Origin: Modicisalibacter luteus DSM 23508
Lineage (GTDB): Bacteria > Pseudomonadota > Gammaproteobacteria > Pseudomonadales > Halomonadaceae
NCBI RefSeq assembly: GCF_000378505.1
Contig: NZ_KB899993.1
Coordinates: forward strand, 124,001-188,000
DNA: 64,000 nt
Direction: 5' to 3'
In this document: one piece after another, positions 1 through 64,000 of the stretch
How positions within the stretch are numbered: the first letter of the stretch is position 1
Layout: each line of letters begins with the position of its first letter
Program-made: the position numbers and the translations under genes
The notes under the pieces: model-generated
Told to the model about the DNA's origin: nothing
What the model saw: the letters and a program-made list of their open reading frames with translations, nothing else
The model's database searches: none

Positions 1-99
1 CCGTTTCCATAGTGGCTTGCCTGCCGCGGCCTGAGGCAACCTGGGGCTGGGCGGTGACGCCTTGCAGTCGTAGACAGAACAATGCAGGAACTGACAACA

Positions 100-3000
100 A
101 TGATGCGGACCGATTCCGTAAATACACAGTTAACGCTGTTCGGTCATTTTTCTTTGAGCCTGGGTGGCGATACGTTGACCCAGTTCAGTTACGACAAGGT
201 CAAGGCACTGCTTGTCCACCTGTTGCTGCAGGGCCAGCCGGTCAACCGTGCCACGCTTGCCGAACTTCTATGGCCAGACCAGGGGCTTTCTTCAGGACGT
301 ACCAATCTTCGCCATGCGTTGCATTGTTTACGTCAGAGCCTGGGTGACGACGCCGAGCGCGTGTTGGTGGTGTCCCGTCAAACGATCGCGTTCCAATTGC
401 CGGAGCAATGGCAGTTCGATCTGCATCAGGTCGATTCGTTGTTGGCCGAGACGCCCGATGTGGAACGTCTTGAGCAATTACTTTCCCTGTATAGAGGCGA
501 TCTGGCGGAAGAACTCCAGCTCTCCCAGTGTGCTGAGTATCAGCGCTGGTTGGTACGAATTCGCGGCGAATGGCGCCAGCGCGTCATCGCTTATGCTGAA
601 CAGGTCGTCAATTCGTCGTCGGACGTTCCGGATGCATTGTTGCGTACGCTGGTCAGCCGTTTCTCAGGCTACGCCCCCTTTCATGAACGCTTGATCCGAC
701 AACTGCTAGATCAGGGCCAATCTGCCGCTGCCCATGAAGAATACAATGCCTACCTGCAGTTGCTGGCCTTGGCAGGACAGCAACCCGACCCGGGTATTCT
801 GCAACTGGCGCGTTATTGGTCCGACGCCCCGGCGGAACCGCAGCCAGCAACGCCACAGGGGGCCTATTCCCGTGCGCTTAGCATGGACAGTCAGCCACTG
901 CATGACGAGGAAATCGATCATCGGCAGCTTTCCGTGATGGCGATTCGTCTGAGCTTGCACGGCGAATGGGAGGAACGTAGCGAGGTCAGGGCCTGCCTGG
1001 CACTGCAGATCGAACTGCTGCGCTGGCTGGAGCAACAATGCCATCATCTTGGGGGGTTCTGGCTGCCCGGAGCGACAGGTGGCCTGGGGCTGGCTTGCTT
1101 TGGAACTCACGGCCCGGCGCATCAATTGGCTGAACTGGTCGCGCTATATGAGCATTGCCGGCGTGCCCTGCCGGATGAGACAGCGCGCCTTTGGAGCGGC
1201 GATAAGCCAACACCACAGTTTTCGCTGACAGCGGGCCTTCACAGCGGACGTGTCGTTTATCTACCTGAACGTCAGTTGGTCGATCCCTTGGGCCAGGTAA
1301 CGCAGCGCTCGTTGGAGTTGATGAGTGCGGCAGGGGGCAGTGAGCTGGTCATTTCGCAGGAGGCCAGCCAGCACATGCCGCCAGCGCTCGATCTGCAGCC
1401 CCGTCTGGCATCGCGTTTGGTAGCCAGTGACGGCAAGATACGTTTGCGTGCACTTGTGCTCGGTACCGGTGAGGGCGGGCGTAGTACGCTGCCACCGGCA
1501 TTGGTCGGGCGTGAGAATGCACTACGCAAAATGCGGGATGCCCTGGCCCGAGCCGGCATTGGCTTGCGGCAGAGCGTGCTGGTGCAGGGCGCGTCGGGTA
1601 TGGGCAAGTCGGCGTTGATGGTGGGGTTCAGACAACTGGAACAGAGCCAGGACGCCGCGCTGTGTTGGATCTCGACCACCCGTATGTCTATGCAGGAGCC
1701 TTATGGCGTAGCGCGATCGCTGTTGCGCTGGCATTGGCAGGACGAGCTGAGCCGCAACGCCTTGCATGCCTTGCTGGAAATGCAGGGTGAGACGGCGCTG
1801 ATAGCCGATGTAAGCCGTTGCCGCTTGCTTCATCAGGCGCTGGGGCTCGAGGCTCCGGAAGAACACATGGCCGTTACCCAGAACGGCGAGGCGGTGGAGC
1901 TTGTCGTCCGCGTGCTGCATGGCTTGATCGAGCGCATCACGAAGGATAAGCCATTAGTGCTCATGGTCGACGACTTACAGTGGATCGATGAGCCCTCGTT
2001 GAAGGTATTGTCCGGTCTGCAAGCGCGGCTGCCCATCAATAGCCCCTTCCTGCTGGTGAGTAGTTATCATGGTCGAGAATCGCTGCCGGTTAAGCTGCAT
2101 TGGGATCAGCAAATCGTGCTTGGACGGCTCGATGCCATGCAGTCGTCGCGCCTGTTGTCGCAATTGGCGCGACGCTACCGTTTGCACCTCAGCCCGAGAC
2201 TGCGTAGTCAACTGATCGAGCGCTGTGATGGCGTTCCCCTTTATCTGCAGGAAATCTGCCGACGACTGGACATGGATCGCCGTGAAGGGCGCAGCGTTCA
2301 GGTCGATGAGCTGCCACATGGCTTGCTTGGGCTGTTGGCCAGCCGTATCGATCAATTGGATACCGACCGCCATGTTGCCCATGCCGCTGCAGTGCTCGGT
2401 CGTCAGTTCCGTCTCGATTTTCTCAAGGAGTGCTGCGGAGTCGAGGAAGCTCGGCTCAAGAAGGCGTTGGACCAGATGATGCGCCTGGAAATCATCGAGC
2501 ACTGCGAGGCAGGTAGCGAGTTCGAATATCAGTTTACGCATCCGCTCTTGCAGGAGGCGGCCTATCTTTCCTGTCCTCGGGACATTCGCGCCCGTATTCA
2601 CCAGCAGGTTGTCGGTCTGATCGAGGAGCGTTTCCCGATGTGGATCAGCCGCAACCCTGGTGATTTCGCCGCGCATCTGCGTCGCAGCGGACACTATGCT
2701 CGCGGTGCCCGCTATTTTGAGCTGGCGGCTCGGGAAGCGCTCAAGGTCAGTGCCAACCGGACAGCACTGCGCATGGCGGATGCCGGTCTGGCGAGTTTGC
2801 GTCAGGTCGAGAATCCGGTGGAACGTGAGATCAGCCTGCTGACCGTCAAAGGGCAGGCTGCCTTCGCCCTGGAGGGGCATGGTTCGCCAACCGCCCATGA
2901 AAGCTTCGTAAAAGCGCGTGAACTGATCGAGTGTTCGCCCTGCGCCGACGAAGAGACCGAACTCGAGCAGCGTTTTCTGGTCAAGTGGGGGCTTTGGGTG

Positions 3001-4014
3001 GGCTGCAGTCAGCGCTATGCGAATGCCGATGCGTTCTCATTGGCGTCGCGCATGGCAGCGTTGGCACAACAACTCCCCGACCCGCGATACCGCCGGCTGG
3101 CAGAGTATGCCCAGGCACATTGCGAGTACTGGGCGGGGAGAATTCGGCAGGCGCATGACCATTTGCAGGAAATCGACCCGCTCAATCAATCGATGATGCT
3201 GGAGTGGCTACCGTTTTCCGATCATCCGCAGGTGGCAGCGGCCTGTTATCAAGGCTGGGCGCTATGTCTGCGTGGGGATTATCATAATGCCGAAGTCCAG
3301 ATGGAGGCGGCGATTCGCCTCGCCGAACGCTTCAATCATCCCGGGTCCCTGGCACTGGCGCTGATGTATGCGGCTACGCTATACCGGCAGTTGGGACATG
3401 TTCACTTGGCAGGAGCCAGGGCAGAGCGCGTTTTTGAGTTGACGCAGACCCTAGATCTGCACCTCTGGCACATGACGGCTCAATGCGCCCTGGGTTGGCA
3501 CAAGGCGCTGACTGGTGACCGTGCCGGGCTAGCCATGATCGAGACCGGTTTGGAGGAGTTTTCCGAATTGGCCGGACGCGACCGGTACCAGCGGCCCGTA
3601 CTCTGGTACGTGGATGCTTGCATGTTTCTGGGGGAGCTGGCGCGGGCCGAGGACTACCTGGATCAGTGCTTGCTGATGGCACGCGAGCGTAATTCTCTCT
3701 ATGTGCCAGAACTTTCCATCCAACTTGCCAGGGTGTATCACGAGCTGGGCCGTCCCCTTGAGTCAGTTCGCAAGCTGGCTGAGCAGGCGTTGAAGCAGGC
3801 ACGTGAACACGAAAACGTTCATCACGAGCTTTATGCGCTGGAGTTCTGGCTGGAGGTCGTCGATCCGGATGACATTAGTACGCGTGAGGCGCTACGCCGG
3901 GTCCTTGGCGAAGTTTCGCAGAGCGATGCACCGGTACTGGGGCGGTGGCGTACGTTATTGAACCATCGTCTGTCGGGCGATCTGGCCAGTTCTCGGGCCA
4001 TCAACGCCGAGTAA
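100..4014 (+). CDS. Large multidomain regulator: BTAD-type N-terminus, cyclase-like module, STAND-type ATPase, TPR-like tail
   Basis: A protein of about 1300 residues that looks like a signal-integrating transcriptional regulator. Residues 10-250 resemble the winged-helix plus bacterial transcriptional activator domain of SARP/AfsR proteins. Residues 280-450 align by eye with a class III nucleotide cyclase, but the two metal-binding aspartates are not visible (GATGG stands where GDG is expected), so this module is probably not catalytic. An ATPase follows with Walker A GASGMGKS near residue 503 and Walker B MVDDLQW near 629. The remaining 600 residues are helical and TPR-like. The start at 100 is preferred over ATG 82 because AGGAA lies about 10 bases upstream. 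The gene stands alone, converging on lpxH. Its target genes and its ligand cannot be read from the sequence. Confidence 0.75.
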   Translation: MMRTDSVNTQLTLFGHFSLSLGGDTLTQFSYDKVKALLVHLLLQGQPVNRATLAELLWPDQGLSSGRTNLRHALHCLRQSLGDDAERVLVVSRQTIAFQLPEQWQFDLHQVDSLLAETPDVERLEQLLSLYRGDLAEELQLSQCAEYQRWLVRIRGEWRQRVIAYAEQVVNSSSDVPDALLRTLVSRFSGYAPFHERLIRQLLDQGQSAAAHEEYNAYLQLLALAGQQPDPGILQLARYWSDAPAEPQPATPQGAYSRALSMDSQPLHDEEIDHRQLSVMAIRLSLHGEWEERSEVRACLALQIELLRWLEQQCHHLGGFWLPGATGGLGLACFGTHGPAHQLAELVALYEHCRRALPDETARLWSGDKPTPQFSLTAGLHSGRVVYLPERQLVDPLGQVTQRSLELMSAAGGSELVISQEASQHMPPALDLQPRLASRLVASDGKIRLRALVLGTGEGGRSTLPPALVGRENALRKMRDALARAGIGLRQSVLVQGASGMGKSALMVGFRQLEQSQDAALCWISTTRMSMQEPYGVARSLLRWHWQDELSRNALHALLEMQGETALIADVSRCRLLHQALGLEAPEEHMAVTQNGEAVELVVRVLHGLIERITKDKPLVLMVDDLQWIDEPSLKVLSGLQARLPINSPFLLVSSYHGRESLPVKLHWDQQIVLGRLDAMQSSRLLSQLARRYRLHLSPRLRSQLIERCDGVPLYLQEICRRLDMDRREGRSVQVDELPHGLLGLLASRIDQLDTDRHVAHAAAVLGRQFRLDFLKECCGVEEARLKKALDQMMRLEIIEHCEAGSEFEYQFTHPLLQEAAYLSCPRDIRARIHQQVVGLIEERFPMWISRNPGDFAAHLRRSGHYARGARYFELAAREALKVSANRTALRMADAGLASLRQVENPVEREISLLTVKGQAAFALEGHGSPTAHESFVKARELIECSPCADEETELEQRFLVKWGLWVGCSQRYANADAFSLASRMAALAQQLPDPRYRRLAEYAQAHCEYWAGRIRQAHDHLQEIDPLNQSMMLEWLPFSDHPQVAAACYQGWALCLRGDYHNAEVQMEAAIRLAERFNHPGSLALALMYAATLYRQLGHVHLAGARAERVFELTQTLDLHLWHMTAQCALGWHKALTGDRAGLAMIETGLEEFSELAGRDRYQRPVLWYVDACMFLGELARAEDYLDQCLLMARERNSLYVPELSIQLARVYHELGRPLESVRKLAEQALKQAREHENVHHELYALEFWLEVVDPDDISTREALRRVLGEVSQSDAPVLGRWRTLLNHRLSGDLASSRAINAE

Positions 4015-4030
4015 GTCTGTTTGGCATCCT

Positions 4031-4077
4031 CAACACCATGCCGGGCGCTGCTATTGGCAGCGCTCGGCATGGTGTTG
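4031..4077. terminator. Convergent hairpin between the regulator and lpxH
   Basis: A 20-base arm (4031-4050) pairs with 4058-4077 with a single G-T wobble around a 7-base loop. It sits just after the stop of the upstream gene and before the stop of the converging lpxH, so it could terminate both. No run of T follows on either strand, so it may act as an mRNA 3'-end stabiliser as much as an intrinsic terminator. Confidence 0.6.
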
Positions 4078-4094
4078 AGTGAGCGGTTAAAGGT

Positions 4095-4823
4095 TTAGTA
4101 GGTGAAGCGAAGCAGTTCGGGCGGTCCGGCCGCATCGATTTGTATTTCCCAGCCTTGGTGTGGCTGCCAGTCGCCCAACACGATACGTTGTGCTGGCTTT
4201 CCTTCGACCGTCAAATCATGTACAGCGGGGCGGTGGGTATGGCCGTGAATCAATATGGGGGTCCGGTGTTGCGCCATTTCGCGCACGACCTCGTCCGGCG
4301 TGACATCCATGATGTCTTCCGCCTTGTTGGAGTTGGCCTCGCCTGACTGGTTGCGCAAGTTGCGGGCCAGTTCGAGCCGTTGCTCCACGGGGAGGGCCAG
4401 GATCTGCGCCTGCCACTGGGGGTCGCGAGCCATGCTTCGAAACTTCATGTAGGCCTCATCACTAGTGCAAAGGCTGTCGCCATGCATTAGCAGGACTCGC
4501 TGGCCGCCCAGCGTGACAATGCTGGGGTCAGGCAGAAGGGTGGCGCCGGTGGCCTGTGCAAATCCCTCGCCGATCAGGAAGTCGCGATTTCCATGCATGA
4601 AATAGAGTCGCGTACCGCTGTCGCTTACCTCCTTGAGTGCCGCCATGATGCGAGTCTCGAACTCTCCACGGTAGTCGTCTCCGATCCAGGCTTCGAAGAA
4701 ATCACCAAGAATATACAGTGACTCGGCATGGCGGCCGCGCTCATCGAGATAGCGCAGGAAGCCCTGAGCGATCTCGGGCGCGTCGGCATGCAGGTGCAGG
4801 TCGGAAATCAGTCGTATCGTCAT
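4095..4823 (-). CDS. lpxH: UDP-2,3-diacylglucosamine diphosphatase
   Basis: Predicted LpxH, which hydrolyses UDP-2,3-diacylglucosamine to lipid X and UMP in lipid A synthesis at the inner membrane face. The 242 residues match the usual length. All metallophosphoesterase blocks are present in order: SDLHLHAD near residue 7, GDFFEAWIGDD near 41, HGNRDF, MHGDSLC and HGHTHRP near the C-terminus, supplying the metal-binding Asp, His and Asn residues. It lies 96 bases after ppiB on the same strand, with a hairpin in the gap, so co-transcription is possible but not certain. Confidence 0.95.
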   Translation of the reverse strand: MTIRLISDLHLHADAPEIAQGFLRYLDERGRHAESLYILGDFFEAWIGDDYRGEFETRIMAALKEVSDSGTRLYFMHGNRDFLIGEGFAQATGATLLPDPSIVTLGGQRVLLMHGDSLCTSDEAYMKFRSMARDPQWQAQILALPVEQRLELARNLRNQSGEANSNKAEDIMDVTPDEVVREMAQHRTPILIHGHTHRPAVHDLTVEGKPAQRIVLGDWQPHQGWEIQIDAAGPPELLRFTY

Positions 4824-4890
4824 GCGTCCATACCGTTACTGGTAAGGGGCTTTTCTTGGCGTTACCCAGCACATGGGAGCCTCGTCATGA

Positions 4891-4914
4891 AGTGACCCGC
4901 CGAAGCGGGCCACT
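4891..4914 (-). terminator. Weak hairpin after ppiB
   Basis: The arms AGTG-CCCGC and GCGGG-CACT enclose a CGAA loop (TTCG on the reverse strand), just past the ppiB stop codon. The T run on the reverse strand is poor, so read-through into lpxH is plausible. Confidence 0.4.
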
Positions 4915-4919
4915 GTCGC

Positions 4920-5414
4920 TCAGTCAACGATTTCCGCACGTTGTATCACGACATCTTCAGCCGGAACGTCGGCATGCATGCCGCGGCGAGTCGTAGGGAC
5001 AGCCTTGATGTTCTCGACGACGTCCATGCCTTCAATGACTTCTCCGAACACGCAGTAACCCCAACCCTGTAGGTTCTTGCCGCGGTGGTCGAGGAAGTCA
5101 TTGTCGGCCAAGTTAATGAAGAATTGGGCAGTGGCCGAGTGCGGGTCCTGAGTGCGCGCCATGGCGATGGTGCCTTTGCGATTCTTCAGGCCATTATCGG
5201 CTTCGTTATCGATCGGCTCGCGTGTGGGTTTCTGTTCGAAGTCGGTGTCGAAGCCCCCGCCTTGGATCATGAAGCCGTTGATCACTCGGTGGAACAGCGT
5301 ATTGTCATAGTGGCCGTCACGCACATATTGCTCGAAGTTCGCCGCCGTCTTGGGGGCGTTCTCGTGATCGAGCTTGAGGTGGATTTCGCCGTGATTGGTA
5401 TACAGGACGATCAT
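4920..5414 (-). CDS. ppiB: Cytoplasmic peptidyl-prolyl cis-trans isomerase B (cyclophilin)
   Basis: Cyclophilin-type prolyl isomerase of 164 residues, the same length as E. coli PpiB. The active-site blocks [13 protein letters not shown] (near residue 42) and [13 protein letters not shown] (near 97) are intact, including the catalytic Arg and the substrate-pocket Phe and Gln. There is no signal peptide, which fits the cytoplasmic PpiB rather than periplasmic PpiA. It is transcribed away from glnS across a 143-base gap. Confidence 0.95.
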
Positions 5415-5557
5415 GGAGGATTCCCAACTGTCAAAAATGGTGCGCCTTGGCGAAGCGCTTGAGCGTCGCGCTATAATAGCGTCTTTCGTTCTACGCGCGA
5501 AGCCGGTTCATCATTGCCGCTTCGTCATTCGCGATACCAGAGGTTCACGGACACCCT

Positions 5558-7237
5558 ATGACCACCGAGAGTAACAGCGCCCCGAATTTCATACGCAACC
5601 AGATCAGGGAAGAGATCGAAGCGGGCTCCGTCGATACCGTCGTCACCCGTTTTCCTCCGGAACCCAATGGATTTCTGCATATCGGCCACGCCAAGTCGAT
5701 CTGCCTGAACTTCGGGATTGCCGAACAGTTCGGTGGTGGTTGTAACCTGCGCTTCGACGATACCAATCCGGCCAAGGAAGAGCAGGCTTATATCGATGCC
5801 ATCAAGGCCGATGTGGAATGGTTGGGATTCCAGTGGGCCGGTAATGTGCGTTATGCCTCGGACTATTTCGATCAGCTCTATGCTTGGGCCCAGCATCTGA
5901 TACGCGAGGACAAGGCATATGTCGATGATCTGTCCGCCGAAGAAATCCGGGAGTATCGCGGTACGCTGACAGAGCCGGGGCGTCCAAGTCCCTACCGTGA
6001 CCGCTCAGCCGAAGAAAACCTGGACCTGCTAGAGCGCATGCGCACCGGGGAGTTCGCTGAAGGCGAAAAGGTGTTGCGCGCCAAGATCGACATGGCGTCA
6101 CCTAATATTAACCTGCGCGATCCGGTTCTCTATCGCATCCGTCATGCCAGCCATCACCAGACGGGCGACAAATGGAAGATCTATCCTTCCTATGACTTTG
6201 CCCATGGCCAGTCGGATGCCATCGAGGGTGTAACCCATTCGCTGTGTACGCTGGAATTCGAGGATCATCGTCCTCTTTATGACTGGTTCCTTGAAAATTT
6301 GCCGGTCCCGGCACGCCCCCGTCAGATCGAGTTCGCGCGCCTGAACCTGGATTATACTGTCACCTCCAAGCGCAAGCTTAAGCTTCTGGTGGATCAAGGA
6401 ATTGTCGACGGTTGGGATGATCCCCGCATGCCGACCATTTCCGGTATGCGTCGGCGTGGTTATACCGCGAACTCAATACGCAAGTTCTGCGACATGATTG
6501 GGGTCACCCGGGCCGAGGGGGGCATGGTCGATATTGCGATGCTCTATCACGCCATTCGATCCGACCTGGAAGACAACGCGCCGCGTGCCATGTGCGTGCT
6601 CAAGCCGCTCAAGGTAGTGCTGACGAACGTGCCGGAGGATCACGACGAGGTCTTCGAAGTGCCGGGGCACCCGGCGCGTGACGACATGGGCGTGCGTAAG
6701 CTGCCGTTGAGTCGCGAGATTTGGATTGATGCCGACGACTTCATGGAAGAACCGCCCAAGAAGTTCTTCCGTCTGGCGCCGGGCAAGGAAGTGCGCCTGC
6801 GTAACGCATATGTCATCCGGTGCGATGAGGTCATCAAGAATGCCTCGGGCGACATCGAGGAGCTTCGTTGTTCGGTGGACTTCGACACGCTCGGGAAGAA
6901 CCCTGAAGGCCGTAAGGTCAAAGGGGTGATTCATTGGGTCAGTGCGGCCCATGCGGTGCCGGTCGAGGTGCGTCTCTACGATAATCTCTTCCAGGTCGAG
7001 GCGCCGGATCGTGATCGTGACGTCGATTTTCTGGAACACCTCAACGAGGATTCGCTGAGCGTGGTGGAAGGCTATGGTGAGCCGAGCCTGGCAGAGGCCA
7101 ACCCCGAGGATCGCTTCCAGTTCGAGCGGGTGGGTTATTTCTGCGCTGACCGTCATGCCTTGGCTGAGGGCAAGCGTGTCTTCAACCGGACCGTCGGTCT
7201 CAAGGATACCTGGGCCAAGATCCAGAAGAAGGGGTAA
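5558..7237 (+). CDS. glnS: Glutaminyl-tRNA synthetase
   Basis: Class I aminoacyl-tRNA synthetase charging tRNA-Gln. The HIGH signature is in [14 protein letters not shown] near residue 33, and the KMSKS-like loop is VTSKRKL near 268. The 559-residue length and the C-terminal anticodon-binding barrels ([12 protein letters not shown]) fit bacterial GlnRS. A TATAAT hexamer at 5472-5477 lies in the gap shared with ppiB and is a plausible -10. cysS begins 7 bases after the stop, so the two synthetase genes probably form one transcript. Confidence 0.97.
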
Positions 7238-7244
7238 GCAGGGC

Positions 7245-8627
7245 ATGCAGATTTACAATACCCTGACACGGCGCAAGGAGACGTTCAGGCCCATCGAGCC
7301 GGGCAAGGTGCGCATGTACGTGTGTGGCATCACGGTCTATGACTATTGCCACATCGGTCATGCTCGGGTCATGGTCGCCTTCGACGTGATTACCCGTTAC
7401 CTTCGGGAGCGAGGTTATGACGTGATCTACGTGCGCAACATCACCGATATCGACGACAAGATTCTCAAGCGTGCCGACGAAAATGGCGAAACCATTGTCA
7501 GCCTCACCGAGCGCATGATCGATGCCATGCATGAGGACGAGGATCGCCTCGGTGTGCTGCGACCCGATTACGAACCCCGGGCGACAGCGCACATCGATGA
7601 CATTATTGCGATGATCGAGCGGCTTATCGACAAGGGCTATGCGTATCGCGCCGATAACGGTGACGTCTACTACCGGGTTCGCAAGTTCGCCGACTACGGC
7701 AAGCTCAACAACCGCAACCTTGATGAGATGCGAGCCGGAGCGCGTGTCGAGGTCGACGCGTATAAGGAGGATCCGCTCGACTTCGTGCTCTGGAAGGCGG
7801 CCAAGCCGGACGAGGCCAGTTGGCCGTCGCCCTGGGGTAATGGCCGTCCTGGCTGGCATATCGAGTGTTCCGCCATGTCGACCTGCTGCCTGGGGGAGAC
7901 GTTTGATATCCATGGTGGCGGGCCAGACCTGACCTTCCCGCACCATGAGAATGAGATTGCCCAGAGCGAAGCGGCGACCGGCAAGCGCTATGTCAACACC
8001 TGGATGCATGCTGGCGCGGTCAGGGTCGATCAGCAGAAGATGTCCAAGTCACTGGGCAATTTCTTCACTATTCGCGAAGTGCTTGAAGTGCATGATCCCG
8101 AGGTGGTCCGTTACCTGCTGCTGGCCAGCCACTATCGCAGCCCGATCAACTATGCGCCCGATGCGCTCGACGAGGCACGGCGTTCTCTGGAGCGGTTCTA
8201 TAATGCCCTCGAGGGCGTCGAGCCCGTTCAGGGCGACGTAGACGCTCGCTATCAGGCGCGTTTCGGCGAGGCGATGGATGATGATTTCAATACCGCCGAG
8301 GCGCTTGCTGTGCTGTTCGACCTGGTTCGCGACCTCAACCGTGCGCGTAAGGAAGCCCCAGAGCAGGCGCCGGCCCTGGCGTTCGAGTTGAAGCGCCTCG
8401 GCGATGTTCTTGGGCTCTTCGGTCAGGGGCCGTCGACATTTCTCAAGGCGGGGGCGGCGAACCTGCCGGTTTCCGAGTCCGAAATTGAGGCGCGCATCGC
8501 TGCTCGTGCTGAAGCCAAGGCGCAGCGGGACTTTGCCGAGGCCGACCGTATTCGTGACGAATTGGCAGCGATGGGTATTGTGCTCAAGGATTCCCGCGAA
8601 GGGACGACCTGGGTGTTCGAAAAGTAA
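7245..8627 (+). CDS. cysS: Cysteinyl-tRNA synthetase
   Basis: Class I synthetase for cysteine, 460 residues. It begins [12 protein letters not shown], the standard CysRS N-terminus; an in-frame extension back to 7074 lies inside glnS and is rejected. The zinc-site cysteine and HIGH block are in [20 protein letters not shown], a further metal site is WHIECSAMS, and [10 protein letters not shown] is the catalytic loop. The start sits 7 bases past glnS. A strong bidirectional terminator follows. Confidence 0.97.
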
Positions 8628-8646
8628 CGACGCTATAGCATAAAGA

Positions 8647-8678
8647 AAACCCGCGATGCCGTAGTGGCTCGCGGGTTT
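8647..8678. terminator. Bidirectional terminator between cysS and mtnN
   Basis: The perfect 10-base arms at 8647-8656 and 8669-8678 (AAACCCGCGA and its complement) have a further GCC/GGC pairing in the loop. A T run follows on the plus strand and an A run precedes, so both converging genes can end here. Confidence 0.9.
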
Positions 8679-8705
8679 TTTCATTTTTGCATCAAGCTGG
8701 GCGGC

Positions 8706-9431
8706 TCAGGCCTCGACGACGGCTTCGCGAGGAGTGCCCAGGCGCTGTACCATGGCCTCGACCATCTCGGCCGAATGGGTAGCAGCCTGGTCGATGAATT
8801 GCTGGAAGGAGACATTGGACTCCTTGCCGGCAATATCCGACAGGGCGCGGATCACCACGAAGGGGCAGCCATACAAATGGCAAGTCTGGGCAATGGCGGC
8901 CGCTTCCATCTCTGCTGCCAACATGGTGGGGAAGCGTTCACGGGTACGCTGCACGGCATTCGGGCAGGCCATGAAGGCGTCGCCGGTGGCGATCAGCCCC
9001 TCGTGCACGCGCAAATGCCCCAAGCCCTCGATGCATTCACGCGCAATCCGCACCAGGCGATCATCTGGCAGGTAGGCTGCCGGCATGCGCGGTACCTGGC
9101 CATGCTCATAGCCGAAAACCACGGCATCGACATCGTGATGGCGGACTTCTGTCGAAATCACTACGTCGCCAACACGCAAGTCGCTCCCGAAGCCGCCGGC
9201 AGAGCCGGTATTGATAACGGCTTCTGGCTGGTACATGTCGAGCAGCAAGGTCGTACCAACGGCGGCGTTGACCTTGCCGATGCCCGACTGAAGGATGACA
9301 ACATCGACCCCGTGCAACTGACCGATATGGAAGGTTGAGCCTACATGCTCACGTGTACGTCGGTTGTCCAGGCGCGAGGCGAGCAGGGCCACTTCCTCTT
9401 CCATGGCGCCGATGATTCCAAGTCTTTGCAT
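8706..9431 (-). CDS. mtnN: 5'-methylthioadenosine/S-adenosylhomocysteine nucleosidase
   Basis: MTA/SAH nucleosidase (Pfs), 241 residues. It cleaves adenine from S-adenosylhomocysteine to give S-ribosylhomocysteine, the substrate of LuxS. Visible family blocks are GIIGAMEEEV at the N-terminus, GIGKVNAA, NTGSAGG, EMEAAAIAQ and RALSDIA with the catalytic Asp. The chosen ATG at 9431 shares one base with the luxS stop codon (TGATG), which predicts translational coupling. An upstream in-frame start inside luxS is rejected. Confidence 0.95.
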   Translation of the reverse strand: MQRLGIIGAMEEEVALLASRLDNRRTREHVGSTFHIGQLHGVDVVILQSGIGKVNAAVGTTLLLDMYQPEAVINTGSAGGFGSDLRVGDVVISTEVRHHDVDAVVFGYEHGQVPRMPAAYLPDDRLVRIARECIEGLGHLRVHEGLIATGDAFMACPNAVQRTRERFPTMLAAEMEAAAIAQTCHLYGCPFVVIRALSDIAGKESNVSFQQFIDQAATHSAEMVEAMVQRLGTPREAVVEA

Positions 9432-9901
9432 CAGGCGAACACCTGGTTCCATTCATTGCGCTTGGTCAGGAAGCTGCGCGCCAGCTCCTGAGCGCCCTCC
9501 AGGCTATGGCTAGCGGCCCACCCGCACTGCATTTCGTTGCAGGCCGGGACTTCCTTGGCCTCGAGCACGTCTTCCAGAGTCTTGGCTAGCAGATCGAGCA
9601 CGTCGTCGTAGTCATCGTGATTGATCATCGCCACGTAAAAACCGGTCTGACAGCCCATCGGGCTGATATCGACCACCTTGTCGCTATGGTTGCGTGACAG
9701 CTCTGCCATCAGGTGTTCCAGCGAGTGCAGGGCCGGCATATCCATGTGCTCCCGGTTGGGTTGGCAGAAGCGCATGTCGTATTTGTGAATCTGATCACCG
9801 TTGGCGCCGGCCTTGATGCCAGCCAGGCGTACATAAGGTGCCTTGACCTTGGTGTGGTCCAGGTTGAAGCTTTCGACGTTCATCAGCTTCTGGTCGCTCA
9901 T
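9431..9901 (-). CDS. luxS: S-ribosylhomocysteine lyase (AI-2 synthase)
   Basis: LuxS splits S-ribosylhomocysteine into homocysteine and DPD, the precursor of the AI-2 signal. The metal motif HSLEHLMAE (HxxEH), the GCQTGFY block and the Cys-rich ACNEMQCGW segment are intact. The ATG at 9901 (MSDQKLMN) has GGAGAG upstream and gives 156 residues; the longer in-frame extension has no support. It sits between folD and mtnN on the same strand, so the two sequential steps of SAH recycling are encoded side by side. Confidence 0.95.
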
Positions 9902-9978
9902 CCCACTCTCCGAAACATCGTTGATCGTTAGCCCTGGGTGCGGGCGCACAAATGGGGGCTGATTATACGCACCATGCC

Positions 9979-10842
9979 TCACTTATGCATGGCATCGTGC
10001 AATTCCGCAGCATACAGGGTGTTTTCCAGTAGCGAAGCGACCGTCATGGGGCCTACGCCACCCGGTACCGGTGTGATAAAGCTGGCGCGCGCGGCAGCGG
10101 GCTCGAACTCAATGTCACCGATCAGCTGGCCGCTATCCAGACGATTGATGCCGACATCAATGACAATGGCTCCTTCCTTGACCCATTCGCCCTTGACCAC
10201 ACCTGGTTTTCCTACGGCAACCACTAACAGATCCGCCGCACGGACATGCTTTTCCAGCTCGTTAGTGAAACGGTGACAGATGGTGGTGGTGCAGCCGGCC
10301 AGTAACAGCTCCAGTGCCATGGGGCGCCCGACGATATTGGAGGCGCCGACAATGGTCGCATCGAGGCCGCGCACTTGCAGGCCGGTTTCCTGCAACAGGG
10401 TCATGATGCCTTTGGGCGTGCAAGGGCGCAGCACGGGCAGGCGCTGGGCGAGACGGCCAAGATTGTAAGGGTGAAAACCATCCACATCCTTGTCGGGGCG
10501 AATGCGCTCGAGGATCGGGCGGGCATCGAGGTGCTGTGGCAGGGGTAGCTGAACCAGAATACCGTCGATTGACGGGTCGTCGTTTAGCTCGTCGACAAGG
10601 GCTTCAAGCGCTTCCTGGCTCGTGTCGGCGGTCAGTTGATGGCGAAAGGAGAGAATGCCAGCCTGCTCACAGGCAAGGTGTTTATTGCGCACATAGACTT
10701 CGGACGCCGGGTCTTCACCAACCAATACCACGGCTAGCCCGGGAATGCGCTTGCCGGTTTCGTGACGGGTCTTCACCTGGCGAGCGACTTGTTGGCGAAC
10801 TTGCGCGGCAATGGCTTTGCCGTCGATCAGTTGGGCTGACAT
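9979..10842 (-). CDS. folD: Bifunctional methylenetetrahydrofolate dehydrogenase/cyclohydrolase
   Basis: FolD interconverts 5,10-methylene-THF, methenyl-THF and 10-formyl-THF in the cytoplasm. The 287 residues include [14 protein letters not shown] with the catalytic Lys, QLPLPQH, PCTPKGI and the dinucleotide-binding GASNIVGRP. The ATG at 10842 is preferred over a TTG one codon earlier because AAGGAATCTTTG precedes it. luxS starts 77 bases downstream on the same strand, so a folate/activated-methyl operon is likely. Confidence 0.96.
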
Positions 10843-10954
10843 CAAAGATTCCTTTGGTACTGTCGAGCAGAAGCGCTGCGGAAGAGAAGGCGAGATTTTC
10901 GCATGTCAGCAGCGGCTGTCAAAGCGATGCTGCGTTGTAATGGTTGGCAAGGAC

Positions 10955-10982
10955 TTGACCTTTGGTAAAAGTTGCGTAGAAT
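10955..10982 (+). promoter_or_regulatory. Candidate sigma-70 promoter of the tRNA cluster
   Basis: TTGACC at 10955-10960 is separated by 16 bases from TAGAAT at 10977-10982, about 55 bases upstream of tRNA-Pro. The GC-rich stretch just after the -10 is typical of stringently controlled stable-RNA promoters. Confidence 0.6.
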
Positions 10983-11036
10983 ACGCAGCGCTTGACGGGG
11001 CCCGAGCGGTGACGTCTTGGCCGTGGCTACGAACGG

Positions 11037-11113
11037 CGGGGTATAGCGCAGTCTGGTAGCGCGCCTGCTTTGGGAGCAGGATGTCGGGGGTTCGAATCCC
11101 TCTACCCCGACCA
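11037..11113 (+). tRNA. tRNA-Pro (TGG)
   Basis: A 77-base cloverleaf with encoded CCA. The acceptor stem CGGGGTA pairs with TACCCCG. The anticodon stem CCTGC/GCAGG carries the loop TTTGGGA, giving anticodon TGG. The T-arm GGTTCGAATCC is standard. Confidence 0.97.
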
Positions 11114-11201
11114 ACCTATTGATCGGCAAGAAGTTTTTGCTCAGTAGGGTTGTGGTGAGAAGCTTGGGGCCGTAATATGACTCTCACTGTAGAGACTGTA
11201 T

Positions 11202-11278
11202 GCGCCTATAGCTCAACCGGATAGAGCAACGGCCTTCTAAGCCGTAGGTTGCAGGTTCGAGTCCTGCTGGGCGCGCCA
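11202..11278 (+). tRNA. tRNA-Arg (TCT)
   Basis: A 77-base cloverleaf with encoded CCA. The acceptor GCGCCTA pairs with TGGGCGC (one G-T). The anticodon stem ACGGC/GCCGT has loop CTTCTAA, giving anticodon TCT, which reads AGA and AGG codons. Confidence 0.97.
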
Positions 11279-11339
11279 AGTTGGTGGCCGATCTCTTTGG
11301 TCAGTTCAGCTTGCAATGCCGTAAGTAATAGTTCGATAT

Positions 11340-11415
11340 GGTGGATGTAGCTCAGTGGTAGAGCCCCGGATTGTGGCTCCGGTGGTCGTGGGTTCGATCC
11401 CCATCATCCACCCCA
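11340..11415 (+). tRNA. tRNA-His (GTG), copy 1
   Basis: A 76-base tRNA that includes the extra G at position -1 (11340) facing C73, diagnostic of tRNA-His. The acceptor GTGGATG pairs with CATCCAC, the anticodon is GTG and CCA is encoded. Confidence 0.97.
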
Positions 11416-11444
11416 TATCGTCTTTCCCGGTTTGTCCTAGAAGT

Positions 11445-11520
11445 GGTGGATGTAGCTCAGTGGTAGAGCCCCGGATTGTGGCTCCGGTGGTCGTGGGTTC
11501 GATCCCCATCATCCACCCCA
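11445..11520 (+). tRNA. tRNA-His (GTG), copy 2
   Basis: Identical over all 76 bases to the copy 29 bases upstream, including the G-1 and encoded CCA. The tandem identity indicates recent duplication or ongoing gene conversion. Confidence 0.97.
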
Positions 11521-11772
11521 TTTCTTTATTTCCCTCGTTGTTGTGTTGCCACGCTCGTGGCGATTCCTGTTTAAACTCTTTTCCCGCTGCTTTCCGTTGA
11601 TACTTTCCCGGTTGCTAGGCTTACAATGGTGCTGTTTTGCCCGCTGACCTTGCAAAATCAGTGGATGTCCTCATATACAGCCGCATGCCGCGCTTGCCAG
11701 CGCGTGTCGGGATTCTTAAAATCCTCTCTTTGAACGCACATTTAAACGCCCCCAGTCGGTAGAGGACCTTTC

Positions 11773-13131
11773 ATGCAAGTTTCCGTCGAAACGACTTCAC
11801 AGATCGAGCGCCGCGTCACCGTGCAGGTGCCATCCAATGAAGTCGATGAGGCCGTCGCCGCCCGTCTCAAGGACACCGCGAAAAACGTTCGCCTCAATGG
11901 CTTCCGCCAAGGGCGGGTACCGATGGCGGTGGTGAAGCAGCGCTACGGTCGCGACGTACGTAATGAAGTGGTGGGCGAGCTAATGCGTCAGCATTATGTC
12001 CGGGCTATCACCGAGCAGAGCCTGAACCCGGCGGGATACCCCTCGATTGAACCCACCGTCAATGAGGCGGGCAAGGATCTGGAGTTCGTCGCGACGCTGG
12101 AGGTGTATCCGGAGTTCGATTTGGCCTCTATCGAAGGCAGCGAAATCGAGCGCCCGGTAGCTAGCGTCAATGACGGCGACATCGATCAGATGATCGAAAC
12201 CCTGCGCAAGCAGAATGCTCAGTGGGAAGCCGTCGACCGTGTCGCCGAAACGGGCGATCAGGTCAAGGTCGACTTCAAGGGCTTCCTGGGTGATGAGCCG
12301 TTTGAAGGTGGCGAAGCCGAAGGGCATGACCTCGTTCTGGGCTCCAACAGCTTCATTCCGGGTTTCGAGGATCAGCTGGTCGGGGTCAAGGCAGGCGACG
12401 AAACCGAGATCAAGGTCACCTTCCCTGAAGACTACCAGGCTGAGCATCTGGCCGGTAAAGAGGCGACCTTCAAGGTCAAGGTTCATCAGGTCAGCGCCCA
12501 GCAATTGCCGGAAGTCGATGCCGAGTTCGTCAAGCAGTTCGGAGTCGACGATGGTGACCTCGACAAGTTCCGTGCCGAAGTGCGTAAGAACATGGAGCGC
12601 GAGATCAAGCAGGCCGTCGACAATCGCGTCAAGCAGCAGGCCTTGGATGCCTTGAAGCAGGCCAACGATATTCCGGTGCCGGCTTCGATGGTCAGCCAGG
12701 AAACCGATGCGCTCAAGCGCCAGGCTGCCCAGCAGTTCGGCCTGGGTGACGATTTTGACGTCTCGCAGCTACCGGACGAGCTATTCGCCGAGCAGGCCAA
12801 GAGCCGGGTGCAGGTCGGTCTGTTGCTGGCCGAGGTCATCAAGGTGAATGAGCTGGAAGCCAGCGATGACGAGATCAAGGCCAAGGTCGAAGAGCTCGCC
12901 CAACAGTACCAGCAACCTGAGCAGGTCATTGAGTACTACCTCAAGGACGAGCAGATGAAGAACCAGGTAAAGTCTGCCGTACTTGAAGAGAAGGCGGTTG
13001 ACAAGCTTCTCGAGCAGGCACAGGTTAAAGACGTCGAGATGTCCTACGAGCAGGCGCTTCAGGCGGCCCAACAGCAGGGCGGAGAAGGTGAAGAAGCCGA
13101 AGAGGATGAGGCGACTTCACAGCAGTCCTGA
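11773..13131 (+). CDS. tig: Trigger factor, ribosome-associated chaperone and prolyl isomerase
   Basis: Trigger factor binds the ribosome exit tunnel and helps nascent chains fold. The 452 residues contain the N-terminal ribosome-binding domain with a GFRQGRVP signature near residue 44, then an FKBP domain (KVDFKGFLGDEPFEGG, GSNSFIPGFEDQL), then the helical substrate cradle and a very acidic C-terminal tail. The RBS GAGGAC precedes the start. It heads the classic tig-clpP-clpX-lon order. Confidence 0.97.
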   Translation: MQVSVETTSQIERRVTVQVPSNEVDEAVAARLKDTAKNVRLNGFRQGRVPMAVVKQRYGRDVRNEVVGELMRQHYVRAITEQSLNPAGYPSIEPTVNEAGKDLEFVATLEVYPEFDLASIEGSEIERPVASVNDGDIDQMIETLRKQNAQWEAVDRVAETGDQVKVDFKGFLGDEPFEGGEAEGHDLVLGSNSFIPGFEDQLVGVKAGDETEIKVTFPEDYQAEHLAGKEATFKVKVHQVSAQQLPEVDAEFVKQFGVDDGDLDKFRAEVRKNMEREIKQAVDNRVKQQALDALKQANDIPVPASMVSQETDALKRQAAQQFGLGDDFDVSQLPDELFAEQAKSRVQVGLLLAEVIKVNELEASDDEIKAKVEELAQQYQQPEQVIEYYLKDEQMKNQVKSAVLEEKAVDKLLEQAQVKDVEMSYEQALQAAQQQGGEGEEAEEDEATSQQS

Positions 13132-13156
13132 CGCGACGCTGCACAAGCTGACTGAA

Positions 13157-13178
13157 CGACCCGGCTTCGGCCGGGTCG
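13157..13178 (+). terminator. TTCG-loop hairpin between tig and clpP
   Basis: CGACCCGGC and GCCGGGTCG form a perfect 9-base stem around a stable TTCG tetraloop, 25 bases after the tig stop. No T run follows, so it may be a partial terminator or an RNA-stability element. Confidence 0.5.
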
Positions 13179-13247
13179 ATAGTCATGTGTCTGGCTAAGG
13201 TAAGCAAGGCATCACGTTACAAATCACCGGATTAAGGTAGTCACGCA

Positions 13248-13868
13248 ATGGGCAACGAGTTCGATATTCAAAACGCCGGCGGTCTGGTCCCTATGGTGGT
13301 CGAGCAGAGCGCACGCGGCGAGCGGGCCTACGATATTTACTCGCGCCTGCTCAAGGAACGTGTGATCTTCCTAGTGGGTCCGGTGGAAGACTACATGGCC
13401 AACCTGGTCGTAGCACAGCTTTTATTCCTTGAGTCCGAAAACCCGGACAAGGATATTCATCTGTACATCAACTCGCCTGGTGGATCGGTGACAGCGGGAA
13501 TGTCCATCTATGACACCATGCAGTTCGTCAAGCCTGATGTTTCGACCGTGTGTATTGGTCAGGCCGCCAGCATGGGAGCATTGCTTCTGGCCGGTGGCGC
13601 TAAGGACAAGCGCTTCTGTCTACCGAATTCCCGAATGATGATCCACCAGCCACTCGGTGGGTATCAGGGGCAGGCAGCGGATATCGAGATCCATACACGT
13701 GAAATTCTCAACATCCGCCATAAACTGAATCGTATTCTGGCCGATCATACCGGGCAGGAGATCGAGACTATTGCCAAGGATACTGACCGTGACAACTTCA
13801 TGGATGGTAACCAGGCAGTGGAATATGGCCTTATCGATGCCGTGCTGGATAAGCGCCCGGCATCCTGA
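13248..13868 (+). CDS. clpP: ATP-dependent Clp protease proteolytic subunit
   Basis: Serine protease that forms the ClpXP/ClpAP chamber. The 206 residues carry the catalytic triad: Ser in [14 protein letters not shown], His in [10 protein letters not shown] and Asp in [17 protein letters not shown] forms the oxyanion and substrate strand. clpX starts 66 bases downstream on the same strand. Confidence 0.97.
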
Positions 13869-13934
13869 TAGCGTAATTGTAAACTAAGCATATCCTGGCG
13901 GCTGATAGGGTCGCCTTCGGAAAGAGGTACGCGA

Positions 13935-15212
13935 ATGGCCGACGGCAAAGGCAAAGACGAGGGTAAGCTGCTGTACTGCTCGTTCTGTGGCAAGAATCAG
14001 AACGAAGTACGCAAGCTGATCGCAGGTCCTTCCGTCTATATCTGCGACGAGTGTGTCGATTTGTGCAACGACATCATTCGCGAGGAGGTTCTGGAGGCCG
14101 ATGCTGAGGGTGATGAGGATCGTCTGCCAGCTCCGCGTGAAATCCGCGATACTCTCGATGACTACGTAATCGGGCAGGACCGGGCCAAAATGGTGCTCTC
14201 TGTAGCGGTGTACAACCACTACAAGCGTCTGCGCGCAGGTGTGAAAAGCGATGACGTCGAGCTCGGCAAATCCAATATTCTGCTGATCGGCCCGACGGGT
14301 AGCGGCAAGACGCTGTTGGCCGAAACCTTGGCACGTCTGCTTAATGTTCCCTTTACCATCGCCGATGCCACGACGCTGACGGAAGCGGGCTATGTCGGTG
14401 AGGACGTAGAGAACATCATCCAGAAGCTGCTGCAGAAGTGCGACTATGATGTTGAAAAGGCCCAGCGCGGCATCGTCTACATCGACGAGATCGACAAGAT
14501 CTCGCGCAAGTCCGACAACCCGTCGATCACCCGTGACGTTTCGGGCGAGGGGGTACAGCAGGCGCTGCTCAAGCTGATAGAAGGCACAACGGCTTCGGTA
14601 CCTCCGCAGGGAGGACGCAAGCACCCGCAGCAGGAGTTCCTGCAGGTCGATACCGGCAACATCTTGTTTATTGTCGGCGGCGCCTTCGCTGGGCTGGACA
14701 AGGTGATTCGCGATCGTGCCGAGAAGGGCGGGATCGGTTTCAATGCGACAGTCAAGAGTAAGGACTCCAACAAGGGCGTTGGCGATATCCTCGCCGATGT
14801 GGAGCCCGAGGATCTGGTCAAGTTCGGCCTGATTCCTGAATTTGTCGGTCGTCTGCCGGTGATAGCTACCTTGACCGAGCTCAGCGAGGAGGCGCTCGTA
14901 CAGATCCTGACCGAGCCCAAGAACTCGTTGGTCAAGCAATATGCCAAGCTGTTCGAGATGGAGAACGTCGAGCTCGATTTTCGTGAGGATGCGCTTCTTG
15001 CGGTTGCACGTAAGGCGATGACTCGCAAGACCGGCGCTCGTGGCTTGCGTTCGATTCTCGAGTCGGTACTGCTCGATACCATGTATGAAGTGCCGTCACT
15101 CGAAGGCGTCACCAAGGTGGTTATTGACGAGTCTGTAATCGCTGGCGAGAGCGAGCCGTTGCTCATGTATTCGAACCATGAAGAGAGCAAGGTCGCGAAC
15201 AAGGATGGCTAA
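13935..15212 (+). CDS. clpX: ATP-dependent Clp protease ATP-binding subunit
   Basis: AAA+ unfoldase that feeds ClpP. The N-terminal zinc finger is visible as CSFCGKN and CDECVDLC. Walker A is GPTGSGKT near residue 116 and Walker B is [10 protein letters not shown] near 180. The sensor and arginine-finger region ([10 protein letters not shown]) is near the C-terminus. The length of 425 residues is standard and the RBS GAAAGAGG precedes the start. Confidence 0.97.
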
Positions 15213-15231
15213 TGTTCATCCCGTTCGGGAG

Positions 15232-15254
15232 GGGGGCCGTCATGGCCCCCTTTT
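15232..15254 (+). terminator. Terminator after clpX
   Basis: GGGGGCC pairs with GGCCCCC across a 5-base loop and is followed by TTTT. It separates clpX from lon. Confidence 0.85.
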
Positions 15255-15529
15255 CGTATGTTAGGCAGCATGAGGCGGTTGCTGCCTGACGGTTGTAAAT
15301 TGACACTTTCGCCCCAATTTCTTGTCCCAATAGTCGATTGCCGCGCTAGGAGAATACTCGACCTGGCTGACTAAGGAGATCGTTCACTCGGTTCCGGCCG
15401 ATGCGTGTCGGGTCGGTCTGCCCGAACAGGATCCATCAGGCTCCTGCCATCTCGTTCTTGCCGGCTGCGAACCGCCGAACCAGGTTGTGCCTGGTGTCCA
15501 AACATTCGAATCGTGAGGAACTGTCTGCG

Positions 15530-17938
15530 ATGCAGCAGAACGCCGAACAGACACTGAGTCTGCCCCTTCTCCCATTGCGGGATGTTGTCGTCTACCCGCA
15601 GATGGTCATTCCCCTGTTCGTAGGGCGTGAAAAGTCCATCCAGGCCCTCGAAGCGGCCATGGATGCCGATAAGCGTGTGCTGTTGGTCGCCCAGCGCGAG
15701 GCTGGACAAGACGACCCGGGGACTGAAGACCTGTTCTCGATAGGCACCGTGGCGGAGATCATGCAACTGCTCAAGTTGCCGGACGGGACCGTCAAGGTTC
15801 TCATCGAAGGGACGTCACGTGCCGATGTGCGGCATGTGGGCCTTGCTGAATCTGGTTACAGCATTGCCGATATCGTGCTGCGCGAGAGCCAGCCACTTTC
15901 AGATCGCGAGCAGGAATCGCTCGTCAGAGTGCTGCTCAACCAGTTTGAGCAGTACGTAAAGCTGTCCAAGAAAGTACCCAACGAGGTACTCAGCTCGCTA
16001 CAGGGCATTGAGGATCCGAGCCGACTCGTTGATACCATCTGCGCCCATCTGTCGCTGAAAATCGGTGACAAGCAGGAACTACTCGAGATGGATCGTGTGC
16101 GTGATCGCATCGAGCACCTGATGGCATTGATCGAATCAGAAATCGATCTGCTACAGGTGGAAAAGCGCATTCGGTCGCGTGTCAAGGATCAGATGGAAAA
16201 GTCGCAGCGTGAGTACTACCTCAACGAGCAGATGAAGGCCATCCAGAAAGAGATGGGCGAGCTCGAGAACGTACCTAACGAGGCTGATAAATACGAGAAG
16301 CTGATCAAGGAATCCGGTATGCCTGCCGAGGCTGCCGATAAGGCCAACCAAGAGCTGAGCAAGCTCAAGATGATGGCCCCCACCTCGGCCGAGGCGACCG
16401 TGGTGCGCTCGTACCTGGATTGGCTGGTGTCGGTGCCGTGGAAAAAGCGCACACGCGTCAAGCACGATCTGCCGCATGCCGTCTCGGTGCTTGATGAAGA
16501 CCATTATGGCCTGGAAGAGGTAAAGGAACGTATTCTCGAGTACTTGGCCGTACAGAAACGGGTCAAGAAGCTCAAGGGGCCGGTACTATGCCTCGTTGGG
16601 CCGCCAGGGGTAGGTAAGACATCGCTGGGCCAGTCGATCGCTCGTGCAACCAATCGCAAGTATGTTCGCCTCGCCCTGGGTGGCGTAAGGGACGAATCGG
16701 AAATACGTGGGCATCGCCGGACCTACATCGGCTCGCTGCCGGGTAAATTGATCCAGCGCATGAGCAAAGCCGGCGTAAAGAACCCGCTGTTCCTGCTGGA
16801 CGAAGTCGACAAGATTGGCATGGACCATCGTGGCGATCCGGCATCGGCGCTACTTGAGGTGCTTGATCCCGAGCAGAACGACAAGTTCAGTGATCACTAT
16901 CTGGAACTCGACTACGACCTTTCCGACGTGATGTTCATCTGCACCGCGAACTCGATGAATATCCCTGGGCCACTACTGGATCGCATGGAGATCATTCGTC
17001 TTCCGGGCTACACCGAGGATGAAAAACTCGCCATCGCGAAGCGCTACCTGTTGCCCAAGCAGCTCAAGGCCAATGGGCTCAAGGACGAAGAGCTCGCGAT
17101 GTCCGATGAGGCGATTCTCGAGCTCATTCGCTACTATACTCGCGAGGCAGGGGTACGCGAACTCGAACGTCAGATAGCGAAAGTATGTCGTAAAGTACTT
17201 CGCGAGCGTGTCGAGCAGGAAGGCAAGCAGGGCGCACAGGCGGCGCAATCGCTGACAGCCGAGGATATAGAGGCTTACGCAGGCGTACGGCGTTATAGCT
17301 ATGGCTTGGCCGATCTGGAGCATCAGGTGGGACGAGTTACTGGCCTAGCCTGGACTTCGGTCGGTGGTGAACTGCTCAACATCGAGTCGGTCGTTACGCC
17401 GGGTAAGGGGCGCCTGAACAAGACGGGCTCTCTAGGTAACGTCATGAAGGAATCGGTCGATGCAGCGCATACCGTGGTACGTGCCCGTGCCGTACCCATG
17501 GGGATAGATCCTGAGCGTTTCGAAAAAGAGGATTTACATATCCACGTGCCCGAAGGTGCCACTCCCAAGGATGGCCCCAGCGCTGGCATTGCCATGGTTA
17601 CCGCCATGGTATCCGCCTATACCGAACGCCCTGTGCGTTGTGACGTGGCGATGACTGGAGAAGTCAACCTGCGGGGCGAAGTGCTTCCGATCGGTGGGCT
17701 AAAGGAGAAATTGCTGGCAGCAAGGCGGGGTGGTATAAAGATCGTACTTATTCCTGAAGAGAATCGTCGTGACCTCAAGGAGGTTCCCGACAACATTACC
17801 AATGCCTTGGATATTCGTCCTGTGCGTTGGATCGATGAGGTTCTTGACGTGGCGTTGGTTGATCCTTCCGAAGTGTCAAGCGATGATACTCGTCCTGATG
17901 AAGCGGCTTCTTCGCATACGATGGTCAGCACGCACTAA
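15530..17938 (+). CDS. lon: ATP-dependent Lon protease
   Basis: Lon degrades misfolded and regulatory proteins. The 802 residues show the N-terminal substrate domain (LPLLPLRDVVVYPQMVIPLF), Walker A GPPGVGKT near residue 353, Walker B LFLLDEVDKIG and the catalytic Ser in KDGPSAGIAM, with its partner Lys further on in the protease domain. The ATG at 15530 is chosen because GAGGAA lies upstream and homology begins here; the in-frame region back to 15401 is not lon-like. A possible -35 TTGACA lies at about 15300, but I see no convincing -10. Confidence 0.97.
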   Translation: MQQNAEQTLSLPLLPLRDVVVYPQMVIPLFVGREKSIQALEAAMDADKRVLLVAQREAGQDDPGTEDLFSIGTVAEIMQLLKLPDGTVKVLIEGTSRADVRHVGLAESGYSIADIVLRESQPLSDREQESLVRVLLNQFEQYVKLSKKVPNEVLSSLQGIEDPSRLVDTICAHLSLKIGDKQELLEMDRVRDRIEHLMALIESEIDLLQVEKRIRSRVKDQMEKSQREYYLNEQMKAIQKEMGELENVPNEADKYEKLIKESGMPAEAADKANQELSKLKMMAPTSAEATVVRSYLDWLVSVPWKKRTRVKHDLPHAVSVLDEDHYGLEEVKERILEYLAVQKRVKKLKGPVLCLVGPPGVGKTSLGQSIARATNRKYVRLALGGVRDESEIRGHRRTYIGSLPGKLIQRMSKAGVKNPLFLLDEVDKIGMDHRGDPASALLEVLDPEQNDKFSDHYLELDYDLSDVMFICTANSMNIPGPLLDRMEIIRLPGYTEDEKLAIAKRYLLPKQLKANGLKDEELAMSDEAILELIRYYTREAGVRELERQIAKVCRKVLRERVEQEGKQGAQAAQSLTAEDIEAYAGVRRYSYGLADLEHQVGRVTGLAWTSVGGELLNIESVVTPGKGRLNKTGSLGNVMKESVDAAHTVVRARAVPMGIDPERFEKEDLHIHVPEGATPKDGPSAGIAMVTAMVSAYTERPVRCDVAMTGEVNLRGEVLPIGGLKEKLLAARRGGIKIVLIPEENRRDLKEVPDNITNALDIRPVRWIDEVLDVALVDPSEVSSDDTRPDEAASSHTMVSTH

Positions 17939-17953
17939 AGGGTTTTTAAAAGA

Positions 17954-17979
17954 CATAACGGGGTAAAAACCCCGTTATG
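17954..17979 (+). terminator. Hairpin between lon and hupB
   Basis: CATAACGGGG pairs perfectly with CCCCGTTATG around TAAAAA, 16 bases after the lon stop. It lacks a following T run, so termination may be partial. Confidence 0.55.
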
Positions 17980-18003
17980 ACGGGGCTTGGCGCCGAAGGT
18001 CGC

Positions 18004-18033
18004 TTGACAGAAGTTTTGCCGCATTGCTATAAA
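18004..18033 (+). promoter_or_regulatory. Candidate sigma-70 promoter of hupB
   Basis: A consensus TTGACA at 18004-18009 and TATAAA at 18028-18033 are separated by 18 bases, about 80 bases before the hupB start. This is the strongest sigma-70-like promoter seen in the region. Confidence 0.65.
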
Positions 18034-18114
18034 TTGCGCTTTGCTGTGATCGCGTAAGCCGCCCTAAAGAAGCGCCGATTTTCAGTAATTTCCGAAACAG
18101 TCAAGGGGTGAAGT

Positions 18115-18387
18115 GTGAATAAATCCGAGCTGATCGAAGCCATCGCCGCATCTGCCGATATTCCCAAGGCAGCTGCAAGTCGCGCGCTGGATGCGATGAT
18201 TGAGTCCGTCACCGAGAGCCTGAAGAAGGGCGATTCCGTTGCCTTGGTCGGCTTCGGTACTTTTACTGTCAAGGAGCGCGCTGCGCGTACTGGCCGCAAC
18301 CCCCAGACAGGTCAGCCGATCGATATCAGCGCAGCCAAGGTGCCCAGCTTCAAGGCTGGCAAGGCGCTCAAGGATTCGGTCAACTGA
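18115..18387 (+). CDS. hupB: DNA-binding protein HU-beta
   Basis: Nucleoid protein of 90 residues with the HU fold: helical dimerisation part ([22 protein letters not shown]), then [21 protein letters not shown] with the DNA-contacting beta arm. It starts with GTG, preceded by AAGGGGTGAA. The arrangement lon-hupB-ppiD is conserved in gammaproteobacteria. Confidence 0.97.
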
Positions 18388-18508
18388 TTCCCTGACGTCC
18401 CGGTTGCATACGCGGGGCCTGGCAGTGACATCAGGGCGCTGATGATCAACCTGCGATGTTGAGCATCCCACCTTGCCGGTTAGCTGCCAACCATGTCCCT
18501 GCTGCCAG

Positions 18509-18540
18509 GCGCATCGCGTAAGCGATGCGCTTTTTTATTT
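18509..18540 (+). terminator. Intrinsic terminator after hupB
   Basis: GCGCATCGC pairs with GCGATGCGC across GTAA and is followed by TTTTTTATTT. This is a textbook intrinsic terminator that ends 25 bases before ppiD. Confidence 0.93.
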
Positions 18541-18564
18541 CAACAATCAGCATTTGAGGCCAGC

Positions 18565-20391
18565 ATGCTGCAACAAATCCGGGATCGCTCCCAAAGCATG
18601 ATCGCCAAGGTCATCGTTGGCGCGGTCATTGTCGCTCTCGCTCTGTTTGGCATTGAATCGGTGATCGGTCTGTTTACGTCAGGTAGTGATAACGTTGCAG
18701 AGGTTAATGGAGAGCCGGTTACTCGTCAGCAGGTCGAGATCGAGGTTCAGCGCGCTATTCGCTCTGGCCAAGTCCCTCCCGAGCAGGAGCGAGCATTGCG
18801 CAACCAGGTAATTGAACAGCTGGTGTCTCGTGAGGTGCTGGACCAGTATGCCGAAGAAGGTGGTCTATATGCCTCGGAGGCACAGATCGATCACTTGATC
18901 GTCAATCTTGCCGAATTCCAGGACCAGAATGGTAAGTTTTCAAAAGAGATCTTTCGTAATCGCCTGGCCAGTGCCGGTTACACTCCGTTGGCCTTCCGCC
19001 AGCAGCTTCGAGAAGATCTGATTCGGCAACAAGTCCAGCAAGGGCTGACTACTAGCGAATTCGTTCTCGATAGCGAACGTGAGCGCTTCGTCGAGCTGCA
19101 GCGCCAGACTCGTAGCTTCCGTTACCATGTCTTGGCGCGGGATGATCTGGAACGAGACGTCACCGTGTCAGATGAAGAATTGCAATCCTACTACCAGGCC
19201 AACCAAGACCAGTATCGTCGCCCCGAGCAGGTCCGTTTGGCCTACGTGATACTGGATCAGGCGGATCTGGCAGATAGTATCCAGGTGGATGAGCAGGCGC
19301 TTCGCGACGCTTACGCTGAACGCGAACGTGAAGCTGGCCGAAGAGTGTCACATATCATGGTCTCGTTCGGTGATGAGCGCACGCGTGAAGAGGCCCGGGC
19401 GCGGCTGCAGAAGGTGAAAGATCGACTCGCAGCCGGTGATGATTTTGCTGAGCTGGCGGCTGAATACTCCGATGACGGATCGACCGCCGATAGTCAGGGT
19501 GATCTAGGCTTTATCAATCGAGGTTTCTTCGGTGAGTCCTTCGAGAATGCGGCGTTTTCTTTGAAGCCAGGCCAAGTGTCAGACATTGTCGAGACCGAGA
19601 ATGGCCTGCACCTTATCAAGGTCACCGATCTGGACATTCCGCCTTTCGAAGAAATGCGCGATACGTTGCGTCAAGACGTGGCCATGGAAAAAGCCGGTAA
19701 TGCCTTTAATGAGCGTGCCCAGCGCCTGATTGATGAGAGCTTTGCAGCTGATGATCTGGCAAGCGTTGCGGATGATCTGGGGCTGCCGCTGCAGCAGAGC
19801 GACTGGGTTTCTCGTGATGGTGCCAGCGGTGTATTAGCAGAGCCCGGCGTCATGGCGGCAGCTTTCGAGACGGATGTGCTGGAAAACGGTTATAACAGCG
19901 AGGTGATCGAGCTCGACGACCAGCGTCGAATGGTACTGCGTGTCACCGATCATCGTGAAGCGACCACGTTGCCACTGGACGAGGTACGAGAGCAGGTACG
20001 TAGTGCCGTCGAGCAGGAGAAAGTAAAAGAAACATTGCGTGAGAGGGCGTCCGAAATGGCGCAGGCCTTGCGCAATGGCGACTCGCTGAATCTCGACTGG
20101 CAGCAGGTCGATAACGTTTCCCGCCAGCAGGAAGTCGATGTTCCACAGCCGATTTTGCAGCAGGCCTTCCGGCTGCCCAGACCCGAGGGCAGCGACCCGG
20201 TGTATGGGCAGACGGCGATCCCTCAGGGCGTGGCATTGATTGCTTTGACTAGCGTGGAGGCGGGTGACGCCTCAGCTGAGGACCAGACCGATGCTTTCAT
20301 CGTGCAAATGGCTGAGCGCCTGCGTGCCCAGGCGGCGGTACAAGGATTGCTCGAGACGCTGAAGGACGAGGCAGAGGTCGAGCGGTTATAG
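18565..20391 (+). CDS. ppiD: Periplasmic folding chaperone PpiD (parvulin-type)
   Basis: Inner-membrane-anchored periplasmic chaperone assisting outer-membrane protein folding. It starts MLQQIRDRSQ, followed by one transmembrane helix at about residues 15-35 (VIVGAVIVALALFGIESVIG). A SurA-like helical N-domain and one parvulin domain follow (RRVSHIMVSF near residue 266; GDLGFINRGFFGESFENAAF). The 608 residues match the family. The ATG at 18565 is chosen since the in-frame extension overlaps the hupB terminator. Confidence 0.95.
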   Translation: MLQQIRDRSQSMIAKVIVGAVIVALALFGIESVIGLFTSGSDNVAEVNGEPVTRQQVEIEVQRAIRSGQVPPEQERALRNQVIEQLVSREVLDQYAEEGGLYASEAQIDHLIVNLAEFQDQNGKFSKEIFRNRLASAGYTPLAFRQQLREDLIRQQVQQGLTTSEFVLDSERERFVELQRQTRSFRYHVLARDDLERDVTVSDEELQSYYQANQDQYRRPEQVRLAYVILDQADLADSIQVDEQALRDAYAEREREAGRRVSHIMVSFGDERTREEARARLQKVKDRLAAGDDFAELAAEYSDDGSTADSQGDLGFINRGFFGESFENAAFSLKPGQVSDIVETENGLHLIKVTDLDIPPFEEMRDTLRQDVAMEKAGNAFNERAQRLIDESFAADDLASVADDLGLPLQQSDWVSRDGASGVLAEPGVMAAAFETDVLENGYNSEVIELDDQRRMVLRVTDHREATTLPLDEVREQVRSAVEQEKVKETLRERASEMAQALRNGDSLNLDWQQVDNVSRQQEVDVPQPILQQAFRLPRPEGSDPVYGQTAIPQGVALIALTSVEAGDASAEDQTDAFIVQMAERLRAQAAVQGLLETLKDEAEVERL

Positions 20392-20421
20392 CGGCGCTAG
20401 GCTCCTACTGCCTACCATTGG

Positions 20422-20453
20422 AAGAGGGCGCAGTCTGACTGCGCCCTCTTTTA
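20422..20453 (+). terminator. Intrinsic terminator after ppiD
   Basis: A perfect 13-base stem (20422-20434 with 20438-20450) with a CTG loop ends in TTTT. Confidence 0.9.
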
Positions 20454-20508
20454 CCTTCTAGCGTAAGCATCCAGTCCGAAGCGGATCACTGGGTTATACG
20501 TGATAGTA

Positions 20509-20523
20509 TGTTATGTTATAAAG
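20509..20523 (+). promoter_or_regulatory. Zur-like operator upstream of the COG0523 gene
   Basis: TGTTATGTTATAAAG matches 11 of the 14 specified positions of the gammaproteobacterial Zur core TGTTATANTATAACA. It lies in an AT-rich stretch 18 bases before the start codon, where a repressor would block transcription. The right half is imperfect, so this is a candidate only. Confidence 0.4.
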
Positions 20524-20541
20524 TAATAGATCGGAGCCAGC

Positions 20542-21570
20542 ATGCCACGACCGGATCAGATGCCTAAACCGCCTATTCCCGTTCATATCGTTACCGGTTT
20601 TCTCGGCAGCGGTAAGAGTAGCTTTATCAAGTCGCTTATTCGTTACAAGCCGTCCAATGAGCGTTGGGCGATCTTGATAAATGAATTCGGCCAGGTGGGT
20701 ATCGATCAGGCCTTGTTCGAATCGAGGGATGATGTAGTGGTGAAAGGCTTGCCGGGGGGGTGCATGTGCTGTCAACTGGCTTTCGTCTTACAGGCGGGGC
20801 TGGTCAACCTTCTGCACCGCAGCAGGCCCGACCGGCTCCTGATCGAGCCCTCTGGGCTTGGCCACCCAGCGGGGTTGCTGGATGTTCTGCGCAGTGATTC
20901 ATTCAAAGGCGCTTTGACGCTCAGCGAGGTAATCGTCCTGCTCGACCCTCGGCGCATGCATGATGATAGGGCGTTGCAGCATGAGACCTTCCGTGACCAA
21001 TTGGCTCTGGCGGATGGGGTAGTGCTATCCATGACCGATATTGCTTCGCAGCAGCAGATACAAGCGGCACAAGACTATGTTGGTGGCTTATGGCCGGCTA
21101 AGCGCTGGTTGCGAAATGGTCGGTTCATGACCATTGAGCAATTTCTGCAGCCCGGGGCTCATTGGCAAGATGAAGTCAAGCGACCAGAGGCCCATCGCCT
21201 CAAGGGTACTGGGCAAGTCTTGATGCTGGATGCATACGATTACCGGCAGCCCAAGCCGGGCAAACCGGTGCATGACGAAGGTGAGTCGTTGGGGTTTGCC
21301 AGTCACGGATGGCGTTGGCATCCAGATGATGTTTTTGACCTGGATCGACTGACACGGGGAATCGACGACTTACCCGGCGATATACGTCTCAAAGGAATAT
21401 GGCACACAACGGTAGGTTGGAAATCGCTCAATCGAAGCCAGGGATACCTTGCCCTGGAAGATGTTGCCTGGCGTCGTGACTCGCGGGTTGAGCTGATTGG
21501 ACAGCGCCTACCCGAGGCTGATGCGCTAGAGAGCATGTGGCAACAGTGTCGAATAGCTGGGCCCTGCTAG
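20542..21570 (+). CDS. CobW/COG0523-family GTPase, putative metal chaperone
   Basis: G3E-family GTPase of 342 residues. The P-loop is GFLGSGKSS near residue 19, the metal-binding CxCC signature of COG0523 is GGCMCC near 73, and the LIEPSGLGHP block follows near 94. The C-terminal CobW_C-like domain spans about 210-340. Members of this family insert or deliver zinc, cobalt or other metals; the substrate here is not determined by sequence. A Zur-like site upstream and an adjacent cysteine-cluster gene suggest zinc limitation. The RBS GGAG precedes the ATG. Confidence 0.85.
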   Translation: MPRPDQMPKPPIPVHIVTGFLGSGKSSFIKSLIRYKPSNERWAILINEFGQVGIDQALFESRDDVVVKGLPGGCMCCQLAFVLQAGLVNLLHRSRPDRLLIEPSGLGHPAGLLDVLRSDSFKGALTLSEVIVLLDPRRMHDDRALQHETFRDQLALADGVVLSMTDIASQQQIQAAQDYVGGLWPAKRWLRNGRFMTIEQFLQPGAHWQDEVKRPEAHRLKGTGQVLMLDAYDYRQPKPGKPVHDEGESLGFASHGWRWHPDDVFDLDRLTRGIDDLPGDIRLKGIWHTTVGWKSLNRSQGYLALEDVAWRRDSRVELIGQRLPEADALESMWQQCRIAGPC

Positions 21571-21601
21571 TTTTATACCGTTATCATATTTGACTAACTT
21601 G

Positions 21602-21850
21602 TCATGTTGCTGCCTCGAGAATCGTAATGTTTTCCAGCGCCTCATCACGATGACTGCCGCAAAGCTCAGGATCATAGTCGAAGCGATAACAAACAGTAGG
21701 CCGTTTCGGGTCATTGAAGAGCCTACACAGATTGTTTTCGTCGAGTTGTACGCAGCGTACTCCGGCCGGTTTGCCTTGCGGCATACCTGGGATGGGTGAG
21801 CTGATGGATGGAGCGATGCAACAGGCACCGCAACCGATACGACACGCCAT
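21602..21850 (-). CDS. YkgJ-family cysteine-cluster protein
   Basis: A small protein of 82 residues with eight cysteines (3, 7, 10, 11, 33, 42, 54, 64). The N-terminal CRIGCGACC and the later CRLF, CYRFDYDPELCG pattern are typical of the YkgJ family, thought to bind zinc or an iron-sulfur cluster. A strong RBS (GGAGG) precedes the ATG. It converges on the COG0523 gene with 31 bases between stops. Its function is unknown. Confidence 0.8.
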   Translation of the reverse strand: MACRIGCGACCIAPSISSPIPGMPQGKPAGVRCVQLDENNLCRLFNDPKRPTVCYRFDYDPELCGSHRDEALENITILEAAT

Positions 21851-21894
21851 TAGAAGACACCTCCGTGATGATTTGCGGTGGAGTCTACGTCAAT

Positions 21895-23244
21895 TCAGGC
21901 CTCTTCGCCGAGCCGACTCGCATAGTCACCACTTGTCGAGTGCCTTTCGGGAAGAGGAGCCAGTTCGCCCGTTTCTGCACGTAGCCTAGGCAGGGCATAG
22001 GGGTAGTGGGTATTGATGAATGCAATCAACTTTTCACGCACTTCACAGCGGAGATCGAACGCATCACCACCGCTACCCGCACTGACCAGAATGCGGACCT
22101 GCATGGTGCGCTCACTAAAATCGGTGGCCTGTACCACACTGACCTTGCCATCCCAATACTTTGAGGCAGCCAGAACCCGGGCCAACTCTTCTCTGACCGG
22201 ATCGAGCGGCAAGGTGTAGTCAACGTAGATGAATACGGTCCCGATCAGATCAGCACTACTGCGGGTCCAGTTCTGGAAGGGGTTATCTATGAAATAATTG
22301 ATTGGCAGAACCAGCCGGCGAAGGTCCCAGATACGAATCACGACATAGGTCAGCGTCAATTCTTCAACGCGCCCCCATTCTCCTTCGACGACGACCGCGT
22401 CATCCAGTCGAATGGGTTGGGTTAGCGCAATTTGAATACCCGCAAGCAAATTGCCCAGGACTTTCTGGGCTGCAAAGCCGACGACTACCCCGATGATCCC
22501 TGCCGAGGCCAGAATGCTGGCGCCAAGTTGGCGTACCTTATCGAATACCATCAACATCGATGCGATGGCTAGCACGACGATGATGAAATTGATCAGCTTG
22601 CGCAGCATGGCGACTTGAGTATGTACCTGGCGTGCGCGCAAGTTATCGGCGACATCGGTGCGAAACCGCGCATGCAGGATGTTTTCACCGATCCCCACCA
22701 TATACATCAGAACAGCGGCAATACCACCAATAAGCACCAGACTGGCCAGATTGTTCAAGGAAGCTTCCAGCCCCGGCGAGTCCGTAACCAGTGGCAACAG
22801 CGAAAACAGCAGAAAGACGGGAAGCAGTACGGCACAGCAACGTGCCAGGAAGGGAAAGAAATACTTGTCCAATGCATTGCTGCGTCGTTGCGACCACCGG
22901 TCGAGATAGGCGATCATTCGCTTGGCGAGGCGCAAGAATAGCCAGATGGCAAGAGTCGCGCCGAGTGTATGCGCAGCGATGACCAAAGCCATCCTTGCGG
23001 GGACCTCGGGGAGTAGCACGACCAAGGAGATCGCTGGACCATATAGCCAGATCAGCAATTGTACGGGTAAATACACAGCCTGGCCGAGCACACGCAACAG
23101 GCGTAGATGAGGGGTCGTGCTTGACTGCACGCGACGATGCAGTTGTCGCAGGGCGAAGGATGCCGTGGCGGCGACCAGCAGTAAGGCTAAGGCCAAGCCC
23201 CCGCTCGACAGTGCGGTGCCGAATTGACGTTCGAGCCAATACAT
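21895..23244 (-). CDS. MscS-family mechanosensitive channel
   Basis: Small-conductance mechanosensitive channel of 449 residues, with several predicted transmembrane helices in the first 260 residues. The pore-lining TM3 and beta-domain signature is clear: GVVGFAAQKVLGNLLAGIQI, then PIRLDDAVVVEGEWGRVEEL and PINYFIDNPFQNW. It probably relieves hypo-osmotic shock, fitting a halophile-like host. The ATG at 23244 is favoured by an upstream GGAG and begins just before the first hydrophobic helix; the longer in-frame extension is polar and unsupported. Confidence 0.92.
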   Translation of the reverse strand: MYWLERQFGTALSSGGLALALLLVAATASFALRQLHRRVQSSTTPHLRLLRVLGQAVYLPVQLLIWLYGPAISLVVLLPEVPARMALVIAAHTLGATLAIWLFLRLAKRMIAYLDRWSQRRSNALDKYFFPFLARCCAVLLPVFLLFSLLPLVTDSPGLEASLNNLASLVLIGGIAAVLMYMVGIGENILHARFRTDVADNLRARQVHTQVAMLRKLINFIIVVLAIASMLMVFDKVRQLGASILASAGIIGVVVGFAAQKVLGNLLAGIQIALTQPIRLDDAVVVEGEWGRVEELTLTYVVIRIWDLRRLVLPINYFIDNPFQNWTRSSADLIGTVFIYVDYTLPLDPVREELARVLAASKYWDGKVSVVQATDFSERTMQVRILVSAGSGGDAFDLRCEVREKLIAFINTHYPYALPRLRAETGELAPLPERHSTSGDYASRLGEEA

Positions 23245-23352
23245 TCCTTTATCTCCATCGGCTGAATGACTACGCGGAGCCTGGCTCCGCGTTCTCATGC
23301 ATTTAGCCTAGAAGAATTGCTTCCCGACACCGAATTCTGAAGTTGATTCGTT

Positions 23353-24213
23353 TCAGCCGTTGGCCATCACGCTGCGTGGGCCGGAAAACGCACCCTTGCC
23401 GATCCCCTCGAAGGCTTGGACACGAACTTCGCTTTCCGACTCGCTCGTGATGCCGTCCGACAGCCAGGCAGCAATATGCTCTACGGTGGTGGGGGTTGGC
23501 ATGATGATGCAGCGTTCACGGGGCAGACGGATCTGAAATTGACCCTGAGCTGCTTTATAGCGGATTGTCAGCTGGCCTCGAGGCCCTGGGGGGCCGGCAT
23601 CAGCGATGTCGTCCTCTGTCACCAAGTAGCGATCATGCAGGCGTTCGGCCCAAGCGGACTCCAACTCAGGCTGCCGCGAACCTTGGGCCCATATACGCAG
23701 ACGTGAACGGTGGCCGTGCGCAATGCGCTGGCAGTTTCCTTCGTGATGCTTTAGACCGTGGCTGTAGGTAAAGGCCGCATCCTCGATGGCTTCGTCATGC
23801 AGTTCCAATCTGATGGCCTCAACCCTTGGAGGAGGACGTCGGCTGAGTACGGTGCTGTAGTGGTCGGCGAGACGCTGCGGGGTAACTTCCTTCCAAGGCA
23901 GTAAGGTGAAAGCCTGGCGCGGACCACGGACCTCCATCGGATATGGGGTCGTGGTCCGAATACATATACCTTCGCTGCAATCGTGTACGCTTAGTCCCGG
24001 TGCTTCTAAGGGTACCAGGAGGGTATGGTCCGGTCCGCTATCGAGATGCGACTTGACCCAGGGTTTGACCTGACCAAAGTCGAAAAGCATGCCGTCTTCG
24101 CCCAGTTGCCCGTCAAGCTCGACGCCCACATGCCAACTGGCCCCGATCAGGCCGCGGTGCGGACACCACAACGAGACATCCAGATGGGTCAGGTTATTAA
24201 CGAAGAGAGTCAT
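23353..24213 (-). CDS. queD: 6-carboxytetrahydropterin synthase, two-module form
   Basis: QueD converts dihydroneopterin triphosphate to 6-carboxytetrahydropterin in queuosine synthesis. At 286 residues it is about twice the E. coli length and seems to contain two PTPS-fold modules. The N-terminal half (GLIGASWHVGVELDGQ, MLFDFGQVK) keeps only one histidine of the HxH zinc site. The C-terminal half has the full pattern: FTYSHGLKHHEGNCQRIAHG with the following HR, and a late AFEGIGKG glutamate. The start ATG shares one base with the queE stop (TAATG). Confidence 0.88.
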   Translation of the reverse strand: MTLFVNNLTHLDVSLWCPHRGLIGASWHVGVELDGQLGEDGMLFDFGQVKPWVKSHLDSGPDHTLLVPLEAPGLSVHDCSEGICIRTTTPYPMEVRGPRQAFTLLPWKEVTPQRLADHYSTVLSRRPPPRVEAIRLELHDEAIEDAAFTYSHGLKHHEGNCQRIAHGHRSRLRIWAQGSRQPELESAWAERLHDRYLVTEDDIADAGPPGPRGQLTIRYKAAQGQFQIRLPRERCIIMPTPTTVEHIAAWLSDGITSESESEVRVQAFEGIGKGAFSGPRSVMANG

Positions 24214-24860
24214 TAGTCGATTCCCGCTAACTTGTGGATCTGTACGGACAGGCGCCATTGTGGATGGGACAGGCAATAACTCACCGTTTCCGTCAGGGTA
24301 TTTCCTTTTGAGCCTTGGAAATCTAACTCCATGGGTTGCAAAAAGAAGTGATCGAAGGCTAGGTCAGTGAATTGCTCTGGCCTAGCATCTGCCTGAGGGT
24401 ATACCAGCTTGAGTTCGTTTCCTTGAGTCAGCCTTAAAGGTGCCCGTCCCTTGGGACTAACGCATATCCAGTCGATGCCAACGGGGGGCTGCAACGTGCC
24501 ATTCGTCTCCACGGCAACTTCGAAGCCGCGGTCATGCATGGCCATGAGAAGGGAGGAGTCGAGCTGAAGAAGCGGCTCACCACCAGTGAACACGACGTAA
24601 GGCTTGGACGTCTCGAGGGTAGACGTAGGCCATAATGATGCAAGGTGACTGGAGAGTTCGTCAGCTGTGGCAAATCGGCCCCCGTTCTGGCCATTGATCC
24701 CGACAAAATCGGTATCACAGAAACGGCAAACACTGGTCGCTCGATCGCGTTCACGCCCTGACCACAGGTTACAGCCTGAAAACCGGCAAAACACGCTAGC
24801 CCTTCCGGCACGCGCCCCTTCGCCCTGGAGCGAGTAGAAAGCTTCCTTGACGCTATACAT
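24213..24860 (-). CDS. queE: 7-carboxy-7-deazaguanine synthase
   Basis: Radical SAM enzyme that rearranges 6-carboxytetrahydropterin to 7-carboxy-7-deazaguanine. The 215 residues start with the substrate-binding [13 protein letters not shown]. The cluster cysteines follow the QueE variant spacing, with Cys in SGCNLWSG and then [16 protein letters not shown] is the SAM-binding GGE block. The gene overlaps queC by 8 bases and queD by 1, indicating a tightly coupled operon. Confidence 0.95.
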
Positions 24861-25554
24861 GGGACGAGTACCTCACAGGGTCGGTAACGCCATTGGCGGC
24901 AAAGGCTGCCAACCGCTCACGACAGCTGCCACACTTGCCGCAAGCAAGCTCCCCGCCTAAATAGCATGTCCAGGTATATGCATAGTCGAGCCCCATGGAG
25001 AGCCCGGCGGCTAAGATGTTGGCCTTATCGGTATGCAGAAACGGTGCCTCGATGCGCACTGGCTCGAAATTGGCGATAGCTGCCACAGCATTCATTTTCT
25101 CAACGAACTCGGGGCGACAATCGGGATAAAGGGTATGGTCGCCGCCATGCGCGCCGTAAAAACAAATATTGGCGCCAATATTGACCGCATGCGCAATCGC
25201 GAGCGACAGCAGTACCATGTTGCGATTGGGTACTACGGTAGCGCTCAGGTTATCTTGCGCATAATCGCCGTTGGGCATGGCGCGATTGGTGTCGGTAAGC
25301 GCGGATCCATCCATGAGCGAGTGGATGGCCCGGATGTCGATGAGCCGGTGATTAATGCCCAGGTCATCGCAAACCTGCTCAGCTACGTGAAGTTCCTTGG
25401 CATGGCGCTGACCGTAGTGAAAGGAAAGCGCATGTACATCGAAACCCTGTCGTAACGCTTTATGAAGGACGGTGTAGGAATCCATGCCGCCGGAATAGAT
25501 GACGACGGCTTTCTGGACGTCGACGCCTGCAGCATCGGTAGATCGTTGGGTCAT
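24853..25554 (-). CDS. queC: 7-cyano-7-deazaguanine (preQ0) synthase
   Basis: ATP-dependent QueC turns 7-carboxy-7-deazaguanine into preQ0. The PP-loop is [10 protein letters not shown] near residue 19 and four zinc-binding cysteines are in [15 protein letters not shown] near the C-terminus. The ATG at 25554 ([10 protein letters not shown]) has AGGATAATC upstream and gives 233 residues. It leads the queC-queE-queD operon. I looked for a preQ1 riboswitch in the 219-base gap upstream and saw none. Confidence 0.95.
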
Positions 25555-25773
25555 GATTATCCTGCCGGAGAATTTGTTGATTCGTCGGAGACGAGTCCGG
25601 GATCCGGGTGTCCGGACGACAAGCGAGACGCTCATCGCTGCGAGCTGCTCTCGTGTCGAGAGCGGGCGTTATCTTACCGTTTGGAAAGGCTGGCAGCCAG
25701 GATCGATGACTGGCGATTCGACGTAGCTAACGTTACCCTCGAAAGCAGTCCGGCGAATCGGCGAGAGTATCGA

Positions 25774-26184
25774 ATGGCAACCATTGAACATAGCGCAATT
25801 GTCCATGCAGAACGCGAAAGAGTATTTGCCCTGCTGGAGCAGGTAGAAAATTTTGCCGATTATTCCGACATGATCGAATCGATCGAACCGCTTGGCGATT
25901 CACGCTACCGTTGGCATATCCACGCCATAAGGATGGATTGGACTTTTGATGTGCAGATCACGGAGCGACGAGCGCCTGAAACGCTTGCGTGGGAATCGGT
26001 GGAAGGCGTGCGTAATACGGGGCGTTATCGGCTCGAAAGTGTGCCCGAAGGCACACGAGTGACATTGACCGTGGAATATCATATTCGTAATCGGCTCTTG
26101 GAGAAGGCGGTCAACAAGGCTGCCCAGCCAATTGCGAATCAGGTCAGCCGGCAGATTCTGGAGCGCATCGAGGCGCGCCTATGA
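25774..26184 (+). CDS. SRPBCC-family (START-like) protein
   Basis: A 136-residue protein of the polyketide cyclase/COQ10-like superfamily. It starts MATIEHSAIVHAERERVFAL and shows the usual strand-helix pattern with VENFADYSDMIESIE near residue 27 and a long C-terminal helix (LEKAVNKAAQPIANQVSRQI). Such proteins form a hydrophobic ligand pocket; no ligand can be assigned. It is divergent from queC and converges on the HDOD-GGDEF gene. Confidence 0.75.
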   Translation: MATIEHSAIVHAERERVFALLEQVENFADYSDMIESIEPLGDSRYRWHIHAIRMDWTFDVQITERRAPETLAWESVEGVRNTGRYRLESVPEGTRVTLTVEYHIRNRLLEKAVNKAAQPIANQVSRQILERIEARL

Positions 26185-26188
26185 CCGC

Positions 26189-27691
26189 TCATTGTGCTGT
26201 GATTCGGTTGCGTCCCTGGCGCTTGGAAAGATACATGCGCTGATCGGCAATATGGATCATCTCTTTCGGTAAGGAAAAATCCCCGTCACCCAGGCTGACG
26301 ACACCCACGGATGCGGTGATGAAGACAGGGACGCCTGCATGATGTACCAAAGGCTGGTCGCGTAGCTTTGCGCAAAGAGTGTCGGCAAATGCCGAGGCTT
26401 CCGAGTGAGAGCGGTTCTTGAGAATGGCGAGAAACTCCTCACCGCCGTAACGTCCCACGATGGTGCCGGGCTCACTGGTACCTTGCAGCAGTTTAGCGAA
26501 GGCACGCAGAACCTCGTCACCGAAATGATGTCCATGCTTATCATTGATCTGCTTGAAATGGTCGAGATCAATAAAAACGAGCGATAATCTCGAGCCGTCA
26601 CTCTGTGCCTCGCAAAAACAGCTCTCGAACAATTGCATCAGGTATTGGCGATTGAACAGCCGAGTCAGCGGGTCGAAGCGGACGGCTTCGCTGAGCTTGG
26701 CGTTGTTCTCACGTAACTGAGCGAGTTCCCTTTCCTGCTTCTTGAGACGTTCGTATAGATTCAGGCTGCGTTCGAGCAAGAGCTGCTTGCTTTCGAAAAG
26801 CAATTGCTGGGGATCGATCCGGTCCGGTGCGTCGACATCAAACAACTCCGCAATTATGGGTAACTGTTCCTGAATGCTTCCCAGTAATTCGCTGCGAAAC
26901 GTATCATCGCCAAGCCAGGGCTCGAGCTGCGCCAAGGTCTTGTGTCCATCCGGTGCCAACCAGATGTCTGCCAGGCGTCCCGATAACATGACACACTCGC
27001 CGCCAGTCAGTGACTGTTGGTTGACGGGGCAGTCGTGACTGTAGCGGATCCACTCGCAACTCAGCGGCGAAAGTCCCCAGGTGGCGGCTAACCAGGCGCC
27101 GATCTCGGTATGGTCAGCACCCAGGTCGATTCGTTCGCGCAGGCTAATTTCGTCATGTTGAAGGTTGCCTCCCAGCGTATCGGCGTAAATAGGCCCTTCG
27201 ACGGCATCCAGAGCTAGCATGCCGATATCCTGTAGCAGGGCGGCAGTAAAAATAGTATCGCTATCCAGCTCGTTCGGGACGTGGCGTGCCAATTCGCGTG
27301 CAGCAATGGCACTGGTGAGGGATCGCTGCCAATATTTGTGCAGGTCCAGGCCTTTGGTCCGGGCCCGGTTGCCGTAGCTTCGAGCCAAACTGAATCCAAG
27401 GGCCAGCGAGACGGACATCTCCAGCCCGAGCCGCTCTACCGCTTCGCGTAATGTGCTGGCTGGGCGTCCGCCCAAAGTGTAATAAACGGTATTGGCCAGG
27501 GAAATCAGTCTAACGGTCAGCGCGGGATCATGATTGAGTGCTTCGACCAGAGGCTGCAGCTTGACGTCGGGATCGCGTGCCAGCTCAATGACCTTGAGTA
27601 CGGCAGCAGGCAGCGAAGGAAGAGTAGGGCAAGTGGCCAGGGACTGGCGCAACGCGTCGGAAATCAAGCAACAGCCCCCCGCAAGTGCCAC
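26189..27691 (-). CDS. HDOD-GGDEF protein, putative diguanylate cyclase
   Basis: A 500-residue signalling protein. Residues 22-215 form an HDOD domain (LPSLPAAVLKVIELARDPD, ALNHDPALTVRLISLAN). A coiled coil follows at about 300-335, then a GGDEF domain with the active motif RYGGEEF at 414-420, so c-di-GMP synthesis is predicted. The RxxD inhibitory site expected just upstream is replaced by EPGT, so product inhibition through that site is unlikely. It may start at GTG 27691 or at TTG eight codons in; neither has a clear RBS. It sits beside the flagellar genes. Confidence 0.85.
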   Translation of the reverse strand: MALAGGCCLISDALRQSLATCPTLPSLPAAVLKVIELARDPDVKLQPLVEALNHDPALTVRLISLANTVYYTLGGRPASTLREAVERLGLEMSVSLALGFSLARSYGNRARTKGLDLHKYWQRSLTSAIAARELARHVPNELDSDTIFTAALLQDIGMLALDAVEGPIYADTLGGNLQHDEISLRERIDLGADHTEIGAWLAATWGLSPLSCEWIRYSHDCPVNQQSLTGGECVMLSGRLADIWLAPDGHKTLAQLEPWLGDDTFRSELLGSIQEQLPIIAELFDVDAPDRIDPQQLLFESKQLLLERSLNLYERLKKQERELAQLRENNAKLSEAVRFDPLTRLFNRQYLMQLFESCFCEAQSDGSRLSLVFIDLDHFKQINDKHGHHFGDEVLRAFAKLLQGTSEPGTIVGRYGGEEFLAILKNRSHSEASAFADTLCAKLRDQPLVHHAGVPVFITASVGVVSLGDGDFSLPKEMIHIADQRMYLSKRQGRNRITAQ

Positions 27692-27865
27692 CCCGCTAGC
27701 TGTGGAGCATTACCACAGGGTAAAAGTGTAACGACCACGCGCATCATTATATCCTTATACTGAAGGCATATAACCGTCGGTCACACTATAACAGCGGATT
27801 GTTACCTGCGGGTCAAGATAAATTCCCTTACGCAAATACACGCGATCTTTACGGTAGGCTTACAA

Positions 27866-28318
27866 TTAAGCGCTAGAAGCAATCCCGCCGAAGCCACGCC
27901 GGCGTGATTGGCCGTCGGGTCCGTAAAGTGCTTTACCAGCTGCCTCGTTGAGAAAATCGAGAATTCGCTGGTTCTGAGCCAATCGAGAGCCGACGAGCAC
28001 ACCGTTGAGCTGATTGAGCTGCTTGGCATGCTGCGCTCTTTCACGAAAAGTTTGCCAATCCTGCATGCACCCGGCATCTTGAGCTGCTCGCTCTGCACCG
28101 AGTCGGCCCTCACCATAGCCCAGCTTACGCTGAGCGGTAACGCGTTGGGACTCGAGCTGCTCAAGCAGGACAAATGTCTCCTGCTTGTCACGGGCCAGTT
28201 GTGAAAGATGCTCTCCATCGACATGACCATGGGCTAGGCATTCCCGCTCGGCTTCGAGTAGCTCGATCAGGGTTTCAAGGTGACTGCGTTGACGGGCAAT
28301 ATGCCGGGCCAGGCTCAT
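27866..28318 (-). CDS. flgN: Flagellar export chaperone FlgN
   Basis: A helical 150-residue protein matching FlgN, the chaperone for the hook-filament junction proteins FlgK and FlgL. It has the family's N-terminal helix with LETLIELLEAERECLA and central KQETFVLLEQLESQR, and ends in a disordered glycine/arginine-rich tail. It follows flgM by 20 bases on the same strand and should share the sigma-28 promoter upstream of flgM. Confidence 0.85.
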   Translation of the reverse strand: MSLARHIARQRSHLETLIELLEAERECLAHGHVDGEHLSQLARDKQETFVLLEQLESQRVTAQRKLGYGEGRLGAERAAQDAGCMQDWQTFRERAQHAKQLNQLNGVLVGSRLAQNQRILDFLNEAAGKALYGPDGQSRRRGFGGIASSA

Positions 28319-28338
28319 GGTCGATACTCCAAAACGAT

Positions 28339-28620
28339 TCAGGACGTCTTGTCGCCGAGTAGATCGCGCACACTGTCGATCAACCCGTCGGCGATACGCT
28401 CGGCGCGAATATCGAGACGGCCCTCGTTAATCGCCTGACGAATCTCGGCGACGCGAGTGGCATCGACATCCTTGCTGGCGTCTTTAGCCCCGTCACTCAG
28501 GTGGGTGACGGTAGCTGGTTGGGTCTTGCTCTTGGCCGAGTCTGCCGCGCTGGTTTGGGGCTTCTTGCCGGCTTCACCTTGGGCAATCGGGTTCAGAGCC
28601 TGAGAATTGTCGATTTTCAC
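28339..28620 (-). CDS. flgM: Anti-sigma-28 factor FlgM
   Basis: A 93-residue anti-sigma factor that holds FliA inactive until the hook is complete and FlgM is exported. The N-terminus MKIDNSQALNPIAQG and the low-complexity Ala/Ser/Lys linker are typical. The C-terminal helices (ARVAEIRQAINEGRL, ADGLIDSVRDLLGDK) form the sigma-28-binding part. It has its own sigma-28 site upstream, giving the expected autoregulatory circuit. Confidence 0.92.
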   Translation of the reverse strand: MKIDNSQALNPIAQGEAGKKPQTSAADSAKSKTQPATVTHLSDGAKDASKDVDATRVAEIRQAINEGRLDIRAERIADGLIDSVRDLLGDKTS

Positions 28621-28653
28621 GCAATCATCCTCACAATAGGTCGCTTTCCCTGT

Positions 28654-28680
28654 CTATCGGCGTCGGGTACGGATACTTTA
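28654..28680 (-). promoter_or_regulatory. Sigma-28 (FliA) promoter of flgMN
   Basis: Read on the reverse strand, TAAA (28680-28677), 15 bases, then GCCGATAG (28661-28654). This matches the FliA consensus TAAA-N15-GCCGATAA except for the last base. The predicted start lies about 25 bases before the flgM ATG. It separates flgMN from flgA. Confidence 0.88.
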
Positions 28681-28730
28681 GTCCATCGGCAGAAATTTAG
28701 GTTCCAGCGACTACTGGTCGAGCTTGCATG

Positions 28731-29474
28731 TTAGAGCGTAATTTTTAGTTGGTTGGGCCCTGTCACGGTAGCCATGAGCTGTTCCCCGTTATTTGTGCTC
28801 AAGCGAACCTCATCGCCCAATGCACCGTTGTCCAACGCCTTGACCTTACGGCTGATCGAAAACCCTGCGCCTTGTGCCGTTACGGTCACATGATCGCCAC
28901 GCGAGACGAGTTGTGGGCGACGAAGATACTGGGTTTGCAGTGACGTACCAGCCCGCAATGGTCGGGCGACGGTCATGCCCAGCGCCTCATCGATACTCAG
29001 CAAGGCATGGCGGGGCAGGCTTTCCAGCCGAGCCTCTTCCACGGTCAGATCATTAGCTGTGATAAGCGTACCTGCCTCGATTTGACGCGCGGTGACGACA
29101 TGATCGACCAACACGGAAACTGTAGCTTGAAGGTAACGCGTCTGCTGCCCTTGCTCCCCGCAGCGCAGGCCGATAGAAACACGACCGTACAGGCGCTGCC
29201 CGGGATTTGTCAGGAAAGGCTGCGGGTCGATACAGGTGGCCAGGCGAGCCGATGCCGGATGTACCGTAACTTCGATGTCACGCCCCAAGTCGCTGGCTTG
29301 GTCGGTCAGAAACGCTGTGATGCGATCTTCTACCTGAGCGTCAATCTCCGTTGCGCCCCAGGTGGAAATTGCGGGAACTAGCCACAGGACGAACGACAAT
29401 AACAGCCTCATTGTAAGGCGTGTCGTCCTCTGGTGAGGTATTCCGTTCATCTTGGCGTCTGTCGTGATCCGCAT
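28731..29474 (-). CDS. flgA: Flagellar P-ring assembly chaperone FlgA
   Basis: Periplasmic FlgA assists assembly of the FlgI P-ring. The start at 29474 is chosen for its excellent RBS (GGGAGG 6 bases upstream), which gives an unusually long pre-region before the hydrophobic signal core at residues 22-40; a shorter start at 29411 would give a standard signal peptide but has no good RBS. The mature part shows the SAF-like domain (VTARQIEAGTLITANDL, GMTVARPLRAGTSL) and the C-terminal block RKVKALDNGALGDEVRL. It is divergent from flgB. Confidence 0.92.
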   Translation of the reverse strand: MRITTDAKMNGIPHQRTTRLTMRLLLSFVLWLVPAISTWGATEIDAQVEDRITAFLTDQASDLGRDIEVTVHPASARLATCIDPQPFLTNPGQRLYGRVSIGLRCGEQGQQTRYLQATVSVLVDHVVTARQIEAGTLITANDLTVEEARLESLPRHALLSIDEALGMTVARPLRAGTSLQTQYLRRPQLVSRGDHVTVTAQGAGFSISRKVKALDNGALGDEVRLSTNNGEQLMATVTGPNQLKITL

Positions 29475-29635
29475 TTCCGCCTCCCATTTCGATAGTCGCC
29501 GATTCTAGGAGTAGGCGAAAAAAACCAAACGCTGAAATGATGGCCAAATTATGGCCTGTTTTTGCCTTTGGGCTGACAGGGGTAGGTCTATTCTCCACGC
29601 TGAATCTATCCCCATCCAGGCCAAAGGGCTCGATG

Positions 29636-30049
29636 ATGATCGACAAGCTTGCCGGGGCGCTAAACTTCCACCAGGAAGTACTCAATCTGCGCGCCGAACG
29701 ACAAAAAGTACTGTCCAGCAATATCGCCAATGCCGATACGCCCAACTACAAGGCGCGTGACTTCGATTTCTCCAGCGAATTGTCTCGAGCCATGGAAAGC
29801 GGGCGGACCAGTCGCGAAGGGCTGGGCCTGGCGACTACCTCCAGCCACCACATTCCTGCGCAGGCATCGGTTTCGACGGGGCGGGATCTGCTGTATCGCG
29901 TTCCCGATCAGCCGAGTCTGGACGGTAACACCGTGGACATGGACCGCGAGCGCGCGCAGTTTGCCGATAATGCGGTTCGCTATCAAGCCGGCCTGACCAT
30001 CCTCAACCGCAAGATCCAGGGCCTGAAGACGGCCATGCAGTCGGAGTAA
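29636..30049 (+). CDS. flgB: Flagellar proximal rod protein FlgB
   Basis: Rod protein of 137 residues. The conserved rod signature SSNIANADTPNYKARDFDF is present near residue 20. The start may be ATG 29633 or 29636; AAAGGG upstream sits better for 29636. It is the first gene of flgBCDEFGHIJ. Confidence 0.95.
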   Translation: MIDKLAGALNFHQEVLNLRAERQKVLSSNIANADTPNYKARDFDFSSELSRAMESGRTSREGLGLATTSSHHIPAQASVSTGRDLLYRVPDQPSLDGNTVDMDRERAQFADNAVRYQAGLTILNRKIQGLKTAMQSE

Positions 30050-30055
30050 TGCCGC

Positions 30056-30463
30056 GTGTCTATGTTTAGCGTTTTCGATATCTCTGCGTCGGCCATGAGT
30101 GCCCAGTCGCAGCGTATGAATGTCACCGCCAGCAACATGGCCAACGCCGATAGCGTGGCGGGTCCTGACGGCGAAGCCTATCGGGCCAAGCAGGTCATGT
30201 TCGAGACCCAGTCGCAAGCCGCCAATGGTGTGGGTGGCGTGCGCGTTTCCCAGGTCATCGACGATCCGTCGCCGATGCGTACCGAGTATCGCCCGGATCA
30301 TCCGCTGGCCGACGAGGAAGGCTACGTGACGATGCCCAATGTGGAACCGGTCAACGAGATGGTCAACATGATCGCGGCGTCGCGGTCCTACCAAGCCAAC
30401 GTCGAGGTCATGAACACCAGCAAGACGCTGATGCTCAAGACGTTGACGTTGGGCGAAAACTGA
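30056..30463 (+). CDS. flgC: Flagellar proximal rod protein FlgC
   Basis: Rod protein of 135 residues with the N-terminal MNVTASNMANADSV signature and the C-terminal NMIAASRSYQANVEVMNT helix shared by axial proteins. GTG 30056 is preferred to ATG 30062 because GGAG lies 9 bases upstream. It begins 6 bases after flgB. Confidence 0.95.
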   Translation: MSMFSVFDISASAMSAQSQRMNVTASNMANADSVAGPDGEAYRAKQVMFETQSQAANGVGGVRVSQVIDDPSPMRTEYRPDHPLADEEGYVTMPNVEPVNEMVNMIAASRSYQANVEVMNTSKTLMLKTLTLGEN

Positions 30464-30487
30464 TTCGGTAGGTCGAGGAGATAGCCA

Positions 30488-31186
30488 ATGGCCAACAGCA
30501 TAGATAGCGGTGTACTCAACAACATGAACCTGGGCGCCGCCGCCAAGCAGACTCAGGGCACCAGCCAAGAGCTAAGCGACAGCTTCATGACTCTGCTGGT
30601 AACGCAGCTGAAGAACCAGGATCCATTGAAGCCGATGGAAAATGCTGAGATGACCTCTCAGTTGGCACAGATCAATACGGTCAACGGTATCCAGGAGCTC
30701 AATACGACCCTCGAGGGCATCACGGGACAGATCGATGCCGGTCAGACCCTGCAAGCAGCGGCGCTGATCGGCCAGGGCGTGCTGGTGCCAGGTGACCGTG
30801 TGTTGGTCGGCAAGGGTAGCGATGAGGCCGAAGGTGTCGCTACCACGCCATTTGGCGTCGAGCTCAAGAGCCCTGCTGAGCAGGTCAAGATCACTATTAC
30901 CAACGGTGCCGGTGAAGTCATGCGCACCTATGAAAATGTAGGGCCGCTCGATGCCGGCGTACAATCCTTCACCTGGGATGGCACGCTAAGCGATGGCAAG
31001 ACTACGGCCCCGGCGGGTGAATACAAGGTATCCATCGAGGCAACCCTTGATGATGAGCCTGTCGCGGTGACTTCACTGCACTACGCCCAAGTGAACGGCG
31101 TGGTCAAGACAGATAGCGGCCCACGCCTGGATCTGGGAGCGCTCTCCGATCAGGTCAGGCTCGAGGACGTGCGCCAGATTCTCTAA
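30488..31186 (+). CDS. flgD: Hook-cap protein FlgD
   Basis: Hook scaffolding protein of 232 residues. The N-terminal block FMTLLVTQLKNQDPLKPMEN is diagnostic, followed by the FlgD Tudor/Ig-like domain (FTWDGTLSDGKTTAPAGEYK). The RBS GAGGAG precedes the ATG. Confidence 0.96.
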   Translation: MANSIDSGVLNNMNLGAAAKQTQGTSQELSDSFMTLLVTQLKNQDPLKPMENAEMTSQLAQINTVNGIQELNTTLEGITGQIDAGQTLQAAALIGQGVLVPGDRVLVGKGSDEAEGVATTPFGVELKSPAEQVKITITNGAGEVMRTYENVGPLDAGVQSFTWDGTLSDGKTTAPAGEYKVSIEATLDDEPVAVTSLHYAQVNGVVKTDSGPRLDLGALSDQVRLEDVRQIL

Positions 31187-31245
31187 TGCCACGCATCTCA
31201 GCTAAAAACCATAACCAGATTTAGAATACGCGCAGGAGTAGAATC

Positions 31246-32460
31246 ATGGGTTTTTCACAAGCGCTTAGCGGCCTTAATGCAGCATCTTCGCAACTCGACG
31301 TTGTCGGCAATAACATTGCCAACTCGCAGACGGTGGGCTTCAAGGGCTCTAGTGTTCAGTTTGCCGACGTATATGCCGCCAAGACCGGTCTGGGGACGCG
31401 GGTTTCCGCGGTGCTCCAGGACTTCAGCAATGGTGCGCTGGAATCCTCCGGCCGCAATCTCGACTTGGCGATTGCCGGTGGCGGCTTTTTCCGCATGACC
31501 CAGAATGACCAGGTGGTTTATTCGCGTAACGGCCAGCTGACCATGACCCCAGATGGCTATCTGGAAAATGCCCAAGGCGCGCGCCTGACCGGTTACCCGG
31601 CGGGAGTAGGTGCCGGTGGGCAGCCGCAGGCGCTGCAGGTGCCTGCGGCTGCATTAGAGGCCAAGGCGACCACAGGGGTGAATGCCAGCCTCAACCTGGA
31701 TGCCAACTCTAGCAGTAATCCAGCTGACCAGACTCAGCATGCCAGTGGTAACTTTAGCTACAACTACGCCAACAGTTCAACGGTCTATGATTCGTTGGGC
31801 AACCGCCATAACGTCACGATGTACTTTGCTAAGCTTGAGCCCGATGCAACTGCAAATCCGCCCATCGGAGACAACGATTGGCAGGTCCGTACTTCCATCG
31901 ATGGAACTTTGACTGGCGGTGATGGCCAGCCTCAACCCTTGACGTTTGATAGCAATGGTCAACTGACCGGAAGCGATACTCTGACTTATACCTTTACGCA
32001 TGCCAATGGGGCCACTAATCCCCAAGGCGTTGCTTTCGATTTCGGTGGTACCACCCAGTACGGTAATGATTTCGAGCTCAGCAGTCTGAACCAGGACGGC
32101 TATACCTCTGGCAGCATGGTCGGCATCACCATCGATGATGCCGGCAACGTCATCGGCAGCTATTCCAACGAAGAGTCCAAGGTGCTCGGTACCATCGCGT
32201 TGGCCAACTTCCGCAACCCGGAAGGCCTCAAGCCGGTGGGGGATAACGCTTGGGTCGAGACCACTGCATCCGGCCAGGCATTGGTCGGCCTGGCGGGCAG
32301 CGGCATGCTGGGTTCCATTGAGTCCGGCACTGTCGAAACTTCCAATGTCGATCTGACCAAAGAGCTGGTTGATCTGATCATTGCTCAGCGCAACTTCCAG
32401 GCTAATTCCCAGACCATCAAGACCCAGGACGAAGTCATGCAAGGTATCGTGAATCTCTAA
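31246..32460 (+). CDS. flgE: Flagellar hook protein FlgE
   Basis: Hook subunit of 404 residues. The N-terminus MGFSQALSGLNAASSQLDVV and NNIANSQTVGFK, and the C-terminal VDLTKELVDLIIAQRNFQAN, are classic. The central variable region includes a FlgE D2-type domain (YDSLGNRHNVTMYF). Confidence 0.97.
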   Translation: MGFSQALSGLNAASSQLDVVGNNIANSQTVGFKGSSVQFADVYAAKTGLGTRVSAVLQDFSNGALESSGRNLDLAIAGGGFFRMTQNDQVVYSRNGQLTMTPDGYLENAQGARLTGYPAGVGAGGQPQALQVPAAALEAKATTGVNASLNLDANSSSNPADQTQHASGNFSYNYANSSTVYDSLGNRHNVTMYFAKLEPDATANPPIGDNDWQVRTSIDGTLTGGDGQPQPLTFDSNGQLTGSDTLTYTFTHANGATNPQGVAFDFGGTTQYGNDFELSSLNQDGYTSGSMVGITIDDAGNVIGSYSNEESKVLGTIALANFRNPEGLKPVGDNAWVETTASGQALVGLAGSGMLGSIESGTVETSNVDLTKELVDLIIAQRNFQANSQTIKTQDEVMQGIVNL

Positions 32461-32538
32461 TGCTGGCTGCGCCGGGCCATTCGGTTGGCCCGGTCGTGTT
32501 GATGTAACTGTTTCTGGGAATCAGGAGAGCCAGACCCC

Positions 32539-33276
32539 ATGGATCGCATCCTTTATACAGCGATGAGCGGAGCCAGGCAGAGCATGGATCTGCAGTCGGT
32601 CATCAATCATAACCTTGCCAATGCCTCGACGCCGGGTTTCCGCTCTGAGTTGCAGGCCATGCGAGCGGTACCGGTGCAGGGCGAGGGCTTGGCGACGCGG
32701 ACTGTGGTTGCGGCTACCACGCCGGGCACCAATTACAGCCATGGCCCCATCAACACCACCGGGCGCGAGCTGGATGTTGCTATCGACGGTGACGGCTGGC
32801 TGGCCGTCCAAACGCCGGATGGCGAGGCCTATACGCGCCGCGGCGACCTGCAGGTCGATGCCAACGGCATGCTCACCGTGATGGGGCGGCCGGTCATGGG
32901 CAATGGCGGCCCCATCGCTGTCCCGCTGGGTGCCGATGTCAGCATCGGTAGTGACGGCACGCTCAGTGCTCTGGTCCCGGGTGGCGAGCCGGCCACACGA
33001 GGCCCGGCAGGTCAGCTCAAGCTGGTCAACCCTGAGCCGGGTAGCCTGGTACGTGGCGAGGATGGCTTGTTCCGTCCTGCCCAGGGCGGGGTACTGGAAG
33101 CTGATGACACGGTGCGGGTTGTCAGTGGCGCGCTGGAAGGCAGCAACGTCAGCGTTACCGAAGCCATGGTCTCCATGATCGATAGCGCTCGTCGCTACGA
33201 TATGCAGATGAAGTCCATCGAAAGCGTTGATGAAAACTCCCAACGGGCCAACAACCTGCTTTCCGTGACAGGCTAA
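32539..33276 (+). CDS. flgF: Flagellar proximal rod protein FlgF
   Basis: Rod protein of 245 residues, starting MDRILYTAMSGARQSM, which is typical of FlgF, with the INHNLANASTPGFRSEL signature and the SNVSVTEAMVSMIDSARRYD C-terminal helix. The RBS AGGAGAG is present. Confidence 0.96.
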   Translation: MDRILYTAMSGARQSMDLQSVINHNLANASTPGFRSELQAMRAVPVQGEGLATRTVVAATTPGTNYSHGPINTTGRELDVAIDGDGWLAVQTPDGEAYTRRGDLQVDANGMLTVMGRPVMGNGGPIAVPLGADVSIGSDGTLSALVPGGEPATRGPAGQLKLVNPEPGSLVRGEDGLFRPAQGGVLEADDTVRVVSGALEGSNVSVTEAMVSMIDSARRYDMQMKSIESVDENSQRANNLLSVTG

Positions 33277-33319
33277 TTCGCTAAGCGATTAGCCAGAAGA
33301 ATTATCGAGGAAACGTATC

Positions 33320-34102
33320 ATGATCAGATCGCTGTGGACGGCCAAGACCGGTCTCGAATCCCAGCAGGTGCAGATGGATGTCATCTCCAACAACCTGGCA
33401 AACGTCAGCACCAATGGTTTCAAGCGCTCAAGGGCCGTGTTCGAGGACCTGTTGTATCAGAACCTGCGCCAGCCGGGCGCTCAATCCACTGTGCAGGACA
33501 ACCTGCCGTCAGGCATGCAGATAGGTAGCGGTGTCCGCCCCGTTGCCACCGAGCGCCTGCATACCCAAGGTGGCCTGGAAAATACAGGGAATTCCCGCGA
33601 TCTGGCTATCAATGGCAAGGGTTTCTTCCAGGTAATGCGTCCGGATGGCACGACCGCCTACACGCGCGATGGAAGCTTTCAGGTCAACCAGAACGGTGAC
33701 ATGGTCACGGCCAGCGGTTACCCGATCGAGCCGGCAATTAACATTCCTCAGGATGCTCTGTCTGTATCGATCAGCCAGGATGGCATCGTCTCGATCACCC
33801 GGCCGGGAAGCAGTCAGTCCGATGAAGTCGGTACGCTCATGCTGGCGAATTTCACCAACCCGACCGGGCTGGAAAGCATTGGCGAGAATCTGTATCTCGA
33901 GACAGATGCTTCCGGGCCGGCTTTCCAGAACCTGCCAGGCCTCAACGGTGCCGGTAGCCTCTACCAGGGCTATGTAGAAACCTCCAACGTCAATGTGGTC
34001 GAGGAAATGGTCAGCATGATCCAGACCCAGCGTGCCTACGAGATCAACAGCAAGGCTGTACAGACTTCCGACGAGATGCTGGCGCGTTTGGCCCAGTTGT
34101 GA
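33320..34102 (+). CDS. flgG: Flagellar distal rod protein FlgG
   Basis: Distal rod protein of 260 residues (the canonical length). It has [16 protein letters not shown] and [20 protein letters not shown] at the N-terminus and [19 protein letters not shown] at the C-terminus. Confidence 0.97.
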
Positions 34103-34125
34103 TCCTGAGCATGGGTAATGTGTAC

Positions 34126-34821
34126 ATGACGTCACGTCCTTTCTTCGCCCTGAATCGTATGCTGCGCCTGGTACTGGTTTTGGTGGCGCTGCTGATCATC
34201 GGTGGTTGTGCTCAGTTGCCGAAACCCTCGGTGGTAGGCGAACAGGAAAGGGTCGTGATTGCCGAGCCACCTCCGCGGGTGCCCAATGGCTCGATCTATC
34301 AGCCAAACCGGGGTTATCACCCGCTTTTCGAGGATCGCCGGCCGCGCATGGTCGGTGACATTCTGACCATCGTCCTTGATGAAGAAGTCAGTGCCAGCAA
34401 AAACGCTTCGGCCAATGCTGGACGCGAGGGCTCGGCAGGGCTCGAGCTTGGCCAGCTGCCCGATGCGCTGGCAACACTCGCCGAGTATGGTTTCGATGTC
34501 TCCGGTGAGAATGACTTTTCCGGCAGTGGTGGAGCCGCAGCATCGAACAGCTTCACCGGGACCATCACCGTGACGGTGCTGGATGTCCTATATAACGGGA
34601 ACCTGCGCGTTCGCGGCGAGAAGCAGATCATGATTAACCAGGGGACAGAGTTCATCCGCTTCTCTGGGGTTGTCAATCCGCGGACGATTACAGCACAGAA
34701 TACGGTCCCCTCGACCCGAGTGGCCGATGCTCGCATCGAGTACGTCGGGGATGGTTATATCAACGAGGCGCAGACCATGGGCTGGTTGCAACGCTTCTTC
34801 CTCAACGTGTCGCCTTTCTGA
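34126..34821 (+). CDS. flgH: Flagellar L-ring lipoprotein FlgH
   Basis: Outer-membrane L-ring lipoprotein. A lipoprotein signal ends in the lipobox IIGGCAQ. The mature protein contains the family blocks [19 protein letters not shown] and the beta-rich C-terminus ([19 protein letters not shown]). In-frame starts at 34099 (GTG, overlapping the flgG stop), 34111 and 34126 are possible and none has a good RBS. I chose 34126 because it gives the shortest signal region. Confidence 0.93.
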
Positions 34822-34831
34822 AAGGCACCAC

Positions 34832-35980
34832 ATGAATCACAGGTCGATGAAGATGGTCCACCGTCGTTACTCTCTCCCGCTTATGCTGCGCCTGGCAATA
34901 GGGCTGTTGTTAAGCCTGGGGCTGGCCCTTCCGGTCCAGGCCGAGCGGATCCGTGATCTGGCGTCCTTTGCTGGCGTGCGTAGTAATTCATTGGTCGGCT
35001 ATGGGCTGGTAGTGGGCCTGGAAGGTACTGGTGACCAGACCACCCAGGCGCCATTCACTACGCAGAGCTTGAGCAATATGTTGTCGCAGTTGGGGATTAC
35101 TGTTCCCCCTGGCACCAACATGCAGCTCAAGAACGTAGCGGCGGTCATGATTACAGCTGAGTTGCCACCCTTCGCCCGCCAGGGCCAGAAAATCGATGTC
35201 GTCGTGTCATCGGTGGGCAACGCACGCAGCCTGCGTAACGGCACTCTGCTGATGTCGCCTCTCAAAGGTGCCGATGGGCAAATATATGCGGTTGCCCAAG
35301 GCAATATTCTAGTGGGCGGCGTTGGCGCTCAGGCGGGTGGAAGTAGCGTACAGGTGGACCATCAAGCGGCTGGGCGTATCAGTGGAGGCGCGACCGTAGA
35401 GGCCGAAGTGCCGTTGCAGCTAGGGATGGATGGTACCCTCGAGCTTCAACTCGACGAGCATGACTTCGATACGGCACAGCGGGCCGTAACGGCAATCAAT
35501 ACCGAATTCGGCATGCCAGTCGCGACTGCGCTTGATGGCCGCGTCATTAGCCTGCAGGCCCCCTCGGACAGTAACTCCATGGTCCGTTTCATGGCGCGTG
35601 TACAGAGCATTGACCTGACTCTGGGTGAAGGGCCGGCCCGGGTCATTCTCAATTCGCGCACCGGTTCGGTCGTGCTGACCAGCGCGGTAACACTACGGCG
35701 CGCCGCGGTTGCCCATGGAAATCTGTCGATCACCATCGACTCCAATCCTCAGGTCAGCCAACCTAACCCGCTTTCGGGGGGCGAGACGGTGGTCGTGCCC
35801 AATGCGGATATCACCGTCTCCCAGCAGGGTGGGGCGCTGCAAATGCTGGAAACCAGCGCTGATCTTGCTGAAGTCGTCGGCGCTTTGAACGCCTTGGGCG
35901 CTACCCCGCAGGACCTGATGTCGATTCTCCAGGCATTGAAAGAAGCCGGCTCTCTGCGGGCTGAACTGGAGATCATGTAA
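34832..35980 (+). CDS. flgI: Flagellar P-ring protein FlgI
   Basis: Periplasmic P-ring subunit of 382 residues. A signal peptide (hydrophobic [19 protein letters not shown]) precedes [20 protein letters not shown], the canonical mature start. An AAAGG RBS lies before ATG 34832. The stop overlaps flgJ by one base (TAATG). Confidence 0.96.
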
Positions 35981-37068
35981 TGGCCGTCGGGAACCTGAAT
36001 GGACAGTTCGCCCTGGATTTGCAAGGGCTCCAACGTTTAAAGCGTACGGCCGGTAGCGACCCTGGCCAGGGGCTGGATGAAGCGGCCAAGCAGTTCGAAG
36101 CGATCTTCATGCAGATGATGCTCAAAAGCATGCGTGATGCGATACCCGAGACTGGGCTGCTCAATAGCCAGCAGACTCAGTTCTATACTGAGATGCTCGA
36201 TAAGCAATGGTCTCAGCATCTTTCAGGGCATGGTATCGGCCTGGCCGAACAGCTCATCAATCAGCTCGAAAGCCGGGGCCTGGTGCCGCAAGGTGCCAGC
36301 GCGACCGAAGACCTGATCGCCGGTATTCCACGTGGTACACCGCGCGTACTCCATGACGGTCTGCGCGCCGACGAGGAGTCTGAGGCCGTTGACAAGGCGC
36401 CTGAGAAGAGCGAGTTCGGCTCGTTGCTGAGCCAGGAACTCGATCTGCGTCCGCAGAATGTGCAGGAGGGCCACAGTGCACCGGCGACATCGAGTGCAAA
36501 CAGTGGGACGGCTGCAACTCGGGGCGAACGTGCAGACCATGTGACAAGCTTCCTCGATCGACTGGAGGCCCCCGCGCAAGCGGCCAGTCGCAAGACCGGT
36601 GTGCCTGCTGAATTGATCCTGGCTCAGGCGGCGCTCGAGACTGGCTGGGGTCGGCATGAAATTCCCACCAGAGATGGCGGCAACAGCCACAACCTGTTCG
36701 GTATCAAAGCAGGTAGCCACTGGCAGGGTGATACGACTGACATTACCACCACTGAGTATGTCAATGGACGTGCTACCAAGCAGGTCGATCGCTTCCGAGT
36801 TTATGACTCCTTCGAGGATGCCTTCACTGATTATGCCCGGCTGATCGGGGATAACCCGCGTTATGCAAGCGTGTTGACTGCGCCGAATGCCAAAGCCGCC
36901 GCGCAGGAGTTGCAAGCAGCCGGGTACGCCACTGATCCGGCTTATGCCGACAAACTGGTCGCAGTGATGAACACCTTTGGTGAGCGCCCGGCAAGCGCTG
37001 TCGCCCAGTCCGGTTCCGCCAAACCGATTGGCTTTGGCGCCGGTCAGGTACCTGCGAGCCTCTTCTGA
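35980..37068 (+). CDS. flgJ: Flagellar rod-capping protein and muramidase FlgJ
   Basis: Two-domain FlgJ of 362 residues. The N-terminal rod-binding domain (AAKQFEAIFMQMMLKSMRDA) scaffolds rod assembly. A low-complexity linker follows, then a glucosaminidase/muramidase domain (LILAQAALETGWGRHEIPT with the catalytic Glu, and NLFGIKAGSHWQG) that opens peptidoglycan for the rod. It is the last gene before the separate flgKL promoter. Confidence 0.95.
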   Translation: MAVGNLNGQFALDLQGLQRLKRTAGSDPGQGLDEAAKQFEAIFMQMMLKSMRDAIPETGLLNSQQTQFYTEMLDKQWSQHLSGHGIGLAEQLINQLESRGLVPQGASATEDLIAGIPRGTPRVLHDGLRADEESEAVDKAPEKSEFGSLLSQELDLRPQNVQEGHSAPATSSANSGTAATRGERADHVTSFLDRLEAPAQAASRKTGVPAELILAQAALETGWGRHEIPTRDGGNSHNLFGIKAGSHWQGDTTDITTTEYVNGRATKQVDRFRVYDSFEDAFTDYARLIGDNPRYASVLTAPNAKAAAQELQAAGYATDPAYADKLVAVMNTFGERPASAVAQSGSAKPIGFGAGQVPASLF

Positions 37069-37098
37069 ACCCAGTGAAGGCAGGCGTGTCGCTTGTCT

Positions 37099-37125
37099 TC
37101 AAGTTTAAACGTTAGCTGCCGATAA
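37099..37125 (+). promoter_or_regulatory. Sigma-28 (FliA) promoter of flgKL
   Basis: TCAA (37099-37102), 15 bases beginning GTTT, then a perfect GCCGATAA (37118-37125). The predicted start is about 25 bases before the flgK ATG. This allows late expression of the junction proteins apart from the flgB operon. Confidence 0.88.
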
Positions 37126-37155
37126 CCCTGACAATCGCTAAATCGGAACGGGCAC

Positions 37156-38772
37156 ATGAGTATCTTTTCCATCGGCCTCAGTGGCCTGAGTGCGGCACAG
37201 ACCGCTCTGCAAACTACCGGCAGCAACATCAGCAATGTCTACACGCCGGGTTACAACCGCCAGCTTACCCTGCTGGGCGAGAGCAGTACCGGTGCGAATG
37301 GCGTGCAGGTCAACGATGTGCAGCGCCAATTCAATCAGTACATCGCGTCGCAGCTCAACCAGGCAACGGGCAGCACCAGTGCTCTGCAGGCGTACTCGAC
37401 CCAGGTCAGCCAGATCGACAACCTGCTGGCAGACCGTGAAGCCGGGCTGGCCCCGTTGATGCAGAGTTTCTTCTCGTCGCTGGAAGATTTGGCCGGGGCG
37501 CCCTCTGACCCTGCCGCGCGTCAGGGTGTTATAGGTAATGCTGACACCCTAACCGCGCAGTTTCGTGCCTTTGACAGCTACCTGGACGACATGCAGTCAG
37601 GCATCAACGGGCAGATCCGGGATGAAGTCACCCAGATCAACAATGCCGCCGATCAGATGGCCAAGCTCAATAAAGAGATTTCCTTGGCCAAGGCCAAGAC
37701 CGGCGAGGCCCCCAATAGCCTGCTCAATCAGCGCGACCAGCTGGTGGCCGATATCAGTAAGCGTATCGGTGTCGATTTGGTTATTCAGGATGGTGGCAGT
37801 TACAACCTGACCATTGGCAATGGTCAGCCGCTGGTGGCGGGTACCCAAAGCTTCGCGCTTGAAGCCGTCGGCTCGGCCGCCGATCCTTCACGGATGGTGG
37901 TGGCCTATCGTGACGCTGGCGGTAACACCATCGAGATGAAGGAATCCACCTTCGAGAGCGGCACGCTGGGCGGACTAATGACGTTCCGCCACGAGTCGTT
38001 GGACAAGACCCAGAATCAGCTTGGACAGATGGCGTTGGCCATGGCGGAAGGCTTCAATGCCCAGCATCGGGCCGGCCAGGATCTGAACGGCGAGCCGGGC
38101 GAGGATTTCTTCAGCATTGGCTCGCCGACCGTATTCTCGAACGAGAATAACGACGGCACCGCGCAAATGGCTGCCGAATTCAGTGATTTCTCGCAGGTTG
38201 CCACCAACGATTACAAGGTGACCTATACGGGCACGGTTGGGAGCGAATACGAGGTCACACGGGTTGATACTGGAGAACCGGTGGCTACTCTCGATGCCAG
38301 CCAGCCGCTAGAGTTTGGTGGTATGACTCTCAACGTAGCGAATGGTCCGCCCAAAGTAGGTGACATTTTCCAGATTCAGCCGACACGGAACCTGGCCGGC
38401 CAGATCGAGAACCAGATTCGAGACACTGCGAAAATCGCTGCAGGCATGAGCGATGCCAAGGGCGACAACCGCAACGCGCTGGCCCTGCAGAATCTACAGA
38501 ATGGAGACCTCGTGGGTGGCAAGGCCAGCCTGAATGAAGCCTATGCCTCGCTAGTCAGCGATGTCGGTAATCAGACCAACGTAGTCAAGGTTAACCTTTC
38601 GGCCCAGGAAGGACTAAAGGAGCAGTTGTTTGCCGTCCAGCAGTCCGATTCCGGCGTCAACCTCGATGAGGAAGCGGCAAACCTGATTCGCTATCAGCAG
38701 TACTACCAGGCCAATGCCAAGGTCATCCAGACCGGTAGTACCGTGTTCGATGCCATCCTTGGCCTGCGTTAA
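37156..38772 (+). CDS. flgK: Hook-filament junction protein FlgK (HAP1)
   Basis: First hook-associated protein, 538 residues. The N-terminus MSIFSIGLSGLSAAQTALQT with GSNISNVYTPGYNRQ and the C-terminal NLIRYQQYYQANAKVIQT pair into the axial coiled coil. FlgN is its expected chaperone. Confidence 0.96.
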   Translation: MSIFSIGLSGLSAAQTALQTTGSNISNVYTPGYNRQLTLLGESSTGANGVQVNDVQRQFNQYIASQLNQATGSTSALQAYSTQVSQIDNLLADREAGLAPLMQSFFSSLEDLAGAPSDPAARQGVIGNADTLTAQFRAFDSYLDDMQSGINGQIRDEVTQINNAADQMAKLNKEISLAKAKTGEAPNSLLNQRDQLVADISKRIGVDLVIQDGGSYNLTIGNGQPLVAGTQSFALEAVGSAADPSRMVVAYRDAGGNTIEMKESTFESGTLGGLMTFRHESLDKTQNQLGQMALAMAEGFNAQHRAGQDLNGEPGEDFFSIGSPTVFSNENNDGTAQMAAEFSDFSQVATNDYKVTYTGTVGSEYEVTRVDTGEPVATLDASQPLEFGGMTLNVANGPPKVGDIFQIQPTRNLAGQIENQIRDTAKIAAGMSDAKGDNRNALALQNLQNGDLVGGKASLNEAYASLVSDVGNQTNVVKVNLSAQEGLKEQLFAVQQSDSGVNLDEEAANLIRYQQYYQANAKVIQTGSTVFDAILGLR

Positions 38773-38794
38773 ACGATAATTACGGGACGACATC

Positions 38795-40021
38795 ATGCGT
38801 ATCAGTACCGTCACCATGTTCGAATCCAGCCTGTCGTCGATGAATCGGCAGCAGGGTGAATTCATGAAAGTTGGCCAGCAAATTGCCAGTGGTCGTCGCG
38901 TGGTCAATCCCTCTGATGACCCACAGGCCGCCTCTCGTGCGGTTGGCGTCTCGCAATCCATGGCGGTGAGCCAGCAGTATGCCGATGCGAGGGTTTCGGC
39001 ACGCAATGCGCTCTCTCAGGAAGAGAGTGTACTCAATAGTGTCAGTGACAGCATTGCCAGTGCCAAGACCCTTATTGTGCAGGCTGGCAATGGTACCCTG
39101 ACCGATGCCGACCGCGCTTCGATCGCCACTGAACTCAAGGGCATCTACGAGAATTTGCTGGGCCAGGCCAACGTCACCAACGGCAACGGTACATACCTAT
39201 TCGGTGGCTATAAAGATGATGCCCCCCCTTTCGTGAAAAATGGTGGGGAAGTCACCTATCAGGGAAGCACCAATGTGAGGGCGCAGCAGGTAGATTCCTC
39301 GCGCCAGATGCCGGTGGGCAATAGCGGTAAGGAAATCTTTGAAAGTGTACATAGCGGTGCGGGTTATGTCGCAACGGCTGATGCAGCCAACTCTGGTAGC
39401 GTGATATTTACTGGTCCGACCCGCGTGAATGCTGCTGATCCAGGGTATGGTGAGAAGTACACCATTCAGTTTACCGATGGTGAAAACTACCAAATACTCG
39501 ATGAGGATGATAATCCTATCAAGCTTGACAGAGACGATAATGGTACCCCTGAGGATACGTTCTCTTATACGTCTGGTGAAACCATAACCTTTGCTGGTAT
39601 CTCGATTAATCTTGAGGGGAAGCCTGCAGCTAACGACGAGATCGCTTTGGCCAAGGCACCGGACCGGAGCCTGTTTACCACACTCGAGAATGCCATCGCC
39701 GCACTGGATAGTACCACGGAAACCGATGCTGCGAAGGCCTCGCTGCAGAACACGCTCTCGACGGTCAGTCGTGAGCTCGATAACAGCCTCGACAACGTAC
39801 TAACTGTGCGTGCCTCGGTCGGCGCGCGTCTCAATGAGCTGGATGTGCTTGACGATGTGGGCGGAAATCGCACGCTAAACTACGAACAAACGATGTCCGA
39901 TCTGGTCGATCTTGATTATGCCCGGGCGATTTCCGACTATACGCTGCGCCAAGTCGGGCTACAGGCCTCGCAGAAAGCCTTCGTTGATATCCAGGGGATG
40001 TCGCTGTTCGATCAGCTCTAA
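38795..40021 (+). CDS. flgL: Hook-filament junction protein FlgL (HAP3)
   Basis: Second junction protein, 408 residues. It starts MRISTVTMFESSLSSMNRQQ with the flagellin-like QQIASGRRVVNPSDDPQAA and ends with a flagellin-like DLDYARAISDYTLRQVGLQA helix. It follows flgK by 22 bases and ends at a strong terminator. Confidence 0.95.
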   Translation: MRISTVTMFESSLSSMNRQQGEFMKVGQQIASGRRVVNPSDDPQAASRAVGVSQSMAVSQQYADARVSARNALSQEESVLNSVSDSIASAKTLIVQAGNGTLTDADRASIATELKGIYENLLGQANVTNGNGTYLFGGYKDDAPPFVKNGGEVTYQGSTNVRAQQVDSSRQMPVGNSGKEIFESVHSGAGYVATADAANSGSVIFTGPTRVNAADPGYGEKYTIQFTDGENYQILDEDDNPIKLDRDDNGTPEDTFSYTSGETITFAGISINLEGKPAANDEIALAKAPDRSLFTTLENAIAALDSTTETDAAKASLQNTLSTVSRELDNSLDNVLTVRASVGARLNELDVLDDVGGNRTLNYEQTMSDLVDLDYARAISDYTLRQVGLQASQKAFVDIQGMSLFDQL

Positions 40022-40035
40022 CTCCAGGCCTAAGA

Positions 40036-40069
40036 AACAAAGAGGGCGCCGAATGGCGCCCTCTTTGTT
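40036..40069. terminator. Bidirectional terminator between flgL and fliR
   Basis: A perfect 15-base stem (AACAAAGAGGGCGCC and its complement) around a GAAT loop, flanked by A-rich and T-rich ends. It ends both the flg run and the converging fli run. Confidence 0.9.
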
Positions 40070-40094
40070 GTGCATGGAACTCATATAGCAACAT

Positions 40095-40880
40095 TTAGCC
40101 GGCCATCGTTTCGATGAGCTCTTGCATAAAATAAAAGGCTTTGGCGAACAGCCCCTCGAGGAAGCTGCCGAAGTCTCCCATAAGCACCATTAGTAGCACC
40201 AACCCGACAGTTAGGGTCATAGGGAAACCTACCGAGAAGATAGTCAGCTGGGGCGCAGCCCGGTTAAGTATGCCCAGTGACAGATTGATGATTAACAATG
40301 CTGTCACGACCGGTAGCGCGAGCAGTAGCCCTGCCGTGAAAATCGTCCCTCCATAACGTGCCAGCATCTCCCAAGCATCCGGATTGAGGCTTCCCATGCC
40401 GATGGGTAGGGTATCGAAAGAGCTTGCGAGGATCTCGATCACGATCAGGTGACCATTGAAGGCTAACAGCATCAACAAGGTAATCATGTAAAGGAAGCGC
40501 GACAGGACCATGGTCTGCGTGCCGCTACTGGCATCGAAAAAGGTCGCGAAAGCCAGGCCCATCTGCAAACCAATATACTCACCAGCCGCCATGACTACGG
40601 CAAGCGTAACCCGCATGACCAGGCCAATGGCCACGCCGATGAGCATCTGCTCCATCATGATGCCCAGGCTGGGCCATGAGACGATAGGCACCGCGGGGAG
40701 TGGCGGTAAGGTCGGTGCGATGAGAAAGGCCAACACTGCCGCAAAGCCAATCTTGACCTGCCGGGGAATACTGCTGTGACCCAGTAGAGGGGCGGCCATA
40801 ATAAACGCCGTCAAGCGTACGAATGGCCACAGGAAGGCAACTAGCCAACCCTGCAACTGAGCGAAGGTGACTTCGACCAT
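40095..40880 (-). CDS. fliR: Flagellar export-gate protein FliR
   Basis: Integral membrane component of the type III export gate, 261 residues with several hydrophobic helices. Typical blocks include FVRLTAFIMAAPLLGHSSIP and MGLAFATFFDASSGTQTMV. It begins one base after the fliQ stop and ends the reverse-strand fli run. Confidence 0.95.
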   Translation of the reverse strand: MVEVTFAQLQGWLVAFLWPFVRLTAFIMAAPLLGHSSIPRQVKIGFAAVLAFLIAPTLPPLPAVPIVSWPSLGIMMEQMLIGVAIGLVMRVTLAVVMAAGEYIGLQMGLAFATFFDASSGTQTMVLSRFLYMITLLMLLAFNGHLIVIEILASSFDTLPIGMGSLNPDAWEMLARYGGTIFTAGLLLALPVVTALLIINLSLGILNRAAPQLTIFSVGFPMTLTVGLVLLMVLMGDFGSFLEGLFAKAFYFMQELIETMAG

Positions 40881-40881
40881 G

Positions 40882-41151
40882 TCAGCCCAGCATCAGGGGG
40901 ATGTTGCGAAACAGCTCGGTGGTGAAATTGGTGATCAGCTGTATCAACCAAGGACCAGCCAGCACCAGGGCGCCAAAAACACCCAAAATCTTGGGAATAA
41001 ACGACAGCGTCATCTCGTTGATCTGCGTCGCCGCCTGGAATAGGCTGACAAGAAGACCGATCAGCAGTGCCGTGATGAGCAAGGGGCCGGCAAGGAACAA
41101 AGTCACCTTCATGCCCTGATAGGCCATGCTCATAACCATTTCCGGAGTCAT
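40882..41151 (-). CDS. fliQ: Flagellar export-gate protein FliQ
   Basis: An 89-residue protein with two transmembrane helices. It begins MTPEMVMSMAYQGMKVTLFL and contains FQAATQINEMTLSFIPKI, the family signature. Confidence 0.95.
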   Translation of the reverse strand: MTPEMVMSMAYQGMKVTLFLAGPLLITALLIGLLVSLFQAATQINEMTLSFIPKILGVFGALVLAGPWLIQLITNFTTELFRNIPLMLG

Positions 41152-41196
41152 GGACGATTACCTTTATTAAGTGCAGTCAACCGCTGAGGCGGCGCG

Positions 41197-42000
41197 CTAG
41201 ATATAAAAACTTTCAGCCAACGAGCCGATCAGCAATTGCCATCCATCCACCAGCACAAACAGCATCAGCTTGAAGGGGAGTGAGATCGTTGCCGGGGGAA
41301 CCATCATCATCCCCAGCGCCATCAGTACACTGGCGACAACGAGATCAATGATCAGGAAAGGTATAAAAACAGTGAAACCGATCTGGAATGCCGTCTTCAG
41401 TTCGCTGGTCACGAAGGCGGGTAGCAGTACGCGCATCGGCACGTCCTCCGGCCCTTGGAAGGTACCGGCATCAGCCAGGCGGCCGAAAAGAGCAATGTCC
41501 GGCTCACGGGTCTGCGCTAGCATAAACTCCCGGAAGGGCTGGCTCGCCAATTGCAGAAACTCGTCGAAATTGATCTGTTGGTCGGAAAACGGCTGCCAGG
41601 CGATCTCGTAAGCTTCGTTGAGCACCGGTGACATGATGAAAAACGTCAAGAATAACGCGAGGCCAAGCAGGACCTGATTCGGCGGGGCAGACTGGGTACC
41701 CATGGCGGTGCGCAGCAGGCCGAGCACAATGATGATTCGCGTAAAACTCGTCATCATTAGCAAGATGGCTGGCAAGAAGGCCATCGAGCTGAGTAGCAAC
41801 AGGGTCTGCAGGCTCAACGACCATTGCTGACCGCCATCCTCCAACGGGCGCGTGACAACACCAGGAATGGCGGCCTGCGCCCAACCGGCCTGAGGCCAGA
41901 GAAGCGTGATTACAGCTACCGCTGTCAGGCTAATGAACAAGCTGAGCCGGAGGCGTTGTGTCAGCGGCAAAGCGGATAGGGAAGAAACTGGCAACGTCAC
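41197..42000 (-). CDS. fliP: Flagellar export-gate protein FliP
   Basis: Export-gate membrane protein of 267 residues, with a signal-like N-terminal hydrophobic segment. It has the FliP signatures [20 protein letters not shown] and [20 protein letters not shown]. Its start overlaps the fliO stop by 4 bases. Confidence 0.96.
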
Positions 42001-42440
42001 ACATCCTCTCCAGAGCGTTTGCTGCTACGTGTGAATGTGTTCCGCGCATTCTGGCGCATGGCGCTTGCGAAACGTGCCGCAAACCCCTCGGCATCAGCTG
42101 TCGAAGGAGGGAGTTCATCCGGTTTCGGCGCCGGCATCTCATGAAGCCGTGTCACCTCACCGCCCCCGACGCCAAGTACCAGCCAGGTCCCTTCGACATC
42201 GACGATGACCACGCGTTCGCGTTGTCCCACCGCGGTGCTGGCAACAAGCTTCAGGTGCCGGTTATGGCCGGTGCGCCCAGGCCCGACACGCTTGAGTAAT
42301 GCACTACATAGCAGGATCACCGCAATGACCAGGGCAAGCGCCAAGGCGGTCTTGCCGAGGGTGGCCAGACCTAGCAGGGCATCCCCTTGGGCGCTGCCCA
42401 ATGCCTCGGCGGTATCCTGTGTCGCGGAAACTTGGCTCAT
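41997..42440 (-). CDS. fliO: Flagellar export-gate assembly protein FliO
   Basis: A 147-residue single-pass membrane protein (TM at about residues 27-50) followed by the conserved cytoplasmic [20 protein letters not shown] block. FliO stabilises FliP during gate assembly. Four-base overlaps with both fliN and fliP indicate translational coupling. Confidence 0.9.
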
Positions 42441-42934
42441 CGGTTGAGTTTCTGAACGCGCTCTGATGGTGTAATGATTTCGGTGATACGAATGCCGTAC
42501 TTGTCATCGACGACGACGACTTCGCCCTGGGCAATCAGGTAACCGTTGATCAGGATATCCATGGGCTCGCCGGCCAGGCCGTCAAGCTCGATCACCGAGC
42601 CCTGGGCCAACTCCAGCAATTGCTTGATGGTGATACGTGTGCGGCCCAATTCCACGGTCAACTTGACCGGGATGTCCATGATCATTTCCAGGTCGCGCAT
42701 GGTACCGCTGCTAGCGCTGGAATCCAACGGCTTGAATACCTGGTCGCTGGCAGCGGTGGCCTGGCTGCTGGCATGGTCGACTTGCTGCTCGGCTTCGACC
42801 TCAGCCTGTTCAGCGAAGGCTGCCGCCCAGGGATCGTCTTCATCGGCTGCAGACGCGCCGGCGCCCTGTTCGGCCATGGCGTCCGCCCAAGCGTCGTCAG
42901 TGCTGCTTTGTTCGGGTTTCTTGGGGTCAGTCAT
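42437..42934 (-). CDS. fliN: Flagellar motor switch protein FliN
   Basis: C-ring protein of 165 residues. The first 80 are acidic and Ala-rich with two near-repeats (DDAWADAMAEQGA, DDPWAAAFAEQAE). The C-terminal SpoA domain has DIPVKLTVELGRTRITIKQL and GSVIELDGLAGEPMDILING. Confidence 0.96.
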   Translation of the reverse strand: MTDPKKPEQSSTDDAWADAMAEQGAGASAADEDDPWAAAFAEQAEVEAEQQVDHASSQATAASDQVFKPLDSSASSGTMRDLEMIMDIPVKLTVELGRTRITIKQLLELAQGSVIELDGLAGEPMDILINGYLIAQGEVVVVDDKYGIRITEIITPSERVQKLNR

Positions 42935-43973
42935 TATCGGACTCCTTGGCTTGCGTTAACAGCCCGGGGTTGAACTTGAACTTGGCGTTGTTGGCGACAT
43001 GGTCGATCAGATGGCGTACACGCAGCGCGCGCTGGCCGTGTTGGTTGCCGAACTCGCACTCCATGACCGGGACGCCATCGACACGTGCCGTGACGATTTC
43101 GGGGAGTTCCAGCGGGAGCACATCGCCTACCTTGAGCGACATGACCCGGCCGAGGCTGGTCGAGAGATCTACGAAGTCGGCCGCCAGTTCGATATGGGAA
43201 TGCTTGATTTCGCCTGCCATGCGCTGGCCCCACTGGCTCTCTTCGTCCGAATGGTTATCGGTCAGCGGACCGGAGAGCAGGTCGCGAATCGGCTCGATCA
43301 TCGAGTAGGGCATGCACACCTGGAAATCGCTGGACAGGTTGCCTACCTCCAGGTGGAAGGTACTGGTGACCACGATTTCGTTGGGTGAATTGGTGATATT
43401 TGCAAAGCGCAGCTGCATCTCGGAGCGCGTGTAATCAATTTCCAGAGGGAAAACCGACTTCCAGGCATCCTGGTAGGCATCGATGGCCAGATGCAGCAGT
43501 CGCTGGATGATGCGCTGTTCAGTGTGCGTGAACTCACGTCCTTCCGACTTGGTCAAGAAGCGGCCGTCACCACCGAACAGGTTATCGACCACCATGAACA
43601 CCAAGCTGGGCGGAAAGACTATCAGGGCGGTGCCGCGCAGCGGTTTCATGGAAATCAGGTTAACGTTGGTCGGTACCGGAATATGACGCGAGAACTCGCT
43701 ATAACTCTGGTAGCGTACGCCGTCCACAGTGATGTCGGCGCTACGCCGCAACAGGTTGAACAGACTCATACGGAACTGGCGAGCAAAGCGTTCGTTAATG
43801 ATGTCCAGCGCATGCAGACGTTCCCGGATGATCCGGTGCTGAGTCGCCGGATCGTAGGGGCGAATGCGGGAATTGGCAGCTTTGTCGCTGCCGGAACTCG
43901 CGTCGTCTTCGCCGCTGACGCCCTTGAGAAGGGCGTCGATCTCATCCTGCGAGAGCAGATCGTCTTGAGACAT
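42927..43973 (-). CDS. fliM: Flagellar motor switch protein FliM
   Basis: C-ring protein that binds CheY-P. ATG 43973 (MSQDDLLSQDEIDALLKGV, the CheY-binding peptide) is favoured by AGGGAC upstream and gives 348 residues. The body carries DPATQHRIIRERLHALDIIN and FLTKSEGREFTHTEQRIIQR, and the end carries the SpoA-like VTARVDGVPVMECEFG. It overlaps fliN by 8 bases. Confidence 0.96.
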   Translation of the reverse strand: MSQDDLLSQDEIDALLKGVSGEDDASSGSDKAANSRIRPYDPATQHRIIRERLHALDIINERFARQFRMSLFNLLRRSADITVDGVRYQSYSEFSRHIPVPTNVNLISMKPLRGTALIVFPPSLVFMVVDNLFGGDGRFLTKSEGREFTHTEQRIIQRLLHLAIDAYQDAWKSVFPLEIDYTRSEMQLRFANITNSPNEIVVTSTFHLEVGNLSSDFQVCMPYSMIEPIRDLLSGPLTDNHSDEESQWGQRMAGEIKHSHIELAADFVDLSTSLGRVMSLKVGDVLPLELPEIVTARVDGVPVMECEFGNQHGQRALRVRHLIDHVANNAKFKFNPGLLTQAKESDND

Positions 43974-43980
43974 GGTGTCC

Positions 43981-44469
43981 CTATTGCACGATAAAGTCGG
44001 TGTAGAGAACGTCATTGACCGCCAGTTTGGGCTGGGGGTCGCTGAACGGCTCATCGAAAAGCGCCAGGATTTGCTGTGACAGCGCTCGCTTGCCTTCAGG
44101 AGTTGTCAAACTTTCGGCGTGCTGGCTAGAGAACAGCATCAGCAACCGGCTGCGCAACTGAGGCATGTTCTGTTCAAGCATCTCGCGCGTGGTCTCATCG
44201 GCCACCTTGAACGACAAGCCGATATACAGCAGGCGCTGCTCATACTGGTCGCTCTGCAGGTTGACCGTAAATGGTGAAACGGTCACAAAGATCGGTGGCT
44301 CTGGCTTGATGGGCTCTGCCGTCTCTTCGACTCCCTCGGTACTTGCCTCGCTCTTGGAATCGAGCAGGAAGTACACGCCAGCCGAGCTGGCCATGGATAG
44401 CACGATGAGAATGATACCTAGCAGCCACCAGGGCTTGCGACTCGTTCCTGCGTTGGGGTTCTTGGCCAT
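43981..44469 (-). CDS. fliL: Flagellar basal body-associated protein FliL
   Basis: Single-pass inner membrane protein of 162 residues. The TM is at about residues 15-33 (LGIILIVLSMASSAGVYFLL), followed by the FliL periplasmic domain (FTVNLQSDQYEQRLLYIGLS; LRSRLLMLFSSQHAESLTTP). It associates with stators near the motor and lies 7 bases before fliM. Confidence 0.93.
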   Translation of the reverse strand: MAKNPNAGTSRKPWWLLGIILIVLSMASSAGVYFLLDSKSEASTEGVEETAEPIKPEPPIFVTVSPFTVNLQSDQYEQRLLYIGLSFKVADETTREMLEQNMPQLRSRLLMLFSSQHAESLTTPEGKRALSQQILALFDEPFSDPQPKLAVNDVLYTDFIVQ

Positions 44470-44609
44470 TGCTTACGCCGCTGTGGTCGATATTTCAGTG
44501 GGGATTATGCTGGCTGCCTTCCCATCGGCATGGATGGAAAAAGCTGCCGATACACGCTTATCTCAAGGCTTTGTTCAGCTGCTGATCTTGTTGCATCCCA
44601 GACAGCCGT

Positions 44610-44640
44610 AGAGCCTGTCACGCAATTGCGGGCAGGCTCT
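44610..44640. terminator. Hairpin in the fliK-fliL gap
   Basis: AGAGCCTG pairs with CAGGCTCT, and a second palindrome CGCAATTGCG lies inside. It occupies the 211-base gap between fliK and fliL, the largest gap in the reverse-strand fli run. No T run follows on the fli strand, so attenuation or RNA processing is as likely as termination. Confidence 0.4.
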
Positions 44641-44680
44641 TTCAGGTATCGGCCAGTTCGGCCGTTCTTGAAGGGTGACG

Positions 44681-45991
44681 TCAGGCGTATAGGTCTATTG
44701 CGTTACTGTCCGGGCCGATTACCGCCGATGGCTGGTCGGCCAGAGCCGTGTCACCCGAGGATGCCAGAACGCCATTGGTCAAGCCATCGAGGTCGCCCTT
44801 ACCTTGCTTTTGCTCCTGCCCGTCATCACGGTGCTGCTGCTCTCCCACCATGGCTTCACCCAGCTGGATGCCGCTCTCTTCCAGGGCCTCTCTGAGCTGC
44901 GGTATGGCTTGCTCGATGGCTGCGCGAACCTGCGGGTTGGCGGAGAAGAACTGAGCCTGGGCAAGTTGATCGTCAACCTTCAGACTGATCGAGAGTGGAC
45001 CCAGCTCGGCAGGATGCAGGTGAAGTTCGACCTGCTGCCCGCCACGCTGATGCAAGGCCACCAGTTGCTGCCCTAACCCCTGCTGCCACTGTGGCGAGGC
45101 CAAGGGAGCCGTCAACCCTGGGGTGGGCTGCGTGGTAGTTGGCAGGGCGCCATTTACGCTGTTGGATGTCGCTCCCAGCGGTGCAGCGGTTCCGTTGAGT
45201 GAGTGGCTGGACGGATTGTCATTGCCATGCCGGGCGAGAAAGGCACCTTCGTCAGCGGTAACCGCCGCGATGGCATCCGCGAAGGTGCCGACCGGCGTAG
45301 CTGTCGGCTGGGCAGCCGCGCCTTGTGGTGCCAACGTCTGTACGCCCTGGGCCATCAACTGCTGATGCCGCTGGCCAGCTGCCTGGGAGTCGGCCAGAGC
45401 TGCGGCCCGGTCGTTGCTGGCGGGCTTGCCTCCAGCATCAGTGATCAGCTGCGCTGCGTTGACAGCAAGTTTCGCGTCTTGCTGGGCGGGGGGCGTATCG
45501 CCGCGCTGTGCGCTGGCAATCATATCCAGACGCTGGCGGATGTCGGCCAGTGATTCGCCGGTCCCCGCCGACAAGGAGGCGAGTGTCGCTGCCATAAAAT
45601 TGCCATTTTCGGCTTGGGCAGAAGCTAGGCCTTCGACCTGCTGTTCCAGTGTCTTGGCATTTCCCGACAGTTTGCCTTCGATGGCCTGGATGACTTGCTG
45701 CGTCAAAGGGGCCAGTTCGTCAGGGGCGGTAGCGATCAACTGGTCCTGCTCCAGGGAGCCGCTTTCATGATCAAGCGCGCCGGACTGGGAGGCTTCCTCA
45801 GCAAGCAATTTTTTATCGGGGCCGGTCTTTGTTGTGGGTGTGTCGGCCGCTGTGCGCTTGTTCGTTTCGCCCGCCTGCTTGTACAGACGTGCAAATTCGG
45901 CATTGTCATTGCCGTTGGCCTTGCCTTCGCTTTTGCCCGGGGGCACCGAGGCGGCAGTGCTACTGCCAGCAAGCAGTTGAGAAAGTTCCAT
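44681..45991 (-). CDS. fliK: Flagellar hook-length control protein FliK
   Basis: A 436-residue secreted molecular ruler. The first 300 residues are low complexity and Gln/Ala/Thr rich, as expected. The C-terminal FliK domain has QVELHLHPAELGPLSISLKV and FFSANPQVRAAIEQAIPQLR, followed by LGEAMVGEQ. It stops hook growth by switching export specificity. Confidence 0.92.
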   Translation of the reverse strand: MELSQLLAGSSTAASVPPGKSEGKANGNDNAEFARLYKQAGETNKRTAADTPTTKTGPDKKLLAEEASQSGALDHESGSLEQDQLIATAPDELAPLTQQVIQAIEGKLSGNAKTLEQQVEGLASAQAENGNFMAATLASLSAGTGESLADIRQRLDMIASAQRGDTPPAQQDAKLAVNAAQLITDAGGKPASNDRAAALADSQAAGQRHQQLMAQGVQTLAPQGAAAQPTATPVGTFADAIAAVTADEGAFLARHGNDNPSSHSLNGTAAPLGATSNSVNGALPTTTQPTPGLTAPLASPQWQQGLGQQLVALHQRGGQQVELHLHPAELGPLSISLKVDDQLAQAQFFSANPQVRAAIEQAIPQLREALEESGIQLGEAMVGEQQHRDDGQEQKQGKGDLDGLTNGVLASSGDTALADQPSAVIGPDSNAIDLYA

Positions 45992-46005
45992 GAAAGCTAG
46001 CTGCC

Positions 46006-46479
46006 TCAGTGATGGGTATCGGTATTCGTTTCTTGGCGTTGGCGGCGCAGCACAAGGCCACTGGCCATTTCATCGGCTAACCGCTGTTCCTGTCGGCTGG
46101 CCCGCTGCTGGGCTTCCGTTGCCCGGCGGGTCGCTAAGGTGTCATAGGCGGACAGCTTACGCTGCTCGTTCTGCCAGTGCTTCTGGCCATGATTCAAGCG
46201 CGCTTCACGTTCGCCGAGGGTTTGTCGAGCACGGGCGATGGCGGAATCCAACGAAGCGAGGAATTGCTGATAGTTGCGCCAACTGTCGGGCCCGATGCCC
46301 GCTTCCATGGCCTGTTGAAGGCGTTGGCGATACTCATGGCGATAACGGTTCAACGTTTCGAGCTGGGACTTGGCGCCCTGAAGATCGCGACGCAGACCGT
46401 TGAGCTCGATATTGGCACTGTCGCGGGAGTTACGCGTCAATGAAATCAACGTATCCAACGGTGTCGTTGCTTGTGCCAC
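46006..46479 (-). CDS. fliJ: Flagellar export protein FliJ
   Basis: A coiled-coil protein of 157 residues, nearly all helical and charged (LQGAKSQLETLNRYRHEYRQ; RARQTLGEREARLNHGQ). In the export apparatus it forms the stalk between FliI and FlhA. Position between fliI and fliK supports the call. The 146-base gap after fliI is larger than usual and contains no clear promoter. Confidence 0.85.
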   Translation of the reverse strand: MAQATTPLDTLISLTRNSRDSANIELNGLRRDLQGAKSQLETLNRYRHEYRQRLQQAMEAGIGPDSWRNYQQFLASLDSAIARARQTLGEREARLNHGQKHWQNEQRKLSAYDTLATRRATEAQQRASRQEQRLADEMASGLVLRRQRQETNTDTHH

Positions 46480-46625
46480 GGGATCGTTCCTTCTCGCTAG
46501 ACTTGAATCAAGCCTTAGAGGCTAGGCTTTTGGCCATTATCGGGGATATCCAATGAAACAAAACGCCGGTTACCGGATGTAAATAGCGTTTTCTCGTCGG
46601 TTTCTTCCGCAAGACAAGAATTGAT

Positions 46626-48041
46626 CTACTGGCCTGCCGGCACCAGATTGCTCAAGGCCTGGTGTGTTTGTGGCATGTCGGCACGTTCGTCGATACGTTG
46701 CTGCAGAAATTGTTCGAGTCCTGGATACATCCTCACCGCCTGGTCGAGCTGGGGATCGTGTCCCGGGGTATAGGCACCGACGCTGATCAGGTCGCGGTTG
46801 CGCTGATAGCGCGACATCATCTGCTTGAAGCGCTGGGCCTGGCGCAGCTGATCGCCACTTACAATGGCGGTCATGGCGCGGCTGATTGATGCTTCGACAT
46901 CGATGGCAGGGTAGTGGCCGCTTTCGGCCAGCGACCGTGACAGTACGATGTGCCCGTCAAGGATGGCGCGCGCCGAGTCGGCAATCGGGTCCTGCTGGTC
47001 GTCGCCTTCGGTCAACACAGTGTAAAAAGCGGTGATTGAGCCACCGCCCTGCATGCCGTTACCGGCACGTTCGACCAGGCTAGGTAGCTTGGCGAACACC
47101 GAGGGTGGGTAGCCCTTGGTGGCGGGGGGCTCGCCGATCGCCAAGGCTATCTCGCGCTGTGCCATGGCGTAGCGTGTCAGCGAATCCATGATCAGCAGAA
47201 CGTTACGTCCGGCGTCGCGAAAGCCTTCAGCCAGGCGCGTGGCATAGGCGGCACCCTGCAGGCGCTGAAGCGGTGACGTGTCGGCAGGTGCGGCGACGAC
47301 CACCGAACGGCGGCGGCCTTCGGGGCCGAGGATGTTATGGATGAAATCCTGGACTTCGCGGCCACGCTCCCCGATCAGACCGACCACGATTACGTCGGCC
47401 TGAGTATAGCGGGCCATCATGCCCAACAGCACGGACTTACCTACGCCGGAGCCGGCAAACAGCCCCATGCGTTGACCGCGACCGACGCTCAACAAGCCAT
47501 TGATAGCGCGAATGCCAACATCGATCTGGGTATCGATCGGTGCGCGTGATAACGGATTGAGGGGAGGCGTCGCGAGCGGAGCATGAGGGGCGTCGGTCAG
47601 TGGTCCTTTCCCATCCAGGGGGCGGCCATTGCCATCCACGACGCGACCGAGCAGGGTGTCGCCGAGCGGAAAACGCCTGGCACTGCCGCTCTCGCTACCT
47701 TCGCCCAGCGGAAAGACCCGGGATCCGGGGAGCAATCCGCTGATTTCCTCCAGCGGCATCAGAAACAGCTTATCGCCGGAAAATCCCACGACTTCCGCTT
47801 CAGCGAAGCGGGGCTGTTCCGAGCCGGGAAGACCGGACACTGGATGAGGGGTAAGTTCGATGCGACAGGCGCTACCCAAAGGAACACGTAGTCCGACCGC
47901 CTCGAGTACCAGGCCGGTCGCTCGTACGATACGTCCGCTGGTTCGATAGGCGGCAACACCGGCAACGCGGCGTTGTACGCCGCTAACGGCATCCTGCCAA
48001 CGTTGCTTGTGTAGATTGTTGGCCGCTGTCGCCGCACTCAT
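46626..48041 (-). CDS. fliI: Flagellum-specific ATPase FliI
   Basis: F1-like ATPase of the export apparatus, 471 residues. Walker A is [15 protein letters not shown], the second block is [15 protein letters not shown], Walker B is [12 protein letters not shown], and the C-terminal [13 protein letters not shown] is typical. It overlaps fliH by 4 bases. Confidence 0.97.
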
Positions 48042-48772
48042 GCCTGTTCCTCGTTCTGGCCGTCCTTGTGGCGACGGCGAACCTGTTGGGTAATGCTTTC
48101 CCAGCGCGATTCCAGTGTGGCGTCCAGTTCACCGCTAGAGCTGGTGGCACGACAGCCACCGCGGCTGATGGTGTCGTCGGGTTGCAACTGCCAACCAGCG
48201 GCCTCGAATTCAGCACCTAGATGGCCCTTGACCAAGGTCAGGTCGGCCGGGTGTAGCCAGAGCCTGGGACGTCCGGAAAGCGCCGGCTCGGCATGCAACA
48301 GCTCACGCACGATATCCAGAACGATCTCGGGGTGAGCGTCCAGCGCTTCCCCGGCCAGTCGTCTGCCGGTGGCTAGCGCCAGATCGACGAGGCCTTCTGC
48401 CATGTCTGCATCCAGCGTGTCGAGGGCTTCGCGGTAGCGCTCGGCCAAGGGCAACAGTGGAGCCAGGGCCTGCTGGGTCTGGCGTTGTAGCTCCTGCTCA
48501 CCGGCAGTACGCCCTTCCTCCAGCCCTTGTTCATAACCGGCCTGACGACCTTCCTCGAAGCCCTCCTTGTAGGCTGCTTCATAGGCTTCCTGGCGGGCTT
48601 TTTCACGCAACGCCTCGAGTTCGGCATTGCGCTTGAAAAGTTGCTGGCGAATGGCTTCCTGACGCGAACGTTCGCGCTGACCTCGCTCACGTTCTGGCGT
48701 GCTGAGCTCATCCATTTCCCAGCGACGCCAGTCACCGTAATCGTGCTCTGGAACGACCAGGCGATCAGACAT
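48038..48772 (-). CDS. fliH: Flagellar assembly protein FliH
   Basis: Regulator of FliI, 244 residues. The N-terminal half is strongly charged coiled coil ending in the FliH glycine repeat ([20 protein letters not shown]). The C-terminal half is V-ATPase subunit E-like ([20 protein letters not shown]). ATG 48772 has GGAG 9 bases upstream and is preferred to GTG 48787. It overlaps fliG by 8 bases. Confidence 0.93.
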
Positions 48773-49760
48773 AAGAATCGTCTCCACCGCCTATGACAAT
48801 TTCTCCACTGTCCGCCAGACGGCGAACGATCTGCAGGATGGATTTCTGCTCGGCCTCGACCTGGGAAACGCGCATCGGGCCACGCGCCTCGAGATCCTCC
48901 TGGAGCAACTGGGCTGCACGTTGGGACATGTTCGACATGAACTTGTCCATCAGGGCATCCGGGGCACCCTTGAGTGCCACCACCAGCGAGTTGGTGTCGA
49001 CTTCCTTGAGGATGAGCTGAATGCCACGATCGTCGATATCGACGATGTTCTCGAACAAGAACATCTCATCGATGATCTTTTGCGCCAGATCTTCGTTATG
49101 GGCCCGTACAGTCTCGATGACGGATTCCTCCTGGGAGGAGTTCATCAGGTTGAGGATCTCGGCTGCCGTTCTCACGCCGCCCATCTTGCTGCGACGCAGG
49201 TTCTGGCCATCAAGCATGCCACCGAGGACTTCGGTCAACTCTTGCAGGGCGGCCGGCTGAACGCCGCTGAACGTGGCGATACGCAGCACCACGTCATTGC
49301 GTAGCTTGTCGTCGAATAACTCGAGAACATTGGCGGCCTGACTGCGCTCGAGGTGCACCAGGACAGTGGCAATGATCTGTGGGTGCTCGTCACGGATCAG
49401 CTCGGCCACCATCGGCGCTTCCATCAAGTTAAGCGACTCGATTCCCGAGTTGGATCCCTGGGCTTCGAGGATTTCATCGAGCACGCTCGAGGCGCGCTCG
49501 GTACCGAGAGCCTTGGTCAAGACAGCCCGAATGTGGTCGCTGGAGTGCAGGTTCAGCGCGGCGAACTGTTCGGCCTCATCATGAAAATCGTCGAGTACCT
49601 GGCGCATCTCTTCGTGAGAAATCTGGTCGATGGTCGCCATCTCGCGGCTGATCGCCGACACCTCCTTGGTGGAAAGGTGACGGAAGACTTCAGCAGCGCT
49701 GTCCTCATCCAGGGACAGCAGGAGGATTGCGCTGCGGCGGACGCCGCTCAACTTACTCAT
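48765..49760 (-). CDS. fliG: Flagellar motor switch protein FliG
   Basis: Rotor protein of 331 residues. The three FliG regions are visible: the FliF-binding N-terminus ([20 protein letters not shown]), the middle [19 protein letters not shown], and the torque-generating C-terminus ([39 protein letters not shown]). Confidence 0.97.
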
Positions 49761-51501
49761 TTTTGTTCATCCAGCTTTTGACAACGATGGCAACCATGCG
49801 CGGATCTTCCAGCGCCATTTCACGAGCCTGCTTGAGGTGCTGCTCGTAGGCAGTGGCCTTGCGACGACGACGGCGTGAACTTTCCTCGACGGAATCTTCC
49901 TCATCGTTATCCGTATCCAGAGCGACGGCCGGTTCGCCTGTCAGCTTGTCCGTACCCACGGCAGGAGTGGTAGCGGGCTGGCTGTAACGCTTGACCATCG
50001 GGCGCAGAACCATGAACCACAGGAACAGGGCGGCCAGCGCAACCAGCAGGTAGCGGCCCAAGGTCATGCCTAGCTCGATGGCTTGCGGCGTCTGCCACCA
50101 GGGCAGCGGTTCGGCGCCACTGTCGTTCTGCGCAAAGGCACTGTTAACGAGTGCCAATTCGTCGCCGCGGGCCTCGGAGAAGCCCATGGCCTGCTTGACC
50201 AGACGCTCGATCTGTTCTAGTTCGGCCTCGCTAAGCGGCTCACGAACCGGATTGCCTTCTTCATCGATCGTGTCGCGGTAGTTGATGACCACGGCGGCGG
50301 AAAGCCGCTCGACCTGGCCACGCTGGTGCTTAACGTGCTCTACGCTGCGGTCGACTTCGTAATTGATTACGTCGCCACGGTTCAGGCGGCTGGGCGGTGT
50401 GGCAGTCTCCGCGTCTTGCGCTTCGGCAGCAGCGCCTTCTTCACCTTCCTCGCCTTCGGGATTCTTGCCCTCATCGATGGGGGAGGGGGCGACGCCCGGC
50501 GGTGTATTGGTCAAGGCGCCCGGGACGCCCATGGCCAACTCATCACCACCAGTATAATTTTCGTTGAGCTGGCGGCTGCGAATGGCAGCTTCGTTAGGCG
50601 CTTGGTTGGGGCCGTAGCGCTCGGCAGTCTGCTCACGGGTAGAGAAGTCGATATCGGCGGCCACCTGGGCGCGGATGTTAGAAGCCCCCAGAATTGGAGT
50701 CAGGATGCGTTCGATGCGCGTCTGGTAGGAATGTTCGACGTCCTGGACATAGCTCAACTGAGTGCCATCCAGTTTGCCCAAGCCAGCCCCATTGGTAGAG
50801 AGTAGGCGGCCCGCCTGATCGACGACAGTAACGGCATCGGAGGCCAACTCGGGGACGCTACTGGACACCATGTGAACGATGGAGTTGATCTGGCCGTCGC
50901 TCAAGGTGCGGCCGGGATGAAGCGTCAGGACAACCGAAGCCTTGGCAGGCTCGCTTTCACGCACGAAGACCGACCGCTTGGCCATGGCCAGATGGATGCG
51001 CGCCTGGGCAACCGGTCCCAAGGATTGCATGGAGCGGGACAGCTCGCCTTCGAGACCACGCTGATAATTGATCTGCTCGGCGAACTGGCTGATACCGAAT
51101 GCCTGGTTGTCCATCAGCTCGAAACCTACATCGCCGGCCTGGGGCAGGCCCTGTTCTGCCAGTTGCAGGCGCAAGGCGTGAACCTGGTCGCCAGGGACCA
51201 ATAGAGCGCCACCACCTTCGGTAAACCGATAAGGAACGCCGCGAGTATCAAGCTCGTTGACGATACGCCCACCGTCTGCGTCACTCAGGTTGCTGTACAG
51301 GACACGATAATCAGGAGCGCGAGCCCAGAGCAGCATTGCAGCAATGATGGCGATTGCAGCCGCCCCGGCAATAAGCAGTGGGACACGAGGATTGCTACGC
51401 AATTGTGAAACGAGTCCTGACATCTGGCCCCCTTTGTTAGCCGCCTTGTCACGTCCGTTTTGCGGGGGTGTCGTCTGGCTGGCCGAAACGGCGTCGGTCA
51501 T
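49753..51501 (-). CDS. fliF: Flagellar MS-ring protein FliF
   Basis: MS-ring subunit of 582 residues with two transmembrane helices (about 38-60 and 470-490). The ring-building domain has [20 protein letters not shown] and [20 protein letters not shown]. The C-terminal tail that binds FliG is Arg- and acid-rich. The RBS GGGAGG precedes the ATG. It overlaps fliG by 8 bases and begins the long reverse-strand fli run, divergent from fliE. Confidence 0.97.
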
Positions 51502-51818
51502 GCGCGCCTCCCGGCGAAATTAATGTGGCCCGTCCGGGCAGTGATAACCATGTCGGCCCGGTAGCCGCGGGTCGGTCCAGAGTGCATTCGGTTTCCGGCT
51601 CCAGCATCCGTCTCGGTTCATCGCCCAGCGCCTTGGACTTCATTCCCGGATTACGGGGTGCCAGGCATGGGCGGTCGGGTGATAGGGGGCCATTATGCGT
51701 AGAGAGCGCAAGGCTAAAGGGTAGAAAAGCCCGACTTTTTTACGTCATTTACTGATATGGCAGTAGTGGTTGGCTTGGTAGGCTTGCCAGCATTACTAAT
51801 CCGGCAGGAAGCATATAT
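51502..51818. other. Divergent fliF/fliE intergenic region
   Basis: A 317-base region without a gene that must hold the divergent fliF and fliE promoters. I found neither a sigma-28 match nor a sigma-54 match with correct GG-N10-GC spacing, so the early flagellar promoters here are unassigned. AGGAAG before the fliE ATG is a good RBS. Confidence 0.6.
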
Positions 51819-52148
51819 ATGAGTACACCCGCTATCCAAGCCGCCCTGAGCCAAATGCAGAGCCTGGCGACTCAGGCGGCCGGCCAAGCTGCCAAAGGCC
51901 AACATGTCGCTACGGCCATCGGGCAGGGCGGCTTCGCCAGTGAGCTGCAGGCGTCGGTCCAGCGCATCAATCGATTGCAGCAGACGGCTAACGCCAAGCT
52001 CGAGGCCTTTCAGTCCGGAGATCCTGGCGTAGCGCTGAACGACGTAATGGTTGATATGCAGAAGGCTAGCGTCGGCTTTCAGATGGGAGTACAGGTTAGA
52101 AACCGACTGGTAACGTCCTATAAAGACATCATGAATATGCAAGTCTAA
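51819..52148 (+). CDS. fliE: Flagellar hook-basal body adapter FliE
   Basis: A 109-residue adapter joining the MS ring and rod. The conserved C-terminus VALNDVMVDMQKASVGFQMG and VRNRLVTSYKDIMNMQV is complete. It is monocistronic and divergent from fliF, the arrangement known from Escherichia and Salmonella. Confidence 0.96.
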   Translation: MSTPAIQAALSQMQSLATQAAGQAAKGQHVATAIGQGGFASELQASVQRINRLQQTANAKLEAFQSGDPGVALNDVMVDMQKASVGFQMGVQVRNRLVTSYKDIMNMQV

Positions 52149-52196
52149 TACGTGTAGCACATGTTCGTTTGCTGCTGGTGTCGAAAGGGTCTGTAA

Positions 52197-52256
52197 TTAC
52201 CGAGAAGCGCTGCTTGGGTTTAAAGCAAAGCAACGTCCCGGTAAGTTATTTTTTAT
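52197..52256 (+). terminator. Possible terminator after fliE
   Basis: TTACCG (52197-52202) pairs with CGGTAA (52239-52244), with an inner TGCTT/AAGCA stem, followed by GTTATTTTTTATC. The long outer loop makes it less certain. Confidence 0.5.
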
Positions 52257-52433
52257 CATAAACCTAAGGTAAGCGGGCAGCATGGTTCAGCCTCATATGG
52301 TGCTGGCTGGAACAAGGAGATGTTGCCCTGTCTGCCCGGATTAATCCAAGAGTTCACCTATTTTTATGGCATTCACTGGTCAAGGCGAGAATGCGTAAGG
52401 TAACGCGTGAGCACCCAGTGTCAAAGCACTGAA

Positions 52434-52814
52434 TCATACCTTCAACTGGATTAATCTTCCCTGCATTTGCTCGAGCGATTCGGCGATGCGAAGCACCTCT
52501 TCGCTGGGGATCTGGCGTATCATCTCGCCACTGTCGCGATCTACGATTTGTGTCACGATACGCTGGCCCTGCGAGAACTCCTGAAGCTTGAACTCGACGC
52601 CATAGCTGCGCATGACTTCGTTGATGCGCTGTACCGGTTCCAGTAATTCGGTGTAACGGGTTCCTGGGGCAAGGTCGTTGTCGGTCTGCTTCTGAGTGAC
52701 GAGACTTCCCGGTGGTGCCGGCAAATGGGACAACGCGCTTTCCAGTCGCTGATGTGGCGTCAGCTTCTCGGTACGAGGCGTTGGCGATAAAGCATCGGTC
52801 AATATTGAAGTCAT
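52434..52814 (-). CDS. flaG: FlaG-family protein
   Basis: A 126-residue FlaG-like protein, a family linked to filament length. The conserved C-terminal block is intact: YGVEFKLQEFSQGQRIVTQI followed by VDRDSGEMIRQIPSEEVLRI. The start may be ATG 52814 or 52829. It lies about 65 bases after the PD-(D/E)XK-like gene on the same strand and probably shares its sigma-28 promoter. It is unusually distant from fliC. Confidence 0.9.
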   Translation of the reverse strand: MTSILTDALSPTPRTEKLTPHQRLESALSHLPAPPGSLVTQKQTDNDLAPGTRYTELLEPVQRINEVMRSYGVEFKLQEFSQGQRIVTQIVDRDSGEMIRQIPSEEVLRIAESLEQMQGRLIQLKV

Positions 52815-52880
52815 AGGTTTCCCGCACATGGTTTTGTTTAATAATAGTGGTGAAACTCAAGTACCCGTTAGGTCAAAGCG

Positions 52881-53369
52881 CTAACCAACAACCTCTACCT
52901 TATCATTGCCGATCTCACTCCCGACCCCGATATTCAAGAGTACGGCATGCTGGTATTGCATTTGCGTTTTGTAGGCGCGCAGCTTCTTGAGGTCCTGATG
53001 CTTGCCAAAGCGGCTACTGCTCTTGGCAATTTCGATGGCGGCCAAGTTTCTCGAGGTGCCTCGTTGATGAATGACGATATCAGGATAGATCGTGCGCGCT
53101 TCGGTGGCAGCCGCATTGGTCGCGGTAATCATTTGACGCATGGCTCGGCACGACGTTTCCCAGCAATTGTATTCACAATCAACATGCCAATCGGGAAAGC
53201 GCTCCTGAAGATATATTGCCAGCCTGAACGTGACGGCACGTTCGTTGACTGATTCCTGAAGAATGAATCGATCCTTCTCGACAAGTTGTTGTACTGCGCT
53301 GTCGAGGTGTTGCAGAAAGGACGTGTCATTCTCTTCGGGTATGGCTTCGATGGCTTGCAGCAGAGTCAT
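52881..53369 (-). CDS. PD-(D/E)XK nuclease-like protein of the flagellar locus
   Basis: A 162-residue soluble protein. Recognisable elements are NERAVTFRLAIYL (43-55), WHVDCEYN (61-68), YPDIVIHQRG (95-104) and AIEIAKSS (111-118), the order found in a family of PD-(D/E)XK-fold hypothetical proteins. The expected catalytic E-x-K is E113-I-A-K116 here: the lysine two after the Glu is Ala, so nuclease activity may be lost or rearranged. A consensus sigma-28 promoter lies upstream and flaG follows. Its role is unknown; fold assignment is by motif only. Confidence 0.6.
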   Translation of the reverse strand: MTLLQAIEAIPEENDTSFLQHLDSAVQQLVEKDRFILQESVNERAVTFRLAIYLQERFPDWHVDCEYNCWETSCRAMRQMITATNAAATEARTIYPDIVIHQRGTSRNLAAIEIAKSSSRFGKHQDLKKLRAYKTQMQYQHAVLLNIGVGSEIGNDKVEVVG

Positions 53370-53442
53370 TAGTCTTCTCGCTTCCGGCTGGCGCTAGCAT
53401 GGCAAGTGTACGCATGCCGCCAATTCGAATTTGTCGTATTAA

Positions 53443-53469
53443 TTATCGGCAGCATGCGGCAGGAATTTA
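53443..53469 (-). promoter_or_regulatory. Sigma-28 (FliA) promoter of the PD-(D/E)XK-like gene and flaG
   Basis: On the reverse strand, TAAA (53469-53466), 15 bases, then GCCGATAA (53450-53443), a perfect match to both elements. The predicted start is about 65 bases before the ATG at 53369. Confidence 0.85.
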
Positions 53470-53515
53470 CCCTGCCAGGGCATTTAGCGTGGCTTGAGAT
53501 GCAAACGGATCGCTT

Positions 53516-53552
53516 TCTTAAAAAAGGCCATCACCGAAGAAACGATGATGGC
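53516..53552 (-). terminator. Terminator of the lipoprotein operon
   Basis: On the reverse strand GCCATCA pairs with TGATGGC and is followed by a run of T (complement of the A run at 53520-53525). It lies 30 bases after the FlgO-like stop. Confidence 0.8.
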
Positions 53553-53582
53553 GTGACTGATACTGGTTAGGTCTCGCTATAT

Positions 53583-54143
53583 TTACCAGGCCGCAGGGAG
53601 CATGGCACGGATATCGCGGTCCAGAGGCAGCCTGACTGTAGTCGCCCCTAGGATGACGTTATCGCGGGCCCGGACAATCCTGACGTTGACGTATGCAGTC
53701 TTCTCCGCCTGGGCATACGTACCGATGAGAATCGCCTGGGCATTGTGGGCCGTCGAGAGCCGGTGCACGTCGCGTGAGAGGATGAGCTCGCCAGCGCTCT
53801 CCTCAATGAAAAGGCTGTCGCGCATCTTAACTTCGACCACGGTCAATCCAGCCTGTACCAGGCCAGAAGCGAACATTTCCGATAGTGCGCGGCCTAGGGT
53901 CGAGGATTTCTTCAAGTCGTCGATATCCACGAATGTCGCGGTAATTATCGGTTTCTCGGGGTCAAGCCCGTTGGTGCTAGCCAGCAGTGTGGCGGATGCC
54001 TCTTCGACCAGTTCGATCATATCGACCCGTGGATCCTTGGCGATCAGAGGGTCGCGATTCTGGCTAGCGCAGCCGATGAGGAGCAATAGTGCGAGACAGG
54101 CAAGAGACATTCCGGCAAGGCGCAGGCATTTAAATGAAAACAT
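53583..54143 (-). CDS. FlgO-like outer-membrane lipoprotein
   Basis: A 186-residue lipoprotein with the lipobox LLLIGCAS near residue 25. The mature part matches the FlgO family pattern: VDMIELVEEASATLLAS, then IITATFVDIDDLKKSSTLGR and ALSEMFASGLVQAGLTVVEV, then RDVHRLSTAHNAQAILIGTY. In Vibrio, FlgO is an outer-membrane protein needed for normal motility. It follows another lipoprotein gene by 11 bases and both lie under a sigma-28 site. Confidence 0.75.
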   Translation of the reverse strand: MFSFKCLRLAGMSLACLALLLLIGCASQNRDPLIAKDPRVDMIELVEEASATLLASTNGLDPEKPIITATFVDIDDLKKSSTLGRALSEMFASGLVQAGLTVVEVKMRDSLFIEESAGELILSRDVHRLSTAHNAQAILIGTYAQAEKTAYVNVRIVRARDNVILGATTVRLPLDRDIRAMLPAAW

Positions 54144-54154
54144 CGGTAGCTCCT

Positions 54155-54841
54155 TTACCAGCTATTCGTTACGGGAATGGTCTTAAGATTGTCCAGTACG
54201 CTGCGATAATGCTCGGCATCTTCTTGATTGATGTAATAAATATTCGATGAAGAGTACAGGATGCGATTGTTGTCGATGACTTGGGTCGTAATGATGACTT
54301 CCTTGGGGCTGATGCTTGTCCAGCTACCACTGAATGCGTCGACTGCTGCCGCTGCCGGTATCAGGGCCAATGCCGGCTCGCTCCAGTGATTGACCGGTAC
54401 GGTTGCCACTGCAATACCTGCGGCCAGCGTGGTTAGTGCGCCACGCGGCGGGCGTATGTTATCCCTATCGTCGTGTTCAACGATCTGCACTTGATAATCG
54501 ACCTGTGCGGCATTGATTGGGTCGGTACGTACAATCGCGCCGTTTGAGACGAGATGACTGGTCAAAAGCAAACCAAAGCCTTGTGCAAACGGCATTGCCT
54601 GGGTGCTGCCCGTCACGAAAAAAGCGTGCCCTTCGAGCCGTGGGCTGCGCATGATTCGCTCGGCTTCATGGGCAGCGAGAACTTCCCAATGATGCGCAGC
54701 CTGCATCCTGCGCTGTTCGCTGTAAGGGTACGTCACCGCCATGGGCACTTGTGAGGTATTTACGTTGAAGCAGCCGCTGAGCAGGGTGGTGCTGAGCAGA
54801 ACTAGAGCTAGGGTGGTGAGAAAGGGTGGTCGGTAGGGCAT
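54155..54841 (-). CDS. Lipoprotein of the flagellar late regulon, function unknown
   Basis: A 228-residue lipoprotein with signal LALVLLSTTLLSGCF (lipobox LSGC). The body has a short hydrophobic glycine-rich stretch (LTTLAAGIAVATVPV) and repeated charged strands but no motif I recognise. It is probably co-expressed with the downstream FlgO-like lipoprotein and could be its partner in the outer membrane around the flagellum, by analogy to the flgO-flgP pairing in vibrios; sequence identity to FlgP is not evident. Confidence 0.6.
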   Translation of the reverse strand: MPYRPPFLTTLALVLLSTTLLSGCFNVNTSQVPMAVTYPYSEQRRMQAAHHWEVLAAHEAERIMRSPRLEGHAFFVTGSTQAMPFAQGFGLLLTSHLVSNGAIVRTDPINAAQVDYQVQIVEHDDRDNIRPPRGALTTLAAGIAVATVPVNHWSEPALALIPAAAAVDAFSGSWTSISPKEVIITTQVIDNNRILYSSSNIYYINQEDAEHYRSVLDNLKTIPVTNSW

Positions 54842-54883
54842 GGGTAAACGCCTTTTTATGAATCACTAAATCACTTTAGCGTT

Positions 54884-54910
54884 CTATCGGCGGCAACAGG
54901 GAAAACTTGA
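54884..54910 (-). promoter_or_regulatory. Sigma-28 (FliA) promoter of the lipoprotein pair
   Basis: On the reverse strand, TCAA (54910-54907), 15 bases, then GCCGATAG (54891-54884). The -10 is identical to those of flgM and fliC and the -35 to that of flgKL. The predicted start is about 35 bases before the ATG at 54841. Confidence 0.8.
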
Positions 54911-54966
54911 TTCGCTTAAGCGTCAACAGAATAGAAGGGGAAAGCAGGTGCTATGCCTGATGCTGC

Positions 54967-55221
54967 TCATGTGGGTGCCTGGAAGCTGTCTGGCGTTGCT
55001 GGGCATAGCTCGGTTCTATAATTTTCTACACTATCCAGCATTTCCTGCGTGTGGCGATGCTGTTCTTTCAGCGCTTGGGTAATGATCATTTCCAGCTTGG
55101 CATAGTCGTCTGGCATTTCGTCGTTCATGCCTGTGTCTTCAAACTGGCCCATCAGTGTACGGGTATCGGTGATCAGGGCGTCGAGTTCTTTGATGGCGTG
55201 CTGATGATCGGCGTGGTTCAT
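54967..55221 (-). CDS. Small helical protein downstream of fliC, FliT-position gene
   Basis: An 84-residue acidic, mostly helical protein (MNHADHQHAIKELDALITDT; LEMIITQALKEQHRHTQEML). Size and location are those of a flagellar export chaperone such as FliT, but I cannot confirm homology. The chosen ATG at 55221 lies 28 bases after the preceding stop; longer in-frame starts would overlap that gene. Confidence 0.5.
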   Translation of the reverse strand: MNHADHQHAIKELDALITDTRTLMGQFEDTGMNDEMPDDYAKLEMIITQALKEQHRHTQEMLDSVENYRTELCPATPDSFQAPT

Positions 55222-55249
55222 ATCTCTGTGGCCTGTGCCCGTAGAATCT

Positions 55250-55621
55250 TCATTCTCCAGCCTGAATGGCGCGTGCCCGCTCATATAATTTCTTAGCACT
55301 GTCGATGGCGAAACGTTCATGCTGGTCCAATTCCAGCGTAGCACCAGCATCATTACCGCCAGACTCGGCCACGGTCTGAATTTCCTGAGCGTAACGCTTC
55401 AGTAGATGATCGAGGTTCATTTGGATCATCATGATTTCTAGTTCGAATTCCTGCTGCAGAAGCTGACAACGGTTACGCTCGTCAGAGTTTTCAACTTCGG
55501 CAATCATGTCCCTAAGCGTGTTGTTGGTGAGTTTTTCGGTAGCCTTCAGCTTGGGAATGACGTCATAGACGATATCGCGAGCAGAAATTCTTTCGACTGT
55601 ATCTAGCATGGACTGTTCCAT
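55250..55621 (-). CDS. Helical protein downstream of fliC, unknown function
   Basis: A 123-residue protein, almost all helix with heptad-like stretches (AEVENSDERNRCQLLQQEFE; IMMIQMNLDHLLKRYAQEIQ). It does not carry the FliS signature. It may start at ATG 55621 or 55609. It lies between the flagellin gene and the 84-residue gene on the same strand, so a filament-assembly or flagellin-modification role is possible; that is inference from position only. Confidence 0.5.
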   Translation of the reverse strand: MEQSMLDTVERISARDIVYDVIPKLKATEKLTNNTLRDMIAEVENSDERNRCQLLQQEFELEIMMIQMNLDHLLKRYAQEIQTVAESGGNDAGATLELDQHERFAIDSAKKLYERARAIQAGE

Positions 55622-55659
55622 AAAAGAGCAGGCGCCCGAATCGAGAGCCTGTTATGAAG

Positions 55660-55681
55660 GGGCAGGGCCGAAGCCCCGCCC
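55660..55681 (-). terminator. Hairpin after fliC
   Basis: On the reverse strand GGGCGGGGC pairs with GCCCTGCCC (one G-T) around a TTCG tetraloop, about 30 bases past the flagellin stop. There is little T run, so some read-through to the small downstream genes is likely. Confidence 0.65.
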
Positions 55682-55709
55682 TTTACTGCGTGTACCGTTA
55701 TGCTTGGGA

Positions 55710-57971
55710 TTAACCCAGCAGAGACAGTACGGACTGCGGCACCTGGTTGGCCTGGGTAAGAGTGGACGTGGAGGCTTGCTGCAATATTTGTGCCTTGGTC
55801 ATGTTGGAAATCTCCATGGCGTAATCGGTATCAAGGATACGTGAGTGTGCTGCGGTCAGATTGGTGCTGGTGGTTGCTAAGTTTTCGATGGCTGAGTCCA
55901 AGCGGCTTTCCATGGTTCCCAAGTAGCTGCGTTTTTCATCGATGCGTGCAATCGCGCGATCTAGCGTAGCCAACGGATCGCTAGGCTGCTTGATGCGGAT
56001 CTTGTCACTCTCGGCCGTTATATTGATAACCGTTCGTTTCTCGCCAGAGCCCGCTTGCAGCAAGTCCGCATCCGTACTCGCCCAGAAATCGAAATCAAAG
56101 TAGACGAATACCTTGCTCGCGCCTTCGGAGGTCTGCACAAGGGTATTGCCGGTTTTGAGATTATCGGTCAACGTCGCTTTCAGAAAACTCTCGGTGTCGG
56201 CGTCAAGATCGTTGGAAAGCCGAAAGTAGTACCGACCGTCCGTGTCTTGACGGAGGACATCGCTATATGTCGTGGTTACGCCATTTTCATTCTGAGCGGT
56301 GTAGTTAACCTCCACGTTCGCTTCATCTAACTTGACAACCGAAGAACCATTTATTTTTTCAATCGTTTCGAAGCGCCCCGGGTCGGGAGAAGTGAAATCT
56401 ACAGACGCCGTGCTGGTGCTGGTGTCCGTTGCGGTGAGGGAAAGCGACGCATGATAATATTCGTAGCCCGCACCATCATTGGTTTCAACGTAATAGCCGC
56501 TGTCATGAAACACATCATTCAATAGCCTCGCATTGGAGAAATCGGTCCCAGCGTTTGTATAATTGAGCGCAGAACTATCGAAATCAAACTTGTTCACGGA
56601 GCTTGGTGAAGAAAAAGACGCTTGCGTCAACCCCTCGCTCTCTATGGCTTGCATAGAAAGGTTGTGCCATCTGTCGAGCTAAGCGCCGCTTCGAAGTACT
56701 GTGTTGTCCCACCGTCTGTATGTTGAATGTAATAATCACCGTTATAAGAGACTAATGACTGCGTGCCACTGCGGAATGCTGTGCCGGGAGAGTCGGTAAA
56801 GTTGGCACTGCTATAGGTATCATAAGTGCTAGATGTAGGTGTCCCATTTACATTAACGGTAATCGTATCCTCTGGCTGCACCGCAAGGAATATCGCGTGG
56901 GTATAGACCGTACTGTCTTTCGCCTTGGTGAGAGATGAGTTGGTCCCGTTACTTGTCACGGCGACCTCTGCTTCTCGATACACAGTGAAGCCTTCTTCTT
57001 GGCTTTTAATGTAATACAAACCATCGGCGCTCACCAACTCAGGCGACGCCCCCGGTGCAAAAGAGGTACCATCACTTAGTTGAAAGCTTTGCTGTGAGCT
57101 GGTGGGGAGCGCGATCGTACTTGTCTCAGAAAATACCGGGCTATTAGCGCTCAGGGTCACATCGTTATGATTCGTCTCAGTATAAAGCGTTGCAGACTCA
57201 GTACTGTAATAGTAATACTGTAGCTTACCGCTGCTATCCTGTGTCTGGATATACCGTCCCGCAAAAGTGTCTGACCGACTACCATCCGCACCGAGTCCAC
57301 GGACATATTCCGTCGTGGCGTTATCTTGTAACGCGCCATTGACGTACATCGACAATTTCGTGGTGACCTCGGCGCCTTCACTTGGCTTCAGCACAATGTC
57401 ATGGGCCCTGCCCCGTAGGGTATCGCGGGGTGTGATCTCGCCTTCGATCCCATAGATGGTAAAGTCCTCCAGTCCTAATGCCGTAGAGCTGAAACTCGTC
57501 TTGCCCAAGTCGACCGCCAGTTGTTGGCCATCTTGCGTGCCAACTTGGAGGTTCATTTTGCCAGCCCCCCATCCAAGAGTGACATGCCATTGAATTCTGT
57601 CTGCTCAGCGAGCCGATCGATTTCCTGGAGGTTTTGATTGATCTCCGCCGGTATTGCATCGGCATCATCAGCAGTAATCGTACCGTTCAATCCCTGTACG
57701 GATAGCTCACGTACACGCTGCAGGCGATCATTGATCTGATCCAGCGCCCCTTCTGCCGTTTGTACCAGAGAAATGCCATCATTGGCATTGCGAGCGGCCT
57801 GGTGCTGGCCTCTGATCTGAGCGGTCATGCGATTGCCGCAGCATCATCTTGCGCACTGTTGACTCGCAGACCGGACGATAGGCGCTCCATAGCAATGCTC
57901 AGGTTGCTTTGCGTATGGCTCTGACGTTGGCGTGAGGTCAGCGCCAGCAGGTTGCTATTGATTACAGTCAA
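55710..57971 (-). pseudogene. fliC: Flagellin gene broken by frameshifts
   Basis: The conserved flagellin N-terminus ([38 protein letters not shown]) and C-terminus (AAHSRILDTDYAMEISNMTK) are present, but in different frames. Four segments result: 57971-57825 (starting at TTG, where ATG seems to have become ATTG), 57828-57553, 57556-56642 and 56654-55710. Each junction is explained by one missing base. The first two junctions read ATGA, stop overlapping restart. The gene would encode about 750 residues with a long variable middle of related YY-containing modules. Its sigma-28 promoter is intact. Sequencing error or a real null allele cannot be told apart here, though no essential gene in the window shows such errors. 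Confidence 0.8.
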
Positions 57972-58004
57972 TGTCGTATCTCGGTCTGAGTCAGCTCTGT
58001 ACGG

Positions 58005-58031
58005 CTATCGGCATAGCCGGAGAAAACTTTA
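58005..58031 (-). promoter_or_regulatory. Sigma-28 (FliA) promoter of fliC
   Basis: On the reverse strand, TAAA (58031-58028) followed by GTTT as in the extended consensus, 15 bases in all, then GCCGATAG (58012-58005). The predicted start is about 27 bases before the TTG at 57971. The region 57972-58278 between fliC and the APS kinase remnant otherwise holds only a weak TATAGT box near 58210. Confidence 0.88.
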
Positions 58032-58278
58032 GCCTGCTTAGGGTGGGAAAAGACGAGCGTGAGCAGCTTGCTAGATGGCATCTGTCTAGGAAACGAAGTG
58101 AGCCCGGTTTGCGCTGGCCTAGAATGCAGAAATGCTTATCGATGTCAGTTTGATAAAGAGCGCAGTTTATCCCGTGCTTTTCATAACCTTGGGTCCTATT
58201 ACATCCGCTATAGTCATGCCATGTACAAGTAGTCCAGTTTGCACTGGCGCTTCCGGAGTCGTTTGGATGGGAAGGGGG

Positions 58279-58909
58279 ATGAAATACCAAGTCAGTGCAC
58301 CTGCTTCGCCCTATGAATATTATAGCCGCAAGGCCGAGGTGGTCTGGAACCACTTCAGCGTCACGCCAGCCATGCGGGCCGAGATCAAAGGTCACAAGGG
58401 CAAGTGCATTTGGTTCACGGGATTGTCAGGCTCGGGAAAATCGACACTGGCCAACGCCTTGGAGATCGAGCTGCATAATCGTGGCTACCATACGATGCTG
58501 CTGGACGGAGATAATGTCCGCCACGGCCTATGCAAGGATCTCGGCATGAGAGAGCGACCGAGTTGAGAACATCCGCCTGATTGGCGAGGTCGCCAAGCTA
58601 TTCGCCGAGGCGGGGATCATCGTGATTACAGCTTTTATCTCTCCGTATCGTCATGATCGGGATAATGCGCGACAGCTCTTCGCTGCAGAAGACTTCATTG
58701 AGATTTACGTTGATACACCGCTGGCCACCTGTGAGCGACGCGACCCGAAGGGGTTATACGCGAAGGCGCGGGCCGGAGTGATTAGTGACTTCACTGGTAT
58801 CGATAGCCCCTACGAGGCGCCGGAATGTCCTGAGTTTCATGTCAACACCGCGGAGCATGGGCAAGAGGCGATCATGCAAAGACTGTTGAGTGGGCTTACC
58901 CTGACCTGA
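58279..58909 (+). pseudogene. cysC: Adenylylsulfate (APS) kinase, frameshifted
   Basis: APS kinase makes PAPS, the sulfate donor of sulfotransferases. The N-terminal part (58279-58566) has [17 protein letters not shown] and [16 protein letters not shown]. The rest ([37 protein letters not shown]) continues in another frame after about 58555, where GAGCGACCGAG should read through as a Glu-x-Asp-Arg type segment. ATG 58279 has a strong AAGGGGG RBS. It is standalone rather than fused to CysN. It borders the broken fliC and a sulfotransferase-containing gene lies 3 kb away. Confidence 0.85.
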
Positions 58910-59304
58910 CCTGGACGCGGCTCTGTTAACGGCGTGTCGAAATTAGCGATGGAATTTGGTTCCTTATCGAAAGAGTAAGCCTGGCAGGGATACGCGATGA
59001 TCTGCTCCGATGCCATCAGAACGGGGCAGGGTAGTGGTGTGAGAGTGCTTGGGCGGAGCGGGATATATTAGTCGTGTCTTCCAGCGTACGGTTTGCGACG
59101 TGATGAATTTTGGTAAGCTGACCTATGCCTAGCAACCTTGAGCTGTGAGGGGATGTGCCCAGTCTACGCGCTGTGGGTTTGTACGAGGCGGCATTTGAGA
59201 CGGGGCGTGAAAGCTAACCTTGCAAATTACCCTTCTAATAGTTTGATCATACATCTGACGGTGGACAGCAATGTCGATTTCCGTACGCTAACAGAGGTGC
59301 ATGC
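58910..59304. other. Non-coding stretch with a decayed gene remnant
   Basis: A 395-base interval with no intact gene. Its middle holds the rmlB-like remnant listed separately. The rest shows no clear feature except the AGAGGTG ribosome-binding site just before 59305. Confidence 0.6.
59039..59145 (+). pseudogene. rmlB: Remnant of an RmlB-like dTDP-glucose 4,6-dehydratase N-terminus
   Basis: Reading from GTG 59039 gives MRVL, then after a small shift GGAGYISRVFQR and VMNFGKLTYA, then after one extra base SNLEL. This follows the order of the RmlB N-terminus: a GGAGFIGS nucleotide-binding loop followed by DKLTYAGNLE. Only about 35 codons remain. RmlB makes dTDP-4-keto-6-deoxyglucose, the substrate expected for the aminotransferase encoded next. 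Confidence 0.5.
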
Positions 59305-60414
59305 ATGAGTGATAGGCCTATCTATGTGACTGAGCCGTACCTGCCACCGTTGGAGGAATTCATTCCTTACCTTGAAAAAATATGGGAAAGCAAGCGCTTA
59401 ACTAATAATGGCTCTATGCATCAGCAGTTTGAACAGGCACTGTGCGACTACTTAGGAGTGCCGGAAGTGGCGCTGTTTAATAATGGCACAATGGCATTGT
59501 TAACTGCGTTACAAGCACTGCGCATTACCGGCGAGGTGATCACTACGCCTTATTCATTTGTAGCAACCGGCCATTCGTTGCTGTGGAATGGTATCAAGCC
59601 AGTGTTTGTGGATATCGACCATAAGACCCTGAATATTGACCCGTCCAGAATTGAAGCAGCGATTACACCCAAGACCACTGCAATCATGCCAGTGCACTGC
59701 TACGGGAATCCCTGCGACGTGGAAGCCATTCAGCATATTGCAGATAACTATAACTTAAAAGTAATTTATGACGCCGCCCACACCTTTGGCGTACAAGACA
59801 GCATTGGCAGTATTCTGCGCCACGGTGATCTCAGTGCGATCAGTTTTCATGCCACCAAAGTTTTCAATACATTTGAGGGTGGGGCAATTATCTGTCCTGA
59901 TCTCAAGACCAAACAGCACGTTAACAATCTAAAAAATTTTGGTATTGTCGATGAAGTTACTGTAGTAGCTCCCGGCATCAATGGAAAGATGAGTGAGGTG
60001 AATGCCGCTTTCGGCTTGCTGCAATTGCAGCATATCGATCGCGCTATTGCCCGCCGGCGCGAAATTGATCAGGTTTATCGTGAGCAGCTTAACGATATGC
60101 TGGGTATTACTTTATTGCAGCAGGCTGGCCAAAAGGTAGCTAACTATGCCTATTTTCCGATACTGGTTGAGCCGGAATATCCGCTTAGCCGCGACGAATT
60201 GTACCAGAAGTTAAAAGATAGAAATATATACGCACGGCGCTACTTTTTTCCACTAATCAGCGAGTTTTCAATGTATCGGGGGATATCGTCGGCGCAATCA
60301 GAGAATTTGCCGGTCGCCACAGCTATCGCTAAGAAGGTATTGTGCTTGCCAATTTATCCGGCATTGTGTGAAAACGATATATCTCATATCGTTGAAATCA
60401 TTCGTGGCAATTGA
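59305..60414 (+). CDS. DegT/DnrJ/EryC1 sugar aminotransferase, VioA-like
   Basis: PLP-dependent nucleotide-sugar aminotransferase of 369 residues. It shows LTNNGSMHQQFEQALCDYLG, TTPYSFVATGHSLLWNGIKP, the aspartate strand VIYDAAHTFGV and the PLP lysine in FHATKVFNTFEGGA. The overall pattern resembles VioA, which aminates dTDP-4-keto-6-deoxyglucose, but substrate cannot be fixed from sequence. The gene is intact with an AGAGGTG RBS. The adjacent acetyltransferase and rmlB remnant fit a dTDP-4-acylamino-4,6-dideoxyglucose route. Confidence 0.85.
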   Translation: MSDRPIYVTEPYLPPLEEFIPYLEKIWESKRLTNNGSMHQQFEQALCDYLGVPEVALFNNGTMALLTALQALRITGEVITTPYSFVATGHSLLWNGIKPVFVDIDHKTLNIDPSRIEAAITPKTTAIMPVHCYGNPCDVEAIQHIADNYNLKVIYDAAHTFGVQDSIGSILRHGDLSAISFHATKVFNTFEGGAIICPDLKTKQHVNNLKNFGIVDEVTVVAPGINGKMSEVNAAFGLLQLQHIDRAIARRREIDQVYREQLNDMLGITLLQQAGQKVANYAYFPILVEPEYPLSRDELYQKLKDRNIYARRYFFPLISEFSMYRGISSAQSENLPVATAIAKKVLCLPIYPALCENDISHIVEIIRGN

Positions 60415-60454
60415 GATGAGTTCATATTTTTAACTCGATTTAGGGGCGCTGGAA

Positions 60455-61159
60455 GTGAATATTTATGGTGTGATAGGATGTGGTGGATTCGGAAGAGAAG
60501 TAATGCCACTGGTCGATAAAATGATAAATGTCAATAATGATAATAAACATGAAGACGAGTATGTATTCGTAGTTGAGGATCATTATGAAATAAAAGCGCA
60601 GTTTATAAATGGCGTGAAAGTAATAAGGCTTTCTGAGTTTTTGTCACTTGATGCCGAGAGAAGGTATTTTAACATTGCCATAGGTGACTCTTATGCTAGA
60701 AAAAGAATTAATGAAAACATACCTTCAAACTTGGCTGAGCCGTTCACGGTGTTTGCAGATAGCTCTGTATTGTTTGCCAATAGTATGATTGGCAATGGTG
60801 CGGTTTTTTGCAACTTCACTCATGTAACTTCAAATGCGGATATAGGAAAATTTTTCCACTGTAATATATACTCTTATGTCGCGCATGATTGCGTAATTGG
60901 TGATTACGTAACATTTGCTCCTGGGGTTATGTGTAATGGGCGTGTGGTAATAGAAGATCATGTTTATATAGGAGCTGGGGCGATTATAAAAGATGGGACA
61001 GAAAAGCCTATTGTTATAGGGAATGGTGCTGTAGTTGGGATGGGGGCCGTGGTTACTAAAAGTGTTCTACCAGGAGCTACAGTTATTGGTAACCCGGCAA
61101 AACCCATTAATAGAAGAAATGCATACATAGAGAATGGTCATAAAGGTATAAAAATTTAA
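60455..61159 (+). CDS. NeuD/VioB-family sugar O/N-acyltransferase
   Basis: A 234-residue acetyltransferase. A Rossmann-like N-terminal domain (YGVIGCGGFGREVMPLVDKM) precedes a left-handed beta-helix of hexapeptide repeats (IGNGAVFCNFTHVTSNADIG, VAHDCVIGDYVTFAPGVMCN, IGNGAVVGMGAVVTKSVLPG). The histidine in VAHDC is the likely catalytic base. It starts at GTG 60455 with AGGGG upstream. Codon use is markedly AT-rich compared with the housekeeping genes, a sign of transfer. It likely N-acylates the sugar made by the preceding enzyme. Confidence 0.85.
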   Translation: MNIYGVIGCGGFGREVMPLVDKMINVNNDNKHEDEYVFVVEDHYEIKAQFINGVKVIRLSEFLSLDAERRYFNIAIGDSYARKRINENIPSNLAEPFTVFADSSVLFANSMIGNGAVFCNFTHVTSNADIGKFFHCNIYSYVAHDCVIGDYVTFAPGVMCNGRVVIEDHVYIGAGAIIKDGTEKPIVIGNGAVVGMGAVVTKSVLPGATVIGNPAKPINRRNAYIENGHKGIKI

Positions 61160-61549
61160 GGATAGCGATCCATGGTTTCATTTCAAGCGGCTAATTCATG
61201 TGCTCGGTGCTACACATCAGTGACGATATGGATGTTCTTCGTTGTAGTACCGGATCCAGCTGCTTATGATTGCTCAGGCTTGGCCCAGTGACCCGAACCG
61301 ATGCAGCCAGATGCGCTCCTCTTTCAGCAAAAGGAAGAGGAGCGTTCCACGAGCCGCTATCGGATCTCAGTCCCATAGGTTGATGAACCCGGCCCAAGGC
61401 GCAAATCGGTGTACAGTGAAATGATCCCCTCAGAGCTATAGTGTAGTCATCAGGAGGGGGCAGAGCGCAAAGAGCTGAGGTAATAAGCCATAACAACAAC
61501 GGACAGGCACCTTCACCCTGTCCGTTTAGTATATTGTTGCTTTACATTT
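61160..61549. other. Non-coding stretch with transposase scrap
   Basis: A 390-base gap between the convergent acetyltransferase and glycosyltransferase genes. It contains the transposase remnant given separately. No intact gene and no clear terminator were found, apart from short A/T-rich stretches near 61530. Confidence 0.5.
61217..61333 (-). mobile_element. IS3-type transposase C-terminal remnant
   Basis: On the reverse strand one frame reads LLKEERIWLHRFGSLGQA, a stop, then AIISSWIRYYNEEHPYRH and a stop. The KEERIWL and WIRYYNEE(R/H)P elements are characteristic of the C-terminal integrase region of IS3-family transposases. Only about 39 codons remain with one internal stop, so it is inactive. 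It marks a past insertion in the island. Confidence 0.5.
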
Positions 61550-64000
61550 TCAAGACTTGTTCAGCCAAGGAAAATTTTTAATTCTCGTGCTGCTTATTCC
61601 TAAAAATTCCAGAAGACGAGGAAGGTCTTCATCTTTTGAAATGTTTATTACTATGAAGTTGTCCCTACCTTCAAAGTATTTGATAACCTCGCTGTTATAG
61701 TTGTCATAATGTCTCTTTAATATGCTCTTGTTATATAAATCATTGTCGTTTATGCCGCAGATCTTCAAGCTCTTGTATAAAAAATCCTTGCTTATGTATC
61801 CAGAGTTTTGGAGGTCAAGCTTAGTTGGTGCATGTGCTCCACTACTGAATTTCTTAATATGGAAGTTTAGCAAAGATTGGTACCATTGTTCAGAGTTATC
61901 CCTGATAGTTAAGATAAATTTACTGCCAGGAAATGCTTTATCTACATGCTTGTATGTTTCCGGTAAGCTAAATGGAACATCTTGGAAAAACTGAGCGTTT
62001 TCGCAATATTTAATAATGCGATGAAAGTATCCATCAAAATAGTCAGTATCTGCCAAGCGCTCAGCTTCACGTTGATCACCTACTACATAGCCAAGCTCAA
62101 AGAAAAGGTGCTGTAGAGATGTTGTGCCGGTTTTGTTACGACCTATACAGAATATCTTATTTTTTTCACGTGGGGAATGTGCCTGATTTATTTTATTTAG
62201 GCTAGATGTTTTTTTCCAAAAATCTATAAAGTCAAAATACTGAACATTGTCAATAGCATTTAATGGTGAAATGCGAACCATTTTGTTTCCCTTGTGCCAT
62301 CCTAGCTCACGTATCATTCGACAGAATGTTCTAATTCCTTCTTGGTTTCCATACTGCCTAGAGGTGTGGCTGGACTGTTCAGCGGAAATCCTAAAACTCG
62401 ACAGGTTTTCCTTTAGCATAACTAGATTTCCACTGCGTAGAATATTCATCCACGCTGCTAAATCAGCACGTCCATATATATCTTCCCCCCCTAGTAAAAA
62501 AAGATTTCTTCCATAATGCTCAACTAGGCTTTTGCGGAACATAACGCACGTAGGCTCGCCAATAAAATTAATTAAGCCATGCGCATATAATGACACTAGG
62601 TCTTCACCATTGATGTAAGTGTCTTTATCAAATGGGAACTGATATGCAATAGGCTTAGATTGCATAAGAGCTCCCTTTTCATCAATAATATTCCGCTGAG
62701 AGCTTGCTAGTGCTGTATTCGGAGTATTATAAAATACGCTTACTAGATTCTTGACGGAGTTAATTGACAAAGTATCATCGTCATAGAGTGGTTTAATAAA
62801 TTTGCCGCGCGACTCTCTTATGCATCGAGTGATGTTTTCTATCTCGCCTAAAGGTTTTTCATTCCTAAAATATCTAAGTGGCACTCTTGATGTAGAGAGG
62901 TAACGCATAACAATCTCTCTAATACCATCTGTAGGGCAGTCATCACAGACGACCACTTCAAAAGATGAATAATCTTGAGAAAGTGCGCTTAGTAAGGCCT
63001 CTTCAAACCAGCGAGGCTTAAACGCTGGAATGACAATGGAAACCTCAATATCAGGTTCACTCGATCTTTTCTCTATAGAGTCATAGCCTCGTGTCGCATT
63101 TTTACCATTAGGGAGACTTAATCTTTTATCTCTTAAATCAATGCCATAGTCTTTTGAGATCTTCTTTAGCTTGTTTAATGAAGCTAGCTGGTCGAATCCA
63201 GTAAAAAAGCGCTCCTGTAGAAGCAAACGATCTTGGCGATTCGCTTTACCGACAAAGTCTTTCTCTGGGTCAACCTCAATCAGTGTGGCCTCTGGGCTAT
63301 AAATGTGTTCGCCATTGGCCCGCGCTAGGATTGTCAATTCATCATCCGCTGCATGTGACTGGTAACCTGAATAGAACAAGCTTCCATTGTACAACTTGAT
63401 TATCCAATCCCTCCTCACCATTCCAAAGGATGCTATGAGCCCATTCCATTTCCCATCATTAAATGCCAAGAGTCCCTTGCCGCTTTTTTCTAGCGTCTGA
63501 TACGCATATCGAAGCCAGTTGCGTCCTGGAAAAGCATCTTCAGCAAGATATACAATATATTTTGTTTCGATATACTTAAATGCGTCATTGATCGTCTTGA
63601 TAAAGCCTTGGCGAACAGTGTCATGTAAAAGTATGATATTGCAATCAGTTCCTGCCCGCTTTTTAAGGATACGGGCCGTTGCCAGACCTTTCTCGGTGTC
63701 AATGGTCGGCATCAATACAACAATGTCAGTTGGATCTTGTAATATGAAACTAGGCAAGTCTCGAACATCAACCATGACGGCATATTCTGAAATATGCTGA
63801 TTGGGTACTGCAATCGACGGTGGGGTAATCGCGGTCTTTGTAAGCAGAGTGGCAAAGTGGTCCCTGCTGCTCAAATTGCCTTTATATGTTGCTTCCTCTC
63901 CCGCTAAGTACTGATCGGCTCTTGTCTCATCCATTTGTGAGAGCAGTTCATATGTTAGGTCTTTCACGCCATACATGGTACGCAGAACAAACGCTAGCTT
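61550..64000 (-). CDS. Glycosyltransferase-glycosyltransferase-sulfotransferase fusion, cut by window end
   Basis: At least 808 residues counted from ATG 63976, but the frame stays open to the window edge with coding-like residues (KLAFVLRT), so the gene probably begins outside. The N-terminal module (about 70-270) looks GT-A-like (IVVLMPTIDTEKG, ADDELTILARANG). The middle (310-560) is a clear GT2 domain with VSIVIPAFKPRWFEEALLSA, VVCDDCPTDG and YDDD as DxD. The C-terminal module (607-808) is a sulfotransferase with the phosphosulfate loop RNKTGTTS (613-620) and 3'-phosphate residues R692 and S701. AT-rich. It probably transfers a sugar and sulfates a glycan; flagellin is a possible acceptor by location. 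Confidence 0.78.
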   Translation of the reverse strand, partial: KLAFVLRTMYGVKDLTYELLSQMDETRADQYLAGEEATYKGNLSSRDHFATLLTKTAITPPSIAVPNQHISEYAVMVDVRDLPSFILQDPTDIVVLMPTIDTEKGLATARILKKRAGTDCNIILLHDTVRQGFIKTINDAFKYIETKYIVYLAEDAFPGRNWLRYAYQTLEKSGKGLLAFNDGKWNGLIASFGMVRRDWIIKLYNGSLFYSGYQSHAADDELTILARANGEHIYSPEATLIEVDPEKDFVGKANRQDRLLLQERFFTGFDQLASLNKLKKISKDYGIDLRDKRLSLPNGKNATRGYDSIEKRSSEPDIEVSIVIPAFKPRWFEEALLSALSQDYSSFEVVVCDDCPTDGIREIVMRYLSTSRVPLRYFRNEKPLGEIENITRCIRESRGKFIKPLYDDDTLSINSVKNLVSVFYNTPNTALASSQRNIIDEKGALMQSKPIAYQFPFDKDTYINGEDLVSLYAHGLINFIGEPTCVMFRKSLVEHYGRNLFLLGGEDIYGRADLAAWMNILRSGNLVMLKENLSSFRISAEQSSHTSRQYGNQEGIRTFCRMIRELGWHKGNKMVRISPLNAIDNVQYFDFIDFWKKTSSLNKINQAHSPREKNKIFCIGRNKTGTTSLQHLFFELGYVVGDQREAERLADTDYFDGYFHRIIKYCENAQFFQDVPFSLPETYKHVDKAFPGSKFILTIRDNSEQWYQSLLNFHIKKFSSGAHAPTKLDLQNSGYISKDFLYKSLKICGINDNDLYNKSILKRHYDNYNSEVIKYFEGRDNFIVINISKDEDLPRLLEFLGISSTRIKNFPWLNKS

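Follow-up and report, generated by a model that had tools for sequence, protein, structure and literature searches.

The end of the window, a stretch of 64,000 nucleotides from Modicisalibacter luteus DSM 23508, probably belongs to a working flagellin glycosylation island that makes a sulfated glycan, its main enzyme being one multi-domain protein whose C-terminal part acts as a finishing module and is exchangeable. Observed directly were which genes are present and intact, their synteny, the domain families, the variability of the tails and the co-occurrence of APS kinase with sulfotransferase. Flagellin glycosylation with a sulfation theme, as put forward in the original prediction, is well supported by genomics (flagellin at 94 of 94 related loci, sulfotransferase at 30, APS kinase at 12). 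The accompanying claim that the system is being discarded fails, since fliC, the glycosyltransferase-sulfotransferase, vioA and neuD are all intact; this intact core rules out loss of the entire system.

The main gene is truncated by the window edge. What lies inside the window (61550..64000, minus strand; ORF, Pfam and solved relatives) represents the C-terminal half of a 1763-codon glycosyltransferase ORF that is intact and was read past the window end at L005:7551-12842 (minus strand), equivalent to window positions 61550-66841. The domains follow the order TPR, SPINDLY-like GT41, methyltransferase-like, two GT2-type and sulfotransferase. A SPINDLY/OGT-type GT41 catalytic domain is present (PF13844, E 8.7e-37), and SPINDLY is aligned among the solved relatives at E 4.4e-83. 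The methyltransferase-like domain may be degenerate. On the minus strand, a GT2-type domain within residues 1010-1262 (63056..63814) matches PF00535 at E 3.9e-6 when the piece is searched alone, the GT2 domain of residues 1268-1442 (62516..63040) matches PF00535 at E 4.7e-24 in the whole protein, and the sulfotransferase domain of residues 1562-1762 (61556..62158) matches PF17784 at E 3.7e-15 with 56.8 bits, the cut-off being 22.8. The fused glycosyltransferase-sulfotransferase originally described is thus real in both of its domains, but it is only the C-terminal part of the 1763-codon ORF. A profile built from six such sulfotransferase domains finds the solved sulfotransferases 9kf1 and 8y9p at E about 1e-6. 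The invariant columns across the six include G, T, R and S, which we take to be the PAPS-binding motifs.

An intact fliC of 360 aa lies just past the window (L005:12939-14021), 96 bp from the glycosyltransferase ORF, and confirms the flagellin link of the island; a fliD-like ORF, identified by reading, is found near it at L005:18075. A second, long flagellin of about 750 codons survives as a remnant with three frame changes at 55710..57971 (minus strand). With the flagellin of L051, itself a 752-codon ORF that ends at a contig end, as query, tblastn gave four pieces, in frames -3/-2/-1/-3, that together span residues 1-750. The APS kinase gene cysC (58342..58909, plus strand) is broken beside the flagellin, as predicted, and has no complete ORF: its halves stand in two frames (PF01583, E 1.4e-19 for the N half and 8.5e-43 for the C half), with one frame change near codon 77 of its relative. 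An rmlB remnant of two colinear scraps in different frames lies at approximately 59052..59278 (plus strand). The scraps were detected by tblastn with the L084 RmlB at E 3.9e-5 and 0.046 in the 440 bases searched, and the best score of 26.9 exceeds all 60 codon shuffles (maximum 21.6), so that the predicted scrap is real but small. RmlB from relatives matched this region, whereas the genome's own RmlB gave no match there. Partial decay therefore holds for the second flagellin, cysC and rmlB but not for the core genes, and the supposed joint loss of fliC, cysC and rmlB is contradicted by the intact fliC beyond the window.

The sugar biosynthesis and modification genes near the glycosyltransferase are the VioA-like and NeuD-like genes and the rmlB scrap; the first two are intact, as originally stated. 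The DesI/VioA-like nucleotide-sugar aminotransferase (59305..60414, plus strand) belongs to the DegT family (PF01041, E 6.3e-103). Its best NCBIfam match is TIGR04427 DesI, with a score below the family cut-off, and its closest solved relative is 2po3. The NeuD/PglD/VioB-like sugar acetyltransferase (60455..61159, plus strand), convergent with the glycosyltransferase, barely passes the NeuD/PglB/VioB subfamily TIGR03570 (161.4 bits, cut-off 160.8) and has 4m9c and VioB (7txp) as solved relatives. VioA-like genes, 69-74% identical, lie near the glycosyltransferase on the opposite strand in five other loci; judged from N-termini, an RmlA-like gene follows in L080, L082 and L120, and an RmlB-like gene is present in L082. 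Elsewhere in the genome, contig C6 carries intact RmlA and RmlB and a second intact APS kinase, the latter inside a 708-codon open frame that by its size is a CysNC fusion; supply of PAPS and dTDP-sugar is therefore not lost. The genes cysC, vioA and neuD are all on the strand opposite the glycosyltransferase, which counts against the sulfated-glycan island with regard to co-regulation.

Loci were fetched from 94 of 120 matching genomes, the other 26 matching mostly by the methyltransferase-like part only. A flagellin ORF was located upstream of the related glycosyltransferase on the same strand in 94/94 loci (median distance 164 bp), that of L042 being a 92-aa piece only. This synteny, and the fliD near fliC here, contradict an O-antigen or capsule locus that adjoins the flagellin gene by chance, which the original prediction had named as the finding that would overturn it. 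In favour of such a locus, VioA, NeuD and Rml genes commonly occur in surface-polysaccharide clusters too, but we consider this explanation very improbable. The glycosyltransferase tails are AT-rich and vary frequently, containing extra glycosyltransferases, a methyltransferase, a sulfotransferase or none of these, while the flagellin-linked core stays. As a point against the sulfated-glycan island, the protein appears split in L103 and shortened in L101, L102 and L107. Sulfotransferases occur at 30 of the 94 loci, 16 fused to the glycosyltransferase tail and 14 as nearby genes. They belong to four families of Pfam and to one type that it does not list, and motif columns are kept; a separate type of 273 aa (L062) has the sulfotransferase fold. 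The call in L050 is under all Pfam cut-offs, and those in L053, L058, L073 and L084 come from purpose-built profiles; these profiles drifted, and weak matches in L043, L122, L126 and L091 were discarded by judgement as non-sulfotransferase. For the 64 negative loci, Pfam was run on 59 tails and 87 of 108 downstream ORFs, the remaining 21 being mostly long ORFs and two APS kinases. The negatives rest on the families listed (25/34 and 25/82), and further sulfotransferases may be present; neighbours can be missed in L036, L038, L047, L050, L079, L095 and L118, where the sequence downstream of the glycosyltransferase is under 2 kb.

An APS kinase is present at 12 of the 94 loci, ten of which are sulfotransferase-positive (Fisher p 1.3e-4); L032, L051 and L052 are examples that combine an intact set of fliC, glycosyltransferase and APS kinase with a sulfotransferase. 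The association is weaker (p 4.2e-3) when three disrupted kinases are scored absent. The kinase reading frame is open in nine other loci; the frames of L048, L049 and L051 have no ATG, GTG or TTG start ahead of the P-loop, and the kinase domain of L059, 5.5 kb from the glycosyltransferase, belongs to a larger set. A tree-based test was not significant (median p 0.125), but the APS kinase state changes just six times on the tree, which is not enough for a decision, with 4.0 independent pairs in the same direction and 0.2 in the opposite one. Such a result would suit an ordinary, non-sulfated glycosylation island with inactive or otherwise employed sulfotransferase-like domains and a stray sulfate-assimilation copy of cysC. 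The broken cysC of the window points the same way, as do the two APS kinase loci at which no sulfotransferase was found (L048 and L049) and the 20 of 30 sulfotransferase loci with no APS kinase within the stretch fetched. The appearance of four Pfam sulfotransferase families and one unlisted type to the same place, the kept motif columns and the co-occurrence with APS kinase argue against it, and we regard it as unlikely. Also quite unlikely in our estimate is that the sulfotransferase module acts directly on tyrosine or serine of the flagellin protein and not on a sugar.

For the preferred sulfated-glycan island, we infer every catalytic step, the identity of the sugar, sulfation and its target as follows. 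The TPR arm would bind cytoplasmic flagellin, by analogy with FlmG, and the SPINDLY-like GT41 domain would attach the first sugar to Ser/Thr. The GT2-type domains of the tail could then lengthen the chain, plausibly with 4-acetamido-4,6-dideoxyhexose, made via dTDP-4-keto-6-deoxyglucose from RmlA/RmlB encoded elsewhere and then the local VioA-like and NeuD-like enzymes. The C-terminal domain would move sulfate from PAPS onto the glycan prior to export, PAPS presumably having come from the neighbouring cysC and, after this broke, from the genome's other APS kinase. Across the family, the flagellin-linked core is kept and the tail swapped. Tentatively, this may amount to a single-polypeptide assembly line in this bacterial family, in which flagellin is bound and primed by a constant TPR-GT41-methyltransferase-like core, and the glycan is then lengthened and sulfated in cis by a horizontally acquired, exchangeable C-terminal cassette. 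The sulfated flagella would then be strongly acidic and differ from strain to strain, and could be seen as the bacterial equivalent of haloarchaeal sulfated archaellins.

Compared by description rather than by sequence, the nearest known systems are the GT41-methyltransferase flagellin islands of Enterobacteriaceae and the TPR-type FlmG. The former, according to De Maayer and Cowan 2016 (PMC4875605), encode GT41 enzymes that have a SPINDLY-type domain and, in almost every case, also a methyltransferase domain on the one polypeptide, and the islands differ in DegT/FdtB aminotransferases, NeuD and FkbM methyltransferases; a word search of the main text of that paper gave nothing starting with 'sulf', 'tetratricopeptide' or 'TPR'. 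From this description, a SPINDLY-type GT41 and a methyltransferase(-like) domain in one protein of a flagellin island are shared, whereas the loci described here also have sulfotransferases, APS kinase and further GT2 domains, many of them joined in one polypeptide. FlmG of Caulobacter is a soluble flagellin O-glycosyltransferase that requires pseudaminic acid, its N-terminal TPR binding flagellins and its C-terminal domain transferring the sugar; the account consulted describes these two domains only (PMC7591256). Going by that account, the flagellin-linked protein described here is similar in joining an N-terminal TPR to a glycosyltransferase part, but its enzyme is of GT41 type with a tail of up to about 900 residues. 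The island of Pseudomonas syringae uses vioA and vioB for modified viosamine (4-amino-4,6-dideoxyhexose) on flagellin, and its abstract names vioT, fgt1 and fgt2 and does not report sulfation (PMC3927599). The VioA-like and VioB-like genes, as given there, are held in common, but here they are convergent to a GT41-sulfotransferase protein. Archaellins of Halobacterium salinarum carry the sulfated sugar, and the sulfation machinery of this haloarchaeon is not known to be homologous to the system of the window. The extracts consulted describe sulfated N-glycans, sulfotransferases acting on the protein glycan and N-glycosylated archaellins (PMC11980604, PMC6591318). On these, both are halophiles whose sulfotransferases act, or here would act, on a protein glycan, that of H. 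salinarum being archaeal and N-linked; the likeness is possibly convergence.

The literature searched gave no example of a sulfated flagellin from bacteria, and within it sulfation, if true, would be a chemical modification new to bacterial flagella. Since sulfotransferases turn up repeatedly at a single docking place, the strains that would have sulfation can be predicted; the origin of diversity on the flagellar surface can be tested directly by swapping tails, and an enzyme that binds, primes, extends and sulfates in one protein, if true, would be useful for making sulfated glycoproteins. In wider searches, a contig scan with the whole glycosyltransferase gave three partial relatives in distant taxa. 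The plasmid collection gave 160 matching records with no place covering 80% of the query, and the 15 matches listed cover the TPR-GT41 part only. Class-wide, 49 of 369 genomes match at E 1e-60, all by the GT41 part only except the window's own genome and one of the same family (G023), which matches by the methyltransferase-like part. Among 390 genomes drawn from the order, a set lacking the majority of the genomes in the family of the window, the separate-type sulfotransferase is present in one, a member of another family, where it lies behind fliC and a GT41 protein.

The genome of Modicisalibacter luteus DSM 23508 is 4.53 Mb in size, and the window corresponds to positions 124001-188000 of contig NZ_KB899993.1. 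The main enzyme of the island is not visible from the window alone. When the sequence was followed beyond the window end, the frame at window positions 61550-64000 (minus strand) proved to cover the C-terminal portion of an ORF of 1763 codons, in which an ATG 34 codons downstream is probably the better start. The fused glycosyltransferase-sulfotransferase of the original prediction was right in both domain types, as judged by Pfam, but described only this C-terminal part. By Pfam, the flagellin-linked glycosyltransferase (GT) carries TPR repeats (residues about 70-280), a GT41 domain (best stretch 486-665), a GT2 domain (1268-1442), and a Sulfotransfer_4 domain (1562-1762); a second GT2 match (E 3.9e-6) was obtained when the piece 1010-1262 was scanned alone. 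SPINDLY aligns to residues 119-691 (E 4.4e-83). The G+C content falls from 0.51-0.52 in the core, which comprises the TPR, GT41, and a third, methyltransferase-like domain, to 0.37-0.43 in the domains of the tail. The immediate upstream neighbor of this ORF, oriented like it, encodes an intact flagellin of 360 aa (by Pfam), and a fliD-like ORF was recognized by reading further upstream, past this flagellin.

A query of GT41 and the following domain was matched (E 1e-20) by 120 of the 275 genomes of the family, and 94 loci, one per genome and including that of the window, were examined. Every one of the 94 has a flagellin ORF upstream of the GT and in its orientation, at a median distance of 164 bp and within 500 bp in 89; that of L042 is a 92-aa piece only. 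More than 400 core columns were aligned for 76 loci. The other 18 (L043, L109-L124, and L126), all behind a flagellin, have the third domain alone in common, with something else in front; in L043, the one locus of these whose front part was scanned, it is a GT4-type transferase. What the loci share appears to be the methyltransferase-like domain. Of the 50 solved chains listed against its model (pLDDT 89.5), the majority are SAM-dependent methyltransferases or other enzymes with the same fold, at low TM-scores (0.26-0.35 of the query); the exceptions by name are a putative hemolysin and a nicotianamine synthase. A second copy in L035 overlaps a Methyltransf_21 match (E 4.3e-27), which relates the domain to FkbM methyltransferases.

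The tails past the core range from none to GT2 domains, methyltransferases, GT56, and sulfotransferases. Iterative profiles placed sulfotransferases at 30 of the 94 loci. Sixteen are fused to the GT; of the 13 of these that were scanned with Pfam, 12 exceed a cut-off (Sulfotransfer_1, _2, _3 or _4) and that of L050 exceeds none. Another 12 are of a 273-aa type near tail-less GTs, on the strand of the GT in 11 and on the opposite one in L107. Pfam gives no match for this type; all 42 solved chains matched by its model (pLDDT 89.8) at E < 0.001 are sulfotransferases. It is adjoined by a gene of about 190 codons, a hexapeptide acyltransferase in both cases scanned by Pfam (L034 and L062), which in L062 (8274-8852) and similar loci lies between the tail-less GT and a divergent sulfotransferase. 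L039 and L084 hold two more sulfotransferases, of other types and opposite in strand to the GT. Of 77 loci, 68 have a tail whose GC3 is below that of its own core (Wilcoxon p 1.2e-11), and the sulfotransferase state changed at least 20 times on a core tree of 76 rows, built by a quick method with good support for 46 of 73 inner branches. These findings fit tails that are exchangeable, horizontally acquired end modules. In L044 (6743-12043), L045, and L046, MAGs labelled Desulfobacteraceae and Salinivirgaceae hold relatives of the tail of the window protein, and the match to a Sphingomonas locus is broken into several pieces; these are possibly relatives of the source of the tail.

APS kinase (CysC), the enzyme for the sulfate donor PAPS, is present in 12 of the 94 stretches, adjoining the GT or lying up to 5.5 kb downstream of it (in L059). 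It occurs as single genes, as CysNC-like fusions (L073 by Pfam, L059 by reading), and as three disrupted copies (the window, L047, and L103, where the GT also appears split). At positions 1926-5627 of L059, a group of genes that by reading resemble cysD, cysNC, and cysQ lies near flagellin glycosylation genes, the APS kinase being identified also by match. Sulfotransferases were found at 10 of the 12 loci with APS kinase (not in L048 and L049) versus 20 of the 82 without; the Fisher p is 1.3e-4, or 4.5e-4 without L059 and 4.2e-3 with the three disrupted kinases scored absent, and none of 20000 within-genus permutations reached the observed association, both tests correcting for descent in part only. 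Of the 29 loci of one genus (g11), three have a sulfotransferase, and the same three are those with an APS kinase. On the tree, 4.0 independent pairs agree with the association versus 0.2 against, which is not significant (median p 0.125).

The predicted sulfation of flagellin is consistent with this genomic evidence, and the gene content would fit a GT41-type flagellin glycosylation island plus sulfation modules. GT41 enzymes with methyltransferase domains are described from enterobacterial flagellin islands in a paper whose main text is without any word beginning with 'sulf' (PMC4875605). FlmG binds flagellin through its TPR and is a precedent for such binding (PMC7591256). Among the literature matches listed, mostly outside subscription journals, no title or opening of an abstract reports sulfation of bacterial flagellin; the relevant ones are haloarchaeal (Halobacterium salinarum).

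The VioA-like protein of the window has DesI as its nearest curated family, with a score below the cut-off, and 2po3 as its nearest solved chain. VioA-like genes 69-74% identical lie no more than about 5 kb from the GT in L039, L080, L081, L082, and L120 (the GT of the last sharing the third domain alone), opposite in strand to the GT as in the window. Judged from N-termini, an RmlA-like protein is encoded next to this gene in L080, L082, and L120, and an RmlB-like one also in L082. The sugar genes originally proposed agree with these neighborhoods. The GT tail of L039 matches GT56 (E 4e-15), a family that transfers dTDP-4-acetamido sugars; beside this GT, at 4560-7137, a VioA-like gene 74% identical to that of the window is accompanied by genes for a Sulfotransfer_3 protein and a methyltransferase.

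The flagellin inside the window is a second, long one and is broken: the 752-codon flagellin ORF of L051, a probe ending at its contig end, matches window positions 55716-57971 in four pieces, which together span its residues 1-750 and are separated by three frame changes. The gene order in L051 is fliC, GT, APS kinase, and long flagellin, so the broken cysC (one frame change) and long flagellin of the window are apparent remnants of such a set, although this cysC is opposite in strand to the GT, unlike that of L051. The rmlB scrap is genuine and tiny. Intact counterparts are located on another contig (C6), namely a 708-codon open frame that includes an APS kinase, RmlB (517 bits), and RmlA (511 bits). 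Decay is thus confined to accessory copies, the core island being intact, and the suggestion of a system in the course of being discarded does not fit. The broken long flagellin is related to flagellins of about 750 aa in several species, which have them downstream of the GT in addition to a normal flagellin: L051 (6134-8389), L060, L064, L110, and L112.
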